Part shown: positions 1-64,000 of the stretch, in pieces | Position numbering within the stretch: the first letter of the stretch is position 1 | How the letters are laid out: each line of letters opens with the position of its first letter | DNA from: Streptomyces chromofuscus | Lineage (GTDB): Bacteria > Actinomycetota > Actinomycetes > Streptomycetales > Streptomycetaceae | Reading direction: 5' to 3' | NCBI RefSeq assembly: GCF_015160875.1 | Contig: NZ_CP063374.1 | Location: 3,847,501-3,911,500, forward strand | DNA length: 64,000 bases | The notes under the pieces: model-generated | Databases searched by the model: none | What the model was told of the DNA's origin: nothing | What the model saw: only the letters and a program-made list of their open reading frames with translations | Position numbers and translations under genes: made by a program

Positions 1-136
1 TTTCACGGCGAGAGGTGCTGCTGGAGAACCGTTACGGCTCCGCGGCAACCCGAAGAACTCTACGGATCCGCGAGGGGGCTGTCAAGCATCCCCTGTCAAG
101 ATCTTTTCTGTCCGCTTCCGCCCCAGGTCAGCGGGC
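1..136. other. window-edge non-coding stretch
   Basis: No convincing gene is seen here. Overlapping open frames on both strands are compositional and match no family I recognise. It probably holds the 3' flank of the MarR gene and the flank of a gene outside the window. Confidence 0.4.
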
Positions 137-685
137 TCAGTCCAGGTCGCTGAGGCGGCCGCCCGCGTCCGGCTGGGCGTGCTCGACCCTGCGCAGGAGC
201 CTCGTCAGGACCTCGCCGAGGGCCGTTCGCTCGTCCGGGGAGAGGTCCTGAAGGAGGTCCTCCTCGAAGACCGACGCCATGCGCATGGCCTCCAGCCACT
301 TCCCGCGGCCCTCCGACGTCAGCTCGACGATCACCCGTACGCGGTTGTTCTCGTCCCGCTCCCGGGTGACCAGGCCCTCGGCGACCATACGGTCGATCCG
401 GTGGGTCATGGCGGCCGGTGTGAGGCCGAGGCGCTTGGCGAGGTCGCTGGGCCCCAGGCGATAAGGGGCGCCGGACAGGACGAGGGCCTTGAGGACCTCC
501 CACTCCGCGTTGCTGATGCCGAGCGCGGCGGTCTGACGGCCGTAGGCGACGTTCATGCGGCGGTTCAGCCGGGACAGCGCCGAGACGATCTGCTCGACCT
601 GCGGATCGAGGTCCTGGAACTCGCGCTGGTAGGCGGCGATCTGTTCTTCGAGGGTCGGCTCAGTGACGCCGGGGGTGTCGCCCAT
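137..685 (-). CDS. MarR-family transcriptional regulator
   Basis: A 182-residue winged-helix regulator of normal MarR length. The N-terminal helix (residues about 10-55) leads into a helix-turn-helix (about 75-110, containing LGPSDLAKRLGLTPAAMTHRIDRM), the wing with DENNRVRVI, and a C-terminal dimerisation helix with LSPDERTALGEVL. MarR proteins are usually ligand-responsive repressors of divergent transporter or efflux genes. It is transcribed away from the MFS gene that begins about 130 bp to the right, so the shared AT-rich gap is the expected operator region. The ligand cannot be read from the sequence. Confidence 0.93.
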   Translation of the reverse strand: MGDTPGVTEPTLEEQIAAYQREFQDLDPQVEQIVSALSRLNRRMNVAYGRQTAALGISNAEWEVLKALVLSGAPYRLGPSDLAKRLGLTPAAMTHRIDRMVAEGLVTRERDENNRVRVIVELTSEGRGKWLEAMRMASVFEEDLLQDLSPDERTALGEVLTRLLRRVEHAQPDAGGRLSDLD

Positions 686-734
686 GGGCGAAGTATGACA
701 CGGAGGCCGTTGGCGTTGAAGTCCTTCTGTATGT

Positions 735-765
735 ACTCTTTAGCTTCGAAGTTTAGTTTCTAAGT
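735..765. promoter_or_regulatory. candidate MarR operator between marR and MFS genes
   Basis: The gap between the divergent genes is strikingly AT-rich for this genome. It holds TTTAGCTTC and TTTAGTTTC as 9-bp direct repeats 13 bp apart (739-747 and 752-760). A near-palindrome AGCTTC/GAAGTT is centred on 747/748, with one mismatch. MarR proteins usually bind such AT-rich dyads overlapping promoters; the assignment is inference. Confidence 0.45.
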
Positions 766-812
766 CTTCAGTCCTAACGTCTGAACGCTTCGCGATCTCG
801 AGAGAGGTGAAC

Positions 813-2102
813 GTGACCAGGGCGATGGGCGCAGCGATGCGCCGGATCCACGTGGGTAACGCACTCAGCGCCTTCGGGCTCGGCTTCACCGTTCCCTACC
901 TGTACGTCTACGTGGCGCAGGTGCGGGGACTGGGGGCCGTGACGGCGGGGCTCGTCCTTGCCGTCTTCGCCGTGGCCGCGCTGATCGTGCTGCCGTTCGC
1001 CGGACGGGCCATCGTCCGGCGCGGCCCGCTGCCGGTGCTGCTTACCGCCCTGGTCACCGCCGCGCTCGGGGCGCTGAGCCTGGGCCTCGCGGGCAACGCG
1101 ACCGCCGTACTGCTGTCGGCGGCGGCGCTGGGTGCCGGGCAGGCCGTGATGCAGCCGGCGCTGGCGACGATGATCGTGGAGTGCTCGTCGGCGGAGACGC
1201 GGTCGCGGGCGTTCGCCACGCAGTTCTTCCTGCAGAACCTCGGGCTCGGTGTCGGTGGGCTCATCGGAGGGCACCTCGTCGACGCGACGCGGGTGTCGTC
1301 GTTCACGCTGCTGTTCGCGATCGAGGCGGCGATGTTCCTGCTGCTGGTCGTGGTGATGGCGACCGTGCGGATGCCGCACTCGCCGCGCATCGGCAAGGCG
1401 CCGTCGGCGGCCGCGGCCGCCAGGAGCGGCTGGAAGCAGCTGCTGGGGAACCGGGCGATGGTGCAGCTGTGCGTGCTCGGGTTCGTGTTGTTCTTCGCCT
1501 GCTACGGGCAGTTCGAGTCGGGGCTCAGCGCCTACGGTGTCGAGGCTGCCGGGATCTCCACGTCCGCGCTGGGGACGGCACTGGCCGCCAACACCGCGGT
1601 GATCGTCGTGGCGCAGTTCGTGGTGCTGAAGTTCGTCGAGCGGCGCCGGCGGTCGCGGGTGATCGCCGCAGTGGGGCTGATCTGGGCCGTTGCCTGGATC
1701 GTGGCGGGGTACGCCGGGCTGGGGCACGTCAGTCAGGAGACGGCGACGGCCGCGTTCGTCTCCACGTACGCGCTGTTCGGCCTCGGTGAGGCGATGCTGT
1801 CGCCCACGGTGGCTCCGCTCGTCGCCGATCTCGCGCCCACGGGGATGGCGGGGCAGTACAACTCGGCCTTCGCCCTGGTGAAGCAGCTGGCGCTGGCTGT
1901 CGGACCGGCGGTGGGCGGTCCCATGGGGGCTTCGCTGCACGCGCCGTACATCGTGACGTTCCTGCTGTTCTCGCTGGGGATCACCGTCCTCGCCGTGCGG
2001 CTGGGGCGGCGGCTGACCGAGGCGCAGGACCAGCCGTGGCTCGTGCGCAGCCGCGTGGTGACGCGGGGCGGGGCCGCGGAGCCGGTGTCGGCGGAGGCGT
2101 AG
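813..2102 (+). CDS. MFS transporter (efflux type)
   Basis: A major facilitator superfamily protein of about 429 residues with around 12 predicted membrane segments in two halves, separated by a short basic loop (near residues 190-205, HSPRIGKAPSA). A weak motif-A-like loop (FAGRAIVRRGPLPVL) follows the second helix. It is probably a drug or metabolite exporter of the cytoplasmic membrane, because it is paired divergently with a MarR regulator. GTG at 813 is preferred because an AGAGAGG ribosome-binding site lies 5 bases upstream; GTG at 807 would overlap that site. The substrate is unknown. Confidence 0.88.
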   Translation: MTRAMGAAMRRIHVGNALSAFGLGFTVPYLYVYVAQVRGLGAVTAGLVLAVFAVAALIVLPFAGRAIVRRGPLPVLLTALVTAALGALSLGLAGNATAVLLSAAALGAGQAVMQPALATMIVECSSAETRSRAFATQFFLQNLGLGVGGLIGGHLVDATRVSSFTLLFAIEAAMFLLLVVVMATVRMPHSPRIGKAPSAAAAARSGWKQLLGNRAMVQLCVLGFVLFFACYGQFESGLSAYGVEAAGISTSALGTALAANTAVIVVAQFVVLKFVERRRRSRVIAAVGLIWAVAWIVAGYAGLGHVSQETATAAFVSTYALFGLGEAMLSPTVAPLVADLAPTGMAGQYNSAFALVKQLALAVGPAVGGPMGASLHAPYIVTFLLFSLGITVLAVRLGRRLTEAQDQPWLVRSRVVTRGGAAEPVSAEA

Positions 2103-2130
2103 CCGTGGGTCCGCGGCCCCGCCGTCGCGG

Positions 2131-3771
2131 CTACTTGTTCGGCAGTGCGAACTCGCACCACACCGCCTTGCCGCCTCCGGGCGTTCTCCGGCAGCCCCAG
2201 GCCGAGGCGATCGTCGCGACGATCGCGATGCCGCGGCCCGACTCGTCGCCCGGCTCCGCCCGGCGGCGGCGGGGGAGGTGGTCGTCGCCGTCGGTGACCT
2301 CGATGATCAGTCGGCGGTCGGTGCGACGCAGCCGCAGGCGCATGGGCGGGGTGCCGTGCTGGAGGGAGTTGGCGACCAGTTCGCTGGCGGCCAGGACGCC
2401 CAGGTCGTGCAGGTCCGCCGCGAAGCGCCAGCTGGTGAGGACGCCGGAGGCGAAGGCACGCGCGCGTGGGGCCGCTTCGACACCGCCGAGGAGTTCCAGG
2501 GCGGCGTTGCGGAAGAGGTCGCTGTCCGCGCCGGTGCGGGCAGGGTGCTGGAGGACCAGGACGGCCACGTCGTCGTCGTGGTCGGCGGTGACGCCGGCCG
2601 AGCGGAGCAGGCGGTCGCAGATCACCTGGGGCGTGCCGGTGGCACCGGCGAAGGCTTGCCTGAGAGCCTCGATGCCCTCGTCGAGGTCGGCGTCCCGGCG
2701 TTCGACGAGGCCGTCGGTGTAGAGGACGGCCACGGAGCCGGGGGCGAGCGGGACCGAGCCCGAGGCGTGCATCCAGCCGCCGGTGCCCAGGGGCGGTCCG
2801 GTGGGTTCGTCGGCGCGCAGGACCGTGCCGTTCTCGTCGCGGACGAGGATGGGGAGGTGGCCGGCGGAGGCGTACACCAGCCGGCCCTCGTTGGGGTCGT
2901 GGACGGCGTAGACGCAGGTGGCGATCTGGTGGGGGTCGATCTCCGTGGCGAGGCCGTCGAGGAGCTGGAGGACCTCGTGCGGGGGGAGGTCGAGACGGGC
3001 GTAGGCGCGGACGGCCGTACGGAGCTGGCCCATGACCGCTGCCGCGCGGACGCCTCGGCCCATGACGTCGCCGATCACCAGGGCCGTGCGGCCGCCGCCG
3101 AGGGTGATCACGTCGTACCAGTCGCCGCCGACCGCGGCCTCCGTGCCGCCCGGCTGGTAGGCGACGGCGATGCGCAGGTCGTCCGGCTGCTCGAGCTCCT
3201 GGGGGAGCAGCGACCGCTGCAGGGTCACGGCCGTCTCGCGCTGGCGGCGTTCGCTGGCTCTGAGGCGTTCGGCGGCCTCGGCGTGGTCGGTGACGTCGGT
3301 GGCGAAGATGAGGACCCCGGCTCCGGCGCCGTCGGCCACGGGGGTGCAGGTGAAGGTGTAGGAGCGGCCGTCGGGGGCCTTGCGGGACTTGACGGTACGG
3401 GGCTTGCCGCTGCGCAGGACCTGGTCGAGCAGGGGCAGCAGGCCCAGGTCGCGCAGCTCGGGGAGGGCCCCGGCGGCCGGTTCGCCCACCGGGCGGCCGC
3501 CGAAGGCCGTGGCGTAGGCGTCGTTGACGTAGGCGAGGCGGTGGTCGGGGCCGTGGACGAGGGCGACGAGTGCGGGGACGCGTTCGAGGACGGCGCGTAC
3601 GGGCAGTTCGTCGACGGCTGGGGCCGACGGCGGGTCGTCGGTCAGTTGTTCGGCGCGGGCCGCGGGGACGGAGCCGTCCCCCCGACGGTCCTGGGCGACC
3701 GCCTGGTCGGTCCGCGCCGCGGTGCGGCGCTGCGTTCCGGGGAGCCGGGCGCTCCAGCGCGTGAAGTTCAC
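2131..3771 (-). CDS. PAS / PP2C (SpoIIE) phosphatase with C-terminal HATPase domain
   Basis: A signalling protein of about 546 residues. A PAS-like sensor domain comes first (VRAVLERVPALVALVHGPDHRLAYVNDAYATAFGG region). A short coiled coil follows, then a PP2C/SpoIIE serine phosphatase domain (VAYQPGGTEAAVGGDWYDV, VIGDVMGRG, LYTDGLVERRD). The C-terminal anti-sigma-type ATPase domain has the N-box region AASELVANSLQHGTPP and a GRGIAIV loop. Such proteins act on anti-anti-sigma factors in partner-switching networks that are abundant in Streptomyces; the partner is not in this window. GTG at 3771 (ACGAGG nine bases upstream) is preferred over ATG at 3975, which adds a proline-rich stretch and has no clear binding site. 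Confidence 0.9.
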   Translation of the reverse strand: MNFTRWSARLPGTQRRTAARTDQAVAQDRRGDGSVPAARAEQLTDDPPSAPAVDELPVRAVLERVPALVALVHGPDHRLAYVNDAYATAFGGRPVGEPAAGALPELRDLGLLPLLDQVLRSGKPRTVKSRKAPDGRSYTFTCTPVADGAGAGVLIFATDVTDHAEAAERLRASERRQRETAVTLQRSLLPQELEQPDDLRIAVAYQPGGTEAAVGGDWYDVITLGGGRTALVIGDVMGRGVRAAAVMGQLRTAVRAYARLDLPPHEVLQLLDGLATEIDPHQIATCVYAVHDPNEGRLVYASAGHLPILVRDENGTVLRADEPTGPPLGTGGWMHASGSVPLAPGSVAVLYTDGLVERRDADLDEGIEALRQAFAGATGTPQVICDRLLRSAGVTADHDDDVAVLVLQHPARTGADSDLFRNAALELLGGVEAAPRARAFASGVLTSWRFAADLHDLGVLAASELVANSLQHGTPPMRLRLRRTDRRLIIEVTDGDDHLPRRRRAEPGDESGRGIAIVATIASAWGCRRTPGGGKAVWCEFALPNK

Positions 3772-4016
3772 GAATCCTTGCCTCGTGTAGTCGTCGTCGA
3801 CCGGCTCCGGACCCGGCCCGGTCCCCCGGGGGTGGCGCGGCGGTGGCCGTGCCGTGTCGGGACCCCTGGGAAGTGCAGCACTTGGGAAAAGCCTCGTGGG
3901 TTCGGTGGGCAGGGTGGGCGGCGGTCCGCCCTGACGCGGGGACCAGTCTGGCAGGGTGGCCGACCGGGCCGACATCCGTCAGACGCCGGGGTGGCCGCGA
4001 GAGTTCCTCGGGAGAG

Positions 4017-5399
4017 TCAGGTCGACCCCTTCGGGTCGTAAGGATGCTTTCCACCGGCCGCGAGTTCGAACTCCGCTCGGGGATGTTCGAGTGAACCCAG
4101 GGAGACGATCTCCCGTTTGAAGAGGCCCGAGAGGGTCCATTCGGCCAGGACGCGCGCCTTGCGGTTGACCGTGGGCATCCTGCTCAGGTGGTAGGCCCGG
4201 TGCATGAACCACGCGGGGTAGCCCTTGACTTTGCGCCCGTAGACGTGGGCGGCGCCCTTGTGCAGTCCGAGGGAGGCGACCGAACCGGCGTACTGGTGGG
4301 CGTACGTCTCGAGGGGCTCCCCGCGCAGGGAGCGGACGATGTTGTCGCCGAGGACCTTCGCCTGGCGGAGCGCGTGCTGGGCGTTGGGGGCGCACTCCGC
4401 GCCGGACGCGCCGGGAGTACCGGGCCCGTCGGCGGTGACGTCGGGGACGGCGGCAGCATCGCCGGCGGCCCACGCGTGCGCGTGCCCCTCGATCGCCAGC
4501 TCCGGGGTGCACTTCAGGCGGCCCCGGCCGGTGAGCGGCAGGTCGGTGGCGGCGAGCAGCGGGTGGGGTTTGACGCCGGCCGTCCAGACGACCGTGCGCG
4601 TGGGGAAGCGCTGGCCGTCGCTGAGCACCGCGACCCGGTCGGCGCACGACTCCAGGCGGGTCTCCAGCAGGACCTGGATGTTGCGGCGGCGCAGTTCGGT
4701 GATGGTGTAGCGGCCGAGTTCCTCGCCGACCTCGGGGAGGATGCGGTCGGTGGCCTCGACCAGGATCCACCTCAGGTCCTCGGGGCGGACGTTGTGGTAG
4801 TAGCGCGTGGCGTAGCGGGCCATGTCCTCGAGTTCGCCGAGTGCCTCGACGCCTGCGTAGCCGCCGCCGACGAAGACGAAGGTGAGGGCCGCGTCGCGCA
4901 CGGCGGGGTCGCGGGTGGAGGAGGCGATGTCCATCTGCTCGATGACGTGGTTGCGCAGGCCGATGGCCTCCTCCACGGTCTTGAAGCCGATGCCGTGCTC
5001 GGCGAGACCGGGGACGGGCAGGGTGCGCGAGACGGATCCGGGGGCGAGGACCAGCTCGTCGTACGGCAGCTGTTCGGCGCCGGCGCCCTCCTCGGCGGCG
5101 AGGGTGGTGAGGGTCGCGAGGCGCTCGGCGTGCCGGATGGAGCGGACCTCGCCGACGATCACCCGGCAGTCGGGCAGGACGTGGCGCAGCGGCACGACGA
5201 CATGGCGCGGGGAGATGGAGCCGGCGGCCGCCTCGGGGAGGAACGGCTGGTACGTCATGTAGGGGTCGGGTGTGACGACCGTGATCTCGGCCCGGCCCCG
5301 CCCGATGTCCCGCCTCAGCTTCCGCTGCAGGCGCAGGGCCGTGTACATCCCGACGTAGCCGCCGCCGACAACGAGAATGCGCGCACGTTCCTTCACCAT
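4017..5399 (-). CDS. ndh: type II NADH dehydrogenase (NAD(P)/FAD-dependent oxidoreductase)
   Basis: A 460-residue flavoprotein of NDH-2 length. It has an N-terminal FAD dinucleotide fold (ILVVGGGYVGMYTALRLQ), the NAD-binding fold (FVFVGGGYAGVEALGEL, about residue 170) and the PDV..AAGDAAAVPD region that contacts FAD in this family. The C-terminal part carries the amphipathic membrane-associated segment typical of NDH-2. It would oxidise NADH and reduce quinone without proton pumping. ATG at 5399 places the GGGYVG motif at residue 13; a longer in-frame start at 5549 only adds unrelated sequence. It is divergent from the TetR gene, so that regulator may control it (inference). Confidence 0.92.
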   Translation of the reverse strand: MVKERARILVVGGGYVGMYTALRLQRKLRRDIGRGRAEITVVTPDPYMTYQPFLPEAAAGSISPRHVVVPLRHVLPDCRVIVGEVRSIRHAERLATLTTLAAEEGAGAEQLPYDELVLAPGSVSRTLPVPGLAEHGIGFKTVEEAIGLRNHVIEQMDIASSTRDPAVRDAALTFVFVGGGYAGVEALGELEDMARYATRYYHNVRPEDLRWILVEATDRILPEVGEELGRYTITELRRRNIQVLLETRLESCADRVAVLSDGQRFPTRTVVWTAGVKPHPLLAATDLPLTGRGRLKCTPELAIEGHAHAWAAGDAAAVPDVTADGPGTPGASGAECAPNAQHALRQAKVLGDNIVRSLRGEPLETYAHQYAGSVASLGLHKGAAHVYGRKVKGYPAWFMHRAYHLSRMPTVNRKARVLAEWTLSGLFKREIVSLGSLEHPRAEFELAAGGKHPYDPKGST

Positions 5400-5801
5400 C
5401 CCATGACGCACCCGGCGCTTGCGTTTGTCCACAGCCCCGACAAATTGTGTGACCGGGCCGGGAGCGCGCCCATGGTTGGCCGAAACGCTCCGGCGTGCGG
5501 GAGTCGTGCAGGTCAACGGGTGTGTGCCGGGCGGAGTAAGGGGGTGCAATCGGGACGTATACGACCCGTACTCCGATCGGGGGGCGCTCCGTGCGGAATC
5601 TGCCCCTTCTGAATTGACTGCCTCTCAACTATGTTCGTGTGTCGACGGGGTGTAGGGGGATGCGCTCGTCGGTTCTCGGGTGCGCGACGGGCGGGCCCGG
5701 CGGCCCGGCGGGGCGGCTCTCGGTAGGGGCCTGTTCCTCCACGCTCCGGCTACCTATGGCGGGGAGTGTCTCCGGGGGGAGACGTCATTACCGGGGGATT
5801 T
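5400..5801. other. divergent promoter region between ndh and tetR genes
   Basis: A 402-bp gap with no supported gene. It holds the outward promoters of both flanking genes. A TTGACT hexamer at about 5614-5619 could be a -35 element, but no well-spaced -10 is convincing. No clear large palindrome was found that could be called the TetR operator. Confidence 0.4.
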
Positions 5802-6551
5802 ATGCAGATTCAGGACTCTCGTTGGTCATCCGCGACTGCCATCGCACCTGGCGGCGCGGTCGGCGCGGCGGCGGGCAACGGACGCGGGGACGGCCCGCGG
5901 ACCGCGCCGCTGCGGGTGGACGCACAGCGCAACCTCGAACACGTACTGCGGGCCGCGCGCGAGGTCTTCGGCGAGCTGGGGTACGGCGCGCCGATGGAGG
6001 ACGTGGCACGCCGCGCGCGGGTCGGTGTCGGCACGGTGTACCGGCGCTTCCCGAGCAAGGACGTCCTGGTGCGGCGAATAGCCGAGGAGGAGACCTCCCG
6101 GCTGACCGACCAGGCCCGGGCGGCGCTCGGCCAGGAGGACGAGCCGTGGTCGGCCCTGTCGCGCTTCCTGCGCACGTCGGTGGCGTCCGGGGCCGGGCGG
6201 CTGCTGCCGCCGCAGGTGCTGCGGGTGGGCGTCGCCGAGGAGGGCGAGGCCGACGAGGCCCGCGTGCCGCAGCAGCGGACGCAGCCGGGCGGCGGTGAGC
6301 TGCGGCTGGTGCCTCAGGCGCCGGTGGCGGACGAGGACGACGCCGGTGCCGCGGCACTGCTCGACGTGGTGGGCCGGCTCGTGGAGCGGGCGCGCGCGGC
6401 GGGCGAGCTGCGGCCGGACGTGTCGGTCTCGGACGTCCTGCTGGTGATCGCCACGGCGGCGCCCTCGCTGCCGGACGCGGCCCAGCAGGCGGCCGCCTCG
6501 GCACGGCTGCTGGACATCCTCCTGGAGGGCCTGCGGTCGCGGCCGGTGTGA
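5802..6551 (+). CDS. TetR/AcrR-family transcriptional regulator
   Basis: A 249-residue TetR-type repressor. After an Ala/Gly-rich N-terminal tail of about 35 residues comes the DNA-binding domain: NLEHVLRAAREVFGELGYG, then the helix-turn-helix MEDVARRARVGVGTVYRRFPSK. The C-terminal ligand domain is poorly conserved and contains an acidic, low-complexity stretch (EEGEADEARVPQQ). ATG at 5802 follows GGGGGA with a 3-base gap (ATT T), close but workable. It is divergent from ndh and followed by a sigma-factor gene on the same strand; either could be its target. Confidence 0.88.
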   Translation: MQIQDSRWSSATAIAPGGAVGAAAGNGRGDGPRTAPLRVDAQRNLEHVLRAAREVFGELGYGAPMEDVARRARVGVGTVYRRFPSKDVLVRRIAEEETSRLTDQARAALGQEDEPWSALSRFLRTSVASGAGRLLPPQVLRVGVAEEGEADEARVPQQRTQPGGGELRLVPQAPVADEDDAGAAALLDVVGRLVERARAAGELRPDVSVSDVLLVIATAAPSLPDAAQQAAASARLLDILLEGLRSRPV

Positions 6552-6768
6552 CGGTGGGCGTGGGCGCCAGGCGCCCACGCCCGGCCCGCCCGAACCGTGC
6601 CCACGGGGGCCTGCTGTCGCCCGCCTCGCACGACTGAGCACTAGCACTGGCTGACGACGGGCCTCCCCGGACGGGTGGATGGTCGGTACGACCACCTCCT
6701 GAACGAAAGCCAATGTGGCAACCTGGCCCCAGTTCGGGACTGTTGGCAGGCGGCGGGGGCTTTCCGCG

Positions 6769-8805
6769 ATGGGCGTTGACGGGCGGGACGAGTCACTCGG
6801 TGACGAGGGCGGCGGGGCCGACGGCCCGGTCGCACCCCAGGTGCCGGCACAGCGCGACCGGCGGGAGGACGGCGTCCTGCCGCCGCCGATCGAGCTGCCG
6901 CCGTCCGACGCCGAGCTGGTCGGCCGGATGCGCGCGGGCGACGACACGGCCTACGAGGAGCTGTACCGCCGCCACGCGGAGGCCGTACGCCGGTACGCGC
7001 GCACATGCTGCCGCGATCCGCACACCGCCGACGACCTCACCGCCGAGGTCTTCGCCCGCGTCCTGCAGGCGGTTCGCGGCGGCCACGGCCCCGAGCACGC
7101 CGTACGCGCCTATCTGCTCACCACGGTCCGGCGTGTGGCCGCAAGCTGGACGACCTCGACCAGGCGCGAGCAACTGGTCGACGACTTCGCGGTGTTCGCG
7201 GCCCAGGCCGCCCGCGCGTCGGAGGTGTCGAACACCGACGCTCTCGACCTGGGCGCGGACGTGCGCGCCATGCACGCGGCCGAGCAGTCCCTGGCGATGC
7301 GGGCGTTCCGCTCGCTGCCGGAGCGCTGGCAGGCCGTGCTGTGGCACACCGAGGTGGAGGACGAGTCGCCCAGCGAGGTCGCCACGCTGTTCGGGCTCGA
7401 CGCCAACGGCACGCGCGTGCTCGCCAGTCGCGCCCGCGAGGGCCTGAGGCAGGCGTATCTCCAGGCCCACGTCAGCGCCGCGCTCACCAGCGACGAGGAG
7501 TGCGCCCGCTACGCCGACCAGTTGGGCACGTACGCGCGCGGCAGGCTGCGCACGCGGGCCGAGCGGGGGCTGCGCAAGCACTTGGAGGAATGTGCGCGGT
7601 GCCGGCTGGCCGCCGGCCAGATCGAGGACCTCGCGAGCAGCATCCCCGCGGTCGTGCCGGTTGCGGTCGTCGGCTGGTTCGGGGCGGCCGGGTACGCCAA
7701 GGCGGTGGGGATCCTCGCGGGCGGCACGGGCGGCGCGGGAGCCGGGGCGGCGGGCGCGGCGGGCGCGACCTCGGCGACGGGCGGCTCGGCAGCGGCAGGC
7801 GGGGCGACGGCGGGTGCTTCAGCGGGCAGCGGTGCGGCGGCAGGCGGGGCGGCGGGCGCGGCGGGCGCGACCTCGGCGACGGGCGGCTCGGCGGCGGCAG
7901 GCGGCTCGGCAGGGGCGGCAGCGGGCGGCACGGCGGCAGGCGGCTCGGCCGGTGGGGCGGGCGCGGGCGGCGGTGGCGCGATGGCCTCGGAAGGGCTCGG
8001 CGCGCCGGTGAAGGCGGGTCTCGCGGCCGGTGTGGTGGCCACGGCGATCGCGGTCGTGGCCATCGCCCTGGCCGGCGACGACCAGCCGGCCGAGGACCGG
8101 AAGCCGTCGGCCAAGCCCCCCGCGTCGGCCCCGGCCGCCCAGCCGGAACCGCCCACCCCCACCCCGTCGCGACCGGACCCGCAGCCACCTCTCCCGTCCC
8201 CCGTCGTCCCGGCGGCGGACCGGACCCCGACGCCCGCCCCGTCACCGCCCGGGAGCCCGGCCCCCGCACCCGCCCCGAAGCCGCGGCCGACCCCGACCAC
8301 CGCACCGCCGGCCACGCCCACGCCGGCCCCCACGCAGCCCCCGGCACCGACCCCCACCCCTGCTCCGACGCCCGCCTCGTACCTGCTCGACGAGCTCTCC
8401 TACGACGTCACGGGCGACGGCAACGCGCCCGAACTGCGACTGAGCGCGAGCAGCTGGGTCTGGCCGCGCCACGGCCTGCCGATCGGCGGGACGACGTACG
8501 CGCGCGGGGTCAGCGTCCACGCCCACTCGTCCGTCACCGTCGACCTCAACCGCCCGTGCGCGTCGTACGACGCGCTGGTAGGGATCGACGACTCGACGCT
8601 GGGCCTGGGCAGGGTGTACTTCTCCGTCTGGGCCGACGGCGCCAGGCTCTGGAAGTCCGACCTCGTCAGGGGCGGGGACGCGGCGACACCGGTGCACGTG
8701 GACCTGACCGGGCGCAGGACGGTGCGCCTGGTCGTGGAGCCGCTCGCTCCCCTGGACCACGTGGCCGTGGCTGACTGGGCGGAGTCGGAGTTCAGGTGCG
8801 TCTGA
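6769..8805 (+). CDS. ECF sigma factor fused to zinc-finger, membrane segment and NPCBM domain
   Basis: A fusion of about 678 residues. The N-terminal ECF sigma core has sigma-2 (YEELYRRHAEAVRRYARTC) and sigma-4 (ALRSLPERWQAVLWHTEVEDESPSEVATLFGL-like) regions. An anti-sigma-like zinc finger follows (HLEECARC: H-x3-C-x2-C), then a long Ala/Gly/Ser/Thr low-complexity stretch and one membrane helix (LAAGVVATAIAVVAIALAG). A Pro/Thr-rich linker ends in an NPCBM-type carbohydrate-binding domain. ECF factors with such built-in sensory tails are known from actinobacteria (I recall the ECF53-type group). The cell-wall-sensing model is inference. ATG at 6769 is favoured over 6715, which lacks a good binding site. 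It follows the TetR gene. Confidence 0.88.
   Translation: MGVDGRDESLGDEGGGADGPVAPQVPAQRDRREDGVLPPPIELPPSDAELVGRMRAGDDTAYEELYRRHAEAVRRYARTCCRDPHTADDLTAEVFARVLQAVRGGHGPEHAVRAYLLTTVRRVAASWTTSTRREQLVDDFAVFAAQAARASEVSNTDALDLGADVRAMHAAEQSLAMRAFRSLPERWQAVLWHTEVEDESPSEVATLFGLDANGTRVLASRAREGLRQAYLQAHVSAALTSDEECARYADQLGTYARGRLRTRAERGLRKHLEECARCRLAAGQIEDLASSIPAVVPVAVVGWFGAAGYAKAVGILAGGTGGAGAGAAGAAGATSATGGSAAAGGATAGASAGSGAAAGGAAGAAGATSATGGSAAAGGSAGAAAGGTAAGGSAGGAGAGGGGAMASEGLGAPVKAGLAAGVVATAIAVVAIALAGDDQPAEDRKPSAKPPASAPAAQPEPPTPTPSRPDPQPPLPSPVVPAADRTPTPAPSPPGSPAPAPAPKPRPTPTTAPPATPTPAPTQPPAPTPTPAPTPASYLLDELSYDVTGDGNAPELRLSASSWVWPRHGLPIGGTTYARGVSVHAHSSVTVDLNRPCASYDALVGIDDSTLGLGRVYFSVWADGARLWKSDLVRGGDAATPVHVDLTGRRTVRLVVEPLAPLDHVAVADWAESEFRCV
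7744..7892. repeat. internal direct repeat in sigma-fusion gene
   Basis: A 47-bp GC-rich unit at 7744-7790 recurs identically at 7846-7892, 102 bp apart and in frame. It encodes the Gly/Ala/Ser/Thr-rich linker before the membrane helix. Such repeats are prone to length change between strains. Confidence 0.75.
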
Positions 8806-8841
8806 CGACGTGCCGCGTCGCCCGTCCGACGGCGTGCCGCG

Positions 8842-10926
8842 CTACCCGCCGGACGCGAGCGCCCCTCGACGCGGTGTGATGCCCGCGGGCACCGCACGCG
8901 CGCGTGCGGGTGTCCCCGTCCAGCACGTGCCCCGCCGGGCCAGCAGCCGTCGCAGCCACAGCTCCAGGGACACCAGGTCCGCCAGGCCGTCCAGCGGCAG
9001 CGGCTCGCCCTGGGCCGCCGCGCGCAGGGCCTTGCGCACGACCCGGGCCTCCACCAGGCCCGCCTCCGCCAGCAGGGGCGTGTCGAACAGCGCCATCAGC
9101 GAGTCGACCGCCACCCGCAGGCCGGCCCGCGCGGCGGCGGCGGCCGGTACGTGGGAGGGAGCGCCCCAGCCGGGCGGGAGGTCGGTGATGCCGGCGCCCT
9201 GCAGGACCGTGCGCAGGATCGCCGCTCGCGCGCCGGGCTTGACCCGGAGGGCCTCGGGCAGGGCACGGCAGGCCCGTACGACCTGGTTGTCGAGGAACGG
9301 CGCGTGCAGGCGCTGGAAGCGGATCTCGGCGGCCTGTTCCAGCACGCGGACGTCCGCCGCCGTACGGGCGAGCGCGGCCCGCGCGCGGAAGTCGCCCGGC
9401 CGCTGACCGGGTCCGAGCCCGGAGCGATGTGTGGCCCCCTGCAAGCGAATCGATACTTCAGCCAGTGCCTCCCCCGTCAGCCAGCGCGCCGCCGGTCCCG
9501 GTCCGGCCCAGGTCAGCGCCGCGAGCGAGGCACCGACCGCGCCCCCGGGTTCCTCGAAGCGCTTCTGCAGCAGCCGCTCGGCGAGGCTCTCCAGGCCCGA
9601 CCCGTACGGCATGCGGGCCAGGCGCCGGGCCGCCGCGTACACGCGCGCGGGGACCAGTACGGACCCGTCGGCCTTGGCGAGGGCGGCCACCGGGCGGACC
9701 AGGTGGCGTCTTTGCCGGTCCATCAGCAGGTCGGCGAGGCGGGCGGGGTGGGCGTCCAGCACCTGACGGGCGCCGTAGCCGGTGAGGTGGTCCGCGCTGC
9801 CGGAGGCGAGCCTGGCACGGTGCCGGACTGCGGTGACCAGGCTGGGGCCGGGTTCGTCGGTCAGCGGGCCGTCGAGGGTGGCGTACGGCAGGGTCTCCTC
9901 GCCGCCCGCCACCACCACGTGGTGGAAGCGCGGGTTGGCGGCCAGCACGCCCGCCCGCTCCAGCTCGGCCTCCCGGCCGCCCACCGCCAGATCGTTGAAG
10001 GTGACCGCCAGCAGCCGCTCCCCCGCGCCCGTGCCGTGTCCCAGCACGGTGCCCGGCATCCCCGGCAGCCCGGCCGCCAGCAGCGCCAGCGTTCCCGAGG
10101 CGGGCCCGCCGGACAGGTCCGCCCCGATGCCGGGCACCGGCATCCCGCGCGCGGCACGGCGTTCGGCGGGGCCCATGCCCGGGACGGGCCCGGGGTCGAT
10201 GTCGGCTCCGGGGACGTGTCGGGGGGCGGCGAGGCGGGCCCGGACGGCGTCGACCAGGGCGTCGCGGACGGCGTCGAGCGCGCGGTCGGGGTCGGCGGGC
10301 GGGGCGGCGACAGCGAGGGAGGCGACCGGATCGTACCCGGCGACCTCACGCGCCCCGGCGCGCAGGATGAGGGCATGCCCCGGCGGAATGCGCCGCACGC
10401 CGTCGTACGGGGTGGAGTCGTGCAGCGCGGCGGGGACGTCGGGGGCGGCCAGCAGCGCGGCGAGGTGCCCGAAGTCGAGGTTGGCCTCGATGAGGTCGGC
10501 CAGCGGCAGCGCGGCGGTCGCGTAGGCGGTGCCGCCGGCCCAGGGGGTGTGGAACACCGGTCTGGCGCCCGCCAGATCGCCGCAGACGGTGATGCGCCGG
10601 CCGACCTGGACGACCGCCGTGTAGCTGCCGGGCCAGGCCGTCAGGTGCCGAAGTGCCCCTCCGCGTGCGGTGAACAGCCCCAGGCGCAGTTCCTCGTCGG
10701 TGGCGCCGCAGGTGCCGAGGACCGCGATCCGGGTCTGGGCGTCGGCCGTGACGAGTCGGACCTCGTCGGGGCGCCAGTCGCCGACCGCCCACAGGGGATC
10801 CGGGTCGCCCCACAGGAGTTGGGAGCCGACGGGGTGCAGGGTCTCGCCGTCGTAGCCGGTCGCGCCCGCCGAGCCGATCTCGGCGGCTCCCGCGGCGGTG
10901 CTGCTCCACCCCACCAACCACCGCAT
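8842..10926 (-). CDS. orphan asparagine-synthase / lasso-cyclase-like protein
   Basis: A protein of about 694 residues with asparagine-synthetase B architecture. The N-terminal Ntn-type glutaminase-like half starts MRWLVG and so lacks the catalytic Cys2. The C-terminal ATP-pyrophosphatase-like half has a degenerate P-loop (SGGPASG instead of SGGxDSS) and a later SADHLTGYGARQ motif. Proteins of this family that lack Cys2 include lasso-peptide cyclases, but no precursor peptide, RiPP-recognition element or leader peptidase lies nearby. ATG at 10926 has GTGGAGG five bases upstream; the longer start at 10980 has none. It is divergent from the sporulation-associated regulator gene. The biochemical role is unknown. 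Confidence 0.75.
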   Translation of the reverse strand: MRWLVGWSSTAAGAAEIGSAGATGYDGETLHPVGSQLLWGDPDPLWAVGDWRPDEVRLVTADAQTRIAVLGTCGATDEELRLGLFTARGGALRHLTAWPGSYTAVVQVGRRITVCGDLAGARPVFHTPWAGGTAYATAALPLADLIEANLDFGHLAALLAAPDVPAALHDSTPYDGVRRIPPGHALILRAGAREVAGYDPVASLAVAAPPADPDRALDAVRDALVDAVRARLAAPRHVPGADIDPGPVPGMGPAERRAARGMPVPGIGADLSGGPASGTLALLAAGLPGMPGTVLGHGTGAGERLLAVTFNDLAVGGREAELERAGVLAANPRFHHVVVAGGEETLPYATLDGPLTDEPGPSLVTAVRHRARLASGSADHLTGYGARQVLDAHPARLADLLMDRQRRHLVRPVAALAKADGSVLVPARVYAAARRLARMPYGSGLESLAERLLQKRFEEPGGAVGASLAALTWAGPGPAARWLTGEALAEVSIRLQGATHRSGLGPGQRPGDFRARAALARTAADVRVLEQAAEIRFQRLHAPFLDNQVVRACRALPEALRVKPGARAAILRTVLQGAGITDLPPGWGAPSHVPAAAAARAGLRVAVDSLMALFDTPLLAEAGLVEARVVRKALRAAAQGEPLPLDGLADLVSLELWLRRLLARRGTCWTGTPARARAVPAGITPRRGALASGG

Positions 10927-11671
10927 CGACGCCTCCACAGGCTGTGGACAACCAGTGCACCGTACGAACCGGTTCACCATGCTGCCACGAAGAACGCGCC
11001 GCAGAGCGGCGGCGGTGCCGCTTGTGATCCCTCGAATGCGCCCCGCGCACTGCCTCGCGCCACCACGAGATACCCCGGAGATACCCCGCGAGCCGCCCGG
11101 CGACGCCCCGCGGAGCGCCCCAACAGCGGCTTGCCGCAGGGCAACTGCGACGCGAATGCGCCCTCGATACGCCCCCCGTCGACCCCCAACGCGCCCTCAA
11201 ACTCCGTGGTGGACGCGGGAATCACGCGCACGGAGCAGGGTCGCTTTTCGGCCAAAACGATTCCGGGCAAGTGCACGTGCATACGTTTCGTGCACGCTCT
11301 GTACAGGCTCTGCGCACCGCTCTGTCGGCGCACGGTCCGGGAGACGGGTTCGCCTCCCGGACCGGTCCGCCGCCCGCGGGGATTGAGGCGGCGGTATCCC
11401 CCAGCCCACTGGTCCAGTACAGCGGGCCGACCCACGCAAGAGCCATGGAACCGCTCCCGAGATGGCCGGAGTAGAGCGCACGGGCGGGCGCACGGCCACA
11501 CACCGGGAGCACGCCACAACTGTGCGTACCGGGACCGTACTTCCGTACGGACCACAATCCCGCCATCCGGAACAATGCCCCTTAACGCTTGGGATGCGGC
11601 GAACTACGCTGGGTTTACGAATGCCGCATGGTTATGCCAGTGCGGCAGCCGTCTGTGTCGAGGGGTGGCGC
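10927..11671. other. 745-bp intergenic region between divergent genes
   Basis: No gene is supported; open frames here lack binding sites and family similarity. I searched both strands for a lasso-type precursor and saw none that convinced me. Visible structure includes a tandem GAGATACCCC-like repeat (about 11067-11086) and an 8-bp palindrome CCGTACGG at 11543-11550. A candidate promoter for the right-hand gene is listed separately. Confidence 0.5.
11582..11610 (+). promoter_or_regulatory. candidate promoter of sporulation-associated gene
   Basis: TTAACG (11582-11587) and TACGCT (11605-11610) are separated by 17 bp, resembling a vegetative -35/-10 pair. Transcription would start near 11617, just before an in-frame ATG at 11621. 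Either a leaderless start at 11621 or a 55-base leader before 11672 is therefore possible. Confidence 0.4.
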
Positions 11672-13096
11672 ATGTCCAGGGAGCAACGCGGGCCGAACGA
11701 AAAGCTCGGCGCCGTTCTCGCCCTCGCGGGAATCAGCAACGCCGGACTCGCGCGGCGCGTCAACGACCTCGGCGCCCAACGCGGGTTGACGCTTCGCTAC
11801 GACAAGACGTCGGTGGCGCGCTGGGTGTCGAAGGGCATGGTGCCGCAGGGTGCCGCGCCGCACCTCATCGCGGCCGCGATCGGCCAGAAGCTGGGCCGCC
11901 CGGTGCCGCTGCACGAGATCGGCCTGGCGGACGCGGACCCCGCACCGGAGGTCGGCCTCGCCTTCCCCCGGGACGTCGGCCAGGCGGTACGGTCGGCGAC
12001 GGAGCTGTACCGCCTCGACCTCGCCGGCCGACGGGCCGGTTCCGGCGGCATCTGGCAGTCGCTCGCCGGGTCGTTCGCGGTGAGCGCGTACGCCACGCCC
12101 GCCTCACGGTGGCTGATAACCCCGGCCGACAGCTCGGTCGCGCGCGAGGTGAACCCGGCGGAAGGTTCCGGCGCACCGGTCAGAGTCGGCCACAGCGACG
12201 TGCAGAAGCTGCGGGAGGCCGCGGAGGACGCCCGGCGCTGGGACTCCAAGTACGGCGGCGGCGACTGGCGTTCGTCGATGGTGCCGGAGTGCCTGCGGGT
12301 GGAGGCGGCGCCGCTGCTGCTCGGTTCCTACTCCGACGAGGTCGGCCGGGCCCTGTTCGGCGCGTCCGCCGAACTCACCCGGCTCGCCGGGTGGATGGCG
12401 TTCGACACGGGCCAGCAGGAGGCCGCGCAGCGGTACTACATCCAGGCACTGCGCCTGGCCCGGGCCGCCGCGGACGTCCCCCTCGGGGGCTACGTGCTGG
12501 CGACGATGTCGCTCCAGGCGACCTACCGCGGCTTCGGCGACGAGGGGGTCGACCTCGCCCAGGCCGCCCTGGAGCGCAACCGGGGGCTGGCCACGGCCCG
12601 CACCATGAGCTTCTTCCGTCTCGTCGAAGCACGGGCGCACGCGCGCGCGGGTGACGCCCAGGCGGCCGGGGCGGCCCTGAAGGCGGCCGAGGGCTGGCTG
12701 GAGCGGTCCCGCGACGGCGACAACGATCCGTCCTGGCTGGGTTTCTACTCGTACGACCGTTTCGCCGCCGACGCCGCCGAGTGTTACCGGGACCTGAAGG
12801 CGCCGCGGCAGGTGCGGCGGTTCACCGAGCAGGCGCTGTCGAAGCCGACGGAGGAGTTCGTCCGCTCGCACGGGCTGCGGCTCGTCGTGTCCGCCGTCGC
12901 CGAACTGGAGTCCGGGAACCTGGACGCGGCGTGCGAGCAGGGAGTGCGGGCGGTGGAGGTGGCCGGGCGCATATCGTCCGCGCGGACCACGGAGTACGTG
13001 AGGGACCTGCTGCACCGGCTGGAGCCGTACGGCGACGAGCCGCGCGTGGTGGAGCTGCGGGAGCGGGCCCGGCCACTGCTGATGGCCCCGGCGTAG
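11672..13096 (+). CDS. sporulation-associated TPR regulator (NsdA-like)
   Basis: A soluble protein of about 474 residues. The N-terminal helix-turn-helix-like region ([22 protein letters not shown] through [12 protein letters not shown]) is followed by an extended helical C-terminal part that looks like tetratricopeptide repeats ([30 protein letters not shown]). This matches the Streptomyces family annotated sporulation-associated or NsdA-like, from memory. Such proteins influence differentiation and antibiotic production. ATG at 11672 follows GAGGGGTGG. An alternative start at 11621 would fit a leaderless transcript and add 17 residues. It is divergent from the asparagine-synthase-like gene. 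Confidence 0.82.
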
Positions 13097-13264
13097 GACG
13101 GGGTCCCCGGGCGTCTGCCCTGCTGGTGCTGTCCTGGGCGGCCCGGGCCGTGCGCGGCCGGTCGCGCGGTTCGCCGCGGCCCCCTGACGCGGCGTGGGTG
13201 CGGACCCGCGTTTGAAGGCGTTGTCAGTGGCGCAGTGCACTATCGATAGCGGGAGGTGGTGCGG

Positions 13265-14473
13265 GTGCGGACGATCGCCTACGACTGCGACGTGCTGGTG
13301 ATCGGCGGCGGGATCGTCGGGCTGTCGGCGGCGTACGCGATCACACGTGCCGCGCCGGGGACGCGGGTGACCGTGCTGGAGAAGGAGGCGGGGCCCGCCC
13401 GGCACCAGACGGGACGCAACAGCGGTGTGATCCACAGCGGGGTCTACTACCGCCCCGGCTCGCTCAAGGCGCGGTACGCGGTGCGGGGCGCAGCCGAGAT
13501 GGTGAAGTTCTGCGCGGAGTACGACATCGCGCACGCCGTCACCGGGAAGCTGATCGTCGCCACCGAGCGCTCCGAGCTGCCCCGGCTGCACGCGCTCGTG
13601 CAGCGCGGCCGGGAGAACGGCATTCCGGTGCGGGAGCTGGTCGCGGCACAGATCACGGAGTACGAGCCGGAGGTCCGGGGCCTCGCGGCCATACACGTCG
13701 GGACGACCGGGGTGTGCGACTTCGGCGCGGTCGCGCGGCAGCTGGCCGAGGCCTCCGGAGCGGACATCCGGTACGGCGCCGAGGTGCTGCACGTCGACCG
13801 GCGCCCGGAGCGGGGGGTCGCCGTGCGGACGGCGGACGGCACCGTGGTGCGCGGGCGGGTGCTGGTGAACTGCGCCGGGCTGTACTGCGACGAGGTGGCC
13901 CGGATGACCGGGGACGACCCCGGCATGCGGATCATCCCGTTCCGGGGGGAGTACTACGAGCTGGCGCGGCCGGAGCTGGTGCGCGGCCTGGTCTATCCGG
14001 TGCCCGACCCGGCGTTCCCGTTCCTCGGCGTGCATCTGACGCGCGGCATCGACGGCGGCGTCCACGTGGGCCCCAACGCGGTGCCGGCGCTGGCCCGCGA
14101 GGGCTACGGCTGGGGCGTGGTCCGGCCTCGCGAGCTGGCCCGGACGCTGGCCTGGCCCGGAGCCTGGCGGATTGCGGGCCGGCACTGGCGGTACGGCGGC
14201 GGGGAGCTGTGGCGGTCGGTGTCGAAGGCCGCGTTCGCCAGGGCGGTGCGGCGGCTGCTGCCCGCGGCGACGGAGCAGGACCTGGTCCCGACGGCGGCCG
14301 GAGTGCGGGCCCAGGCGGTACTCCGGGACGGCACGCTGGTGGACGACTTCCTGATCCGGGAGGGCGCGCGGGCCGTGCACGTCCTGAACGCCCCGTCCCC
14401 CGCGGCGACGGCCTCCCTGCCGATCGGCCGCGAGGTGGCCCGAAGGGCCCTGATAGCACTGAGCCGCACATGA
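13265..14473 (+). CDS. lhgO: L-2-hydroxyglutarate oxidase
   Basis: A 402-residue FAD-dependent oxidoreductase of the DAO/LhgO family. The N-terminal Rossmann motif VIGGGIVGLSAAYAI binds FAD. The signature HQTGRNSGVIHSGVYY follows at about residues 43-58. Later motifs (NCAGLYCDEVARMTGDDPGMRIIPFRGEYYEL) match L-2-hydroxyglutarate oxidases, which oxidise L-2-hydroxyglutarate to 2-oxoglutarate as metabolite repair and feed electrons to the membrane chain. GTG at 13265 lies eight bases after GGAGG, so it is preferred over upstream GTGs at 13256 and 13259 that overlap the binding site. It stands alone between the sporulation gene and trmB. Confidence 0.9.
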   Translation: MRTIAYDCDVLVIGGGIVGLSAAYAITRAAPGTRVTVLEKEAGPARHQTGRNSGVIHSGVYYRPGSLKARYAVRGAAEMVKFCAEYDIAHAVTGKLIVATERSELPRLHALVQRGRENGIPVRELVAAQITEYEPEVRGLAAIHVGTTGVCDFGAVARQLAEASGADIRYGAEVLHVDRRPERGVAVRTADGTVVRGRVLVNCAGLYCDEVARMTGDDPGMRIIPFRGEYYELARPELVRGLVYPVPDPAFPFLGVHLTRGIDGGVHVGPNAVPALAREGYGWGVVRPRELARTLAWPGAWRIAGRHWRYGGGELWRSVSKAAFARAVRRLLPAATEQDLVPTAAGVRAQAVLRDGTLVDDFLIREGARAVHVLNAPSPAATASLPIGREVARRALIALSRT

Positions 14474-14747
14474 CCCCCCAGTCACGCCCTCACCCGTCCA
14501 CAGCCCCCGCCCACCCGGCCCCGCTCCTCGCCCCCGCGTCCGCGGCCCACGCGCCCGCATCCCACGCCGGCCCGGCCCCCGACCCGGCACCCGCGTCCAC
14601 AGCCCACACCTGCCAGACCTCCACCCACACCCCTGCCCGTCATACTCCGGCCCTCCCCCTCCCCCTCGCGCCCGCGACCCGGCCCCGCCCGCCTCCGGCC
14701 CGCACCCCCGTCCGCGTCACCCCGCACCCCGTAACATCGAAGCCACT
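14474..14747. other. C-rich tract upstream of trmB
   Basis: The plus strand is almost entirely C-rich, with very few G runs, so the minus strand is G-rich. A cluster of G tracts on the minus strand (complement of about 14650-14674) could form a quadruplex. No gene is supported. Confidence 0.5.
14732..14737 (+). promoter_or_regulatory. -10 element for leaderless trmB
   Basis: TAACAT ends 10 bases before the trmB GTG and no ribosome-binding site lies between them. This is the typical arrangement of a leaderless Streptomyces transcript starting at or next to the initiation codon. Confidence 0.55.
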
Positions 14748-15578
14748 GTGTCTGACTCCCTGAACATTCCCGAAGCCTCCCACCCGACCCGTGACAGCGC
14801 CGTCCGTCGGCATCGGGCCAAGGGTGAGCCGCGCTTTCCCGACGGCCCCAAGGCCGACCCCGCCGGTTCGCACTTCGAGCGGCGGATCCGGAGTTTCCAG
14901 CCGCGGCGGAGCCGGGTGACAGCGGGGCAGGCGGACGCGTTGCAGCGGCTGTGGCCCAAGTGGGGTCTGGACATCGACGGGCGGCGGGTCCTGGATCTCG
15001 CCGAGCTGTTCGGCAACGACCACCCCGTCGTGCTGGAGATCGGCTTCGGCATGGGCGAGGCCACCGCGCGGATGGCCGCCGCCGACCCGGACACCAACAT
15101 CCTCGCCGTGGACGTCCACACCCCCGGCCAGGGCAACCTGCTCAACCTCGCCGACCAGGCCGGCCTCGGCAACGTCCGGGTGGCCAACGGCGACGCCATC
15201 ATCCTGCTGCGCGAGATGCTCACCCCCGACTCCCTCGACGGGCTGCGCGTCTTCTTCCCCGACCCCTGGCCCAAGAAGCGGCACCACAAGCGGCGGCTGA
15301 TCCAGCCGGACTTCCTCACCCTCGCCGCGAGCCGCCTCAGGCCCGGCGGGATCCTGCACTGCGCGACCGACTGGGTGCCGTACGCCGAGCAGATGCTCGA
15401 GGTGCTCACCGCGCACACCGACTTCGAGAACACCCGGCCCGACGGAGGCTTCGCCCCGCGCCCCGACTTCCGCCCGCTCACCCGTTTCGAGGGGCAGGGG
15501 CTGGACAAGGGTCATGAGGTGAACGACCTGCTCTTCCGCCGTGTACCGCACGACGACCGGCGCGCGGACCGGCGGTGA
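14748..15578 (+). CDS. trmB: tRNA (guanine-N7-)-methyltransferase
   Basis: A 276-residue SAM-dependent methyltransferase that modifies G46 of tRNAs. The SAM-binding motif VVLEIGFGMGEA is at about residue 95 and the family signature FFPDPWPKKRHHKRRL at about 167. The later CATDWVPYAEQM region completes the fold. The N-terminal 60 residues are longer than in E. coli TrmB, as usual in actinobacteria. GTG at 14748 has no Shine-Dalgarno sequence but a -10-like TAACAT ten bases upstream, so translation is probably leaderless. The prsW-like gene follows 75 bp later. Confidence 0.95.
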   Translation: MSDSLNIPEASHPTRDSAVRRHRAKGEPRFPDGPKADPAGSHFERRIRSFQPRRSRVTAGQADALQRLWPKWGLDIDGRRVLDLAELFGNDHPVVLEIGFGMGEATARMAAADPDTNILAVDVHTPGQGNLLNLADQAGLGNVRVANGDAIILLREMLTPDSLDGLRVFFPDPWPKKRHHKRRLIQPDFLTLAASRLRPGGILHCATDWVPYAEQMLEVLTAHTDFENTRPDGGFAPRPDFRPLTRFEGQGLDKGHEVNDLLFRRVPHDDRRADRR

Positions 15579-15653
15579 AGGACCAGCGTCCGCGCGACGG
15601 TCGGCCGTAAAACCCTTCCCTCGTTCGACTCTCCCCTCGTTAGGGTCAATGCC

Positions 15654-16964
15654 GTGGCGATCAGTCCCCCGTATCCGACGAACCCCGGCGTTCCCGGCGG
15701 CCGCCCCCTGCTGCACGCGCACTGGTGGCAGAAGCGGTGGGTGCGGTACGGCGCGCTGAGCACGCTGCTCGCCCTGTCCGGCCTGGTGATCCTCGCCCTG
15801 GTCCGCGAGCAGACCGGCACCGAGGGCTTCCTGGTCGGCCTCGGCCTCGCGGTCCTCCCCGTGCCGCTGCTGACAGCCGCCTTCCGGTGGCTGGACCGGG
15901 TCGAGCCCGGGCCCTGGCGGAACCTGGTCTTCGCCTTCGCCTGGGGAGCGTGCGCGGCGGCGCTGATAGCCATCGTCGCGAACAGCTTCGCCACCCAGTG
16001 GATAGCGACCGCGACCGCCGACCCGACCAGCGCCGACACCTGGGGCGCCACGGTCATAGCCCCGGTCGTCGAGGAGTCCGCGAAGGCGGCCGCGATCCTG
16101 CTGCTCTTCCTCTTCCGGCGCCGCGACTTCACCGGGATCCTCGACGGCGTCGTCATAGCCGGCGTCACCGCCACCGGCTTCGCCTTCACCGAGAACATCC
16201 TCTACCTCGGCACCGCCTTCGGCACCGACCAGCTGGCCGGCCACAGCGGGATCGCCTCCGTGACCGCCGCTACCTTCTTCGTGCGGGTCGTCATGTCGCC
16301 GTTCGCGCACCCCCTGTTCACCGTGTTCACCGGCATCGCCTTCGGCATCGCCGCGCTCGCCGGGGAACGCCAGCGGCTGCGCCGGATCCTGCTGCCGCCG
16401 GCCGGGCTGCTGCTCGCGATGGGCATGCACGCCTTGTGGAACGGCTCGGCGACCTTCGGCGACTTCGGCTTCTTCGCGGTGTACGGCGGCTTCATGGTCC
16501 CCGCGTTCGGCCTGCTGACCTGGCTGGTGGTCTGGACGCGGCAGCGGGAGCTGCGGACCGTCCGCGAGGAGCTGCCCGCCTACGTCGTCGCCGGCTGGCT
16601 CTCGCCCGCCGAACCGTTCGCCCTCGGCTCGATGCGGGCCCGCCGCCTGGCCCGCGAGTACGCCGGCCACCACCTCGGCAAACCGGCCGCGCGGGCCGTC
16701 GCGCAGTACGAGGCGTACGCCACGTCCCTGGCCTTCCTGCGGCACCGGGGCCGCCGCGGCCGGGCCCGGACCGACTTCGTCGTGCGGGAACGCGAGCTGC
16801 TGAGGGAACTGTGGAACCGCCGTGAGATCGCCCGGCCGGCCCTGGAGTACGCGGCACGCGTGACCGCCCCGCCGATGCCGGCGATGATGCCGCCGGTGTA
16901 CGGCTGGGCGCCGGCGCACGGGCCGACGGCGCCCTACCCGGTGTACAACCCGTACCGGTCGTAG
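15654..16964 (+). CDS. PrsW-family intramembrane metalloprotease
   Basis: A 436-residue integral membrane protein with about eight or nine helices. PrsW hallmarks are visible: PVVEESAK (the EExxK motif, about residue 136), FAFTENILYLG (FxxxEN, about 175), and histidines in FAHPLFTVFTG and MGMHALWNG. PrsW proteases cleave anti-sigma factors in the membrane in Bacillus; actinobacterial substrates are largely unknown. The basic C-terminal tail ends in a Tyr/Pro-rich segment. GTG at 15654 has TAGGGT ending seven bases upstream and no binding site, so it may also be leaderless. Confidence 0.9.
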   Translation: MAISPPYPTNPGVPGGRPLLHAHWWQKRWVRYGALSTLLALSGLVILALVREQTGTEGFLVGLGLAVLPVPLLTAAFRWLDRVEPGPWRNLVFAFAWGACAAALIAIVANSFATQWIATATADPTSADTWGATVIAPVVEESAKAAAILLLFLFRRRDFTGILDGVVIAGVTATGFAFTENILYLGTAFGTDQLAGHSGIASVTAATFFVRVVMSPFAHPLFTVFTGIAFGIAALAGERQRLRRILLPPAGLLLAMGMHALWNGSATFGDFGFFAVYGGFMVPAFGLLTWLVVWTRQRELRTVREELPAYVVAGWLSPAEPFALGSMRARRLAREYAGHHLGKPAARAVAQYEAYATSLAFLRHRGRRGRARTDFVVRERELLRELWNRREIARPALEYAARVTAPPMPAMMPPVYGWAPAHGPTAPYPVYNPYRS

Positions 16965-17083
16965 GACTGCCGGTCGTAGGACACCACGTAGGACACCAGA
17001 GGGCCGCGGACAGCCGAAACCGGCAGCCCTGACGTCGGGGGGTTGCCGTCAGGACCGCCGGGGTTGGAGGGGGAACGCGTTCC

Positions 17084-18133
17084 TTAAGGGGTGAGGCCCT
17101 TGCTCTGCAGCCAGGCCAGCGGGTCGAGTCCGCCGCCGCCGGTGTGCACCTCCAGGTGCAGGTGCGCGCCGGTCACGTTGCCGGTCGCGCCCACGCGGCC
17201 GATGACCTCGCCCGTGGTGACCTTCTGGCCGACGCTGACGCCGATCGACGACTGGTGGGCGTACCAGATCTCGGTGCCGTCGTCGAGGGTCAGCACGGTC
17301 TTGTAGCCGTACGACCCGTTCCAGCCCGCCTCGGTGATGGTGCCGCTGTGCACCGCCTTGATCGGGGTGCCCGTGGGCGCGGCGAAGTCGAGGCCCGTGT
17401 GGTAACCGGACGACCACAGGGCGCCGGCCTGGCCGAAGGTGGAGGTGATGGTGTACGAGGAGGTCGGCAGCGCGTACTGCCTGGCCAGGGCGGCGAGCCG
17501 CTCGGCCTCGGCCTTCTTGCGGGCCTCCTCCTCGGCGAGGGCCTTGGCGGCGGCGGCCTTCTCCTCGGCCTCCTTCTCCGCCTTGGCCGCGGCCTCGGCG
17601 GCGGCCTTCTCGGCGGCGGCCGCGGCCTCCGCTGCGGCCTTGCTCTCGACCTGCTCCTGCTGCTGCTCGGCCTGCGCGATGATGCGGGCACGCAACGCCT
17701 CACCGGCGTCGGTGGTGCCCTCCGCGGTCTCCGCGGGGGTCGCGCCGAGGCTGCTGAGCGGGGCACTCGCGAGCTGGGGCTCGGTGGAGTCTGCGTCCTC
17801 GTCGTCGGACATCAGCGCGCCGACGGAGGGCAGGTCGGGCATGGAGATCGACACCGGCGGCTTGCCCGCGTTCGCACTGGCCATGCCGCCCGCGCCGACC
17901 GCGGCTATGACGCCGACGCCGAGAACGGTGGAGCTGCGGGCGAGTCCACCGCCGCGCTGCTTGCTGACACGGTGCCGACCGCGTACGGGGCGGATGGTCT
18001 CCGCAGTGGGATTCCACTCCTCCCACGGGCCCTCGTCGGTGCGCTGCGCGCCGTAGACGAACGTGTCGGTGCTGTCGGCGGCGCGCTGGCCAGGCACGAA
18101 CGGGGCTTGTGGGGCAGGCCGGTTGGACGCCAC
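17084..18133 (-). CDS. M23-family cell-wall endopeptidase
   Basis: A 349-residue exported peptidoglycan hydrolase. After a basic cytoplasmic N-terminus comes one hydrophobic export segment (STVLGVGVIAAVGAGGMASANA). A long Ala/Glu/Lys coiled coil follows (about residues 130-220), then a LytM/M23 domain with zinc-binding HTGLD and HLHLE motifs. It is expected to cut peptide cross-bridges during growth or spore germination. GTG at 18133 has AAAGGAG nine bases upstream. The transcript leader contains a ydaO-class c-di-AMP riboswitch (18162-18293), so expression should respond to c-di-AMP, as for other Streptomyces wall hydrolases. Confidence 0.95.
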   Translation of the reverse strand: MASNRPAPQAPFVPGQRAADSTDTFVYGAQRTDEGPWEEWNPTAETIRPVRGRHRVSKQRGGGLARSSTVLGVGVIAAVGAGGMASANAGKPPVSISMPDLPSVGALMSDDEDADSTEPQLASAPLSSLGATPAETAEGTTDAGEALRARIIAQAEQQQEQVESKAAAEAAAAAEKAAAEAAAKAEKEAEEKAAAAKALAEEEARKKAEAERLAALARQYALPTSSYTITSTFGQAGALWSSGYHTGLDFAAPTGTPIKAVHSGTITEAGWNGSYGYKTVLTLDDGTEIWYAHQSSIGVSVGQKVTTGEVIGRVGATGNVTGAHLHLEVHTGGGGLDPLAWLQSKGLTP

Positions 18134-18161
18134 GTGGGCGTACTCCTTTCCTTCCTTCTCG

Positions 18162-18293
18162 CCTACCGGGTTAGCTGACGGGTTCGGAGCAGGAAGGTCT
18201 CCTACGCGCGTAAACCAGCCGTACCACTACGGCGGCATACGCCCGATTCACCCCAAGGTGGTGGTTCCCCGGTTCCCTTGTGCGGCCGGTAAG
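18162..18293 (-). ncRNA. ydaO: c-di-AMP riboswitch (ydaO/yuaA class)
   Basis: Read on the minus strand, the leader of the M23 gene has the ydaO consensus elements in order: GGGAACCGGGGAACCA, then TTGGGGTGAATC, a variable stem-loop, and CCGAACCCGTCAGCTAACC. The ends form a perfect 8-bp closing stem, CTTACCGG (18286-18293) with CCGGTAGG (18162-18169), counting one G-U pair. The aptamer ends about 11 bases before the AAAGGAG site, so ligand binding could act on termination or on ribosome access. The class binds cyclic di-AMP and commonly controls resuscitation factors and wall hydrolases in actinobacteria. Confidence 0.93.
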
Positions 18294-18515
18294 GGCCTCG
18301 CGCGGGATTCGGCGCGTGCGCACGGAGCCGCCTCTTGTGACGGCTGGGACGACCGCGCTGCGTTATCGGACGTTAATAGAACCAGGGCCTGATTTCCAAG
18401 CCGTTCCACTTGATCATTAAGGTTTTCCGCCAGGACGTACGGGCCATCAACGACGAAAATCGGGCGAGTTGACCTCCGGTCAGGACCGTACCCATTTCTG
18501 ACTGCATGTCAGTTG

Positions 18516-19763
18516 TCATGCGGAGGGCGTTTGTTCCATCACCCCTGGTGACGGTCGCCGGACGGCGAGCAGAGCCATGTCGTCGGTGGTGCCGCCCTCG
18601 CTGTGCCGGCGAACGTCTTCGGCCACCGCGCAGAGCAGTTCGGCGGGCCCGCCGAAGGTCCGGCCGGCCAGCCGGGCCGCCGGGTCGTAGAAGACGCCCC
18701 GGGCGTCCCGCGCCTCGGACAAGCCGTCCGTGTACAGCAGCAGCGTCGCGCCGCCCGGGAAGCGGGACTCCTCCGCGCGGTCCGGCCAGGAGGCCAGCTC
18801 ACCCATGCCGAGCGGCAGCGCCGCCTGCCGGGCGGGCAGCGGGCGCACCGTGCCGTCGGCGTAGAGCATCAGCGGCGGCGGATGGCCGCGGTTGAGGATG
18901 CGGACGACACCGTCCTCGTGCGGGATCTCGGCGAGTACGGCGGTGGTGAACCCCTCGAAGGCGTCGATCGCGTCCCGTCGCGTGCCCTCGCGCGTCAGCG
19001 CCCGCTCCAGCCGCCGCGCCACCGCCTCCAGCGTCGCCTCGTGCTCGGCGGCCTCCCGGAACGCCCCGACGACCACGGCGACCGCCGCCACCGCCCCCAT
19101 GCCCTTGCCGCGCACGTCCCCCACCACGAGCCGTACGCCGTACCGGCTGTCCTGCACCGCGTACAGATCGCCGCCGATGAAGGCATCCGCCTGCGCGGCC
19201 TCGTAGCGCGCGGCGACCTCGAAGCCGCCGATCCGCTCCATCGGCTCCGGCAGTACCGCCAGCTGGGCGGCCTCGGCGATCTCCCAGGCCGAATGGAGAC
19301 GGGCGTGGCTGCGCCGGACGAGCCCGTTGATCAGCAGGGCGAGGGCGGCGACCGTCACCACGGTGACCTGCTCGGTGAGCGCCTCGACCTGGAGGAGGTC
19401 GCCGTACCGGATGTCCACCGCCATGCCCACGGCGACGGCGGCGACGCCGATGAGAAGCGTGGCCCGGCGGGAAAGAAGCGGTGCGGCGATCAGCGGGGCG
19501 GCGGTGAACAGCGGGGCGGCGCTGAAACCGCGGGGGGTGAGGTAGTCGTAGCAGCCGCCGATGACGACGAGCAGGGCGGGGAGGGCGCGGACGAAGGTGC
19601 GGGCGAAGAAGACCGGCCGTTCCTCGGTGGGCGGCTCGGGCGGCTCGGGGCGCGCGAGCGCGGGGGAGTCACGGGGGCGACCCGAGCCGGGAGCCCCGCC
19701 CTCGGGGAGCCCGCCGCCGGCTCCGGGGTACGGCCGCTCTCCTTCTGCCTCCGCAGGCCGCAC
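18516..19763 (-). CDS. membrane-anchored PP2C (SpoIIE) phosphatase
   Basis: A 415-residue phosphatase. A Pro/Gly-rich cytoplasmic N-terminus precedes about four hydrophobic helices (residues 50-150, e.g. ALPALLVVIGGCYDYL and VTVVTVAALALLINGLV). The PP2C/SpoIIE domain follows: FIGGDLYAVQD, VVGDVRGKGMGAVAAV, ILNRGHPPPLML, LLLYTDGLSEARD and GTTDDMALLAV, retaining the metal-binding aspartates. It is typical of Streptomyces partner-switching phosphatases that act on an anti-anti-sigma factor; none is adjacent. GTG at 19763 follows GGGAGAGGACA. Confidence 0.92.
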   Translation of the reverse strand: MRPAEAEGERPYPGAGGGLPEGGAPGSGRPRDSPALARPEPPEPPTEERPVFFARTFVRALPALLVVIGGCYDYLTPRGFSAAPLFTAAPLIAAPLLSRRATLLIGVAAVAVGMAVDIRYGDLLQVEALTEQVTVVTVAALALLINGLVRRSHARLHSAWEIAEAAQLAVLPEPMERIGGFEVAARYEAAQADAFIGGDLYAVQDSRYGVRLVVGDVRGKGMGAVAAVAVVVGAFREAAEHEATLEAVARRLERALTREGTRRDAIDAFEGFTTAVLAEIPHEDGVVRILNRGHPPPLMLYADGTVRPLPARQAALPLGMGELASWPDRAEESRFPGGATLLLYTDGLSEARDARGVFYDPAARLAGRTFGGPAELLCAVAEDVRRHSEGGTTDDMALLAVRRPSPGVMEQTPSA

Positions 19764-19893
19764 TGTCCTCTCCCACCACGACGGTCACCGCACCTGTCCA
19801 GCGTTCCCGCAGTGGGCGCGCGGGACCAGCCCGGATGGGCCGACCGGATGAGGGGAGAGAGTGAGAGGAGAGGGCGAGGACCGGAAACGACTC

Positions 19894-19926
19894 GGGGCCG
19901 GAACCCATGATCTGGATTCCGGCCCC
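19894..19926 (-). terminator. hairpin downstream of tRNA-fMet
   Basis: GGGGCCGGAA (19894-19903) and TTCCGGCCCC (19917-19926) form a 10-bp stem just after the 3' end of the leftward tRNA gene. There is no strong U tract. Confidence 0.6.
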
Positions 19927-19936
19927 GGGCCTTCAG

Positions 19937-20010
19937 TAGCGGGGACAGGATTTGAACCTGCGACCTCTGGGTTATGAGCCCAGCGAGCTACCGAGCTGCT
20001 CCACCCCGCG
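19937..20010 (-). tRNA. tRNA-fMet (CAT), initiator
   Basis: A 74-base cloverleaf on the minus strand. The acceptor arm begins CGCGGGG and ends CCCCGCTA, so position 1 is unpaired with 72. The anticodon stem has three G-C pairs (GGG-CTCATAA-CCC). Both are initiator hallmarks. CCA is not encoded. Confidence 0.95.
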
Positions 20011-20299
20011 TCGGTATGACACCAGTGTACGGCATGCGCGGGGCCCGACGCGCCACGGTTTCCCCCGACCCCCGCTGAGCAGGCGGTTTCCGGCCGGACG
20101 CCGGCTACGGGGGCCGGGTACGGGGGCCGGGGACCACCCGATTGACGGGTAGCCGGCCACCCGTTCTCGCGCGTTCATCCCAGCTGGGGGCGGCCGAGGG
20201 CGCGGGCCGTCGCGCGTCCGCGGACCCCACCAGCGCAGGAACGCGAGCGGTGGCCCCGTTGGTGCCGCACCGACCGCAGACCGAACAGGAGACCACCGT
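20011..20299. other. intergenic region before ACP gene
   Basis: A 289-bp gap between divergent units with no supported gene. It must carry the promoter of the acyl carrier protein/ketosynthase pair; no consensus promoter stands out. Confidence 0.4.
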
Positions 20300-20560
20300 A
20301 TGACCCAGGCCACGGAACGGACCGAGTTGCCCGAGCGGCTGGTCGAGCTGATCACCCACCACTTGGAAGTGCGGGTGGACCGGGACCGGCTGACGCCCGA
20401 CGTGACCTTCGCGAGCATCGGCATGGACTCGCTGTCCCTGATGGAGCTGGTCGTGGCCGCCGAGGAGGAGTTCGGCATCGTGCTGCCCGACGAGGCGCTG
20501 GACCTCTCCCCCGCCTCCACCCTCGGTGACGCCGCCCGGGCCTTCCGCGATGCGGCCTGA
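20300..20560 (+). CDS. acyl carrier protein
   Basis: An 86-residue acidic carrier protein of standard ACP length. The phosphopantetheine attachment motif is GMDSLSLMEL, with Ser at about residue 44, followed by the recognition helix VVAAEEEFGIVLPDE. The start has AGGAG eight bases upstream. The ketosynthase gene begins inside its last codons (11-bp overlap), implying translational coupling and a dedicated partnership. No acyltransferase, ketoreductase or thioesterase is adjacent, so the product is unknown. Confidence 0.93.
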   Translation: MTQATERTELPERLVELITHHLEVRVDRDRLTPDVTFASIGMDSLSLMELVVAAEEEFGIVLPDEALDLSPASTLGDAARAFRDAA

Positions 20561-21773
20561 CGTCGCGGTCACCGGGCTCGGCCTGGTGACACCCGCCGGG
20601 CTGACCGCCGGGGACAACTGGTCGGCCCTGTGCCGGGGCCGCTCGCTGGCCGCCCCGGATCCCGAACTCGCCGGCCTGCCTGTCGACTTCTCGTGCCAGG
20701 TGACCGGGCTGGACGCCGAACGGGAGCTCGGACGTCCGCTCGCCCGGCGCATGGACGGCTTCCTGCGGTTCGCCCTGGTCGCCGCCCGGCGGGCGGTCGC
20801 CGACGCCGGGCTCGATCCGCTGACCTGGCGGGGCGAGCGGGTGGGGGTCGTCCTCGGGGTCGGCTCGAACAGCCTGAGCACGTACGTCACCGAGTTCGGC
20901 CACCTCAGCGCGGGGCGCCCGGAGCGGGTGTCGCCGCTCGCGCTGCCGCGCAGCGTGCCGAGCATGGCCGCCGGGGAGGTGTCCATCGACCTGGGGGCGC
21001 GCGGCCCCAGCTTCACCACGTCCAGCGCCTGCGCCTCGGGGGCGACCGCGATCGGGGTCGCGCGGGATCTGGTGCGGTCGGGAGCGTGCGACATCGTGCT
21101 GGCGGGGGGCGCCGAGTCGGCCCGGTCCCGGATGACGGCCACCTGTTTCACGCGCATGCGCGCGCTGTCCCGCCGCCGCGAGCGGCCCGACCTCGCCAGC
21201 CGGCCGTTCGACGCGGCGCGGGACGGGTTCGTGCTCGGGGAGGGCGCGGGGGTCCTGGTGCTCGAGCGGCCCTCCGCCGCCCGGGCCCGCGGGGCGTCCG
21301 TCCTCGCCCTGCTGCGCGGATACGGCGCGACCGCCGACGCCCACCACCCCGTCGCCCCGCACCCCGAGGGCGCGGGTGCCGTCCTCGCCCTCGGGGCCGC
21401 CCTCACGGACGCGGGCTGCGCGGCGCGGGACGTCGGCCACGTGAACGCGCACGGCACCTCGACGCCGTTGAACGACGCGGCCGAGGCGACGGCCCTGCGG
21501 CGGGTCTTCGGGGACGGGGGGCCACCGGTCACCGCGTCCAAGGGCGTGATCGGGCACGCGCTCGGGGCGGCCGGCGCCATCCAGGCGGCGTACACGGTGC
21601 TCGCCCTGCGCCACGGGAGTGTGCCGCCGGTGGCGAACTTCGATGGGCAGGACGGCGACCACAAGCTCGACGTCGTGGCCGGGCGCCCGCGGCCGGTGGA
21701 CGCGGGCCTGGGCATCAGCTGCTCGTTCGGGTTCGGCGGGCAGAACGCCGTGCTGCTGTTCGAGGCGGCTTAG
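20550..21773 (+). CDS. beta-ketoacyl-ACP synthase (KAS II/FabF type)
   Basis: A 407-residue condensing enzyme. The N-terminal signature VAVTGLGLVTPAG is followed by the active-site cysteine in SSACASG (about residue 160) and histidines in VNAHGTSTPLND and KGVIGHALGAAG. The Cys-His-His triad for decarboxylative condensation is therefore intact. ATG at 20550 overlaps the ACP gene. With the ACP it forms a two-gene module resembling fatty-acid or polyketide extension, but lacks the usual partners. The pair could extend a primer supplied by the housekeeping synthase (inference). It is followed directly by tandem repeats. Confidence 0.93.
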   Translation: MRPDVAVTGLGLVTPAGLTAGDNWSALCRGRSLAAPDPELAGLPVDFSCQVTGLDAERELGRPLARRMDGFLRFALVAARRAVADAGLDPLTWRGERVGVVLGVGSNSLSTYVTEFGHLSAGRPERVSPLALPRSVPSMAAGEVSIDLGARGPSFTTSSACASGATAIGVARDLVRSGACDIVLAGGAESARSRMTATCFTRMRALSRRRERPDLASRPFDAARDGFVLGEGAGVLVLERPSAARARGASVLALLRGYGATADAHHPVAPHPEGAGAVLALGAALTDAGCAARDVGHVNAHGTSTPLNDAAEATALRRVFGDGGPPVTASKGVIGHALGAAGAIQAAYTVLALRHGSVPPVANFDGQDGDHKLDVVAGRPRPVDAGLGISCSFGFGGQNAVLLFEAA

Positions 21774-22410
21774 CGGGGCGCGGGCGCCGGTGCGGGCGAG
21801 GCGGGGCGCTGGTGCCGGCACAGGAGCGCCGGCGCCGGTGCCCCCTCCACGGGGCGCGGGTGCCGCGCCGGACTCGGCGGGACGCCGGTGCGGGAGCCGT
21901 ACCGACCCCACCCGCGCTGGTGCCGGCACAGGAGCGCCGACGCCGCAGCCCCCTCCACGGGGCGCAGGCGGCGCGCCGGACTCGGCGGGACGCCGGTGCG
22001 GGAGCCATACCGACCCCACCCCGCGCCGGCGCCGGCACAGGAGCGCCGGAGCCCCCCTCCGCGGGGCGCAGGCGGCGCGCCGGACACGGCGGGACGCCGG
22101 TGCGGGAGCCATACCGACCCCACCCCGCGCCGGCGCCGGCACAGGAGCGCCGGAGCCCCCCTCCGCGGGGCGCAGGCGGCGCGCCGGACACGGCGGGACG
22201 CCGGTGCGGGAGCCATACCGACCCCACCCGCGCTGGTGCCGGCACAGGAGCGCCGGAGCCCCCCTCCGCGGGGCGCGGGTGGCGCGCCGGACTCGGCGGG
22301 ACGCCGGTGCGGGAGCCATACCGACCCCAGCCGCCGCCCCGTCCTCCCCGCACCGCATCGCCCCGCACCGCATCCACTGCCCGCACCGCAGGGCACCCCA
22401 CCCCGCCGGC
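21774..22410. other. non-coding gap carrying tandem repeats
   Basis: A 637-bp interval between the convergent ketosynthase and ribD-like genes. Most of it is five tandem repeats (listed separately), followed by a C-rich stretch with short CCGCACCGCAT-type repeats (about 22345-22390). Confidence 0.7.
21811..22332. repeat. five tandem repeats of 103-109 bp
   Basis: Units begin with GGTGCCGGCACAGGAGCGCC or GGCGCCGGCACAGGAGCGCC at 21811, 21919, 22028, 22132 and 22235. Their lengths are 108, 109, 104, 103 and about 98 bp (last one partial). Each carries CCCCTCC(A/G)CGGGG and a second hairpin-capable segment, GGTGCGGGAGCC...CCCCACC. Units 3 and 4 are virtually identical. Unit lengths are not multiples of three, so every reading frame is shifted between units; this argues against a repetitive protein. 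Confidence 0.9.
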
Positions 22411-23541
22411 TCACCCCACCAGGTGACGATTGGGCTCCTTGGCCGCGGCCTCGTACTCCGGCACCACCACCACCGTCACCCCGGCCCCCGCCAGCAGTCC
22501 GCTCCCGTCGGCCCCCCGCACGAACGTGTCCGGCTCGCGCCAGGCCGTCACCACCCGCCCGACCCCGGCGTCGAGGATCAGCCGGGCGCAGGGGCGGGGC
22601 CGGGAGGCGCGGTGGGTGCACGGCTCCAGGCTGGTGTAGACCGTGGCGCCGGGGAGCCGTGGCTCCGCCGCGTCGATCTTCGCGAGCGCCGCCTCCTCCG
22701 CGTGGACGACCGGGTCGCCGCCCTCCCGGGAGTGGCCCCGGGCGAGTTCCGTGCCGTCCTCGGCCACGACCACCGCGCCCACGCTGAACGCCGTCCTCGA
22801 CGGCGGGCACAGCGCGGCCAGCTCGCAGGCGAGGGCGAGCCAGCGGCCGTCGGCGGCCGAGGGGAGGGCGCCGGTGCCCGGGGCGGTGGGCTCGTAGCGC
22901 ATGAGGACGACGTCCTCGACGGGCCGGGTCTCGACCAGGCGCAGACGTCCGGACTGGTAGCGGCCGGGGCCGAAGAGCCGGGGAGCGGACGGGTCGCCGA
23001 CGAAGAGGGGGGCGAGGACGAGCTGGAGTTCGTCGGCGAGGCCCTCCAGGAGGAGCTGGGTGTGGACCGTGCCGCCGCCCTCGACCATCAGGCGGCGGAC
23101 GCCGCGTACGTCGTGCAGGTACGCCAGGACCGCCCGCCAGTCGAGGGTGTCGCCGAGGGCGACCACGTCCGCCGCGACGGGCGCCTCCACCAGGCGCCGG
23201 GCGCCCCGCGTCGTCGTGCACACGAGCTTCTCGCCGCCCGTGTGCCAGAAGTTGGCGGCCGGGTCGAGGTCGCCGGAGCCGCTCACCGTGACCTTCAGGG
23301 GATACTCCGGTTTTCCGGCCGCCGTCCGGGCCGCCCGCCGCTCGGGGGAGTTGACCAGCAGCCGGGGGTTGTCGGCGCGGATGGTGCCGGCGCCGACGAG
23401 GATCGCGTCGGACGACGCCCGTACCTCGTCGACCCGGTCGAAGTCGGCCGGGCCGGACAGGAGCAGACGGTCGGGGCCGGTGTCGTCCAGGTAGCCGTCG
23501 AGGGAGACGGCGGCGGACAGCAGGACGTAGGGGTAGGGCAT
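22411..23541 (-). CDS. RibD-like deaminase/reductase with swapped domain order
   Basis: A 376-residue bifunctional pyrimidine enzyme. The N-terminal reductase (RibD_C/DHFR-like, residues 1-210) has LLSAAVSLDGYLDD, DAILVGAGTIRADNPRL and MVEGGGTVHTQLL. The C-terminal zinc deaminase (about 225-376) has HAEEAAL and EPCTHRASRPRPC. Canonical RibD has the deaminase first, so the order here is reversed. It would deaminate and reduce the ring-opened GTP product in riboflavin-type synthesis. It is divergent from marR and close to a GTP cyclohydrolase II gene; all three share an operator-like box. The exact product is not certain. Confidence 0.85.
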   Translation of the reverse strand: MPYPYVLLSAAVSLDGYLDDTGPDRLLLSGPADFDRVDEVRASSDAILVGAGTIRADNPRLLVNSPERRAARTAAGKPEYPLKVTVSGSGDLDPAANFWHTGGEKLVCTTTRGARRLVEAPVAADVVALGDTLDWRAVLAYLHDVRGVRRLMVEGGGTVHTQLLLEGLADELQLVLAPLFVGDPSAPRLFGPGRYQSGRLRLVETRPVEDVVLMRYEPTAPGTGALPSAADGRWLALACELAALCPPSRTAFSVGAVVVAEDGTELARGHSREGGDPVVHAEEAALAKIDAAEPRLPGATVYTSLEPCTHRASRPRPCARLILDAGVGRVVTAWREPDTFVRGADGSGLLAGAGVTVVVVPEYEAAAKEPNRHLVG

Positions 23542-23583
23542 GGACGCACTTCACCTCGGGGGTCGGGGCCGGACCGGCGATTT

Positions 23584-23603
23584 GGTTTAAGTTTGAAGCA
23601 AAA
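23584..23603. promoter_or_regulatory. MarR-box copy 1 (ribD-like/marR divergent promoter)
   Basis: The minus strand reads TTTTGCTTCAAACTTAAACC, closely matching two boxes upstream of the cyclohydrolase gene. It covers the -35 to -10 region of the marR gene, which fits autoregulation. Confidence 0.6.
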
Positions 23604-23604
23604 T

Positions 23605-23610
23605 TACACT
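23605..23610 (+). promoter_or_regulatory. -10 element of marR (leaderless)
   Basis: TACACT ends six bases before the marR ATG and no Shine-Dalgarno sequence is present. Transcription therefore probably starts at or just before the start codon. Confidence 0.5.
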
Positions 23611-23616
23611 GGCGGC

Positions 23617-24129
23617 ATGACGACTCGCTGGCTCACCCCGCAGGAGCAGCGCGCGTGGCGCGCGTACATGGGGGCCACCCTTCTGCTGGAGGACGCGCTC
23701 GACCGGCAGCTCCAGCAGGAGGCCGGCATGGCGCACATGTACTACTCCATCCTCGCCAACCTCTCCGAGGCCCCGGAACGCCGACTACGGATGACCGATC
23801 TCGCGGAGCGGCTGAAGATCACCCGCAGCCGGCTGACCTACGCCGTCACCCGGCTGGAGAAGGACGGGCTGGTGCGGCGCGAGGAGTGCCACTGGGACAA
23901 ACGGGGGAGCGTGGCCGCGCTGACCGACGAGGGGATGGCCACGGTGGAGCGGGTGGCGCCGGGACACGTGGAGACGGTGCGCGCGGCGCTGTTCGACCAT
24001 CTGACGCCGCATCAGGTGAAACAGCTGGAGGAGATCTTCACGGGGATCGCGCAGGCCCTCCAGGGGGACGACGAGGGCGGCGCGGTGGCCGACGTGCCGT
24101 GGCGGCGCCGGTCGTCGCCCTGCTCCTGA
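23617..24129 (+). CDS. MarR-family regulator of riboflavin-type cluster
   Basis: A 170-residue winged-helix MarR protein. The helix-turn-helix is MTDLAERLKITRSRLTYAVTRLEKDGLVRREE, the wing is HWDKRGSVAALTDEG and the dimer helix is LTPHQVKQLEEIF. It lies between the ribD-like and ribA genes, and all their promoters carry a TTGCTTnAA-type box. It is the likely repressor of both. The ligand is unknown, perhaps a flavin, an intermediate or an aromatic toxin. ATG at 23617 is near-leaderless, and the first box overlaps its promoter. Confidence 0.92.
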   Translation: MTTRWLTPQEQRAWRAYMGATLLLEDALDRQLQQEAGMAHMYYSILANLSEAPERRLRMTDLAERLKITRSRLTYAVTRLEKDGLVRREECHWDKRGSVAALTDEGMATVERVAPGHVETVRAALFDHLTPHQVKQLEEIFTGIAQALQGDDEGGAVADVPWRRRSSPCS

Positions 24130-24180
24130 CGACGCGGCGCCCCGGCCTCGCGGGGCCGCCGGGGCCGGACCGCAATTCCG

Positions 24181-24198
24181 TTGCTTGAACTTTAAAGC
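24181..24198. promoter_or_regulatory. MarR-box copy 2 (upstream of GTP cyclohydrolase II gene)
   Basis: TTGCTTGAACTTTAAAGC, followed by AT, contains the inverted repeat TGCTT/AAGCA. It matches copy 1 at most positions. Confidence 0.6.
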
Positions 24199-24222
24199 AT
24201 GCAGTAGGATTTCGATCAGGAG

Positions 24223-24240
24223 CTGCTTCAAAACTGAAAC
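24223..24240. promoter_or_regulatory. MarR-box copy 3 (upstream of GTP cyclohydrolase II gene)
   Basis: CTGCTTCAAAACTGAAAC resembles copies 1 and 2 and lies 19 bp before the start codon. It is the weakest match of the three. Confidence 0.45.
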
Positions 24241-24258
24241 ACTCACCCGGAGACCCGC

Positions 24259-24885
24259 ATGCCCGACTTCCCCGCCGCCACACCGCGCGCCCGCGTCCGG
24301 GTGCCGCTGCGCTTCCACGACGGCTACAGCGTCGACGCCGACCTGGTCACCTTCCACGGTCTGGCCGACGGCCAGGAGCACGTCGCCGTGGTCCTCGGCG
24401 AACCCGGCCCGCGCCCTCTCGTGCGCCTGCACTCCGAATGCCTCACCGGCGACCTCTTCGGCTCCGCCCGCTGCGACTGCGGCCCCCAGCTGCGCGAGGC
24501 GGTCGAGCGCATCGCGGCCCGCGGCGGCGTGCTGCTCTACCTGCGCCAGGAGGGGCGCGGCATCGGCCTCTACAACAAGCTCGACGCGTACGCCCTCCAG
24601 GACGGGGGCCTCGACACGTACGAGGCCAACGCCGCGCTGGGCCTGCCCGAGGACGCCCGCGACTACACGGCGGCGGCGCAGATGCTTCGGGCCCTGTCCA
24701 TCACCGACCTGGACCTGCTGTCCAACAACCCCGACAAGGCCGACCAGCTGAGCGGGCTGGGCATCACCGTCCACGACCGCGTCCCCACCGGCGTCTTCGC
24801 CACCGCCGACAACATCCGCTACCTGCGCGCCAAGGTCCTCCAGACCCGGCACACGCTGCCGCTCGCGGAGCTGAACGCGGGGTGA
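24259..24885 (+). CDS. ribA: GTP cyclohydrolase II
   Basis: A 208-residue stand-alone GTP cyclohydrolase II without a DHBP synthase domain. The zinc ligands are in HSECLTGDLFGSARCDCG, and the catalytic RQEGRGIGL is present. The Tyr of NKLDAYALQ aligns with E. coli Tyr105, which predicts the normal product (2,5-diamino-6-ribosylamino-pyrimidinone phosphate) rather than the formyl product of Met-containing paralogues. The adjacent ribD-like enzyme could use that product. The upstream region has two MarR boxes. It is probably a second, regulated copy next to a housekeeping rib operon elsewhere (inference). Confidence 0.93.
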   Translation: MPDFPAATPRARVRVPLRFHDGYSVDADLVTFHGLADGQEHVAVVLGEPGPRPLVRLHSECLTGDLFGSARCDCGPQLREAVERIAARGGVLLYLRQEGRGIGLYNKLDAYALQDGGLDTYEANAALGLPEDARDYTAAAQMLRALSITDLDLLSNNPDKADQLSGLGITVHDRVPTGVFATADNIRYLRAKVLQTRHTLPLAELNAG

Positions 24886-24958
24886 GCCGGGTGGCCCGGG
24901 CGAGCGGGGCCGCTTTGACACCGTGCGGCGTGCGGCACTTGAGGCGCGAACGCGCGAC

Positions 24959-24992
24959 AGCGCCCCGCCCGGTGGAGACCCGGCGGGGCGCT
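24959..24992. terminator. bidirectional hairpin after ribA
   Basis: AGCGCCCCGCC (24959-24969) pairs perfectly with GGCGGGGCGCT (24982-24992). It lies between the rightward ribA gene and the leftward tRNA-Lys. Confidence 0.7.
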
Positions 24993-25032
24993 GGTGACAG
25001 GTCGAACGGCAGTCCCCTGCTCGCGTGACCGG

Positions 25033-25105
25033 TAGGCCCTGTGGGACTCGAACCCACAACCAATGGATTAAAAGTCCACTGCTCTGCCAATTGAGCTAAG
25101 GGCCC
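25033..25105 (-). tRNA. tRNA-Lys (TTT)
   Basis: A 73-base minus-strand cloverleaf. The acceptor is GGGCCCT/AGGGCCT, the anticodon loop is CTTTTAA and the T arm is GTGGGTTCGAGTCCCAC. CCA is not encoded. Confidence 0.97.
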
Positions 25106-25204
25106 AGGCGATGTTGCCTCCACGAGCATAGCCGGAGGAGGCCGCATCGCCGATTGGGTATCCGCGGGACGGGGCCGTCCGCGGGGCGGAAGGATCCCGA
25201 AGTG

Positions 25205-26788
25205 TTAGGGATCCACCGGTTCGCGCGTCCCCGGCGCCTCGGGACCGGGCCCCGCCCCCTGTCCCGCGAGCCGGGCCGGCCCCCGTCGGGCCTCCCTCGC
25301 CGCCGTCCGCTCGTGCTCCGGGTTCAGGAACCAGTGCCGGGCCGACGCCAGCCACCAGGTGGCGGCGAAGCCGAGGACGACGAGGACGGCGACGGCGGCG
25401 TAGTTGAAGGTCTCCCAGGTGACCGGGGAGACCTGCGGAAGCATGAAGAGCACCGTGATCACGCCGACCCAGCCGACCGCCACCACCCCGACCGGACGCG
25501 ACCAGCGGCCCAGGTGCCACGGGCCCCGCTCGAAGTCCTCGCCCCTGCGCAGGCGCAGCAGCGTCGGGATGACGTACGCGATGTACAGGCCGATCACCGC
25601 GATCGACGTCACCGCCGCGTACGCCGTGACATTGATCAGGTAGGGCAGGCCCAGGGCCAGGGCGCCCAGCGCGGCCAGCCACACCGCCGCCACCGGCGTG
25701 CGCGTGCGCGGGCTCACCGTGTGCCACAGGCGCGAGAACGGCAGCGCGCCGTCGCGCGAGAAGGCGTAGATCATGCGGCTGTTGGCCGTCACGGACGCCA
25801 TGCCGCAGAACAGCTGGGCGCCGATCACGACCAGCAGCAGCAGTTCGCCCGCCGTGGCGCCCAGCGCGTCCAGGAGGATCTGCGCGGGTGGCGCTCCGGT
25901 CGGTGACGTGCGCGCCCCCTCGTACGACTGGATCGCGAAGGTGAAGCCCAGCAGCAGGACGAACCCGGCTATCCACGACGTCCAGATGGAGCGGACGATC
26001 CCCTTCGGGCCCGCCGTCGAGGCGTCCCGCGTCTCCTCCGTCATGTGGGCCGAGGCGTCGTAGCCGGTGAAGGTGTACTGGGCCATCAGCAGGCCCAGGA
26101 GGACCACGTACGCGCTGCTGCCCCAGCCCGTGTTGTTCACGAACTCGCCGAAGACGAACGACGCCGGCTGGTGGTCGTCGGGCACGAAGGTCAGCGCGCC
26201 GACGATCAGGGCCACGCCCAGCACGTGCCACCACACGCTGACGCTGTTCAGCAGGGCGACGACGCGCACGCCGAAGGTGTTCAGCAGTCCGTGCAGCAGC
26301 AGGATCGCCGCGAAGAGGAGGATCGTGCGGCCCGGGGTGACCTCGAAGCCGAACCGCAGGTTCAGGTACGCCCCCAGGAACGACGCCGCGCCGAAGTCGA
26401 TGCCCGCCGTCACCGCCACCTGGCCCAGCACGTTGAACCAGCCCGTGAACCACGCCCACGCGGCGGCCGTGCGCGACGGCGCCAGCCGGTGCGCCCAGAA
26501 GTACAGGCCCGCCGACGTCGGGTACGCCGAGCAGATCTCGGCCATGGACAGGCCGACGAACAGGGTCATCAGACCGACCGCGACCCAGCCCCAGGTGATC
26601 ACCGCCGGGCCGCCGGTGTTCATGCCGAACAGGTACAGGGTCAGGCAGCCGGACAGGACGGAGATGATCGTGAAGGAGACCGCGTAGTTGGAGAACGCCG
26701 ACATCCGGCGGGCGAGGACCTGGGTGTAACCGAGCTGGGCCAGACGTTCCTCGTCCGTCGGCCCGCCGCGCAACGCGTCATCTGTCAT
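25205..26788 (-). CDS. APC-family amino acid permease
   Basis: A 527-residue membrane transporter with about 12-13 helices in the amino acid-polyamine-organocation superfamily. The N-terminal cytoplasmic segment ends in YTQVLARRMSAFSNYAVSFTIISVLSG, the typical entry to helix 1. GYDASAHMTEETRDAS in the middle is the signature loop of the amino acid/GABA-permease branch. The C-terminus is hydrophilic and basic. ATG at 26788 is preferred over 26824 because it aligns with the family start and follows a GGGGG-rich site. Substrate specificity cannot be assigned. Confidence 0.92.
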   Translation of the reverse strand: MTDDALRGGPTDEERLAQLGYTQVLARRMSAFSNYAVSFTIISVLSGCLTLYLFGMNTGGPAVITWGWVAVGLMTLFVGLSMAEICSAYPTSAGLYFWAHRLAPSRTAAAWAWFTGWFNVLGQVAVTAGIDFGAASFLGAYLNLRFGFEVTPGRTILLFAAILLLHGLLNTFGVRVVALLNSVSVWWHVLGVALIVGALTFVPDDHQPASFVFGEFVNNTGWGSSAYVVLLGLLMAQYTFTGYDASAHMTEETRDASTAGPKGIVRSIWTSWIAGFVLLLGFTFAIQSYEGARTSPTGAPPAQILLDALGATAGELLLLVVIGAQLFCGMASVTANSRMIYAFSRDGALPFSRLWHTVSPRTRTPVAAVWLAALGALALGLPYLINVTAYAAVTSIAVIGLYIAYVIPTLLRLRRGEDFERGPWHLGRWSRPVGVVAVGWVGVITVLFMLPQVSPVTWETFNYAAVAVLVVLGFAATWWLASARHWFLNPEHERTAAREARRGPARLAGQGAGPGPEAPGTREPVDP

Positions 26789-26863
26789 GCCCCCAGCAAT
26801 TCCCTCGCCGGGGGCGTGACACACGTCACAATCGGCGGCAACAGGCGGATCGGGTCCCGGGCG

Positions 26864-28537
26864 TCAGAAGAGGCCCTTGTAACCCTGCCGGCCCGTCCCG
26901 ATCCTCACCCGCGTCCCGAACGACCCCTTCCCCGTACCGGGAATCCGGTACAGCGCGCCGGCGGTGTCCCGCGCGACCAGGTCGGCCGCCCCGTCGCCCG
27001 TGATGTCGCCGGCCCCGACGACCACGTTGTACGACACGCCCCAGCTCGCGGACAGCTTCACCCGCGAGGCGAAGGTGCCGGTGCCGGTGCCGGTGCCGTA
27101 GTAGCGGTACAGCGCATTCGTCGTGTCCTGGGCGACCAGGTCACCGATGCCGTCACCGTTCAGGTCACCGGCCCCGACGACCTTCTTGTACGTCTTCCAG
27201 TTGTCGTACAGCTTCACCCAGGTGGCGAACTTGCCCGTGCTGGTGCCCTGGTAGAGGTAGACCGTCGCCGGTGGCGGCGGTACGGGCGATCAGGTCGGGC
27301 CGGCCGTCGCCGGTGACGTCGCCGGGCGAGGTGAGGACGTCGTACTGGTTCCAGCCGGTGCCCGTCGCGATCGTGGTGTACGGCGTCGACGGCGTCAGCG
27401 GGGCGCCGCAGGCCGGCTTGTACCGCCGCACCGTCCCACCGCTGTACTTGACCAGGACGTCGTTGCAGCGGTCGCCGTCCAGGTCGCCCAGGGGAACGGC
27501 CTTCACGCCGGCCGGCCAGCCGGCGCCGTCGGTCCGCTCGGCGAACCCGCCGCGGCCCGTGCCCTGGTGGAAGCTCAGCCGCCCGGACGAGTTCAGGCTG
27601 AGCAGGTCGCCGACGCCGTCGGGGATGCCCGACGCGCCCACGTGGTCGCGGCGCACCGGGCTGCCGTCGTACAGCCGAACCGTGCCCCGTGTCTCCAGCG
27701 GCCCGCCGACGCCGTCCGCCGGGAGGACCGTCAGCGTCCAGTCGTAGGTGCCGTTGGCGATGCGGTCGTCGCCGTTGCCGTCCCAGCCCACGGTCATCTC
27801 GCCGCGCGCGGGTCCGCCCTCGTCCACCTCGACGACCCGGCCGGTGACCCTGTCGCGCACGGTCAGTTTCCAGTCCGCCGCGGCGGTGCCTCGACCGTCA
27901 GGTACTGCCCGTCCTTCCCCGAGCGGAACAGCAGCCCGTCCGCGTCCCCGCCCACGGGCTGACCGAGGTTCACGCCCTCGGGCACACCGGTGACCGGCAC
28001 GTCCCGCGTGCCACCGTCGGCGTCCGGGAACAGCAGGTGCATCTCCCGCCGGGCGACGCCATGGGCGTCGGTCACGTTGCGGTAGGCGATCGCCAGGTCC
28101 TCGTAGGCGGTGAGCAGCCCCAGGTCCTCGGGAACCTGGAGGGTGTGCTTGGTGCCGTCGACCGCGTTCCACAGGTCGACGACCCGGTTGTCCGGGTAGC
28201 GGTACTGGAGCGTGTCACCGCTCGCCGCGGTGTACCAGGAGGCGGCACCGGTCGACGGGGGCACGGGCACGGACCTGCCGTCGGAGTACCGCGTCCAGAC
28301 CAGCCCCTGGCCCTCCAGCGTGTGGAAGACGCCCTGCGCACCGGCACCGTCGTGACCGGCGTACGTCGAGTTGGCGTAGAGGTCGGCCGAGACGTAGGTG
28401 CTGCGCAGCGTGGCCGGCACCACCGTTTCCTGCGGCGTGTCCGCGACGGCGCTACCCGGCAGGAGCGGGGTCAGTCCGCCCGCCAGGACGGCGCAGGCGG
28501 CGACGAAACGCAGGCGTCTGTGGCCATGGCGAGCCAA
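26864..28537 (-). pseudogene. secreted FG-GAP/VCBS repeat protein, frameshifted twice
   Basis: Three overlapping frames together make one exported protein of about 557 residues. The start is a TTG at 28537 (GGAGG seven bases upstream) with a signal peptide RFVAACAVLAGGLTPLLPGSAVA. A middle part with a FlgD-like segment (GEMTVGWDGNGDDRIANGTYDW) and C-terminal FG-GAP repeats (GDLDGDRCNDVL, GDVTGDGRPDLI, GDLNGDGIGDLV, GDITGDGAADLV) follow. The frame breaks near 27880, where one base appears missing, and near 27270, where two appear missing or one is extra. The repeat pattern resumes cleanly after each break, so the damage is recent or a sequencing error. Confidence 0.85.
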
Positions 28538-28696
28538 GTGAGTCCCTCCCCGGGAAGCGGAGACGGTCCGGGCGCCCCACGGCGCCCGTGGCCCCCCGGC
28601 CGTCACACCCGTCTCGCAAGTCGGCTGATCCTGCTGACACCAACGCACCTTTGGGGAAAGCCTGGGGAGGGATCACCAACTGTTCGTCCACGGACA

Positions 28697-28738
28697 ACGC
28701 CGTGGCCCCCACCGACGGATCGGTGGGGGCCACGGCGT
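28697..28738 (-). terminator. strong hairpin terminator after DEAD-box helicase
   Basis: A perfect 19-bp stem (28697-28715 with 28720-28738) has a 4-base loop. It lies 35 bp past the helicase stop. The long GC stem lacks a U tract, as is common in Streptomyces. Confidence 0.85.
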
Positions 28739-28772
28739 GTGATGGTGCTGCGTTGACGGTGCTCAGGCGGCG

Positions 28773-30854
28773 TCAGCCGTTGCGCTTCCAGCGCGGCTTG
28801 TCCTCACGGCGCCCGAAGGAGCCGCCGCCACGGTGGTCGTCACGACGGCCGTACGGGCGCTCGTGACCGCCGGTGCGGAAGCCGGGGCGGTCGCCCTGAC
28901 GGTCCCGGTTGAACGGACGGTCGCTGCCCCGGTGGCCGCCGCGCTCGTCACGCCGGTCGAAGGAGCGGGCGGGACGCTCGTCCCGGCGGAAGCCGCCGCG
29001 GTCGTCACGACGCTCGAAGGAACGACCGCCGCGCTCGCCGTCACGACGGTCGAAGGAACGCCCGCCACGGTCGTTGTCCCGGCGCTCGTCCCGGCGGAAG
29101 CCACCACGGTCACCGTCACGACGCTCGAAGGAACGGCCACCGCGGTCGTTGTCCCGGCGCTCGTCCCGGCGGAAGCCACCACGGTCACCGTCACGACGCT
29201 CGAAGGAACGGCCACCGCGCTCGCCGTCACGACGGTCGAAGGAACGCCCGCCACGGTCGTTGTCCCGGCGCTCGTCCCGGCGGAAGCCACCACGGTCACC
29301 GTCACGACGGTCCCGGCGCTCGTACGACGAGGAGCTCCCCGCACGCTCCGGCCGCTCGAACCGCTCGACGTCCCGCGCCGCCGCCTGCTCCGGCACCGAC
29401 ACCTCGATCACGTCCGGCGCCTCGGCCGTCTCGGCGACCGCGGCCTGTGCCTCGGCCACCGCAGCCTGCGGGTCCTCGCCCCGCTCGCGGGCGACCCGGG
29501 CGACCAGCCGGTCGGCCTCCTCACGCAGCTCGGCGGCGCGCCGCTGCGCCCGCTCCAGCTGCTTGGTCAGCTGGGCGACCTCGCGCTCCGCCTGCTGCGC
29601 GGCGTTGCCCGCGGACTCGGCCTGGACCTCGGTCATCGACCGGGCACCGGTGATCTCGGCGACCTCGGGGTCGAACGCACCGGCGCCCTGGATGATGTGG
29701 CGCGAGGCGTCGACGCCCGCGTCCTCCATCAGGCGGAAGATCTGGCGGCGCTGGTGCGGCAGGGCGAGCGACACGACCGTGCCGGTGCGCCCGGCGCGCG
29801 CCGTACGGCCGGCCCGGTGCAGGTAGTCCTTGTGGTCACCGGCGGGGTCGACGTTCAGCACCAGGTCGATCCCGTCGACGTGGATGCCGCGGGCCGCGAC
29901 GTCGGTGGCGACGAGCACGTTGACGTACCCGTCCTTGAAGTCGGCCAGCGTCCGGGTCCGGGCGCCCTGCGTCATGCCGCCGTGCAGCGCCTCGGCCTTG
30001 GCACCGGCGTCGCGCAGCTGCTCGGCGACGCGGTCGGCGCCCAGCTGGGTGCGGACGAAGATGATGGTGCGGCCCTTGCGGGAGGCGATCGCGGCGGTGA
30101 CCGGCGCCTTGTCCTTGGGCTTCACGATCAGGATGTGGTGCGACATGGTCGTCACCGCGCCCTGGGCCGCGTCGACCTCGTGGGAGACCGGCTCGTTCAG
30201 GTACCGGTCGACGAGGGTCTGGATCTCGTTCTCCATCGTCGCGGAGAACAGCATCCGCTGGCCGCCCACCGGGACCTGGTCCAGCAGCTCCGTCACCTCG
30301 GGCAGGAAGCCCAGGTCGGACATCTGGTCGGCCTCGTCCAGGACGGCGACCTCGACGTCCTCCAGGGAGCACGCGCCGCGGTTGATGATGTCGCGCAGCC
30401 GGCCGGGGGTGGCGACCAGGACGTCCACACCGCGCTCCAGGGCGTAGATCTGGTTGCCCATGGAGGTACCGCCGCACACGACCTTCATCTTCAGGCCGAG
30501 CTGGTCGCCGTACGGCTGCAGCGCGTCCGCGACCTGCATCGCGAGCTCGCGGGTGGGGGTGAGGATGACGGCGCGCGGACGGTGCTTCTCGGTGCGGCCG
30601 CCGGCCAGCCGGGTCAGGGCCGGCAGGCCGAAGGAGAGGGTCTTGCCGGAGCCGGTGCGGCCACGGCCGAGGATGTCCTTGCCGGCCAGGGCGTCCGGGA
30701 TGGTCGCGGCCTGGATCGGGAAGGGCGTGGTCACGCCGTTCTGCGCGAGCTTGCGCACGACGCCCTCGGGCAGGCCGAGGTCGGCGAAGGTGATCTCGGG
30801 GGACTGGTCGTCGCCCGCGGGCACGACGGAGTGATCAGTACTGGCGATGGACAT
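28773..30854 (-). CDS. DEAD-box RNA helicase with RGG/RD-rich repeat tail
   Basis: A 693-residue ATP-dependent RNA helicase. All core motifs are visible: the Q motif (GVTTPFPIQAATIP), motif I (GRGRTGSGKT), PTRELA, DEAD in VLDEADQM, SAT and HRAGRTARAG. A helical linker follows (about residues 400-480). The tail of roughly 190 residues is made of arginine, aspartate and glycine repeats such as RRDERRDNDRGGRSF and ends in basic residues. Such tails bind RNA and can drive condensation. It probably acts in ribosome assembly or RNA turnover, often cold-responsive. A strong hairpin terminates it. Confidence 0.95.
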   Translation of the reverse strand: MSIASTDHSVVPAGDDQSPEITFADLGLPEGVVRKLAQNGVTTPFPIQAATIPDALAGKDILGRGRTGSGKTLSFGLPALTRLAGGRTEKHRPRAVILTPTRELAMQVADALQPYGDQLGLKMKVVCGGTSMGNQIYALERGVDVLVATPGRLRDIINRGACSLEDVEVAVLDEADQMSDLGFLPEVTELLDQVPVGGQRMLFSATMENEIQTLVDRYLNEPVSHEVDAAQGAVTTMSHHILIVKPKDKAPVTAAIASRKGRTIIFVRTQLGADRVAEQLRDAGAKAEALHGGMTQGARTRTLADFKDGYVNVLVATDVAARGIHVDGIDLVLNVDPAGDHKDYLHRAGRTARAGRTGTVVSLALPHQRRQIFRLMEDAGVDASRHIIQGAGAFDPEVAEITGARSMTEVQAESAGNAAQQAEREVAQLTKQLERAQRRAAELREEADRLVARVARERGEDPQAAVAEAQAAVAETAEAPDVIEVSVPEQAAARDVERFERPERAGSSSSYERRDRRDGDRGGFRRDERRDNDRGGRSFDRRDGERGGRSFERRDGDRGGFRRDERRDNDRGGRSFERRDGDRGGFRRDERRDNDRGGRSFDRRDGERGGRSFERRDDRGGFRRDERPARSFDRRDERGGHRGSDRPFNRDRQGDRPGFRTGGHERPYGRRDDHRGGGSFGRREDKPRWKRNG
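28940..29320. repeat. tandem repeats encoding the helicase RGG/RD tail
   Basis: Near-identical DNA units of 75 bp and shorter related modules encode alternating FRRDERRDNDRGGRS and F(D/E)RRDG(D/E)RGG blocks. The DNA is as conserved as the protein, indicating recent duplication or gene conversion. Confidence 0.85.
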
Positions 30855-31248
30855 ACGTATGCGAAACCTTCCGGAGTCTCATCGGCACGCGCCCGTCAAC
30901 TCCGTGATTCGCACACGACCGCCTCAATGCGGTCCGCCACGGCAAGGGAGAGTACGCGCCACACGGCGCGCTCTGCGGTGGCGCCGGGCAAATGGGATCA
31001 AACGATCTACCACCATACGCACCCACCACCCCGAAACGCAAACCGGGTCCGCGACGACCGCGTCACACGGCGCACTCCGGCTGCCCGTACCTGCCTCCGC
31101 ACGGGCTCTCGCCGCACCGCTGTACGGGCCCCGCCACACGCCGCACGGGCCGCACCGCACCGCGTCCCGACACCGCGGACGCACACCCGCACCGAGAGCT
31201 CGGCCCGCACCCCGAGACGTCGGCCGCACCCCCCGCCGTCGGCCCGAC
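30855..31248. other. intergenic region upstream of DEAD-box helicase
   Basis: A 394-bp gap between two leftward genes. It holds the helicase promoter and probably a long leader, with GGAAGG 12 bases before the ATG. No gene or clear riboswitch is seen. Confidence 0.45.
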
Positions 31249-31785
31249 CTACACCGGCGCCCCCGCCTCCGGCGCCGGCTCGCGGTGGACCAGTTGCGGT
31301 CCCGTCTCCTCGTGCGCCGACGAGGACGGCTCCGCGGCCGTCGGCTCCGGCGAGGACGGCGGTTCGGGCGACGGCGGGGGCGGTTCCGACGCCGGGGTGG
31401 TGCGGGTGGGCGGCGGGTCGGACGGAGGCGGCGGGTCGCCCGGCTCGGGAGTGTGCCCGGGCTTCGCCGGGACCGACGCCGGCGCACTCGCCCCCGGCGC
31501 CTTCGCCGACCCGGACGGCTGGGGCTTCTCACCCGGCCCCGCCGAGCGGCCGCCCTTCGCGTCCTTGCCACGCCCGGCCTGCCCTCCGCCCGCGGCCCCG
31601 CCGCCCGCGAGACCGCCGCCGGACCCGCCCGACCATCCGTCGGGGGCCTCGCCGCCCCTGGATCCCGCCGAGTGCGACGGCCTGGCCCGGTCGCCGTCGT
31701 CGTCACCCACACTCATACAGCCGGCGGCAGCGGCGACGGCCACGACGGCGGCGGCCAGGCGGACAGGTACGTACAAGGGGCGCAC
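31249..31785 (-). CDS. small Pro/Gly/Ser-rich lipoprotein
   Basis: A protein of 178 residues that starts with a short lipoprotein signal peptide, VRLAAAVVAVAAAAGC, with the lipobox Cys at about residue 23. The rest is low-complexity: a Gly-rich stretch, then Pro/Ser/Thr/Glu-rich repeats resembling a wall-spanning linker, with no folded domain that I recognise. GTG at 31785 has GGAGGTGG nine bases upstream. It is probably membrane-anchored on the outside with a surface or spacer role, function unknown. Low complexity makes coding less certain than for neighbours, but signal, binding site and frame agree. Confidence 0.65.
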   Translation of the reverse strand: MRPLYVPVRLAAAVVAVAAAAGCMSVGDDDGDRARPSHSAGSRGGEAPDGWSGGSGGGLAGGGAAGGGQAGRGKDAKGGRSAGPGEKPQPSGSAKAPGASAPASVPAKPGHTPEPGDPPPPSDPPPTRTTPASEPPPPSPEPPSSPEPTAAEPSSSAHEETGPQLVHREPAPEAGAPV

Positions 31786-31861
31786 GAGCAGCCACCTCCG
31801 AGGCGGGGTGATGGAGTCAACCTGCCCAACTCCCGCCGCCCACAAGAGGACACGCGCCCCG

Positions 31862-32212
31862 TTACCCGTATCCCAGCGCGTGCAGCCGCGCGTCGTCGAT
31901 ACCGAAGTGGTGGGCGATCTCGTGCACGACCGTGATCTCGGTCTCCGCGACGACGTCCTCGCGGGACTCGCAGATCCGCAGCGTCGGCCCCCGGTAGATG
32001 GTGATCCGGTCCGGCAGCACCCCCGCGTACCACTCCCCGCGTTCGGTCAGCGGCGTCCCCTCGTACAGCCCGAGCAGCTCGGGATCGTCGGCGGGCGGTT
32101 CGTCCTCGACGAACACCGCGACGTTGTCCATCAGCCGCGTCAGCTCCGGCGGGATCCGGTCCAGCGCCTCGGCGACCAGTTCCTCGAACTCCTCGCGCGT
32201 CATCTCCAGCAC
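31862..32212 (-). CDS. minigluzincin-type metallopeptidase family protein
   Basis: A compact protein of about 116 residues with the zinc motif HEIAHHFGIDD near the C-terminus. The N-terminal helix MTREEFEELVAEALDRIPPEL and the strand region FVEDEP are typical of the small actinobacterial metallopeptidase (DUF1025-type) family. Substrates are unknown; family members are often conserved singletons. GTG at 32212 gives the usual family length; ATG at 32203 is three codons shorter. The binding site is weak. It is divergent from the metallophosphoesterase gene. Confidence 0.88.
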   Translation of the reverse strand: MLEMTREEFEELVAEALDRIPPELTRLMDNVAVFVEDEPPADDPELLGLYEGTPLTERGEWYAGVLPDRITIYRGPTLRICESREDVVAETEITVVHEIAHHFGIDDARLHALGYG

Positions 32213-32317
32213 AGGCCCATTGTCCGGTACGACACCCCGAACGAGACCCAGCCACCACCGCCCGTACGACCCGCCCGGGCTCGCATATCCACCCGGGGAC
32301 ATGGGCATACGGGACCA

Positions 32318-33871
32318 ATGGCCCGCGTCCCCGCCGCCGTCCGGAACACGATGAGCCGTCTGCGACCCACCCGCCGTCCCCGTCCCGCCGCCCGAGTCGA
32401 ACTCGTCCCCCCACCCGCCAACCGCTGGACCCGGGCCCTCGGGCTCGTGGCCGTCGTCCTGCTGGGCGCCTGGCTGGGTCTGCTGGTCGTCGGCAACGTC
32501 CGGGTCCCCGTCGGCCCGATGGACACGACGATGACCCTGCGCCCGTCCCTCACCGGCGGCACGAAGATCAACATCTCGCCGCTGGGCGCCCTGCACCTGG
32601 ACAGCCACATCGCCCCCGTCCGGCTGGACGTGAACGTCGACCAGCTCGACCCCGACCGCTCCCAGGCCCTGGTCGACCACCCCGAACGCCTCTCCGGCCT
32701 GCAGGACGAGGTCGCCCGGGACGTCGGCCACGGCGCGCTCGACCTGGCCGTGCGCTCCTGCGTGGCGGTCGTCGCGGGCGCGACCGCCCTCGGCCTCGCC
32801 GTCTACCGCCGCCCGGGCCGCGCCCTCGCGGCCGGCGGCCTGGCGCTCACCCTGCTCGCGGCCTCGGGCGCGACCGCGTACGCCACCTGGAACCCCAAGT
32901 CGGTGCTGGAACCGAGGTTCTCGGGCCTGCTCTCCTCCGCCCCCTCCCTGGTCGGCGACGCCCGCAGCATCGTCACCGAGTTCGACGTCTACCAACGGGA
33001 ACTGGCGCGCCTGGTGACCAACGTGACGAAGCTGTACGACGCCACCTCCACGCTCCCCGCGTACCGGCCGGACCCGACGACCATCCGCGTGCTGCACGTC
33101 TCGGACATCCACCTCAACCCGGCGAGCTGGAAGATCGTCGCCTCGCTGGTGGAGCAGTACGAGGTGGACGTGATCGTCGACTCCGGCGACACCATGGACC
33201 ACGGCACGTCGGCGGAGAACGGCTTCCTGGACCCGATCGAGGACCTCGGCGCCCCGTACGTCTGGGTCCGCGGCAACCACGACTCCCGGATCACGCAGCG
33301 CTACCTGGACGACCTGAAGAACGTGCACGTCCTGGACGACGGCCGGGCGGTGTCCGTCGCGGGCCTGCGGTTCGCGGGCATCGGCGATCCCCAGTTCACC
33401 CCGGACCGCACCAACAAGGCCGGCGCCGAGGCCACCCAGGAGCTGGCCGGCGCCCGCCTGGCCACCGCCCTGCGCGACCAGCGTGCCGCCGGCACCCCGG
33501 TGGACGTGGCGGTGGCCCACGAACCGCAGGCCGCCCGGCAGACGGACGGCGAGGTGCCGCTGGTCCTGGCGGGTCATGTGCACCACCAGGAGATGGAGGT
33601 GCTGCCGTACGGCACCCGGCTGCGCGTCGAGGGGTCGACCGGGGGCAGCGGACTGCGCGCGGTGGAGGGCAAGCACCCCGACCCGATCGAGGCGTCGATC
33701 CTCTACCTCGACCGTGACACCCGCCGCCTCCAGGCCTGGGACGCGATCCGCCTGGGCGGCCTCGGCCTCACGACGGCGGAGGTCAGCCGCCACCTGGTGG
33801 AGGAGAACCAGCCGGGGGCCGCCCGCTCGCCGTCCCCCTCCCCCACGCCGTCTCCCCGGCGCAGTCCGTAA
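32318..33871 (+). CDS. membrane-anchored metallophosphoesterase
   Basis: A 517-residue protein. Two N-terminal hydrophobic segments (WTRALGLVAVVLLGAWLGLLVVG and a second near residues 145-190) flank an extracytoplasmic stretch. The calcineurin-like phosphoesterase domain begins at about residue 260 with the metal motifs VSDIHL, DSGDTMDHG, RGNHDS, VAHEP and LAGHVHHQ. The C-terminus is a Ser/Pro tail. It would hydrolyse a phosphoester or cyclic nucleotide at the membrane; the substrate is unknown. ATG at 32318 is chosen; ATG at 32351 is an alternative eleven codons downstream. Confidence 0.88.
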   Translation: MARVPAAVRNTMSRLRPTRRPRPAARVELVPPPANRWTRALGLVAVVLLGAWLGLLVVGNVRVPVGPMDTTMTLRPSLTGGTKINISPLGALHLDSHIAPVRLDVNVDQLDPDRSQALVDHPERLSGLQDEVARDVGHGALDLAVRSCVAVVAGATALGLAVYRRPGRALAAGGLALTLLAASGATAYATWNPKSVLEPRFSGLLSSAPSLVGDARSIVTEFDVYQRELARLVTNVTKLYDATSTLPAYRPDPTTIRVLHVSDIHLNPASWKIVASLVEQYEVDVIVDSGDTMDHGTSAENGFLDPIEDLGAPYVWVRGNHDSRITQRYLDDLKNVHVLDDGRAVSVAGLRFAGIGDPQFTPDRTNKAGAEATQELAGARLATALRDQRAAGTPVDVAVAHEPQAARQTDGEVPLVLAGHVHHQEMEVLPYGTRLRVEGSTGGSGLRAVEGKHPDPIEASILYLDRDTRRLQAWDAIRLGGLGLTTAEVSRHLVEENQPGAARSPSPSPTPSPRRSP

Positions 33872-33951
33872 ACCGTTTTGGCGATCCCTCCCGCCATCCC
33901 ATATGCTTCTCTCGTCCCCGACGCGCTGTGAAGCGCCCAGGCGGGCCGATA

Positions 33952-34027
33952 GCCCTCATCGTCTAGCGGCCTAGGACGCCGCCCTTTCAAGGCGGTAGCA
34001 CGGGTTCGAATCCCGTTGGGGGCACCA
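33952..34027 (+). tRNA. tRNA-Glu (TTC), CCA encoded
   Basis: A 73-base cloverleaf with GCCCTCA/TGGGGGC acceptor, CTTTCAA anticodon loop and T arm GGGTTCGAATCCC. The following CCA is present in the DNA. Confidence 0.96.
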
Positions 34028-34321
34028 GCGCAGACGCATTGCATGAACCCACTCCCGGCACGGGAGTGGGTTTTTTGTCGTACGCCGCGCGGCACCCACC
34101 CGCCCCGCACAAGATCCCGCCACGCCCGCCACACCCGCCTCGTCGGCCGCCGCGGAAATAACCGGTACAGGGCACCACCCACCCTCTGATATGCTGATCC
34201 AGCGACATCGGGCACCAAGAAAGTGCAGGTCAGCCAAAGGGAAGCCAACTCCCGGCGGATTTCTTCCACTCATTTTGGAGACCCACATCGCCGTGTGCGA
34301 CACTGTCGTACGCAACAGCCT
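34028..34321. other. spacer between tRNA-Glu and tRNA-Asp
   Basis: A 294-bp spacer that carries the tRNA-Glu terminator and then a relatively AT-rich stretch (34180-34320) probably holding the promoter of the tRNA-Asp/Phe unit. No gene is supported. Confidence 0.5.
34048..34076 (+). terminator. intrinsic terminator after tRNA-Glu
   Basis: CCCACTCCCG (34048-34057), a 3-base loop, CGGGAGTGGG (34061-34070) and six T residues form a textbook Rho-independent terminator. Confidence 0.93.
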
Positions 34322-34396
34322 GGTCCTGTGGAGCAGTTTGGAGTGCTCGCCACCCTGTCAAGGTGGAGGCCGCGGGTTCAAATCCCGTCAGGACCG
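34322..34396 (+). tRNA. tRNA-Asp (GTC), copy 1
   Basis: A 75-base cloverleaf with the anticodon arm CCACC-CTGTCAA-GGTGG and acceptor GGTCCTG/CAGGACC. It is identical to the copy at 40713. Confidence 0.97.
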
Positions 34397-34418
34397 CTCG
34401 GGGTCTCACAAACCCCGT

Positions 34419-34492
34419 GGCTGGGTAGCTCAGTTGGTACGAGCGTCCGCCTGAAAAGCGGAAGGTCGCCGGTTCGACCCCGGCCCCAGCCA
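34419..34492 (+). tRNA. tRNA-Phe (GAA)
   Basis: A 74-base cloverleaf with acceptor GGCTGGG/CCCAGCC, anticodon loop CTGAAAA and T arm CCGGTTCGACCCCGG. It lies 22 bp after tRNA-Asp and is probably co-transcribed with it. Confidence 0.97.
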
Positions 34493-34510
34493 CAGCCCGA
34501 AAAGGGAAAA

Positions 34511-34545
34511 CGCCCGCTCCGAGGGTCCTCGGAGCGGGCGTTTTG
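34511..34545 (+). terminator. intrinsic terminator after tRNA-Phe
   Basis: A 14-bp perfect stem (34511-34524 with 34529-34542) and a GGTC loop are followed by four T residues. Confidence 0.92.
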
Positions 34546-34786
34546 CTGTCCGTAGGCCGACGAGTCGGCCGACTGTCGCCCAGTCCACCGAAGACCTTCC
34601 GCACTGCGTCCAGTGCGACGCGAGCGCAGGTCGGTGGCTGCGATGCCGGTCGCCGCGTCCAGCGGTCAGCCGGACCGTGCGCGGGGCTGCTCCGAGACTC
34701 GCCTCCCGGCTCACGCAACCCCCCGGCCGTCCCACCGCACTGGAGTAGTGGGACGGTCCGCGCGGGCGGACCGGGAAAGGGGCGGG
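34546..34786. other. leader region of ECF sigma gene
   Basis: This gap contains a 7-bp hairpin GTCCCAC/GTGGGAC (34729-34735 and 34748-34754) about 33 bases before the sigma-factor start. No gene is supported. Confidence 0.4.
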
Positions 34787-35278
34787 ATGGTGACCGGCGA
34801 TGATGCGCTGCGCGCCTTCGTCGAGGGTCGGCGTACGGCGCTCTTCCGCAGTGCCTATCTGCTTTGCGGTGATCGCGACGAGGCCGAGGACTTGGTGCAG
34901 ACGACCCTGGTGAAGGTGGTGCTCGGCGGCAGGCGTCTGGGCCGCCTCGACAACCTCGAGGCGTACGCACGCAAGACCCTGGTCAACACCTTCATCGCCG
35001 CCCGGCGCCGCTTCTGGCGGCGCGAACACGCATACGGCGAACTACCCGACCGGGCCTCACCGACGGCCGACGCGGACACCGGCCTGATGGTCCGTGCGGC
35101 CCTCGCCCGCCTCACCCCCAAGCAGCGCGCCGTGCTGGTGCTGCGCTACTGGGAGGACCTGAGCGTCGAGGCCACGGCGGAGTTGCTCGGCATGCGCGTG
35201 AACACGGTCAAGAGCCATGCGGCTCGGGGATTGGCGGCGCTGCGCGCCGAGATGCGGGAGGAGATGGCATGGGCATGA
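34787..35278 (+). CDS. SigE-family (Streptomyces type) ECF RNA polymerase sigma factor
   Basis: A 163-residue ECF sigma factor. Region 2 (LFRSAYLLCGDRDEAEDLVQTTLVKV) and region 4 (LTPKQRAVLVLRYWEDLSVEATAELLGMRVNTVKSHAARGLAAL) are complete. It belongs to the short SigE-70-like group common in actinobacteria. ATG at 34787 follows GAAAGGGGCGGG. Its stop overlaps the next gene by 10 bp, so the two proteins are co-produced, and the membrane protein is probably its regulator. Confidence 0.93.
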   Translation: MVTGDDALRAFVEGRRTALFRSAYLLCGDRDEAEDLVQTTLVKVVLGGRRLGRLDNLEAYARKTLVNTFIAARRRFWRREHAYGELPDRASPTADADTGLMVRAALARLTPKQRAVLVLRYWEDLSVEATAELLGMRVNTVKSHAARGLAALRAEMREEMAWA

Positions 35279-36102
35279 ACGAAACAGAGGTACGGACGCT
35301 GCTGGGGCGGGCCGCAGACGAAGCGGGGCGACCCGCCGTCACGACGGACGCGGTCTACACGAAGGCTTCCCACATCCGGTGGCGGCGCCGCGCCGTGGTG
35401 AGCGGTGCGGCACTCGCCGTCGTCGCGGCGGGACTGGCGATCGTCCCGGGGACGGTGGGACAGGAGTCCGGCGAAGCGTCGGTGGCCGCGCCGACCGAAC
35501 TGACGGGCGGCAGCGGCCAGGCGAAGAAGCTGGCGAAGCTGCTGCCCCCGGAAGTCGGGAAGATCGAGCAAGTCTCCTGGGCGGTGCTGCTCAAGCAGGC
35601 GGACGCCAAGCACGCCGAGGGGCGGCACGTGGGACCGCTGGACGGCGAGTACGCGGTTCGCCGTGACGGGGGTGTCGGCTACCTGCACATCAGGATCATG
35701 ACCCACGAGTACATCGACGCCAAGACCGGCGGCAAGGGAATGCCGTCCGACCTCTGCGGACCGGACGGCGGCCGCATCGACTGCGTGCGCGAGCAGTTGC
35801 CGGACGGGCGTGTCCTCACCATCTGGCGGGAAGACGCCACGGCCCGCCCCGGCCGTGTCTCCCCGAGCACGAGCCCCGGCGGCGTCTCCCCGACCGTGAG
35901 CCCCGTCGCCACGGGCTACCCGACCTGGGGACCGGAACTCGTCGGCCGCCTGACACTCCCGGACGGCCGGATCCTCGCGGTCCGTGACAGTTCCGGATTC
36001 CAGGGGAAGAACAAGCTGGGTCCGCTGCTGAAGACGACGCCGTTGGGACGTGAGCAGCTGCGTGACCTCATGCTGAGGCCGGAGCTCCTGCCGAAGAGGT
36101 AG
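35269..36102 (+). CDS. single-pass membrane protein, probable anti-sigma partner
   Basis: A 277-residue protein. The cytoplasmic N-terminus (residues 1-42) is followed by one membrane helix (AVVSGAALAVVAAGLAIVPG) and an extracytoplasmic domain with Ser/Pro-rich repeats (SPSTSPGGVSPTVSP). No zinc-binding anti-sigma motif is visible, so the anti-sigma role rests on context: it overlaps the sigma gene and has the topology of such partners. ATG at 35269 has GGAGG seven bases upstream; ATG at 35275 forms an ATGA overlap and is the alternative. The outer domain is not recognised. Confidence 0.8.
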   Translation: MGMNETEVRTLLGRAADEAGRPAVTTDAVYTKASHIRWRRRAVVSGAALAVVAAGLAIVPGTVGQESGEASVAAPTELTGGSGQAKKLAKLLPPEVGKIEQVSWAVLLKQADAKHAEGRHVGPLDGEYAVRRDGGVGYLHIRIMTHEYIDAKTGGKGMPSDLCGPDGGRIDCVREQLPDGRVLTIWREDATARPGRVSPSTSPGGVSPTVSPVATGYPTWGPELVGRLTLPDGRILAVRDSSGFQGKNKLGPLLKTTPLGREQLRDLMLRPELLPKR

Positions 36103-36680
36103 CACCGCGCACGCCATAAGGCGGTCCGGGGCCCAGGGACACTGCTGCCCTCGTCCGCCGCCGTGGGCAGTCGCTTCCGGGCGTACGCCGGCAGCGGCGG
36201 ACACCGGCAGTCGGCACAGCACGTCCGCACGCGGTGTGATCAGGTCCGTGACACGAGCCCCTGCCCGATACGACCGGGGAGGGGCTTTCTCACGCCGCCC
36301 ACGTCAAAGGTGTGCAGCGGTCGTCGGCGGATCCGCTCGCGCAGACCGCGCAGCTGCCGGCCCCCGGCATCGGGGTGCGCTACGACGCGGACATCCTGCC
36401 GGCCCGCACCTCGCCAACGAGGTCCTCGCCCGCTGGAACCCCCGTTTTGAACACCGCACGACCCTGGAGGGCGGCATCGGCCCTGTGCCATGGCCCAGGC
36501 CCACCCGGTCGGCGGGGGAACGGCCCAGCCACGCGTCGGCACCCGGTGAGGAACGGCTCCACCGTACGGACGGCCCCTACGGCCAGCCCGCGCCCTCCGC
36601 CCATCCCCCCGCAACGGGCCCCAGGCCCCGGATGAAATCGTTCGCCAGGGATTTCCCGGGGATGAGATCCTGGAAGCCGT
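36103..36680. other. 578-bp intergenic region before hrpA
   Basis: A terminator-like hairpin lies at 36256-36286. The remaining sequence has no supported gene; short frames on both strands lack binding sites and recognisable products. It should contain the hrpA promoter. Confidence 0.45.
36256..36286 (+). terminator. hairpin terminator after sigma/anti-sigma pair
   Basis: AGCCCCT (36256-36262) pairs with AGGGGCT (36280-36286), with further CCCG/CGGG pairing inside, followed by TTCT. It lies about 150 bp beyond the membrane-protein stop. Confidence 0.65.
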
Positions 36681-39600
36681 ATGTCTACGCAGCCTGCCCT
36701 CGCCGCCCGCCTGACCGACCTCTCCCTGCGCGACGCGCACCGGCTCGGACGCAGGCTGGAAGGCGCACGCAAGGTCCGCAAGCCGGAGGCCCGGGCCGCC
36801 GTCCTCGGCGAGATCGAGGCGGAAATCGAGAAGGCCGTGGCACGCATGGCCGACCGGCGGGCCCGCGTACCCGCGGTCACCTATCCGCCGCAGCTCCCGG
36901 TCAGCCAGAAGAAGGACGAGATCGCCGACGCCATCCGCGACCACCAGGTCGTGATCGTCGCCGGCGAGACGGGCTCCGGCAAGACGACGCAGATCCCGAA
37001 GATCTGCCTGGAGCTGGGCCGGGGCGTCCGCGGCATGATCGGCCACACCCAGCCCCGCCGTATCGCCGCCCGCACCGTCGCCGAACGCGTGGCCGAGGAG
37101 ATCGACACCCCCCTCGGCGAGGCCGTCGGCTGGAAGGTCCGCTTCACCGATCAGGTGAACCCGGACGGCACCTTCGTGAAGCTGATGACCGACGGCATCC
37201 TGCTCGCCGAGATCCAGACCGACCGCGAGCTGCGCGCCTACGACACGATCATCATCGACGAGGCCCACGAGCGGTCCCTCAACATCGACTTCCTGCTCGG
37301 CTACCTCGCGCAGCTGCTGCCGAAGCGGCCCGACCTCAAGGTCGTCATCACCTCCGCGACCATCGACCCCGAGCGGTTCTCCCGGCACTTCGGCGACGCC
37401 CCGATCATCGAGGTCAGCGGCCGGACGTACCCCGTGGAGGTGCGCTACCGCCCTCTCCTCGAGGAGGACTCCGAGGACACCGACCGCGACCAGATCACCG
37501 CGATCACGGACGCCGTCGAGGAGCTCATGGCCGAGGGCAAGGGCGACGTCCTCGTCTTCCTCTCCGGTGAACGCGAGATCCGGGACACCGCGGACGCGCT
37601 CACCAGGAAGCAGTACCGCTTCACGGAGATCCTGCCGCTGTACGCCCGCCTCTCCCACGCCGAGCAGCACCGCGTCTTCCAGCCGCACACCGGACGCAGG
37701 ATCGTGCTGGCCACCAACGTCGCCGAGACCTCCCTCACCGTCCCGGGCATCAAGTACGTCATCGACCCCGGCTTCGCCCGCATCAGCCGCTACAGCCACC
37801 GCACCAAGGTCCAGCGCCTGCCGATCGAGCCGATCTCCCAGGCCAGCGCCAACCAGCGCAAGGGCCGCTGCGGACGCACCAGCGACGGCATCTGCATCCG
37901 CCTCTACAGCGAGGAGGACTTCGAGGCCCGCCCGGAGTTCACGGACGCGGAGATCCTGCGCACCAACCTGGCGAGCGTCATCCTCCAGATGACCGCCGCC
38001 GGCCTCGGTGACATCGAGAAGTTCCCCTTCATCGACCCGCCGGACCACCGCAACATCCGCGACGGCGTCCAGCTCCTGCAGGAACTGGGCGCGCTGGACC
38101 CCGCCCAGAAGGACCCGCGCAAGCGCCTCACGGACACCGGCCGCAAACTCGCCCAGCTGCCCGTCGACCCGCGCCTGGCCCGCATGGTCCTGGAGGCCGA
38201 CAGGAACGGCTGCGTCCGCGAGGTCATGGTCATAGCGGCCGCGCTGTCCATCCAGGACCCGCGCGAGCGTCCCGCCGACAAGCAGACCCAGGCGGACCAG
38301 CAGCACGCCCGCTTCAAGGACGAGACGAGCGACTTCCTCGCCTACCTCAACCTGTGGCGGTACATCCGCGAGCAGCAGAAGGAACGCGGTTCGTCGTCCT
38401 TCCGCCGCATGTGCAAGCAGGAGTACCTCAACTTCCTGCGCATCCGCGAATGGCAGGACATCTACTCCCAGCTGCGCACGGTCGCCAAGCAGATGGGCAT
38501 CCACCTCAACGAGGACGACGCCCCCGCCGACCGCGTCCACGTCTCCCTCCTCGCCGGTCTGCTCTCGCACATCGGCATGAAGGACGTGAAGGACGGCAAC
38601 AAGAACGAGTACCTGGGCGCCCGCAACGCCAAGTTCGCGCTCTTCCCCGGCTCCGCCCTCTTCAAGAAGCAGCCGCGCTTCGTGATGTCCGCCGAGCTGG
38701 TGGAGACGAGCCGCCTCTGGGCCCGCGTCAACGCCAAGATCGAGCCCGAGTGGGTCGAGCCCCTCGCCGGCCACCTGATCAAGCGCACGTACTCCGAGCC
38801 GCACTGGGAGAAGGACCAGGCGGCCGTGATGGCGTACGAGAAGGTCACGCTGTACGGCGTGCCGATCGTCGCGCAGCGCAAGGTCAACTACGGTCGCATC
38901 GACCCCGAGGTCAGCCGCGAGCTGTTCATCCGCAACGCCCTGGTCGAGGGCGACTGGCGCACGCACCACAAGTTCTTCGCCGACAACCGCAGACTCCTCA
39001 GCGAGGTCGAGGAGCTGGAGCACCGCGCCCGGCGCCGGGACATCGTCGTCGACGACGAGACGCTGTTCGACTTCTACGACCAGCGGGTCCCCGAACACGT
39101 CGTCTCCGGCGCGCACTTCGACTCCTGGTGGAAGCGCAAGCGGCACGAGCAGCCCGACTTCCTCGACTTCGAGCGCGAGATGCTCATCCGCGAGTCGGCG
39201 GAGGCGGTCACCAAGGCCGACTACCCGGACTCCTGGCGGCAGGGCCCTTTGAAGTTCCGCGTCACCTACCAGTTCGAGCCGGGCGCGGACGCCGACGGCG
39301 TGACCGTCCACATCCCGCTCCAGGTCCTCAACCAGGTCACCGACGAGGGCTTCGACTGGCAGATCCCGGGCCTGCGGGAGGAGGTGGTGACGGAACTCAT
39401 CCGCTCCCTGCCCAAGCCGATCCGGCGCAACTACGTCCCCGCGCCGAACTTCGCGAAGCGCTTCCTGGACACGGCGGTGCCCCTCCAGGAGCCGCTCACC
39501 ACCACCATGGCGCGCGAGCTGAAGCGGATGGTCGGTGTGCCCTTCACCGCTGACGACTTCGACTGGTCCAAGGTCCCCGACCACCTGCGCATCACCTTCC

Positions 39601-40619
39601 GCATCGTCGACGAGCGGCGCCGCAAGCTCGCCGAGGACAAGGACCTGGAGGCGCTGAAGCTCCAGCTGAAGCCCAAGGCCCGCAAGGCCCTGTCGCAGGC
39701 CGCCGCGGCCACCGCGGAGCGCCAGGGCGGCGAGTCCGTCGAGCGCGGGGGCCTCACCGACTGGACCATCGGCACCCTCAGCCGCGTCTTCGAGACCCGG
39801 CGCGCCGGCCAGCCGGTGAAGGCGTACCCGGCGCTCGTCGACGACGGCCCGGCGGCGAACACGGTCTCCGTACGCCTCTTCGACACGGAGGCGGAACAGG
39901 CGGAGGCGATGTGGAAGGGCACGCGCCGGCTCATCCTGCGCAACATCCCGGTCAATCCCGCGAAGTTCGCATCCGAGAAGCTGACCAACGCTCAGAAGCT
40001 CGCCCTCTCCGCCAACCCGCACGGCTCCATCCAGGCCCTGTTCGACGACTGCGCCACGGCGGCGGCGGACAAGCTCATCGCCGACTTCGGGGGGCCGGCG
40101 TGGGACGAGGAGTCGTACCGCAAGCTCTACGACAAGGTGCGCGCCGAGATCGTCGACACGACCGTGCGGACGGTGGACCAGGTCCAGCAGGTCCTCGCCG
40201 CCTGGCAGGCCTGTGAGCGCCGTCTGAAGGCCGTACGCAGCCCCGCGCTGCTGCCGAACCTCCAGGACGTGCGCAAGCAGCTGGACGCCCTGGTGAAGCC
40301 CGGCTTCGTGACGGAGAGCGGCCTGGGCCGCCTCGGGCACCTCATGCGCTACCTGGTGGCCGCGGACCGCCGCCTGCAGCAGATGGCGACGAACGTGCAG
40401 CGGGACACCACGCGCATGGAGAAGGTCCACGAGATGCAGGACGAGTACGCGTGGCTGCTGGAGCAGATGCCGCAGGGCCGCCCGGTGCCCGCCTCCGTCC
40501 TGGAGATCCGCTGGATGATCGAGGAGCTCCGGGTCAGCTACTTCGCGCACGCGCTGGGCACGGCGTACCCCGTGTCGGACAAGCGGATCGTGAAGGCGAT
40601 CGACGCGGCGGCGCCGTAA
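36681..40619 (+). CDS. hrpA: ATP-dependent RNA helicase HrpA
   Basis: A 1312-residue DEAH-box helicase of full HrpA length. The N-terminal RecA domains have GETGSGKTTQIPK (Walker A), DEAHERS (DEAH box), SAT and QRKGRCGR (motif VI). Winged-helix and helicase-associated (HA2) regions follow, then an OB fold and the long C-terminal DUF3418-type domain. HrpA acts on structured RNA and, in E. coli, on mRNA processing and stalled ribosomes. ATG at 36681 follows TGGAAG. The gene lies between the sigma pair and the second tRNA-Asp and is monocistronic. Confidence 0.95.
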   Translation: MSTQPALAARLTDLSLRDAHRLGRRLEGARKVRKPEARAAVLGEIEAEIEKAVARMADRRARVPAVTYPPQLPVSQKKDEIADAIRDHQVVIVAGETGSGKTTQIPKICLELGRGVRGMIGHTQPRRIAARTVAERVAEEIDTPLGEAVGWKVRFTDQVNPDGTFVKLMTDGILLAEIQTDRELRAYDTIIIDEAHERSLNIDFLLGYLAQLLPKRPDLKVVITSATIDPERFSRHFGDAPIIEVSGRTYPVEVRYRPLLEEDSEDTDRDQITAITDAVEELMAEGKGDVLVFLSGEREIRDTADALTRKQYRFTEILPLYARLSHAEQHRVFQPHTGRRIVLATNVAETSLTVPGIKYVIDPGFARISRYSHRTKVQRLPIEPISQASANQRKGRCGRTSDGICIRLYSEEDFEARPEFTDAEILRTNLASVILQMTAAGLGDIEKFPFIDPPDHRNIRDGVQLLQELGALDPAQKDPRKRLTDTGRKLAQLPVDPRLARMVLEADRNGCVREVMVIAAALSIQDPRERPADKQTQADQQHARFKDETSDFLAYLNLWRYIREQQKERGSSSFRRMCKQEYLNFLRIREWQDIYSQLRTVAKQMGIHLNEDDAPADRVHVSLLAGLLSHIGMKDVKDGNKNEYLGARNAKFALFPGSALFKKQPRFVMSAELVETSRLWARVNAKIEPEWVEPLAGHLIKRTYSEPHWEKDQAAVMAYEKVTLYGVPIVAQRKVNYGRIDPEVSRELFIRNALVEGDWRTHHKFFADNRRLLSEVEELEHRARRRDIVVDDETLFDFYDQRVPEHVVSGAHFDSWWKRKRHEQPDFLDFEREMLIRESAEAVTKADYPDSWRQGPLKFRVTYQFEPGADADGVTVHIPLQVLNQVTDEGFDWQIPGLREEVVTELIRSLPKPIRRNYVPAPNFAKRFLDTAVPLQEPLTTTMARELKRMVGVPFTADDFDWSKVPDHLRITFRIVDERRRKLAEDKDLEALKLQLKPKARKALSQAAAATAERQGGESVERGGLTDWTIGTLSRVFETRRAGQPVKAYPALVDDGPAANTVSVRLFDTEAEQAEAMWKGTRRLILRNIPVNPAKFASEKLTNAQKLALSANPHGSIQALFDDCATAAADKLIADFGGPAWDEESYRKLYDKVRAEIVDTTVRTVDQVQQVLAAWQACERRLKAVRSPALLPNLQDVRKQLDALVKPGFVTESGLGRLGHLMRYLVAADRRLQQMATNVQRDTTRMEKVHEMQDEYAWLLEQMPQGRPVPASVLEIRWMIEELRVSYFAHALGTAYPVSDKRIVKAIDAAAP

Positions 40620-40712
40620 CGGCACCCGCACGCTGAGTGAGTTCGACCAGGCGCCGCGGCTCCTGTACAGTCTCTTCTCGCAGCGCAACGCAGAAATCGC
40701 GCCGCGAAACCT

Positions 40713-40787
40713 GGTCCTGTGGAGCAGTTTGGAGTGCTCGCCACCCTGTCAAGGTGGAGGCCGCGGGTTCAAATCCCGTCAGGACCG
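40713..40787 (+). tRNA. tRNA-Asp (GTC), copy 2
   Basis: Identical over its 75 bases to copy 1 at 34322, and both are preceded by CCT. It lies about 90 bp after hrpA and is followed by its own terminator. Confidence 0.97.
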
Positions 40788-40791
40788 CAAG

Positions 40792-40832
40792 AAGACTGAG
40801 GCCCGCCCCGCAAGGGAGCGGGCCTCAGTCTT
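40792..40832 (+). terminator. terminator after tRNA-Asp copy 2
   Basis: AAGACTGAGGCCCGC (40792-40806) pairs with GCGGGCCTCAGTCTT (40818-40832), a perfect 15-bp stem. Confidence 0.88.
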
Positions 40833-41000
40833 GATCGCGTTTCTCGTCGGCGAGCCCGGGTTCCTCGGAACCCGGGCTCCGTTGTGCGGGCCGGGCCCCT
40901 GGCCCGGTGTCCGTGGCCCTCTGCGCCGCCTTGACGGCGTCACATTCGGTCGGTACTCAGAAACCAGGGCAACACGCCCGCGGGCCCCCGGAGGTGGCGT

Positions 41001-41192
41001 ATGGCGGCATCGGCGAGGCACGAGACGCGGGCGTTGCTGCGTGCGCATCTGTCGGCCGCGTCGTCGTACCGGCATCTGACCCGGCACTGCCCGGTCTGCC
41101 ATCGGCTCCTCCGGCTCGCCATGGACTCCGCGCCCCGCCCGGCGGACCCCCCGGAGGACGGCGCCGAGGGTGAGCGGCCCACCGGCACATGA
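41001..41192 (+). CDS. DUF6274-family small protein
   Basis: A 63-residue small basic protein with a conserved CPVCH motif (HLTRHCPVCHRLLRLAM) that suggests a zinc-binding site with nearby histidines. I recognise it as the DUF6274 family, found in Streptomyces next to bldC. GGAGG lies six bases before the ATG. The function is unknown. The C-terminal tail is acidic and Pro-rich. It is convergent with bldC. Confidence 0.8.
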   Translation: MAASARHETRALLRAHLSAASSYRHLTRHCPVCHRLLRLAMDSAPRPADPPEDGAEGERPTGT

Positions 41193-41597
41193 CCCCTCAT
41201 GACCCCAACTCCCCTATCGCACATAGGCCAGAGGCAACAAGCACACTGGCATGTGACGGGAGTCACCGCATGAGTTTCTGAAACGGCGGTACTTACCCAG
41301 CTCCTACAACCGGTCAATTTAATATGTGCAATTGCACCCTCCCCCAGGGCTTCCTCACGGCTGCTCCGACACCCCTCCCCAGAGTCCGACAAGCCCGCCC
41401 ACAGACTCGCCGCCCCGCGCACAAAAAAGATCGCGCTGGACCCGGCGGAGTCCAGCGCGATCGACGACGCACCCTGTCAGTTGCCTGAAAGCCTTGGGTG
41501 TAGGCCCTGTTGGGGCAGAACCCGCGTCGCTTGGAGCTGTGTTTCGGACGTCTCGGCGGGTTGGGGGACCAGCCGGTTCGCCCGGTTATTCAGTTGT
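41193..41597. other. intergenic region between DUF6274 gene and bldC
   Basis: A 405-bp gap between convergent genes, containing the bldC terminator. An AT-richer segment (41270-41335) and about 135 bp between the bldC stop and its terminator form a long 3' untranslated region. Confidence 0.5.
41423..41462 (-). terminator. intrinsic terminator of bldC
   Basis: On the minus strand a 13-bp perfect stem (41450-41462 with 41429-41441) is followed by six U residues (41428-41423). Confidence 0.92.
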
Positions 41598-41804
41598 TCA
41601 GGCCTCGCTGCGCTGCTGCGGGATGCCCGCGAGCAGAGCGCGCACCTCGGCCTCGCGGTAGCGGCGGTGCCCGCCGAGCGTGCGGATGGAAGTGAGCTTG
41701 CCGGCCTTCGCCCACCGCGTGACCGTCTTCGGGTCGACGCGGAACATCGTGGCGACCTCAGCCGGGGTCAGCAGCGGCTCGGCATCAGGGGTGCGAGCGG
41801 TCAT
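41598..41804 (-). CDS. bldC: developmental transcription factor BldC
   Basis: A 68-residue MerR-like winged-helix DNA-binding domain with no effector domain: LLTPAEVATMFRVDPKTVTRWAKAGKLTSIRTLGGHRRYREAEVRALL. BldC binds direct repeats by cooperative head-to-tail oligomers and holds Streptomyces in vegetative growth, delaying sporulation. The start has GAGGAGG six bases upstream. A hairpin (41822-41841) lies just before the binding site. The gene is monocistronic with a strong terminator. Confidence 0.98.
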   Translation of the reverse strand: MTARTPDAEPLLTPAEVATMFRVDPKTVTRWAKAGKLTSIRTLGGHRRYREAEVRALLAGIPQQRSEA

Positions 41805-41821
41805 GAGCGGCCTCCTCGGGA

Positions 41822-41841
41822 GAACCGAACCTTCTCGGTTC
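41822..41841 (-). promoter_or_regulatory. leader hairpin before bldC
   Basis: GAACCG and CGGTTC form a 6-bp stem with an 8-base loop ending about 18 bases before the bldC ATG, next to the GAGGAGG site. It could modulate translation or be a protein-binding dyad. Confidence 0.4.
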
Positions 41842-42043
41842 TTTCCTCTAAATTCTGCACCTTGACCCGCGTTGCCCGAAATGGCGGACGCGAGTCGAGT
41901 CGGTTATAGGACGAACGGCTTGTCCTCGGCACTACAACTACACCATCTGTCCAGCCGCGTCGGCCAAACCGATGGAATTGCCCTCCCAGGTGTTCATCAG
42001 CGACGGATGCCGATGGACCATGCCATAGCGGACAGTCACGCCA

Positions 42044-42062
42044 CTGTGACGATCAGTCACAG
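42044..42062. promoter_or_regulatory. inverted repeat in bldC upstream region
   Basis: CTGTGAC and GTCACAG are perfectly inverted around a 5-base spacer, resembling a dimeric regulator site. No cognate regulator is identified. Confidence 0.35.
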
Positions 42063-42324
42063 GGCGATCAGGAGTCACCAGACCCCCCAAAGCGTGCAAT
42101 GCAGAGATTCCGCCCACTGCCGGACGCACCGGGACGGACAGAGTCCTCCCCGGACTCCTTGTCCTATTTTGGCATGAGGGCGGGCAAGGGACGCAAGAGA
42201 CGTGTACGTGCGCTCCGTCACGCTTGTCGCATGCATCACACACTTGACACATACGCCCAGATCGCGCTCCGAGTCCCTTGTTGACGCCCCGTAAGGTCCG
42301 TAAGGTACGTCACAGAACAGTACG

Positions 42325-43176
42325 TCAGTTCGCCGAACGCAGGTCCCGCACCGACCGCCAGCGCTCCACCAGCCGGCCGTACGCCTCACCGGCCGTGACC
42401 CCGTCGCCGATGCGCAGCGCCTCGATCCCCTCGGCCACGTCGGCCGCGGAGTGGTCGCCCTCCAGCTCACCCTCCGGCAGGGCGTGCACCAGCCCGCCGT
42501 AGTCGAGCTCGACCAGCGAGCGGGGATGGAATTCCTCCAGCCATCGCCCGACGTCCACGAGGCCGTCGATCAGCGGTCCCTCGTCCATGGCGTTCTTGAG
42601 TGTGCGCAGCCCGCGGGCCACCCTGCGCCTGGCCTGGACCATCGGGGTGCGGTAGCGCAGCACCGGCGGGGCGTCGTCGGTGCCTCCGGAGCCCTTGTCG
42701 TACTCCCGCTCCTCGTCGGAGACGAGCACGAACCAGGTCAGCGGCACCTGCCAGGTCGCCGTGCGGATCCAGGGGCGGGCGTCGGGGTTGCCGGCCAGCC
42801 AGCGCTCGTAGTCCTGGGTCGCCTGGTGGCGCACCAGCGGCGGCAGCACGGCGTCCAGCAGCGGCGGCGGGAGCTCCTCCGCGAGGTCGCCGAGCGCCTG
42901 CCAGCCGCGCAGCCGGGTCCGCCAGGGGCAGACGTGGATCACTCCGTGCGCCCCCAGCACGAAGGCGTCACGGCTCTCGTGCACCGGTACCGGCACGGGC
43001 GGGGTGGGCAGCAAGTCGGCCAGTGAGCGACGCAGTTCGTCCTGGTACGAGGGGCGGTCCGGGCGGCGCGCGTAGCGTGCCCAGTACTCCCGCTCCGGCT
43101 CCGGGAAGGCGGCCAGCGGCTCGTACACGCGCAGGTAGGCCGCATACGGAACGATCACCGAGGACACCTTGGGCAC
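42325..43176 (-). CDS. conserved hypothetical protein
   Basis: A 283-residue soluble protein with no membrane segment or known catalytic motif. It is rich in Trp, Arg and Pro, with recognisable stretches YAAYLRVYEPLAAFPEPEREYWARYA (N-terminal) and HVCPWRTRLRGWQALGDLAEELPPPLLD. I recall it as a conserved Streptomyces protein between bldC and valine dehydrogenase. GTG at 43176 has GGAGG about ten bases upstream, preferred over 43227. It is divergent from vdh. Confidence 0.82.
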   Translation of the reverse strand: MPKVSSVIVPYAAYLRVYEPLAAFPEPEREYWARYARRPDRPSYQDELRRSLADLLPTPPVPVPVHESRDAFVLGAHGVIHVCPWRTRLRGWQALGDLAEELPPPLLDAVLPPLVRHQATQDYERWLAGNPDARPWIRTATWQVPLTWFVLVSDEEREYDKGSGGTDDAPPVLRYRTPMVQARRRVARGLRTLKNAMDEGPLIDGLVDVGRWLEEFHPRSLVELDYGGLVHALPEGELEGDHSAADVAEGIEALRIGDGVTAGEAYGRLVERWRSVRDLRSAN

Positions 43177-43255
43177 GCCTGCTCCCTCCCCCGCCACCTG
43201 CCGGGGAAAACCGCGGAACCCGCCCACAAACGCGCGGGAAAACTATGCAAATCGT

Positions 43256-43276
43256 CGCACGGACGTACTCCGTGCG
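43256..43276. promoter_or_regulatory. palindrome in vdh/hypothetical divergent promoter
   Basis: CGCACGGA (43256-43263) and TCCGTGCG (43269-43276) are perfectly inverted around CGTAC. The site lies about 120 bp before vdh and 80 bp before the divergent gene. It is a candidate operator or leader hairpin. Confidence 0.5.
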
Positions 43277-43398
43277 GAGGTGATCCTGAGCACTGCCCCG
43301 TCGGCGCGGCCCAGAGGCTCTAATCTCGTGCTCACGGGTCCCGCCACCCGCACGGGGCCCTCGTCCCATCGCCGCTTTTTACCTCAGGAGTCACCACC

Positions 43399-44499
43399 GT
43401 GACCGACGTAACCGGCGCACCTGCTGATGTACTGCACACCCTGTTCCACTCGGACCAGGGCGGTCATGAGCAAGTCGTCCTCTGCCAGGACCGCGCGACC
43501 GGCCTGAAGGCCGTGATCGCCGTCCACTCCACCGCCCTGGGCCCCGCGCTCGGCGGTACCCGCTTCTACCCGTACGCCAACGAGGCCGATGCCGTCGCCG
43601 ACGCGCTCAACCTGGCGCGCGGGATGTCGTACAAGAACGCCATGGCCGGGCTGGACCACGGCGGCGGCAAGGCAGTGATCATCGGCGACCCCGAGCGGAT
43701 CAAGACCGAGGAACTGCTGCTCGCCTACGGCCGCTTCGTGGCCTCCCTCGGTGGCCGGTACGTCACCGCCTGCGACGTCGGCACGTACGTCGCCGACATG
43801 GACGTCGTGGCCCGCGAGTGCCGCTGGACCACCGGGCGCTCCCCCGAGAACGGCGGCGCCGGCGACTCCTCCGTCCTCACCGCCTTCGGCGTCTACCAGG
43901 GCATGCGCGCCTCCGCCCAGCACCTGTGGGGCGACCCGTCGCTGCGCGGCCGCCGGGTCGGCATCGCCGGTGTCGGCAAGGTCGGTCACCACCTGGTGGA
44001 GCACCTGATGGCCGAGAGCGCCGAGGTCTTCGTCACGGACGTGCGCGAGGACGCCGTCCGCCGGGTCACCGAGCGGCACCCGAGCGTCAAGGCGGTCGCC
44101 GACACCGACGCGCTGATCCGCGTCGACGGCCTGGACATCTACGCCCCCTGCGCGCTCGGCGGGGCGCTGAACGACTACTCCGTGCCGGTGCTGACCGCGC
44201 GCGTGGTGTGCGGCGCGGCGAACAACCAGCTCGCCCACCCGGGTGTCGAGAAGGACCTCGCCGACCGCGGGATCCTCTACGCGCCCGACTACGTGGTGAA
44301 CGCCGGCGGGGTCATCCAGGTCGCCGACGAACTGCACGGTTTCGACTTCGACCGGTGCAAGGCGAAGGCGGCGAAGATCTACGACACCACGCTGGCCATA
44401 TTCGCACGTGCGAAGGACGACGGGATTCCGCCGGCCGCCGCGGCCGACCGGATCGCCGAGCAGCGGATGGCGGAGGGTCGCGCGGCGCGCGGATGGTGA
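43399..44499 (+). CDS. vdh: valine (branched-chain amino acid) dehydrogenase
   Basis: A 366-residue Glu/Leu/Phe/Val dehydrogenase. The substrate-binding catalytic lysine is in [12 protein letters not shown] (about residue 95), [13 protein letters not shown] follows, and the NAD-binding motif is [12 protein letters not shown] (about residue 193). It oxidatively deaminates valine, leucine and isoleucine to 2-oxo acids, supplying branched primers for fatty acids and polyketides in Streptomyces. GTG at 43399 has AGGAG eight bases upstream. The upstream region has a palindrome and an unusually perfect isolated Shine-Dalgarno-like sequence. Confidence 0.95.
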
Positions 44500-44802
44500 C
44501 GTTCCGCGGGGCCCGTCCGGAGGTTCGAGCGGTACCTGCCGGTCGACAGTTGGAGAGAACTCTCACTTCGACCGGCGGGTCGTGCGCCGATAAGTGGTTA
44601 AAATCGCCACTGACCAGCGAGGACGGGGCGCCTCAAAGGTTCTGGGCACACGCGCGTGCTGCGGGCGACGTACCGTATGGGCGCGGGCTCAGGTACCGTG
44701 GAAGCCCTACGGACCGGTCTCTCCACGGAGAGCCCGTTCCGGATCATGAACGCGTGTCAAGACTCTGGGGCCGTCGAGCCCCGTCGTTGAGGGGGTCGAG
44801 CC
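44500..44802. other. intergenic region between vdh and DUF3073 gene
   Basis: A 303-bp gap holding a vdh terminator hairpin (44539-44575) and a short hairpin AGTGG/CCACT near 44595-44613, followed by the DUF3073 promoter. No gene is supported. Confidence 0.5.
44539..44575 (+). terminator. hairpin after vdh
   Basis: CCGGTCGA (44539-44546) and TCGACCGG (44568-44575) enclose a second stem GAGAG/CTCTC. It is 40 bp beyond the vdh stop and has no U tract. Confidence 0.6.
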
Positions 44803-45057
44803 ATGGGGCGCGGCCGGGCCAAGGCCAAGCAGACGAAGGTCGCCCGCCAGCTGAAGTACAACAGCGGTGGGACGGACCTCTCACGCCTGGCTGAGGAGCT
44901 GGGCGCATCGACGTCGAACACGTCACCGAACACCAACGGTGACCGGTTCGAGGACGATGAGCACGACGACGACCTGTACGCACGGTACGCCGACCTCTAT
45001 GAGGACGACGACGAGGACGAGGACGACGATTCCTCGCGCCACCGTCGCGGCGCTTGA
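44803..45057 (+). CDS. DUF3073-family protein
   Basis: An 84-residue highly charged protein: a basic N-terminus (MGRGRAKAKQTKVARQLKY), a short conserved middle, and a very acidic C-terminus (DLYEDDDEDEDDDSS) ending in basic residues. This is the DUF3073 family of unknown function, conserved in actinobacteria next to purM. It may be a nucleic-acid-binding or disordered protein (inference). A GAGGGGG-rich site precedes the ATG. It is convergent with purM, with a shared terminator between them. Confidence 0.9.
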   Translation: MGRGRAKAKQTKVARQLKYNSGGTDLSRLAEELGASTSNTSPNTNGDRFEDDEHDDDLYARYADLYEDDDEDEDDDSSRHRRGA

Positions 45058-45073
45058 CCTTGCACTGAGCAGC

Positions 45074-45107
45074 AACCCGGTCGGTGACCTCGGTCACCGA
45101 CCGGGTT
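45074..45107. terminator. bidirectional terminator between DUF3073 gene and purM
   Basis: A perfect 16-bp stem (45074-45089 with 45092-45107) and 2-base loop separate the convergent genes. Confidence 0.88.
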
Positions 45108-45126
45108 CTGTGCTGCCCGCGGGGTC

Positions 45127-46227
45127 TCAGCCGGCGTAGTCGCTCACCAGGGCCGCGCCCGTGGTGTGCTCGCCACGGTCCGTGATCTCACCGGCGACCC
45201 AGGCCTCGACCCCACGGTCGGCCAGCGTCGCCAGGGCCACCTCGGTGGACTCCTCCGGGACGATCGCCATCATGCCGACGCCCATGTTGAGCGTCTTCTC
45301 CAGCTCCAGGCGTTCCACCTCGCCCGTGCTGCCGACGAGGTCGAAGATCGGCGCCGGCGTCCAGGTCGAGCGGTCCACGACCGCGTGCAGGTGGTCCGGG
45401 ACGACACGGGCCAGGTTGGCCGCGAGTCCACCGCCGGTGATGTGGCTGAAGGCGTGCACCTCGGTGGTACGGGTGAGCGCGAGGCAGTCCAGCGAGTAGA
45501 TCTTCGTCGGCTCCAGCAGCTCCTCGCCGAGGGTGCGGCCGAGGTCGTCGATGTGGGCGTCGAGGGACAGCCCGGCCTGGTTCAGCAGGACGTGCCGGAC
45601 CAGCGAGTACCCGTTCGAGTGAAGACCGGAGGCCGCCATGGCGATGACGGCGTCACCCGTTCGGATGCGATCCGCGCCGAGCAGCCGGTCGGCCTCCACC
45701 ACGCCCGTACCGGCGCCGGCGACGTCGAAGTCGTCCTCGCCCAGCAGACCGGGGTGCTCGGCCGTCTCGCCGCCCACCAGGGCGCAGCCGGCCAGCACAC
45801 AGCCCTCGGCGATGCCCTTGACGATGGCCGCGACACGCTCGGGGTGCACCTTGCCGACGCAGATGTAGTCGGTCATGAACAGCGGCTCCGCGCCGCACAC
45901 CACGATGTCGTCCATGACCATCGCGACCAGGTCGTGGCCGATCGTGTCGTACACGCCCATCTGGCGGGCCACGTCGACCTTGGTGCCCACGCCGTCCGTG
46001 GCCGAGGCCAGCAGGGGACGCTCGTAGCGCTTGAGGGCGGAGGCGTCGAAGAGGCCGGCGAAACCGCCGAGGCCGCCGAGCACCTCGGGGCGCTGTGTCT
46101 TCTTCACCCACTCCTTCATCAGCTCGACCGCGCGGTCGCCCGCCTCGATGTCGACACCGGCGGCCGCGTAGGAAGCACCGGTGACAGGACCCGTCGCCGG
46201 AGGCGACTGATTGTCTGCAGCAGACAT
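45127..46227 (-). CDS. purM: phosphoribosylformylglycinamidine cyclo-ligase
   Basis: A 366-residue AIR synthetase for the fifth purine step, closing the imidazole ring with ATP. Visible family motifs are ATDGVGTKVDVARQM, GHDLVAMVMDDIVVCGAEPLFMTDY, GCALVGGETAEHPG and FSHITGGGLAANLARVVP. The Ala/Pro-rich N-terminus is normal for actinobacteria. It lies 70 bp downstream of purF on the same strand and is probably co-transcribed with it. Confidence 0.97.
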   Translation of the reverse strand: MSAADNQSPPATGPVTGASYAAAGVDIEAGDRAVELMKEWVKKTQRPEVLGGLGGFAGLFDASALKRYERPLLASATDGVGTKVDVARQMGVYDTIGHDLVAMVMDDIVVCGAEPLFMTDYICVGKVHPERVAAIVKGIAEGCVLAGCALVGGETAEHPGLLGEDDFDVAGAGTGVVEADRLLGADRIRTGDAVIAMAASGLHSNGYSLVRHVLLNQAGLSLDAHIDDLGRTLGEELLEPTKIYSLDCLALTRTTEVHAFSHITGGGLAANLARVVPDHLHAVVDRSTWTPAPIFDLVGSTGEVERLELEKTLNMGVGMMAIVPEESTEVALATLADRGVEAWVAGEITDRGEHTTGAALVSDYAG

Positions 46228-46297
46228 TGCCTGAGATCTTTCGGGTTGGTAACGGGTTGTCTGGGGGACACCCCCAGGCCCCCTGAGGCTCGGGCGC

Positions 46298-47824
46298 CTA
46301 CGGACGGCGGATCGCGTCCGCCGCGGCGGTGGCCGCCGGGCCGGCCGCCAGCTCGGTCTCCAGGAGCCGCTTGCCCAGCAGCTCGGGGTCCGGGAGCTCC
46401 ATCGGGTACTCGCCGTCGAAGCAGGCGCGGCAGAGGTTCGGTTTGGCGATGCTGGTCGCCTCGATCATGCCGTCGGTGGAGATGTACGCCAGGGAGTCGG
46501 CGCCGAGCGAGGTGCCGATCTCGTCGATGGTCATGCCGTTGGCGATGAGCTCGGCGCGGGTGGCGAAGTCGATGCCGAAGAAGCAGGGCCACTTCACGGG
46601 CGGCGAGGAGATCCGGATGTGCACCTCGGCGGCGCCGGCCTCGCGGAGCATGCGCACCAGGGCGCGCTGGGTGTTGCCGCGGACGATCGAGTCGTCGACG
46701 ACGACCAGCCGCTTGCCCTTGATGACTTCCTTCAGCGGGTTCAGCTTCAGGCGGATGCCGAGCTGCCGGATGGTCTGGGAGGGCTGGATGAACGTACGGC
46801 CGACGTACGCGTTCTTCACCAGACCGGCGCCGAACGGGATGCCGGAGGCCTCGGCGTAGCCGATGGCGGCCGGGGTGCCGGATTCCGGGGTCGCTATGAC
46901 CAGGTCGGCCTCGGCGGGCGCTTCCTTGGCGAGGCGGCGGCCCATCTCGACGCGGGAGAGGTACACGTTCCGGCCGGCGATGTCGGTGTCGGGGCGGGCC
47001 AGGTAGACGTACTCGAAGACGCAGCCCTTGGGCTTCGCGTCCGCGAATCGGGAGGTGCGCAGGCCGTTCTCGTCGATGGCGAGGAACTCGCCCGGTTCCA
47101 CCTCGCGGACGAAGCTGGCGCCGACGATGTCGAGGGCGGCGGTCTCCGAGGCGACGACCCAGCCGCGCTCCAGGCGGCCGAGGACCAGCGGGCGGATGCC
47201 CTGCGGGTCGCGGGCGGCGTACAGGGTGTGCTCGTCCATGAAGGCGAGGCTGAAGGCGCCCCTGACCTGAGGCAGGACGACCGGGGCGGCCTCCTCGACG
47301 GTCAGCGGCTTGCCGTCGGCGTCGACCTGGGCGGCGAGCAGCGCCGTCAGCAGGTCGGTGTCGTTGGTTGCGGCGACCCGGGTGGTGCGGCCGTCCTGCT
47401 TGGGCAGTTCGGCGACCATCTCGGCGAGCTGGGCGGTGTTGACCAGGTTGCCGTTGTGGCCGAGCGCGATGGAGCCGTGCGCGGTGGCCCGGAACGTCGG
47501 CTGGGCGTTCTCCCACACCGAGGCGCCGGTGGTGGAGTAGCGGGCGTGACCGACCGCGATGTGACCCTGGAGGGAGCCGAGCGAGGTCTCGTCGAAGACC
47601 TGAGAGACCAGGCCCATGTCCTTGAAGACGAGGATCTGGGAGCCGTTGCTGACCGCGATTCCCGCGGATTCCTGGCCCCGATGCTGGAGGGCGTAGAGCC
47701 CGAAGTACGTGAGCTTTGCGACCTCTTCGCCCGGAGCCCAGACACCGAAGACGCCGCATGCGTCCTGGGGGCCCTTCTCGCCGGGAAGCAGATCGTGATT
47801 GAGTCGACCGTCACCACGTGGCAC
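46298..47824 (-). CDS. purF: amidophosphoribosyltransferase
   Basis: A 508-residue enzyme for the first committed purine step (PRPP + glutamine to phosphoribosylamine). The N-terminal propeptide of about 22 residues precedes the catalytic Cys of DACGVFGVW; QHRGQESAG and GHNGNLVN complete the glutaminase site. The PRPP motif is VVVDDSIVRGNT. Cysteines in SSPPVKWPCFFGIDF and NLCRACFDGEYP fit the [4Fe-4S]-type Bacillus class. The start is GTG at 47824. Confidence 0.97.
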   Translation of the reverse strand: MPRGDGRLNHDLLPGEKGPQDACGVFGVWAPGEEVAKLTYFGLYALQHRGQESAGIAVSNGSQILVFKDMGLVSQVFDETSLGSLQGHIAVGHARYSTTGASVWENAQPTFRATAHGSIALGHNGNLVNTAQLAEMVAELPKQDGRTTRVAATNDTDLLTALLAAQVDADGKPLTVEEAAPVVLPQVRGAFSLAFMDEHTLYAARDPQGIRPLVLGRLERGWVVASETAALDIVGASFVREVEPGEFLAIDENGLRTSRFADAKPKGCVFEYVYLARPDTDIAGRNVYLSRVEMGRRLAKEAPAEADLVIATPESGTPAAIGYAEASGIPFGAGLVKNAYVGRTFIQPSQTIRQLGIRLKLNPLKEVIKGKRLVVVDDSIVRGNTQRALVRMLREAGAAEVHIRISSPPVKWPCFFGIDFATRAELIANGMTIDEIGTSLGADSLAYISTDGMIEATSIAKPNLCRACFDGEYPMELPDPELLGKRLLETELAAGPAATAAADAIRRP

Positions 47825-47885
47825 GCCCCCGAGTGTAGGCGAGGTCGACCACTGGTCCGAATTGGGGATACCGGTCAGTAACGGA

Positions 47886-48698
47886 TCACCGCTCGGCGGT
47901 GGCGGTCACCGTTTCGCCGTTTTCGCTGGTCAGCGTGAGGGTCCGGTGCTCCAGGCGGTAGCTCACCGTGCTGTCGAAGAGGCGCAGGAGACGCTTTTCG
48001 GTAGCCATGAGTGAGGCTTCGCACATCATGCGCGTGGTGGACGCGGGGCCGAGGGTGATGCGGCCGTCGCGGACGGTGGCGTCGGCGTTGACCTTGTTGC
48101 AGGTGAGCCGGCCGCCGACGGAGCCCGCGGCCTTGTCGAACGTGAGGTGCGCCGTGCCCTCGGCGCCGGCGGGCAGGGGCTCCGCGACCCCGTCCGGGCC
48201 GCCCTCGCCGAGGGTCGTGACCGTCCACCGCGTCCCGTACAGGGGGGCCGCCCGCTCCTCGGTCAGGCGGACGGTGTCCCCGGCCTCCGTGGTGAGGGTC
48301 AGGCGGTCGCCGCTGACCTCGGTCCGCAGCGGGCCGTCGGCGAGGGTGCGGGCGAGGTTCTCCTCGAAGGTCATGGGCCCTTCCTCGCAGGCCATCTCTG
48401 TCACCGTCGCGTCGCCGAGCCGGACGCGGTCGCCGTCGAAGGTGGCCTGCGCGCTGAAGTGGTTGCAGCCGTAGTTGCCCTGCGCCCTGCCGCTGTCGTC
48501 GATCGTGACGTACGCGTCGGCGGGGGCGTCGTGCTCCGTGCCGTCGACGGTGACGCTGTCGACGGTCCAGTGGACGCCCGTGACGGGCTTGCCTGCGTCG
48601 GCCGTCGTGCTGCCCGCCTGCTCGGTGCCGCAGGCGGCGGCGAGGGGGAGGAGAGCGAGGGCCGCGGTGCGGGTGATGCGCTGCTTCTGCCTGTACAT
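47886..48698 (-). CDS. META-domain lipoprotein
   Basis: A 270-residue lipoprotein. Lipobox LPLAAAC places the acylated Cys at about residue 23. Two META (HslJ-like) domains follow, each with a paired-Cys pattern: NYGCNHFSA...MACEEG and RLTCNKVNA...MMCEAS. META proteins are heat- or stress-linked surface proteins of unclear activity. It lies 62 bp upstream of purF on the same strand but is functionally unrelated as far as can be seen. Confidence 0.9.
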   Translation of the reverse strand: MYRQKQRITRTAALALLPLAAACGTEQAGSTTADAGKPVTGVHWTVDSVTVDGTEHDAPADAYVTIDDSGRAQGNYGCNHFSAQATFDGDRVRLGDATVTEMACEEGPMTFEENLARTLADGPLRTEVSGDRLTLTTEAGDTVRLTEERAAPLYGTRWTVTTLGEGGPDGVAEPLPAGAEGTAHLTFDKAAGSVGGRLTCNKVNADATVRDGRITLGPASTTRMMCEASLMATEKRLLRLFDSTVSYRLEHRTLTLTSENGETVTATAER

Positions 48699-48776
48699 GC
48701 CGGTTCGACGGGACGGGTGGGGTGATTGGTTCCCCCCACCCCCAGACGTTCGGACCCTCGGACCATCGGCGGGCCC

Positions 48777-49574
48777 TCAGGCCATCAGCGGGAGGAGTTT
48801 CCCCAGGTCGGCCCGTTCGCCGCTGGCGCTCACCCTGGCCTGTGCGACGGCGTCCGTCCAGGTGAGGCGGCCGGTCGCGAGCCGGATCCAGGTCAGCGGG
48901 TCGGTCTCGACGACATTGGGCGGGGTGCCGCGGGTGTGCCTCGGCCCCTCGACACACTGCACCACCGCGTACGGCGGGATGCGCACCTCGGTCGAACCGC
49001 CGGGGGCCTTCGCGGCGAGCGCGTCGGCGAGGAGCCGGGTGGCCGCGGCGAGGGCCTGCCGGTCGTAGGGGACGTCGAGGCCCGGGACGGCGGCGTTCAG
49101 ATCGTCGGTGTGGACGACGAGTTCCACCGTACGGGTGACGACGTAGTCGGCCAGGGGGAGCGCGCCGGCGCTGGTGGCGAGCAGGCGGGTGCCTGGGTGG
49201 GCGTCCAAGGCGGCGGTGAAGCGCCGTTCGACGTCGGCGAGGTGGGCGTCGACGTCGGCGTGCTGCCCGGCGAGACAGCGGGCGGTCTCGGCGATGGCGG
49301 GCGCGTCGGCGGCGATGGCGGCGGGCCAGTCGGTCGGCGCCGCGTCCTGCCGCCGGGGCTCGGCCTCGTCGACCAGCCGGCTGACGGCCGCGAGGGCCAT
49401 CCCGATGTGCGCGACCAGGTCCCGCACGGTCCAGTCCCCCAGCCGGGTGGGCAGGGCGAGTTGCTCGGGCGTGAGCCCGCGGACCGCTTCCCGGACGGCC
49501 CCGAACTGCGCCAGCACGGCAGCGCGGGTCTTGGCGGGGTCGTAGGCGCGGGGGCGCTTCTTGGCCGGTGACAT
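48777..49574 (-). CDS. maleylpyruvate isomerase-family mycothiol-dependent enzyme
   Basis: A protein of about 265 residues. The N-terminal DinB/MDMPI-like helical bundle contains LGDWTVRDLVAHIGMALAAVSRL with a metal-binding His, and a second conserved His is in VVHTDDLNAA. The C-terminal part (about residues 185-265) resembles the sterol-carrier/MDMPI C-terminal fold. Family members use mycothiol as cofactor; the substrate here is unknown. ATG at 49574 is chosen over upstream in-frame codons that lack family similarity. It is separated from purL by a terminator. Confidence 0.85.
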   Translation of the reverse strand: MSPAKKRPRAYDPAKTRAAVLAQFGAVREAVRGLTPEQLALPTRLGDWTVRDLVAHIGMALAAVSRLVDEAEPRRQDAAPTDWPAAIAADAPAIAETARCLAGQHADVDAHLADVERRFTAALDAHPGTRLLATSAGALPLADYVVTRTVELVVHTDDLNAAVPGLDVPYDRQALAAATRLLADALAAKAPGGSTEVRIPPYAVVQCVEGPRHTRGTPPNVVETDPLTWIRLATGRLTWTDAVAQARVSASGERADLGKLLPLMA

Positions 49575-49647
49575 GGCCGTGAGCCTACGGTTCCGGGCCG
49601 GCCGGGACGACCGCCGGGCACGGGAAGGCACGAGGGAGGCAGGGTGG

Positions 49648-49677
49648 AAGGCCCCGCCCGGTGCCGGGCGGGGCCTT
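49648..49677. terminator. terminator of the purSQL operon
   Basis: A perfect 14-bp stem (49648-49661 with 49664-49677) and 2-base loop lie 17 bp after the purL stop. Confidence 0.88.
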
Positions 49678-49693
49678 TCACGGGGTGCCGGGA

Positions 49694-51952
49694 CTACGCG
49701 AGCAGCGCCGGGATGGTCGCCTCGTGCGCCTCGCGCAGCTCCTCCAGGGAGAGGGCGAACTCGCCCTGGACGTCGACCGTGGCGCCGTCGACGACGCCGA
49801 TGCGCGTGACCGGGAGGCCGCGGGCGCCGCACATGTCGGTGAAGCGCAGTTCCTCGGAGCGCGGGACGGCGACGATCGCGCGGCCCGCGGACTCGGAGAA
49901 GAGGAACGTGAAGGCGTCCAGGCCGTCGGGGGCGACCAGGCGGGCGCCCTTGCCGCCGAGCAGCGCCGACTCGACGACCGCCTGGATCAGGCCGCCGTCC
50001 GACAGGTCGTGCGCGGAGTCGATCATGCCGTCGCGGGAGGCGGAGATCAGGATCTCGGCGAGCAGGCGCTCGCGCTCCAGGTCCACCTCGGGCGGCAGTC
50101 CGCCGAGGTGGTCGTGGACGACCTGGGACCAGGCCGAGCCGCCGAACTCCTCACGCGTGTCGCCGAGGAGGTAGAGCAGCTGGCCCTCCTCCTGGAAGGC
50201 GACCGGCGTGCGGCGGGCGACGTCGTCGATGACGCCGAGGACCGCGACGACCGGCGTCGGGTGGATGGCCGCCTCGCCCGTCTGGTTGTAGAGCGAGACG
50301 TTGCCGCCGGTGACCGGCGTACCCAGCTGCCGGCAGGCGTCCGCCAGACCGCGCACGGCCTCGGCGAACTGCCACATCACCGCCGGGTCCTCGGGTGAGC
50401 CGAAGTTGAGGCAGTCGGAGACCGCCAGCGGCTTGGCGCCGGTCGTGGCCACGTTGCGGTAGGCCTCGGCGAGGGCCAGCTGGGCGCCCGTGTAGGGGTC
50501 CAGCTTGGCGTACCGGCCGTTGCCGTCCGTCGCGATGGCGACGCCCAGGCCGGTCTCCTCGTCGATCCGGATCATGCCCGAGTCCTCGGGCTGGGCGAGG
50601 ACGGTGTTGCCCTGCACGAAGCGGTCGTACTGCGAGGTGATCCACTTCTTGGACGCCTGGTTCGGGGACCCGACCAGCTTCAGGACCTGGTCCTTCAGCT
50701 CCTCGGCGGTCTGCGGGCGCGGCAGCTTGCCCGCGTCGTCCGCCTGGAGCTCGTCCTGCCAGGACGGGCGGGCGTAGGGGCGCTCGTACGTCGGTCCTTC
50801 GTGGGCGACGGTGCGCGGGTCGACGTCGACGATCTTCTCGCCGTGCCAGTAGATCTCCAGCCGGTCGCCGTCGGTCACCTCGCCGATGACGGTGGCGATG
50901 ACGTCCCACTTCTCGCAGATCTCCAGGAAGCGGTCGACCTTGCCCGGCTCGACGACCGCGCACATCCGCTCCTGCGACTCGCTCATCAGGATCTCCTCGG
51001 GGGAGAGCGTCGAGTCGCGCAGGGGTACGTCGTCGAGGACGACGGTCATGCCGCCGGAGCCGTTGGAGGCCAGCTCGGACGTGGCGCAGGACAGGCCCGC
51101 CGCGCCGAGGTCCTGGATGCCGACGACCAGCTTCTCCCGGAACGCCTCCAGGGTGCACTCGATGAGGAGCTTCTCCTGGAAGGGGTCGCCCACCTGGACG
51201 GCGGGGCGCTTGGAGGGCTTGGCGTCGTCGAAGGTCTCGGAGGCCAGGATCGACGCGCCGCCGATGCCGTCGCCGCCGGTCCGGGCGCCGTACAGGATGA
51301 CCTTGTTGCCCGCGCCGGACGCCTTCGCGAGGTGGATGTCCTCGTGCCGCATCACGCCGATGCAGCCGGCGTTGACCAGCGGGTTGCCCTGGTAGACGGC
51401 GTCGAAGACGACCTCGCCGCCGATGTTGGGCAGGCCCAGGCAGTTGCCGTAGCCGCCGATGCCGGCGACGACGCCGGGCAGGACGCGCTTGGTGTCGGGG
51501 TGGTCGGCGGCGCCGAAACGCAGCGGGTCGACCACCGCGACCGGGCGGGCGCCCATCGCGATGATGTCGCGGACGATGCCGCCGACACCCGTGGCCGCGC
51601 CCTGGTAGGGCTCGACGTACGACGGGTGGTTGTGCGACTCGACCTTGAAGGTGACCGCGTAGCCCTGACCGACGTCCACGACGCCGGCGTTCTCGCCGAT
51701 GCCCACCAGCAGCGCGTCGCTCTGCGGCGCCTTCTCGCCGAACTGGCGGAGGTGCACCTTGGAGGACTTGTAGCTGCAGTGCTCGGACCACATCACCGAG
51801 TACATGGCGAGCTCGGCGCCGGTCGGGCGGCGGCCGAGGATCTCGACGACCCGTTCGTACTCGTCCTTCTTCAGGCCCAGTTCGGCCCAGGGCAGCTCGA
51901 CGTCGGGGGTCGCGGCCGCGTGCTCGACCGTGTCCAGAGGCGTCCTGCTCAT
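49694..51952 (-). CDS. purL: phosphoribosylformylglycinamidine synthase, PurL subunit
   Basis: A 752-residue small-type PurL that works in complex with PurQ and PurS. Motifs include [54 protein letters not shown] and the glycine-rich HDLSDGGL segment. It uses ATP and ammonia from PurQ to convert FGAR to FGAM. Its ATG overlaps the purQ stop by 4 bp (ATGA), so the three subunits are translationally coupled. It is followed by a strong terminator. Confidence 0.98.
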
Positions 51953-52629
51953 GCGTTGACCAGCTTCTTGAGGATCGAGGTGAAGAAGGGCAGGCCGTCG
52001 GTGCGGCCGGTGCCGATGAGGGACTCGACGGCATGCTCGGGGTGCGGCATCAGGCCGACGACGTTGCCGGCCTCGTTGGTGACGCCGGCGATGTCGCGCA
52101 GCGAGCCGTTGGGGTTGACGTCCAGGTAGCGGAAGGCGACCCGGCCCTCGGCCTCCAGCTCGTCGAGCGTGCGCTCATCGGCGACGTACTGCCCGTCGAT
52201 GTTCTTCAGCGGGATGTGGATCTCCTGGCCGGCGCTGTAGTCGCTGGTCCAGGCGGTCCGGTCGTTCTCCACCCGCAGCTTCTGGTCGCGGCAGATGAAG
52301 TGCAGGTGGTTGTTGCGCAGCATCGTGCCGGGCAGCAGGTGGGCCTCGGTGAGGATCTGGAAGCCGTTGCAGATGCCGAGGACCGGCAGGCCGGCCTTCG
52401 CCTGCTCGATCAGGGACTCCATCACCGGCGAGAAGCGGGCGATGGCTCCGGCGCGCAGATAGTCGCCGTAGGAGAAACCTCCGCACAGCACCACCGCGTC
52501 GACCTGCTTGAGGTCCTTGTCCTTGTGCCAGAGGGCGACGGGTTCGGCGCCGGCGATACGGATCGCGCGCTGCGTGTCCCGGTCGTCGAGACTCCCCGGG
52601 AAAGTGACGACGCCAATACGAGCGGTCAC
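51949..52629 (-). CDS. purQ: phosphoribosylformylglycinamidine synthase, glutaminase subunit
   Basis: A 226-residue class-I glutamine amidotransferase. The nucleophilic Cys is in [14 protein letters not shown] and the His/Glu pair in [10 protein letters not shown]. The oxyanion region is [19 protein letters not shown]. It supplies ammonia to PurL within the PurSQL complex. It overlaps both purL (4 bp) and purS (4 bp). Confidence 0.97.
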
Positions 52630-52889
52630 TTCACGGCCTCCGCGACTTCCTCCACCTTGACGGTGAAGTCCTCGATCACGGTGTTGGCGAGGAAGGATTC
52701 CGCGAGCTCGTGGATGCGGGCGAGCGCGGCCTCGTCGACCGGTCCGTCAACTTCCAGTTCGAATCGCTTTCCCTGACGTACGTCGGAGATGCCGTCGAAA
52801 CCGAGGCGCGGCAGCGCGCGCTGCACCGCCTGGCCCTGGGGGTCGAGGATCTCCGGCTTGAGCATGACGTCGACTACGACGCGTGCCAC
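52626..52889 (-). CDS. purS: phosphoribosylformylglycinamidine synthase, PurS subunit
   Basis: An 87-residue structural subunit that bridges PurQ and PurL ([22 protein letters not shown]...FELEVDG). The GTG at 52889 has GGGAG five bases upstream and matches the usual [10 protein letters not shown] start; the GTG at 52895 overlaps that site. It is the first gene of purSQL. Confidence 0.95.
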
Positions 52890-53199
52890 TGGCACTCCCG
52901 GTGTGTGGTGCTGAGCAGGTTCCTTCAGACTACCCGCACAAAATTTCTACGCGGGTAGAGTTGTAGGAAGCTACGGATCGATGGTCACGGTCGAGCATCG
53001 GCGGGGTGCGTTCACGAAAAGTTCCGGGAAAGATCCGAGATCCACCCGCGGCAGCTATTGCGTTGGGACACGCGGAGAGATTTAGTCGGGCTTCACAATG
53101 CTTTGCCGGGCACTGTACAAATGAATTGGCAATAGCCGACACTCGGCATGTCGTCGCAGCTGAGCTGGATAGACGTGCCGTACGAAGGGACCGATATTC
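52890..53199. other. divergent region between purS and lsr2 paralogue
   Basis: A 310-bp gap, clearly AT-richer than surroundings (especially 52935-52975 and 53090-53145). It contains the divergent promoters of the purine operon and of the Lsr2-type gene. A TAGTCT on the minus strand could be a purS -10. AT-richness would favour Lsr2 binding. No gene is seen. Confidence 0.5.
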
Positions 53200-53517
53200 G
53201 TGGCGCAGAAGGTCGTGGTCACTCTCTTTGACGACATCGACGGCTCGGAAGCGGCGGAAACGATCGCCTTCGGACTCGACGGCAAGTCGTACGAGATCGA
53301 CCTGAATCCAGCCAATGCCAAGAAACTGCGTAAGGCGCTCGCGCCCTACGTGGAGGCCGGCCGCAAGCGGTCGAAGTCGGGCAAGGCCTACCGGCAGACG
53401 GAGGTCGCCCCCGACCCGGCGGCCGTGCGGGCCTGGGCGCAGGCCAACAAGATGGACGTCCCCGCGCGGGGCCGCATCCCCAAGAAGGTCTACGAGGCGT
53501 TCGCCGCGGCCCAGTGA
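53200..53517 (+). CDS. Lsr2-like nucleoid-associated protein
   Basis: A 105-residue Lsr2 family protein. The N-terminal dimerisation domain (VVVTLFDDIDGSEAAETIAFGLDGKSYEIDL) and C-terminal AT-hook-like domain (AVRAWAQANKMDVPARGRIPKKVYEAF) with the RGR core are intact. Lsr2 binds AT-rich DNA and silences horizontally acquired or specialised-metabolite genes. Its position divergent from purS is that of the second Streptomyces paralogue (often called LsrL). The start is GTG at 53200, with AAGGGA about ten bases upstream. Confidence 0.95.
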   Translation: MAQKVVVTLFDDIDGSEAAETIAFGLDGKSYEIDLNPANAKKLRKALAPYVEAGRKRSKSGKAYRQTEVAPDPAAVRAWAQANKMDVPARGRIPKKVYEAFAAAQ

Positions 53518-53667
53518 GCCGGTCGCCGCACCCGACTCCGTGAGCCGGGGCCGACGGGCGTTCAGCCGGCCCTCGGAGCAACCGACTTGCACAGCACCCC
53601 AGGTGATCAGCTAGAGTCTGGAGCACGCCGAAGGGCGGGGCGGAAAAGCCCAGCTCACGGAGTACAT

Positions 53668-53739
53668 GCGGGTGTAGTTCAGTAGTAGAACATCCCCCTT
53701 CCAGGGGGAAGGCGCAGTGTGCGATTCCTGTCACCCGCT
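53668..53739 (+). tRNA. tRNA-Gly (TCC)
   Basis: A 72-base cloverleaf with acceptor GCGGGTG/CACCCGC and anticodon arm TCCCC-CTTCCAG-GGGGA. It lies 81 bp before tRNA-Gly(GCC). Confidence 0.94.
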
Positions 53740-53819
53740 CTGCATCGCCGTACCGACCACTCTTGTGGATCAGGTAGGCTGGTGCTCGCACCGATCGGTG
53801 AAAGCCGGTCGGAGGCAAT

Positions 53820-53892
53820 GCGGACGTAGCTCAGTTGGTAGAGCGCAACCTTGCCAAGGTTGAGGTCGCGAGTTCGAGCCTCGTCGTCCGCT
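53820..53892 (+). tRNA. tRNA-Gly (GCC), copy 1
   Basis: A 73-base cloverleaf with anticodon arm CAACC-TTGCCAA-GGTTG, identical to the copy at 57686. The identity also covers ATG upstream and CTC downstream of the structural gene. Confidence 0.97.
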
Positions 53893-53899
53893 CTCTCCT

Positions 53900-53930
53900 C
53901 GAAGGCCCCGGTCAATGACCGGGGCCTTCG
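53900..53930 (+). terminator. terminator after tRNA-Gly copy 1
   Basis: CGAAGGCCCCGGTCA (53900-53914) and TGACCGGGGCCTTCG (53916-53930) form a perfect 15-bp stem around a single-base centre, so the real loop is a few bases shorter in stem. Confidence 0.85.
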
Positions 53931-54079
53931 GCATATGTGCGCGGTCGATGTGTGGACAGCCGGTCGACTTTCGCCCATGCGCCGAACCTGCGCGCCTGCG
54001 CCGGGCTTCTGACATTTGTCATGTGCAGTGATGACAGCGCGCACTGCTCCCCGCTGTTCGCCGCCGGGATGCTGAAGCC

Positions 54080-55042
54080 ATGGAGACGAACGAACACGAA
54101 CACGTGATTGAGGTCACTGACCTGAGGCGTGTGTACGGGGGCGGGTTCGAGGCGGTGCGGGGGATCACGTTCCACGTGAAACATGCCGAGGTCTTCGCGC
54201 TGCTCGGCACCAACGGGGCGGGCAAGACATCGACCGTCGAGCTGCTGGAGGGCCTCGCCGCGCCGGCCGGGGGACGGGTGCGGGTGCTGGGGCACGACCC
54301 CTACACCGAGCGGGCCGCCGTACGGCCGCGCACCGGGGTGATGTTGCAGGAGGGCGGCTTTCCGTCGGAGCTGACCGTCGGGGAGACCGTACGGATGTGG
54401 GCGGGCTGCACGAGCGGGGCGCGGCCCGTGGAGGAGGCGCTGGAACTGGTGGGGCTGGGCCGGCGGTCCGGCGTACGGGTGAAGCAGCTGTCCGGCGGTG
54501 AACGGCGGCGGCTGGACCTGGCGCTCGCACTGCTCGGCAAGCCCGAGGTGCTGTTCCTGGACGAGCCGACGACCGGGCTGGACGCCGAAGGGCGGCGCGA
54601 CACCTGGGAACTGGTCCGGCGGCTGCGGGACACCGGGACGACGGTGCTGCTGACCACGCACTACCTGGAGGAGGCCGAAGGGCTGGCCGACCGGCTGGCC
54701 ATCCTGCACGAAGGGCGGATCGCGGCGGCCGGGACGCCCGCCGAGGTGACCGCGTCCCAGCCGGCCCGGATCTCCTTCGAACTGCCCGACAGCTACTTCC
54801 TCGGCGATCTGCCGTCCCTCGGAGAGCTCGGGGTCGTCGGTCACGAGACGGACGGTCGGGTCGTACGGCTGCGGACGCACGAGGTGCAGCGGACCGCCAC
54901 CGAACTGCTGGTGTGGGCCCGGGAGGCAGGTGTCGAACTGCGCGGGCTGGACGTGCGGTCCGCCTCGCTGGAGGAGGCGTTCCTGCGGATCGCCGGGCGG
55001 GCCTCGGCCGTCGCCGCGGAGAAGGAAGAGGTGGCGGCGTGA
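54080..55042 (+). CDS. ABC transporter ATP-binding protein
   Basis: A 320-residue nucleotide-binding subunit of the drug/ABC-2 exporter type. It has Walker A GTNGAGKTS, Q-loop VMLQEGGFPSELT, signature LSGGERRRLDLALAL, Walker B VLFLDEPTTGLD and an H-loop in LTTHYLEEAEGLADR. A C-terminal extension of about 80 residues is typical of DrrA-like proteins. Its stop overlaps the permease start (GTGA). The next two genes are a histidine kinase and a response regulator, so it resembles self-regulated exporter/two-component operons. Confidence 0.95.
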   Translation: METNEHEHVIEVTDLRRVYGGGFEAVRGITFHVKHAEVFALLGTNGAGKTSTVELLEGLAAPAGGRVRVLGHDPYTERAAVRPRTGVMLQEGGFPSELTVGETVRMWAGCTSGARPVEEALELVGLGRRSGVRVKQLSGGERRRLDLALALLGKPEVLFLDEPTTGLDAEGRRDTWELVRRLRDTGTTVLLTTHYLEEAEGLADRLAILHEGRIAAAGTPAEVTASQPARISFELPDSYFLGDLPSLGELGVVGHETDGRVVRLRTHEVQRTATELLVWAREAGVELRGLDVRSASLEEAFLRIAGRASAVAAEKEEVAA

Positions 55043-55809
55043 GCGGCACCACTGTGGCGGGCCGGATGACCGCGCTGGCCCGGGCCGAGTTGACGCTGCT
55101 GGGGCGCAGCCGGGCGACGCTCGTCACGGCGGTGGCGGTGCCCCTGCTGCTGCCGCTCAGCGTGCGGTCCGCGATCGACGGGATGGACCTGGCGGACGCC
55201 GGGCTCACGGTCGGCACGGTGATCCTGCCCGCCGCCATCGGCTTCTCCCTGCTCTTCGCCGTGTACGCGGCCCTGACCAGCGCCTATGTCGTGCGCCGCG
55301 AGGAACTCGTCCTCAAGCGGCTGCGCACCGGGGAGCTGCGCGACCGGGAGATCCTGGTCGCGGCGGCGTTGCCGGCGTCGGCGATCGGGCTTGTGCAGTG
55401 CGTGCTGATGGCGGCGGGGGGCACCGTGCTGCTCGACCTCGGTGCGCCGCCCGCACCTCATCTCGCCGTCGTGGGCGTGCTGTTGGGGCTCGTGCTGTGC
55501 GGGGCGCTGGCGGCGGTCACCGCCACGTTCACCAGGACCGCGGAGAGCGCCCAGGTGACCAGCCTGCCGCTGTTGTTCGTGTCCATGCTCGGCTCGGGTG
55601 TGGCCATCCCGCTGGAACTGCTGCCCGACCGGCTCGCCGCGGTGTGCGAGCTGCTGCCGCTGACGCCGGTCATCACGCTGGTGCGCGGGGCGTGGACCGG
55701 GGAGCTGCCGGCGTCCGAGGCGCTGGGGGCCGTGGCGGTCGCGCTGGTCTGGACTGCCGTCGCCGTGTTTGCTGTACAGCGCTGGTTCCGCTGGGAGCCG
55801 CGGCGTTGA
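55039..55809 (+). CDS. ABC-2-type transporter permease
   Basis: A 256-residue membrane protein with six helices, including LVTAVAVPLLLPL, VILPAAIGFSLLFAVYAALT, APHLAVVGVLLGLVLCGALAAVTATF and LGAVAVALVWTAVAVFAVQRWF. It pairs with the upstream ATPase to export an unknown lipid, drug or peptide. GTG at 55039 overlaps the ATPase stop by 4 bp. Confidence 0.93.
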   Translation: MSGTTVAGRMTALARAELTLLGRSRATLVTAVAVPLLLPLSVRSAIDGMDLADAGLTVGTVILPAAIGFSLLFAVYAALTSAYVVRREELVLKRLRTGELRDREILVAAALPASAIGLVQCVLMAAGGTVLLDLGAPPAPHLAVVGVLLGLVLCGALAAVTATFTRTAESAQVTSLPLLFVSMLGSGVAIPLELLPDRLAAVCELLPLTPVITLVRGAWTGELPASEALGAVAVALVWTAVAVFAVQRWFRWEPRR

Positions 55810-55828
55810 CGGAGGGGGTGGCGGTCGG

Positions 55829-57058
55829 GTGTCCGGGCCGGGCAGATGGTGGCGGAGGAAGAGCACGCCGGCGAAGGTGGAGACGTACACGCGGTGGTCG
55901 TTCCACTTCTTCCCGCTGATCGAGGTCGGGCTGTTCGGTCTGCCGCTCTTCGGCGCGGTGCCGCTGCCGCTCGCGGTACAGCTGTTCCTGATGGTGTGCG
56001 CGCACGCGGCATTCTGCTCGCTCGTCGGATCCCGGGCGCTGGACTGGACGCGCGGCCTGCGTCCCCAGCCCCTGCGGCTGGTGTGGGGCCTGGGGATCGC
56101 CAGCGCGGTGTCCGTCGCCGTCGTGCTCCTGGTCGTCGACCACGGCTCCCCGGAGGAGGACGCCGCCACCACGCTGGGCACGACGACCGGTGGTCTGCTG
56201 GCCTTCGGCGTCAGCGCGATCGCGCTCGGCATCCGCGACCGGCGCCGGGTGCTGGGCCTCGTGCTCGGCATCTCGGCGGGTACCGGACTGGTGGTCCTCG
56301 CGCTGGGCGGCCCCGCCTTGCAGGCGCTGGTCACCGCGCTGGCGACGCTGTTCGGCACCGGCTTCTTCGCCTTCACCTCCGTCTTCTCCGTCTGGCTGCT
56401 CAACGCCGTCTACGAACTCGACGCCGCCCGCGAGACGCGGGCCCGGCTCGCCGTCGCCGAGGAACGGCTGCGGTTCGGGCGGGACCTGCACGACGTGATG
56501 GGGCGCAACCTCGCCGTGATCGCGCTGAAGAGCGAGCTGGCCGTGCAGTTGGCGCGGCGGGGGCGGGCCGAGGCGGTGGACCAGATGATCGAGGTACAGC
56601 GCATCGCCCAGGAGTCGCAGCGCGAGGTGCGCGATGTCGTCCGGGGCTACCGGGAGGCCGACCTCGGGGTCGAACTCGCCGGTGCGCAGGGCGTGCTGAC
56701 GGCGGCCGGGATCGCCTGCGAGGTGTCCGGGGAGCAAGCCGCCGCGGGACTGCCGGACGAGGTGCAGTCGGCGCTGGGGTGGGTGGTGCGCGAGGCGACC
56801 ACCAATGTGCTGCGGCACGGAAATGCCGAACGGTGCGTTGTGGGACTGCGGATGCTCAAGGGTCATGTGGTGCTGACGGTGGAGAACGACGGGGTGACGG
56901 CCGTCGGCGAAGGGGGCGGTGGCTCCGGTCTCGCGGGGCTGCGGGAGCGGTTGGCCGCGGTCGAGGGGACGTTGGAGGCCGGGCCCGCCGGGCGCGGGCT
57001 GTTCCGCCTGATGGCCGAGGTGCCGTTGACATCTCCTGTGCAGGCGGTGGCGTCGTGA
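55829..57058 (+). CDS. sensor histidine kinase (HisKA_3 type)
   Basis: A 409-residue kinase of the NarL-type group. About five membrane helices (residues 20-200) precede the phosphorylation helix RLRFGRDLHDVMGRNLAVIALKSELAVQL with the conserved His, then a HATPase domain (EATTNVLRHGNAERC; GGGSGLAGLRERL). There is no large extracellular domain, so it resembles intramembrane-sensing DesK/BceS-like kinases. GTG at 55829 follows GGAGGGGG. It overlaps the response regulator by 4 bp. Confidence 0.92.
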   Translation: MSGPGRWWRRKSTPAKVETYTRWSFHFFPLIEVGLFGLPLFGAVPLPLAVQLFLMVCAHAAFCSLVGSRALDWTRGLRPQPLRLVWGLGIASAVSVAVVLLVVDHGSPEEDAATTLGTTTGGLLAFGVSAIALGIRDRRRVLGLVLGISAGTGLVVLALGGPALQALVTALATLFGTGFFAFTSVFSVWLLNAVYELDAARETRARLAVAEERLRFGRDLHDVMGRNLAVIALKSELAVQLARRGRAEAVDQMIEVQRIAQESQREVRDVVRGYREADLGVELAGAQGVLTAAGIACEVSGEQAAAGLPDEVQSALGWVVREATTNVLRHGNAERCVVGLRMLKGHVVLTVENDGVTAVGEGGGGSGLAGLRERLAAVEGTLEAGPAGRGLFRLMAEVPLTSPVQAVAS

Positions 57059-57663
57059 CGGTGCGTGTGCTGCTCGCCGACGACGAGCATCTGATCCGGG
57101 GTGCGCTGGCCGCCCTGTTGTCGCTGGAGGACGACCTGGTGGTGGTCGCCGAGGCGGCGAGCGGGCCGGAGGCACTGGCGATGGCGCGGGCCCACGAGCC
57201 CGAGGTGGCCGTGCTGGATCTCCAGATGCCCGGCGCCGACGGTGTGAAGGTCGCCACATCTCTGCGGGCCGAACTGCCCGGCTGCCGGGTGCTGATCGTC
57301 ACCAGCCACGGCCGGCCGGGGCATCTGAAGCGGGCGCTGGCGGCGGGTGTGCGCGGGTTCGTGCCGAAGACGGTCAGCGCGCAGCGGCTCGCCGAGATCA
57401 TCCGGACCGTTCACGCCGGTAACCGTTACGTCGACCCGGAGTTGGCCGCCGACGCGATCTCCGCCGGGGACTCGCCGCTCACCGCGCGGGAGGCGGAGGT
57501 GCTGGAGCTGGCCGCGGACGGGGCGCCCGTCGCCGAGATCGCCGAGCGGGCCGCGCTGTCCCAGGGGACCGTGCGGAACTACCTGTCGTCGGCCGTGTCG
57601 AAACTCGGGGTGGAGAACCGGCATGCGGCTGTGCGTCTCGCTCGGGAGCGAGGTTGGGTATAG
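57055..57663 (+). CDS. NarL/LuxR-family response regulator
   Basis: A 202-residue regulator. The receiver domain has the acidic pair (LLADDEH), phospho-acceptor Asp in VAVLDLQMPGADG, Thr/Ser in IVTSHG and Lys in FVPKTVS. The LuxR-type helix-turn-helix (LTAREAEVLELAADGAPVAEIAERAALSQGTVRNYLSSAVSKLG) is complete. It is the cognate partner of the upstream kinase, with a GTGA overlap, and likely controls the same exporter operon. Confidence 0.95.
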   Translation: MTVRVLLADDEHLIRGALAALLSLEDDLVVVAEAASGPEALAMARAHEPEVAVLDLQMPGADGVKVATSLRAELPGCRVLIVTSHGRPGHLKRALAAGVRGFVPKTVSAQRLAEIIRTVHAGNRYVDPELAADAISAGDSPLTAREAEVLELAADGAPVAEIAERAALSQGTVRNYLSSAVSKLGVENRHAAVRLARERGWV

Positions 57664-57685
57664 TTGCTGTCGCGCCACGGCGCAT

Positions 57686-57758
57686 GCGGACGTAGCTCAG
57701 TTGGTAGAGCGCAACCTTGCCAAGGTTGAGGTCGCGAGTTCGAGCCTCGTCGTCCGCT
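57686..57758 (+). tRNA. tRNA-Gly (GCC), copy 2
   Basis: A 73-base cloverleaf identical to the copy at 53820, lying 22 bp after the response-regulator stop. Confidence 0.97.
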
Positions 57759-57766
57759 CCGCATCA

Positions 57767-57794
57767 GCCCCCCGGTTCCGGCCGGGGGGCTTTT
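57767..57794 (+). terminator. intrinsic terminator after tRNA-Gly copy 2
   Basis: GCCCCCCGG (57767-57775) pairs with CCGGGGGGC (57782-57790), followed by four T residues. Confidence 0.9.
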
Positions 57795-57802
57795 CCGTTC
57801 CG

Positions 57803-58702
57803 CTACGACCAGCTGGTGCCGGTCAGACGCTCGTAGGCCTCCACGTACTTGGCGCGGGTGGCCTCCACGACGTGCGGCGGCAGCGCGGGCGGGGGCTGCT
57901 CGCTCCTGCGGTCCCAGCCGGACTCGGCCGAGGTCAGCCAGTCGCGGACGTACTGCTTGTCGTACGACGGCTGCGCGCGACCCGGCTGCCACCGGTCGAC
58001 CGGCCAGAAGCGGGAGGAGTCGGGGGTGAGGACCTCGTCGGCGAGGACCAGGGCGTCGCCGTCGAAGCCGAACTCGAACTTCGTGTCCGCCAGGATGATC
58101 CCCCGGTCGCGGGCGATGTCGCGGGCGCGGGAGTAGACGGCGAGGGTGGACTGGCGCAGCCGGGCCGCGGTGTCGGCGCCGACCTGCCGGGCGACCTCCT
58201 CGTAGGAGACGTTCTCGTCGTGCTCGCCGACCTCGGCCTTGGTGGCCGGGGTGAAGATGGGGGCGGGCAGCTCGGAGCCGTCGACGAGGCCTTCGGGGAG
58301 GGCGAGGCCGCAGACCGTGCGGGACTCGTCGTACTCGGCCAGGCCGGAGCCGGTGAGGTAGCCGCGGGCGACGCACTCCACGGGGACCATGTGCAGCGAC
58401 TTGCAGACCAGGGTGCGGCCCGCCCAGTCGGCGGGGGCGTTCTCGGGCAGGTCCGTGCTCAGGACGTGGCTGGGGACCAGGTCGGCGAGCTGGTCGAACC
58501 ACCACAGGGAGAGCTGCGTGAGGACGCGGCCCTTGTCGGGGATCTCGGTCGGCAGCACCCAGTCGTAGGCGGAGATGCGGTCACTGGCGACCATGACGAG
58601 GTCCCCCGCCTCGTTCCGGTACAGCTCGCGCACCTTGCCGGTGTGCAGATGCACCAGGCCCGGAACCTCGGTCGGCTCGGGCTTTTCGACGAATCCGGAC
58701 AC
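57803..58702 (-). CDS. purC: phosphoribosylaminoimidazole-succinocarboxamide synthase
   Basis: A 299-residue SAICAR synthetase that joins aspartate to CAIR. It has the N-terminal ATP-binding LVHLHTGKVRELYRN, MVASDRISAYDWVLPTEIPDKG, SGLAEYDES and the substrate region LADTKFEFGF. GTG at 58702 has GGGGAGG upstream. It is transcribed leftwards alone, with a terminator of the neighbouring tRNA on the other side. Confidence 0.97.
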   Translation of the reverse strand: MSGFVEKPEPTEVPGLVHLHTGKVRELYRNEAGDLVMVASDRISAYDWVLPTEIPDKGRVLTQLSLWWFDQLADLVPSHVLSTDLPENAPADWAGRTLVCKSLHMVPVECVARGYLTGSGLAEYDESRTVCGLALPEGLVDGSELPAPIFTPATKAEVGEHDENVSYEEVARQVGADTAARLRQSTLAVYSRARDIARDRGIILADTKFEFGFDGDALVLADEVLTPDSSRFWPVDRWQPGRAQPSYDKQYVRDWLTSAESGWDRRSEQPPPALPPHVVEATRAKYVEAYERLTGTSWS

Positions 58703-58813
58703 GGTTCCTCCCCGTGGTTCTGTCCAAGTGGGTCGATTCTCCCGTATGCCGGGACGGGTGCGGACAGCGGGTCGTGGCGTCGTGGGGAGCGGTCGTGCTC
58801 CGGACCGTGGCGA

Positions 58814-60319
58814 TCAGTCGCGTTTGCAGATGCGGTCCAGGAGATTGCCGGTGGCGCGCTGGATACGCGGGTCCACGTGGCCGGGGCGGTCCAGGGCCGG
58901 GGACCAGGCGAACGTTCCGGACGCGAAGACCAGGGCGCCGGACGGGGCCCGGTAGAGGGACGTCTCCTGGTGGCGGGCGACGCCCTCGCCGTCGGTGTAC
59001 GGCGAGTGGGCCAGCAGGATGCGCTCGTCGTGGTCGGGGAGCGGGGTGCGTGGGAAGTACCGGTCGGCCTCGCCGGCGACCATGCCCTCGATCTCGTCGC
59101 CCTCGTGCGCGCCGGTCGCCTCCCACAGCCAGTGGCCGGCGTTGCGGACGATCAGCGGGTGCGGCTCGGGGACCCGGCCGGCGTACTGGATGCCGATCAG
59201 CTGCTGCTCCGGGCGGTCGATCTCCCGCCACAGCACCGGCCTGCCCGGGCCCTTGCGCTTGCGGCAGGTGAGGAGGCGGTGCGGGGTCCCGGACGGGGAC
59301 GGCCCCAACTCCACCTGCCAGTACATGGTGTTGGAGGACAGGAAGACCAGGGACGTGCCGTGCTCGCGGGCCAGCTCCGCCGTGCGGCGCATGTTCGCCG
59401 ACCAGTACTCGTCGTGGCCCGGGAAAACCAGGCCCCGGTAGCGGGTGGGGTCGACGCGGCCGGCGTGCAGGTCGCTCGCGTCGGCGTAGGCGAGGTCGTA
59501 GCCGTAGCGCTCGGCCCAGCGGATGAAGTCGTAGGCGTGGCCCACGTGCAGCGGCAGGCCGGCGCCGGCGTACGGCCGGTCGAAGGAGACGGTCGTCGCC
59601 GCGTCGGCCTCGCCGAGCAGGCGGCCGTTCTCGTCCCAGGCGTGGTAGAGGCTCGCCCCGGTGCGGCCGTCCTCGGGATAGAGGTTGTACGCCTGCCAGG
59701 TGATGTCCGGCAGCAACAGCAGCAGGTCGGCCGGGTGGTCGTCGCGGACCGTGAACGGCACGTGGGAGCGGTGGCCGTCGGCGGTGGTGAGGACGGCCAC
59801 GTACGCACCGACGTTCCAGAACGACGGGATCTGCAGGCGCCAGGACAGCCACCAGTGGTGGCAGGAGACCGTGCGGTCGGCGGTGAGCGGGGGAGGCTGG
59901 ACGATGCCGGAGAGGCGCGGGCTGGTGGTGATCTTGGCGGCGCCGTCGCCGTTGTAGTGGCCGATGCGGTAGATGTCGACGGCGAATTCCTGGGGCGGGT
60001 CGACGGTCACGTGGAAGTCGAGGGCCTCGCCGGGGGCGACCGCGCCGGTGGAGACGAAGCCCTTGATCTGGCGGCGCACGTCGTCGGCCGCGCGGGGGCC
60101 GCCGGAGCGGGGCGCGGGGACACGGCCTCGGCCGGTGGCGGTGCCGGAGGGCTGCTGGGCGCCGAGGGCCGGGTCCACGTACCAAGGGACCACCTGGCCG
60201 GTGTCGTCGAAGTACGTCTCGCTGCCGCGCAGCCAGGGAAGCGGGCCCTGGCCGAAAGGATCCGTCACGGCGTGTGCCAGTGCTCCTGACTCCCAGCGGC
60301 GAATCTGCTCCGGCCCCAT
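58814..60319 (-). CDS. N,N-dimethylformamidase beta-subunit-like protein
   Basis: A 501-residue soluble protein of the dimethylformamidase large-subunit-like family. The N-terminal beta-rich half includes FVSTGAVAPGEALDFHVTV and DIYRIGHYNGDGAAKI. The C-terminal half resembles a glutaminase-like/flavodoxin-like fold (LLLLPDITWQAYNLYPEDG; YRGLVFPGHDEYWSANMRR). Real DMFase needs a small subunit not seen here, so the substrate is unknown. ATG at 60319 has GGGAGGGG ten bases upstream; longer frames have no similarity. It lies between purC and the M48-like gene. Confidence 0.85.
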   Translation of the reverse strand: MGPEQIRRWESGALAHAVTDPFGQGPLPWLRGSETYFDDTGQVVPWYVDPALGAQQPSGTATGRGRVPAPRSGGPRAADDVRRQIKGFVSTGAVAPGEALDFHVTVDPPQEFAVDIYRIGHYNGDGAAKITTSPRLSGIVQPPPLTADRTVSCHHWWLSWRLQIPSFWNVGAYVAVLTTADGHRSHVPFTVRDDHPADLLLLLPDITWQAYNLYPEDGRTGASLYHAWDENGRLLGEADAATTVSFDRPYAGAGLPLHVGHAYDFIRWAERYGYDLAYADASDLHAGRVDPTRYRGLVFPGHDEYWSANMRRTAELAREHGTSLVFLSSNTMYWQVELGPSPSGTPHRLLTCRKRKGPGRPVLWREIDRPEQQLIGIQYAGRVPEPHPLIVRNAGHWLWEATGAHEGDEIEGMVAGEADRYFPRTPLPDHDERILLAHSPYTDGEGVARHQETSLYRAPSGALVFASGTFAWSPALDRPGHVDPRIQRATGNLLDRICKRD

Positions 60320-60767
60320 GGTCGCTTCCCCTCCCTCGGCGCCGTTCTGTTGTGGTGGTGCGGTTGTTCTTCGGCGGTGGTGTTCGGATGTGGTTGCCGG
60401 TGTGGCGTTCGGCGATGGTGCGGGTGTGGCTGTCTGTGGTGAGCGTGCCGGAGGTGATGGGCATTGCGGCGTTCGTACGACTGTCTTATGTCGTGTGCGA
60501 TTGCCATGTGCGCGTTCAACACCCAGCACATCACATTCTGCACGGACTCCGTCACGGTTCGTTGTGAATTGACCGAAAGCGGAAGAATGGGCTCCGGCTT
60601 GAGGGCGGGCGCCGGGGTTGGGCGCTGAGAGCCGGGTGCCGATGTCGGGCCGGGCGGTGGGCGAGGCGGCCTGAGGGGAGTCCGGGTCGGGCTGTGGAGT
60701 GGCCGGAGGGTTCCGGGTGCCGGGCGGTGCGGGTGACTCGCCGCGGTGGCCGGGCGGCCTTCCCGGC
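60320..60767. other. intergenic region between two leftward genes
   Basis: A 448-bp gap with a G/T-rich plus strand. The DMFase-like promoter should lie here. No gene is supported; short frames lack binding sites. Confidence 0.45.
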
Positions 60768-63065
60768 TCAGACGAGTCGTACGGGCTTCTCCGGGCGTAT
60801 GCCGACCTCGGCCAGCCAGGCCCTGAGCGGAGCCGGATCACCGTCCTCTATGAGGCTGAGGACCCTGGGCGTCAGGTCGGTGGCGCGTTCGCCCTTGACC
60901 AGGAGGGACGGGCCGTCGAGCCAGTCCAGGCCGGGGGTGGCCCCGGCCGTGTCCATCGCGGCGCAGCAGATCATCGCGGTGACGTGGTCGGCGAGGAGTT
61001 CGCGGGGGGTGCGCGCGGGCTGGAGGGGAAACAGGGGCAGGGCTCCGTCGTCCCAGAGGGCGTCGGGGGCGGGGGTGGGCGCGGCCGCTCGGGGTGGGGC
61101 GCCGGTTGCCTCCTCGCGGGCGAGTTCCGCGCTGAGGCCTGCGGCCAGGGCGGCGCTGCGGGGGTCGGAGGGTGCGGCCTCTTCCGCGTCGAGGTCGACG
61201 TCGAACTCGGTGCCGGGGTCGGTGCCGGGGGCATGGGAGGCCGAGCCGTTGGTGGGGATTGCGGCCGTGTCCGGATAGGTGGCCCGGGGTGGGGTGGTGT
61301 TCGGCCCTGTGCCGGGGGCTGCCGGCGTGCCGCTGTCCGGGGTGGTGTCTGTGGGCGGGGCCGTGGCTGAGTCCGGGGTGATGCTTCGCACCCTCTCCCG
61401 GGCCGTGTCCCGGGCTGGAATGGGGCCCCCGTCCGGGGCGGCGCCGTGGGCTGTGTTCCGGTCCGCAGTGCCCAGGTCCGGGGTGGTACCTCGGGCCGCA
61501 CGGAACTCCGCCGTGCCCGGGGCCCGGGCGGGGCCTTCGGCCGTGTTCGAGTCCGGGGCGGTGTTCAGGTCCGGGGCGGCGCCTCCGGGCTTGCTCGGAT
61601 CTGCGGCCTCCCCCTTGTCCGGTGCTGTGTCCGTGCGAGGGTCTGTGCCCGCGTCTGCGGTTGGGGCCGTGCCCGGGTCCGGGACTGTGCCCACGGGGAG
61701 CGCCGTGTCGCGGGCCGTGCCCGTGTCCGCTGCCGGGTGCCTGCCTCCGGTCTCGGTGTCGTGGCCGGGTTCGGGGGTCGTGGACGGTTCCGTGAGGTGG
61801 TCCAGGACGCGGGCCAAGGTCGGGCCGTGGTCGGCGTCACGGGTCGTGCGGCGGACGCCGAGGGTGTCCAGGACGCGGTGGAGGCGGGCGGCGTCGCTGC
61901 GCCACTTGCGGTCGACCACCTCGTCCGGATACTCCTGCCAGTTCACCGGCGACCAGTCGGGGCCGGACTCGGCCGGCCCTCCGTGGAAGAGGCGGGCGGC
62001 GAGCAGGGAGGTGGCCTCGTCGACCAGGCCGGGCTCGTCGAGCAGGTCGCAGGCGGGACGCTCGCCGAGGCGGGAGGTGAAGCCCTCGGCCAGGCGGTCC
62101 CGCCGGGACAGTTCGGTCAGGGCCGCGACGACGCCCGCGTCCAGCCGGGACGGCCAGCGGCCCATCCGCCAGGCGGGCAGCGCGACCCGGGTCAGCAGTC
62201 GGTCCCAGCCGGCGTACGCCAGCCCGACCTGTTCCTGCGCGACGATCCGCAGCCCGTAATCCACAGCCTGTGCACGCTCGGCCGCCGCGGTGGCGACCCC
62301 GCGTTCCATCTCGGCCGCGTGCGCCCGGCAGCCGCGCAGCAGCAGGCGGGCCAGCCGGCCGACGCCCGCGTAGACCGTACGAACGACGGGGCGGCGGCCC
62401 GGTGCCGAGGCCACGGCCACCGCCGCGTCCAGGCCCCGCACGAAGCGCCGGGCTGCGGCTATGTCGGGGTGCGCCGAGGGTCCCGTACCGGCGACGACCG
62501 GGGCGAGGACCGCCCGCAGTTCGCCCACGCGCATCCACCACAGGAACGGGGAGCCGATGACGAGGACCGGACTGGATGTCGTACGGCGATGGACGTGCCG
62601 TCGTGCCGGACCCGCCGTCTCGTCCGGTTCCTCCGACGCGGGTGGGGGGCCGTGGGCCGGATGAGTGCGGTCCTCCAGCCAGCTGTCGCAGTCAGGGGTG
62701 AGCGCTATGGCGGAGGGTGCGGGGACGTCGAGGCGGTCGGCGAGGTCACGCACCAGGCGGTACAGGTCGGGGGCCGCTTCCTCGGCGATCGGGACCGTCG
62801 GGCTCACGGCGGGGCGGGCGCGGGTGAGGACCAGGGCGAAGCCGGCCGCGGCGAGCAGCACGAGGAGCGCGACGGCGCTCACCGCCCAGCGGGCGACGTC
62901 CCAGCCACGGCCGGCGAGGTGGCCGGCGGAACCGCCCGCCAGCAGCACCACGGCGAGGGCCGCGGGCAGCACGGCGACGGCCAGCGCCCGGCTGCGGACC
63001 CGCAGCACGGCCAGCGCCCGGGCACGCGCGCTCTGCGCTCCCGTCTCCACACCCATAGCGGTCAC
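60768..63065 (-). CDS. membrane protein with degenerate M48-like peptidase domain
   Basis: A protein of 765 residues. The N-terminal two hydrophobic helices (ALAVAVLPAALAVVLLAG; WAVSAVALLVLLAAAGFALVL) precede a domain resembling M48 peptidases (VRDLADRLDVPAPSAIALTPDCDSWLEDR; SPVLVIGSPFLWWMRVGELRAVLAPVVAG). The HExxH expected after ELRAVLA is replaced by PVVAG, so zinc catalysis is lost. A Thr/Pro/Asp/Gly-rich linker (about 400-640) with irregular repeats follows, then a second folded C-terminal part. It may be a pseudo-protease scaffold. GTG at 63065 is chosen; ATG at 63056 is an alternative. Confidence 0.8.
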   Translation of the reverse strand: MTAMGVETGAQSARARALAVLRVRSRALAVAVLPAALAVVLLAGGSAGHLAGRGWDVARWAVSAVALLVLLAAAGFALVLTRARPAVSPTVPIAEEAAPDLYRLVRDLADRLDVPAPSAIALTPDCDSWLEDRTHPAHGPPPASEEPDETAGPARRHVHRRTTSSPVLVIGSPFLWWMRVGELRAVLAPVVAGTGPSAHPDIAAARRFVRGLDAAVAVASAPGRRPVVRTVYAGVGRLARLLLRGCRAHAAEMERGVATAAAERAQAVDYGLRIVAQEQVGLAYAGWDRLLTRVALPAWRMGRWPSRLDAGVVAALTELSRRDRLAEGFTSRLGERPACDLLDEPGLVDEATSLLAARLFHGGPAESGPDWSPVNWQEYPDEVVDRKWRSDAARLHRVLDTLGVRRTTRDADHGPTLARVLDHLTEPSTTPEPGHDTETGGRHPAADTGTARDTALPVGTVPDPGTAPTADAGTDPRTDTAPDKGEAADPSKPGGAAPDLNTAPDSNTAEGPARAPGTAEFRAARGTTPDLGTADRNTAHGAAPDGGPIPARDTARERVRSITPDSATAPPTDTTPDSGTPAAPGTGPNTTPPRATYPDTAAIPTNGSASHAPGTDPGTEFDVDLDAEEAAPSDPRSAALAAGLSAELAREEATGAPPRAAAPTPAPDALWDDGALPLFPLQPARTPRELLADHVTAMICCAAMDTAGATPGLDWLDGPSLLVKGERATDLTPRVLSLIEDGDPAPLRAWLAEVGIRPEKPVRLV

Positions 63066-63377
63066 GTCCGGAACTCACCCCCTCCCGTCCTGGCTGTCCT
63101 TGGCTGTCCTGGTGTTGCTCACTCCCCCACTGTGGCACCCACCACTGACATCGCAATGCCGGTGGGCCAAGTGCCGGAACGCTTGCGCCGCACCCTAGTT
63201 GGGGCCCCGGCCCTCGTCAGCCGGATAGGACATCGGTCACTCGATGGAATGGCCTTGGGGAGAGGTGGATGACGGAGGGCAAGGATCAGGCCCCGGATCC
63301 GAGGGGAGTCCGGGGCCTGTGAAGTACCTGCTCAGGCGGCTGATCGCGGGGGTCGGACGGGTCCGGCCCGTTCCGGG
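63066..63377. other. intergenic region after purD
   Basis: A 312-bp gap. It holds a purD terminator hairpin and the promoter of the M48-like gene. No gene is supported. Confidence 0.5.
63288..63318 (-). terminator. purD terminator hairpin
   Basis: AGGCCCCGGA (63288-63297) and TCCGGGGCCT (63309-63318) form a perfect 10-bp stem 60 bp after the purD stop. Confidence 0.75.
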
Positions 63378-64000
63378 CTACGCGCCCGTCGCCGCCTTCG
63401 CCGCGATGTCCGTACGGTGCTGGGAGCCGTCCAGGCGGATGCGGGAGACGGCGCGATACGCCCGTTCGCGGGCCTCGGTGAGATCGCCGCCCGTCGCGGT
63501 GACGGACAGCACCCGGCCGCCCGCGCTGACCACGGCGTCGCCGTCGCGCTTCGTCCCGGCGTGCAGGACGTACGCGTGCGGGGCGTCCTGCACGGCCACC
63601 GCGTCAAGGCCGGTGATGGGGTCACCCGTGCGGGGGGTGCCGGGGTAGTTGTGCGAGGCGACGACGACGGTGACGGCCGCGTCGTCGCTCCAGCGGAGGG
63701 GTTCCAGACTGGCGAGGTTGCCGGTGGCGGCGGCCATCAGGATGCCGGCGAGGGGGGTCTTCAGACGGGCCAGGACCACCTGGGTCTCCGGGTCACCGAA
63801 ACGTGCGTTGAACTCGATCACCCGCACGCCCCGGCCGGTGATCGCCAGGCCTGCGTAGAGAAGGCCGGAGAAGGGGGTGCCGCGGCGGCGCAGCTCGTCG
63901 ACGGTCGGCTGGAGGACGCTGTGCAGGACCTCGTCCACCAGCTTCGGGTCGGCCCAGGGCAGCGGGGAGTACGCGCCCATGCCGCCGGTGTTCGGGCCCT
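63378..64000 (-). CDS. purD: phosphoribosylamine-glycine ligase, C-terminal part
   Basis: The gene runs off the right edge: only about the last 207 codons are inside. Visible are NTGGMGAYSPLPW, PFSGLLYAGLAITGRGVRVIEFNARFGDPETQVVL (ATP-grasp metal-binding core) and the C-terminal domain with TATGGDLTEARERAYRAVSRIRLDGSQHRTDIA. PurD makes glycinamide ribonucleotide, the second purine step. It is oriented with the other purine genes and followed by its own terminator. Confidence 0.97.
   Translation of the reverse strand, partial: GPNTGGMGAYSPLPWADPKLVDEVLHSVLQPTVDELRRRGTPFSGLLYAGLAITGRGVRVIEFNARFGDPETQVVLARLKTPLAGILMAAATGNLASLEPLRWSDDAAVTVVVASHNYPGTPRTGDPITGLDAVAVQDAPHAYVLHAGTKRDGDAVVSAGGRVLSVTATGGDLTEARERAYRAVSRIRLDGSQHRTDIAAKAATGA

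Follow-up and report, generated by a model that had tools for sequence, protein, structure and literature searches.

A conserved, probable pseudoenzyme of lasso-cyclase descent encoded beside an NsdA-family regulator gene in Streptomycetaceae

The gene at positions 8842–10926 (minus strand) of the window, i.e., of the whole 64,000-nucleotide stretch of DNA that was analysed, encodes a 694-aa protein of asparagine-synthase fold in which three catalytic positions have all been lost, whereas the fold has been kept throughout its family, as have about 50 further family positions. Its status as a pseudoenzyme is thus well supported at the sequence level. The protein descends from the macrolactam cyclases of lasso-peptide clusters, it is under purifying selection, and its gene has a fixed divergent partner that encodes a regulator of the NsdA type. 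We tentatively prefer to read it as a domesticated lasso cyclase turned pseudoenzyme, which would now bind the NsdA-type regulator, or the ligand of that regulator, to tune development.

The window covers 3.85–3.91 Mb of a 7.48-Mb single-contig genome. Among named records, the closest matches come from Streptomyces sp. TRM70350 (98% identity) and S. spinoverrucosus (96%); the best 80 are without exception from Streptomyces. The open reading frame singled out in the earlier note proved to be real, with correct coordinates and strand. The start codon at 10926 is backed by a conserved ribosome-binding site, GTGGAGGC, and by the MRWLVGW N-terminus found in the orthologues. The protein is formed by an Ntn-like half (residues ~1–200) and a synthetase-like half (~263–690). 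It matches the Pfam profile Asn_synthase (PF00733) at 30.7 bits, the cut-off being 21. A phmmer search with the window protein alone gave no match among solved structures. The AlphaFold2 model (pLDDT 86.7, pTM 0.90) predicts an intact fold, for which Foldseek returned TsnB9, beta-lactam synthetase, AsnB, and CarA. The best structural match is the hydroxyamidotransferase TsnB9 (7YLZ; E 2.7e-13, TM by target 0.62). Beta-lactam synthetase (1JGT/1MB9) and carbapenam synthetase CarA (1Q15) have the fold in common with the window protein (Foldseek E 1e-11 to 1e-9) and have likewise lost the Ntn nucleophile.

The lost residues were located with a profile built from intact relatives, with which beta-lactam synthetase, AsnB, and TsnB9 were aligned; such a profile was needed to reach the solved structures by sequence. 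In beta-lactam synthetase, D253 and D351 are Mg ligands and K443 is the catalytic Lys. This enzyme retains all three, whereas the window protein has none of them: in the profile alignment they fall on A276, R387, and a Lys-less stretch, the assignment of the Lys lying in a gapped part. The first is placed in a degenerate PP-loop, SGGPASG (residues 272–278; 10093–10113, minus strand), where TsnB9 has an intact LSGGLDS. The second is found in GYGAR (9766–9780, minus), in which Arg387 replaces the second Mg-binding Asp of GxGGD. The third stretch, LPPGWGAPSH (9151–9180, minus), occupies the place where intact relatives carry RRxKG. Moreover, residue 2 is Arg, and the orthologues begin with MRW, so that the N-terminal catalytic Cys that defines asparagine synthetase B and the class II glutamine amidotransferases is absent. 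The earlier note had reported both the missing Cys2 and the change of SGGxDSS into SGGPASG, and it was right on the two counts; the losses at GxGGD and RRxKG come in addition. An Asp does stand just before the loop, at residue 270, and it was considered as a shifted catalytic residue; however, it is no substitute for the loop Asp, since intact relatives have it as well (DLSGGLDS).

The same losses are found throughout the orthologous loci. The loop site is Ala in 178 of 181 loci by pattern, plus two by eye, and the second Asp site is Arg or Lys in 175 of 181, plus three by eye, the remainder being frame-broken; as these loci are related to each other, the counts do not represent independent events. 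Of the positions that 85% or more of the intact relatives have in common, only six have been lost, among them D276, D387, and K592, in a clade where about 50 further family positions are retained. Deprived of the two Mg ligands and of the Lys, the 694-aa protein is very unlikely to carry out adenylation, and we infer a lack of catalytic activity, even if PP-loop proteins without the Asp might still bind some nucleotide. All this goes together with clear conservation. A homologue is present in 148 of 150 sampled Streptomycetaceae genomes, covering all 17 genera sampled, a count that takes in the weaker matches in genera g15 and g18, which are early-branching orthologues. Identity among homologues within the genus Streptomyces is 65–90%, and the Nei–Gojobori dN/dS ratio of 0.08–0.32 indicates purifying selection.

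Regarding ancestry, a tree obtained by a quick method with SH-aLRT supports places the syntenic orthologues in one clade (support 99). Within it, the dead clade (100) has as its sister group the orthologues of g15 (L157–159) and g18 (L154–156), also with a support of 100. Those of g15 have SGGRDS, GYGGD, and the Lys all present, while those of g18 keep both Asp and carry Arg for the Lys, which reads as an independent, partial loss. Next outward in the tree are the cyclases of complete lasso clusters (L038, L040, L163) that comprise precursor, RRE, B protein, and often a methyltransferase, so descent is shared with lasso cyclases. In one of these clusters (L040, 4570–4967) two different short candidate precursor genes, of 49 and 50 aa, stand in tandem before one intact cyclase gene. 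Neither in g15 nor in g18 did the locus show a precursor, RRE, or B gene in the part in view; therefore, the cyclase gene was probably already orphaned before its chemistry was lost. A wider search at class level yielded only intact relatives among those read, e.g., G295/L296, which adjoins an RRE gene.

The window protein shares with the albusnodin/ikarugamycin (NF033561) and lasso C proteins the fold, the Cys-less MRW-type N-terminus, and the motif HAPFLDNxVV, whose FLDN is retained as a structural motif at 9286–9297 (minus strand, from the alignment with relatives). Its sequence similarity to the cyclases of complete lasso clusters is roughly 30–44%. It differs from them in lacking the Asp, Asp, and Lys, in having no linked precursor, RRE, or B protein, and in its scores, which stay below the cut-offs both for NF033561, the nearest NCBIfam model (218.9 bits vs. 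300), and for the lasso cyclase model NF033535 (18.6 vs. 525).

The partner gene is located at 11672–13096 on the plus strand, with its likely start at an ATG near 11672. It encodes an HTH-TPR regulator of the NsdA/NsdB family (NF053720, 440 bits), of the type of SCO4114, and it bears out the earlier statement that the pseudo-cyclase gene sits back-to-back with a sporulation regulator gene. The likeness to SCO4114, a "sporulation-associated protein", belongs to this divergent neighbour and not to the pseudo-cyclase. The divergent gene is present in all 180 loci with enough sequence, at a distance of 506–1329 bp (median 719). Besides, g15 and g18 have kept it while their other neighbours differ, and it is the only neighbour conserved in every lineage. 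The description of the cyclase gene as an orphan is thus correct in genome terms but not in evolution, in which it has a fixed partner gene. By comparison, the convergent gene for an ECF52 sigma factor with NPCBM domain (6715–8805, plus strand; SCO4117 type, PMC5826349) is convergent in 119 loci and was not found beside the orthologues in g15 and g18.

NsdA-like genes also adjoin some intact lasso cyclases (L037, L038, L040, L301), and in L038, L040, and L301 these HTH-TPR genes are divergent from intact albusnodin-type lasso clusters. This suggests that the pairing was inherited from a lasso cluster that encoded a TPR regulator of its own, and that TPR regulators are recurrent in the control of lasso clusters. 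Alternatively, the pairing could simply reflect the conserved gene order of a core region. To our knowledge, the NsdA-family regulators are a large and mostly unstudied family, and SCO4114 itself has been little studied. In genome G000, about 13 matches to this family exceed the curated cut-off. The expression of SCO4114 is AdpA-dependent in Streptomyces (PMC4021200, PMC2936110).

Taking these observations together, the following course of events may be proposed. An albusnodin-type lasso macrolactam cyclase would have been encoded beside an NsdA-type (HTH plus TPR) regulator, and the genes for the precursor, RRE, and protease would then have been lost. Both Mg-binding Asp and the catalytic Lys would have disappeared in the ancestor that Streptomyces shares with most of the other Streptomycetaceae, leaving a dead cyclase no longer able to adenylate a carboxylate, with its fold and large cavity retained. 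The cavity of a lasso cyclase holds a peptide, according to an AlphaFold model of McjC (PMC11420955). The present role would be one of binding, either to the divergently encoded NsdA-type regulator or to a ligand sensed by it, be it a peptide or an anion; in this way the action of the regulator would be adjusted in aerial growth and sporulation. Within this account, the ancestry, the triple loss, the selection, and the fixed pairing with the regulator gene come from the data above, whereas inactivity, physical contact, and a role in development are inferred. We think that binding to the NsdA-type TPR protein or its ligand is the most economical idea. Of the "developmental pseudo-enzyme" suggested in the earlier note, the second half is well supported by the triple loss and by a fold kept under purifying selection across the family; the "developmental" half is no more than suggested by the genomic context, namely the NsdA-family, SCO4114-type gene and the ECF52 sigma gene. 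A more far-reaching version seems to us rather improbable. In it, the core developmental machinery of Streptomycetaceae would have taken up an entire lasso system and shed the peptide with its processing enzymes, while the dead cyclase would have turned into a ligand-binding co-regulator of an HTH-TPR transcription factor, its former Mg-ATP site being remodelled into an Arg/His anion sensor.

The main competitor is a dead, conserved protein with some other partner, acting as a scaffold or in a replication-tied control through a DnaA-box-like site; we consider this possible, though somewhat less likely than the role with the NsdA-type regulator. The catalytic losses hold whoever the partner is, and the upstream region speaks for the replication link. 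At 10932–10951 (minus strand), overlapping the ribosome-binding site, TTGTCCACAGCCTGTGGAGG includes a 15-bp palindrome that holds a perfect DnaA-box-like TTGTCCACA. In 134 of 181 loci, a perfect box is located no more than 45 nt ahead of the ATG; in the further 855 nt upstream it does not occur at all. The palindrome around it has five sites in the genome, one of which is oriC, between dnaA and dnaN (L305); the intact g15/g18 orthologues lack it. Against another partner counts the fact that the NsdA-type gene is the sole neighbour kept in every lineage. A second upstream element, CGTGGCAGCATG (10978–10989, minus strand), is conserved in 158 of 181 loci, as is CRTGGCAGCATG, which has only two copies in the whole genome; a private promoter or operator is possible for the CGTGGCAGCATG element.

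It is also conceivable, if rather unlikely, that the pocket has been repurposed, the former Mg-ATP site being now a metal-free anion site that senses a nucleotide or phosphate ligand, or supporting a different reaction. The residues that are invariant specifically in the dead clade include Arg372, Arg387, His393, Arg396, and Arg567, which would make up this site, together with D379 and D391, and the SGG of the loop is retained in Streptomyces. However, the loop varies to SYG in genus g27, which is unusual for a phosphate site.

The suggestion of the earlier note that the protein might be a cyclase acting in trans on an unlinked precursor peptide is, in our opinion, very doubtful. In its favour, the closest named model is that of the albusnodin/ikarugamycin macrolactam cyclases (219 bits), but this score is under the family cut-off of 300 bits, and both Asp and the Lys are absent. 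Moreover, the only lasso protease and RRE of the genome lie 3.5 Mb away with their own cyclase. The genome gives a single B-protein match and a single PqqD-type RRE match, both at 310.7–311.4 kb, where a short lasso-like precursor and the one further asparagine-synthase-type gene of the genome adjoin them. As the earlier note had stated, no precursor, recognition element, or protease was found linked to the pseudo-cyclase gene. As possible linked precursors, the 700-bp divergent region and the surroundings of the intact g15 orthologues offered only non-conserved chance ORFs. The distant locus is a complete lasso locus in its own right (L054, genome 305000–319000; 5680–8576, minus strand); it encodes a precursor of 35 aa, MAYERPTLTKVGDFQKVTGLAGTGSPDLLGGHSLL, along with a cyclase, an RRE, and a B protein. 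The weakest alternative, a decaying pseudogene on its way to being lost, could appeal to the frame breaks in a few loci (L017, L023, L032, L162, L166), some of which may stem from errors in the sequencing of GC-rich DNA, but for the family as a whole it is refuted by the selection measure, and the near-universal presence and within-genus identity also speak against it.

Pseudoenzymes are well known among kinases and proteases. In open-licence papers, we found none on the pseudo-cyclase gene, nor any that deals with a pseudo asparagine synthetase or a pseudo lasso cyclase. In S. coelicolor, the gene is placed between SCO4114 and SCO4117 and is probably SCO4116; SCO4115 gave no match, and SCO4116 appears only as an unaffected neighbour of SCO4117. 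In the present case, a probable pseudoenzyme from the asparagine-synthase/lasso-cyclase superfamily belongs to the core genes of the bacterial family that has been studied most intensively for antibiotic production. Since early-branching genera still have intact orthologues in synteny, a natural before/after pair is available, and how a biosynthetic enzyme becomes a regulator can be tested directly in S. coelicolor or S. venezuelae.

Follow-up and report, generated by a model that had tools for sequence, protein, structure and literature searches.

The c-di-AMP (ydaO/yuaA) riboswitch class is already published, as is its location upstream of the cell-wall hydrolase genes of Streptomyces. As described in the accessible parts of the papers cited here, wall hydrolase genes with a c-di-AMP leader number seven in S. 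coelicolor and six in S. venezuelae (PMC10117811), the loci of the latter species are named in PMC11481543, and six such leaders are tabulated for S. lividans (PMC8079986). For the crystallised ydaO RNA, the last hairpin loop and the 3' tail are complementary and a pseudoknot is described (PMC5393176); on our reading of that paper, these loop and tail stretches are the pseudoknot strands. The published level of action is unsettled, with termination reported for rpfA of S. coelicolor and translation for nlpC of C. glutamicum, where reporters indicate translational control and base pairing of a leader CTCC with the GGAG of the ribosome-binding site has been proposed (PMC9960051). Blocking of the ribosome-binding site is attributed to Haiser 2009 and Block 2010 in PMC8079986.

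We examined one such leader in a 64,000-nucleotide stretch of the Streptomyces chromofuscus chromosome (the window), for which an initial annotation had proposed a c-di-AMP riboswitch ahead of an M23 peptidase gene, citing conserved blocks and a closing stem and naming a covariance-model search with RF00379 as one check. A cmscan search of the whole window upheld this proposal by a large margin, with a match of 86.6 bits (E 8.3e-19) against a gathering score of 38 bits that takes in the full length of the model (positions 1-134 of 134). The P1 stem, formed by CGCC with GGCG, and the conserved core blocks are present in the Rfam alignment and in the sequence (Table 1). The earlier span of 18158-18310 was slightly short, missing one P1 strand and the greater part of the pseudoknot strand in the tail; its distance of about 11 bases to the ribosome-binding site holds when counted from P1, but those bases contain the pseudoknot strand AGGAAGG. 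The window leader has 27 nt from the end of P1 to the start codon.

Table 1. Features of the c-di-AMP leader and its downstream gene (coordinates within the window)
Feature	Coordinates	Strand	Basis or remark
Direct-repeat-like element, TTAACGTCCGATAACG	18361..18376	-	In conserved stretch upstream of aptamer
c-di-AMP (ydaO/yuaA) riboswitch aptamer	18145..18324	-	RF00379 full-length match
P1 5' strand, CGCC	18311..18314	-	Rfam alignment and sequence
P1 3' strand, GGCG	18160..18163	-	Rfam alignment and sequence
Last aptamer hairpin, GGAG-ACCUUCCUG-CUCC; loop supplies one pseudoknot strand	18186..18202	-	
Loop pseudoknot strand, CCUUCCU	18191..18197	-	
Tail pseudoknot strand, AGGAAGG, between P1 and Shine-Dalgarno	18150..18156	-	
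Shine-Dalgarno core, AAGGAG	18143..18148	-	Sequence; separated from GTG by 9 nt
Regulated gene, M23 peptidase, 349 aa, GTG start	17084..18133	-	Peptidase_M23, PF01551

The product of the downstream gene carries a C-terminal Peptidase_M23 domain (PF01551, E 1.1e-28), with lysostaphin and LytM among its solved relatives and with H-x3-D and HLH motifs that we take to be the metal ligands. Matches of the protein to NCBIfam models all fell far under the cut-offs of those models, and it is 91% identical to its counterparts in Streptomyces sp. TRM70350 and S. spinoverrucosus. Convergent with this gene lies one for a PrsW-like membrane protease (15654-16964, plus strand), assigned at 42.3 bits against a curated cut-off of 225 bits.

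The initial annotation had tied c-di-AMP to a single muralytic enzyme, which proved too narrow. The complete 7.48 Mb chromosome holds seven RF00379 matches above the cut-off, and because all seven leaders precede peptidoglycan hydrolase genes, the target is a set of muralytic enzymes and not one. An M23 peptidase follows three of the seven (the window leader, L002 and L006), NlpC/P60 proteins follow L004 and L007, an SLT domain protein follows L005, and L003 precedes an Rpf-like protein with a transglycosylase-like domain and LysM. This seven-copy regulon agrees with the published Streptomyces counts. The diadenylate cyclase domain of c-di-AMP synthases (DAC, PF02457) occurs once in the genome. 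More widely, the RF00379 element was present in all 61 Streptomyces genomes searched, with 3 to 8 matches each, and in 91 of 118 genomes sampled across the class. In the 30 of these Streptomyces genomes with the best single matches, an M23 peptidase was encoded after the best match in every case (30/30), and the aptamer core GTCAGCT[A/C]ACC stood upstream of 80/80 M23 relatives, these being the closest by protein similarity (the best 80 of 144). Outside Streptomyces, Pfam assigned NlpC/P60 proteins to 16 of the 20 leader genes analysed, out of 22 leaders with long flanks; the other two (L119 and L124) have no called start.

Comparative analysis of the leaders was based on 265 loci (L001-L265), which gave 256 usable leaders and 158 distinct ones. 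These included the M23 loci, for which the best 80 of 144 relatives were taken, and 120 regions hand-picked from the higher-scoring matches listed in the Streptomyces and class genome searches. One locus was left out for want of an anchor (L159), five for want of a usable start (L016, L119, L124, L162 and L200), and L157, L187 and L215 because their tails, as determined by the choice of start, exceeded a limit of 45 nt that we set ourselves; start codons were chosen by script, with those preceded by a Shine-Dalgarno sequence favoured. L157 and L187 have a likely Shine-Dalgarno AGGAG with no ATG, GTG or TTG at normal spacing, and perhaps use a CTG start. The set of 80 M23 leaders referred to below comprises 79 of the best-80-of-144 loci, with L016 masked, together with the window. 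An outgroup of six plasmid-borne leaders was taken from 33 matched records.

In the window leader the loop strand CCUUCCU is complementary over 7 bp to the tail strand AGGAAGG, which occupies the 11-base gap from the closing stem to the ribosome-binding site. We scored each of the 158 distinct leaders by the strongest gap-free helix that its last loop could form with the tail, as far as the start codon; the loop was bounded by its own stem, a looser loop window having picked up pairing with the hairpin stem. In 156 of 158 leaders the pseudoknot helix reached 4 bp or more. The mean helix score was 15.02 for leaders with their own loops, 12.93 (sd 0.16) when loops were swapped between leaders and 10.33 when they were shuffled, and none of 500 swap permutations reached the own-loop value. 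Swapped loops thus pair fairly well too, as would be expected if the pairing were due to chance, with purine-rich Shine-Dalgarno tails always fitting pyrimidine-rich loops. As Shine-Dalgarno composition alone could give such an excess, the analysis was repeated with the Shine-Dalgarno core masked, and own loops again scored above swapped ones (12.60 versus 10.69; 0/500 permutations; n=158). The same held for one leader per genus (n=45), both unmasked (14.23 versus 12.29, z 6.2; 0/2000) and masked (11.07 versus 9.62, z 4.5; 0/2000). Since own loops outscore swapped ones in every permutation, including under masking and with each genus represented once, and since the crystallised ydaO RNA shows complementarity between the matching strands (PMC5393176), chance matching is very improbable. 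These comparisons of sequence support conservation of the loop-tail pairing by covariation across the class.

The position of this helix is tied to the Shine-Dalgarno sequence. In the window, AAGGAG begins one base 3' of the pseudoknot strand, and among the 80 M23 leaders (from the best 80 of 144) a single nucleotide separates the two in 79 and none in one, with 9 nt from AAGGAG to the start codon in 78 and 10 nt in two. In the same leaders a linker of 3 to 6 nt separates P1 from the pseudoknot strand; as the gap to the Shine-Dalgarno is fixed and this linker is not, the pseudoknot strand is anchored to the Shine-Dalgarno rather than to P1. Across the 158 distinct leaders, the Shine-Dalgarno core shared 3 nt or more with the pseudoknot strand in 47, overlapped it by 1-2 nt in 33, began 0-3 nt downstream of it in 72 and lay more than 3 nt downstream in four, the remaining two having no 4-bp pseudoknot; overlapping or closely following cores thus account for 152/158. 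This closeness is partly forced by geometry because the tails are short (12-43 nt from the end of P1 to the start, median 27, in the 256 leaders kept after L157, L187 and L215, with tails above 45 nt, were dropped). The M23 leader belongs to the abutting group, with its core beside the pseudoknot strand; L004, an NlpC leader from this genome, has most of its core within that strand. When the Shine-Dalgarno is extended to include GAAAGGAG, it overlaps the pseudoknot strand in 79/80 M23 leaders (from the best 80 of 144), but in the window by one G only, which we have not counted as sequestration.

We propose, with a probability of roughly 0.65, that this ydaO-type switch turns the M23 peptidase OFF at high c-di-AMP, mainly at the level of translation, with the aptamer's own pseudoknot as expression platform. 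The aptamer, judged by its family membership, would bind c-di-AMP; the ligand would then stabilize P1 and the pseudoknot of CCUUCCU with AGGAAGG, a ligand dependence suggested by the known ydaO structures. The helix, ending one base before AAGGAG, would take the G of the extended GAAAGGAG and would sterically prevent 30S binding. When ligand is absent, the purine tail GGAAGGAAAGGAG would be free to serve as a strong ribosome-binding site, such that the pseudoknot would suffice and there would be no separate expression platform. A counterpoint to this translational OFF reading is that the Shine-Dalgarno core of the M23 leaders lies beside the pseudoknot and not in it. A nested fold without the aptamer constraint also pairs the same loop and tail strands, so that thermodynamics alone does not define the ON state, and because the Shine-Dalgarno is largely free in this fold (mean unpaired probability 0.66), the pseudoknot helix may not suffice for the OFF state, which might also require, for example, a stacked aptamer close to the Shine-Dalgarno.

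The initial annotation had left open whether the platform acts by termination or translation; the comparative evidence and the lack of a terminator lead us tentatively to translation. A scan detected no terminator-like site at 17000-18560, no intrinsic terminator of the kind found in Bacillus-type platforms lies between the window aptamer and the start codon, and a U-run between P1 and position +60 of the coding sequence was present in only two of 256 leaders. All six plasmid-borne outgroup leaders, which come from outside the class, are RF00379 matches. The same scan, applied to the Bacillota leaders L266, L268 and L269, detected a terminator-like site starting at most 20 nt from the aptamer end in all three (3/3), with the annotated starts more than 100 nt beyond it, and in the Bacillota leaders L267 and L271 GC-rich repeats followed by U-runs were seen by eye. 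The L267 region, from a Niallia taxi megaplasmid, carries tandem c-di-AMP aptamers (1443-1588 and 1668-1809) after a tRNA cluster. The sixth leader, L270, is cyanobacterial (plasmid pAQ7 of Picosynechococcus sp. PCC 7002) and its riboswitch (1380-1543, 63.9 bits) precedes a gene for a nitrate-type ABC transporter permease.

Alternatively, c-di-AMP may cause premature transcription termination through a non-canonical terminator, other than a hairpin plus U-run, in or just after the aptamer. Such termination was reported in vitro for S. coelicolor rpfA with E. coli RNA polymerase, mutation of disA in S. venezuelae raised rpfA transcripts five-fold (PMC10117811, PMC9960051, in the parts accessible), and the rpfA-like leader L003 of the present genome is built much alike. 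We consider this unlikely given the absence of terminator-like sites and the rarity of U-runs described above, and the room of only 12-43 nt between P1 and start (256 leaders, three longer-tailed ones dropped); moreover, changes in transcript may also result from blocked translation. This last point leads to an explanation at both levels, in which the pseudoknot keeps ribosomes off the mRNA, Rho or RNases can then act on the unprotected transcript, and transcript loss is secondary. It would reconcile translational control in C. glutamicum, where the leader lowers transcript regardless of c-di-AMP (PMC9960051), with the transcript effects on Streptomyces rpfA, but the rpfA effect is called Rho-independent in the literature as cited there (PMC9960051), and we regard this explanation as doubtful, if slightly less so than termination.

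Upstream of the aptamer, positions 18315-18383 (minus strand) hardly vary across 79 aligned Streptomyces M23 loci, the window included. This conserved stretch, which contains TTAACGTCCGATAACG, is probably a promoter or operator; a consensus scan found no sigma-70-like promoter near the window leader. S. coelicolor MtrA recognizes a pair of short direct repeats (PMC5650626, accessible part), and by analogy the stretch is perhaps a candidate operator for MtrA or another regulator of the OmpR type. TTAACGTCCGATAACG is not common to the c-di-AMP leaders of this genome, the best matches in the other six being 9-12 of 16 positions, and it has one further site in the genome, with 2 mismatches. Elsewhere in the window, cmscan identified the Streptomyces small RNA Scr4115 (RF02829) at 11331-11437 on the minus strand (104.1 bits).

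The idea that a leader strand pairs with the ribosome-binding site is not new, since the CTCC-GGAG pairing was already proposed for C. glutamicum; what we add is the class-wide covariation and the fixed junction between pseudoknot and Shine-Dalgarno, for which we found no earlier analysis among the titles and abstract openings listed by searches of the open-access literature. This arrangement predicts that the M23 leader acts on translation and specifies which bases to mutate, and it would explain how one signal of turgor and osmotic state can restrain seven wall-cutting enzymes together.

Here we have compared this locus with the described systems. The window leader and the RF00379 ydaO/yuaA family are alike in P1, the conserved cores and the pseudoknot between last loop and 3' tail. 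Like C. glutamicum nlpC, it is actinobacterial, precedes a wall hydrolase gene and has no canonical terminator, but it differs in that the gene encodes an M23 and not an NlpC protein, the Shine-Dalgarno lies beside the pairing and not inside it, and the pairing is here assigned to the aptamer pseudoknot, with covariation across the class. It shares genus, riboswitch class and a muralytic target with S. coelicolor rpfA, for which, unlike our reading of the window, c-di-AMP-dependent premature termination was reported in vitro (PMC10117811, PMC9960051). In each of the five Bacillota ydaO leaders the aptamer is followed by an intrinsic terminator (detected by the scanner in three, by eye in two), whereas the window leader has none and its Shine-Dalgarno directly follows the pseudoknot strand. 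On balance we lean towards a general pattern in which ydaO-type aptamers across the Actinomycetes dispense with a separate platform and set the 3' pseudoknot strand on or against the Shine-Dalgarno, with control of transcription in Bacillota and of translation in Actinomycetes. Finally, in translational riboswitches of the preQ1-II and SAM-II types the aptamer pseudoknot occupies or abuts the Shine-Dalgarno and there is no separate platform, although their fold and ligand are unrelated to those of the c-di-AMP switch.
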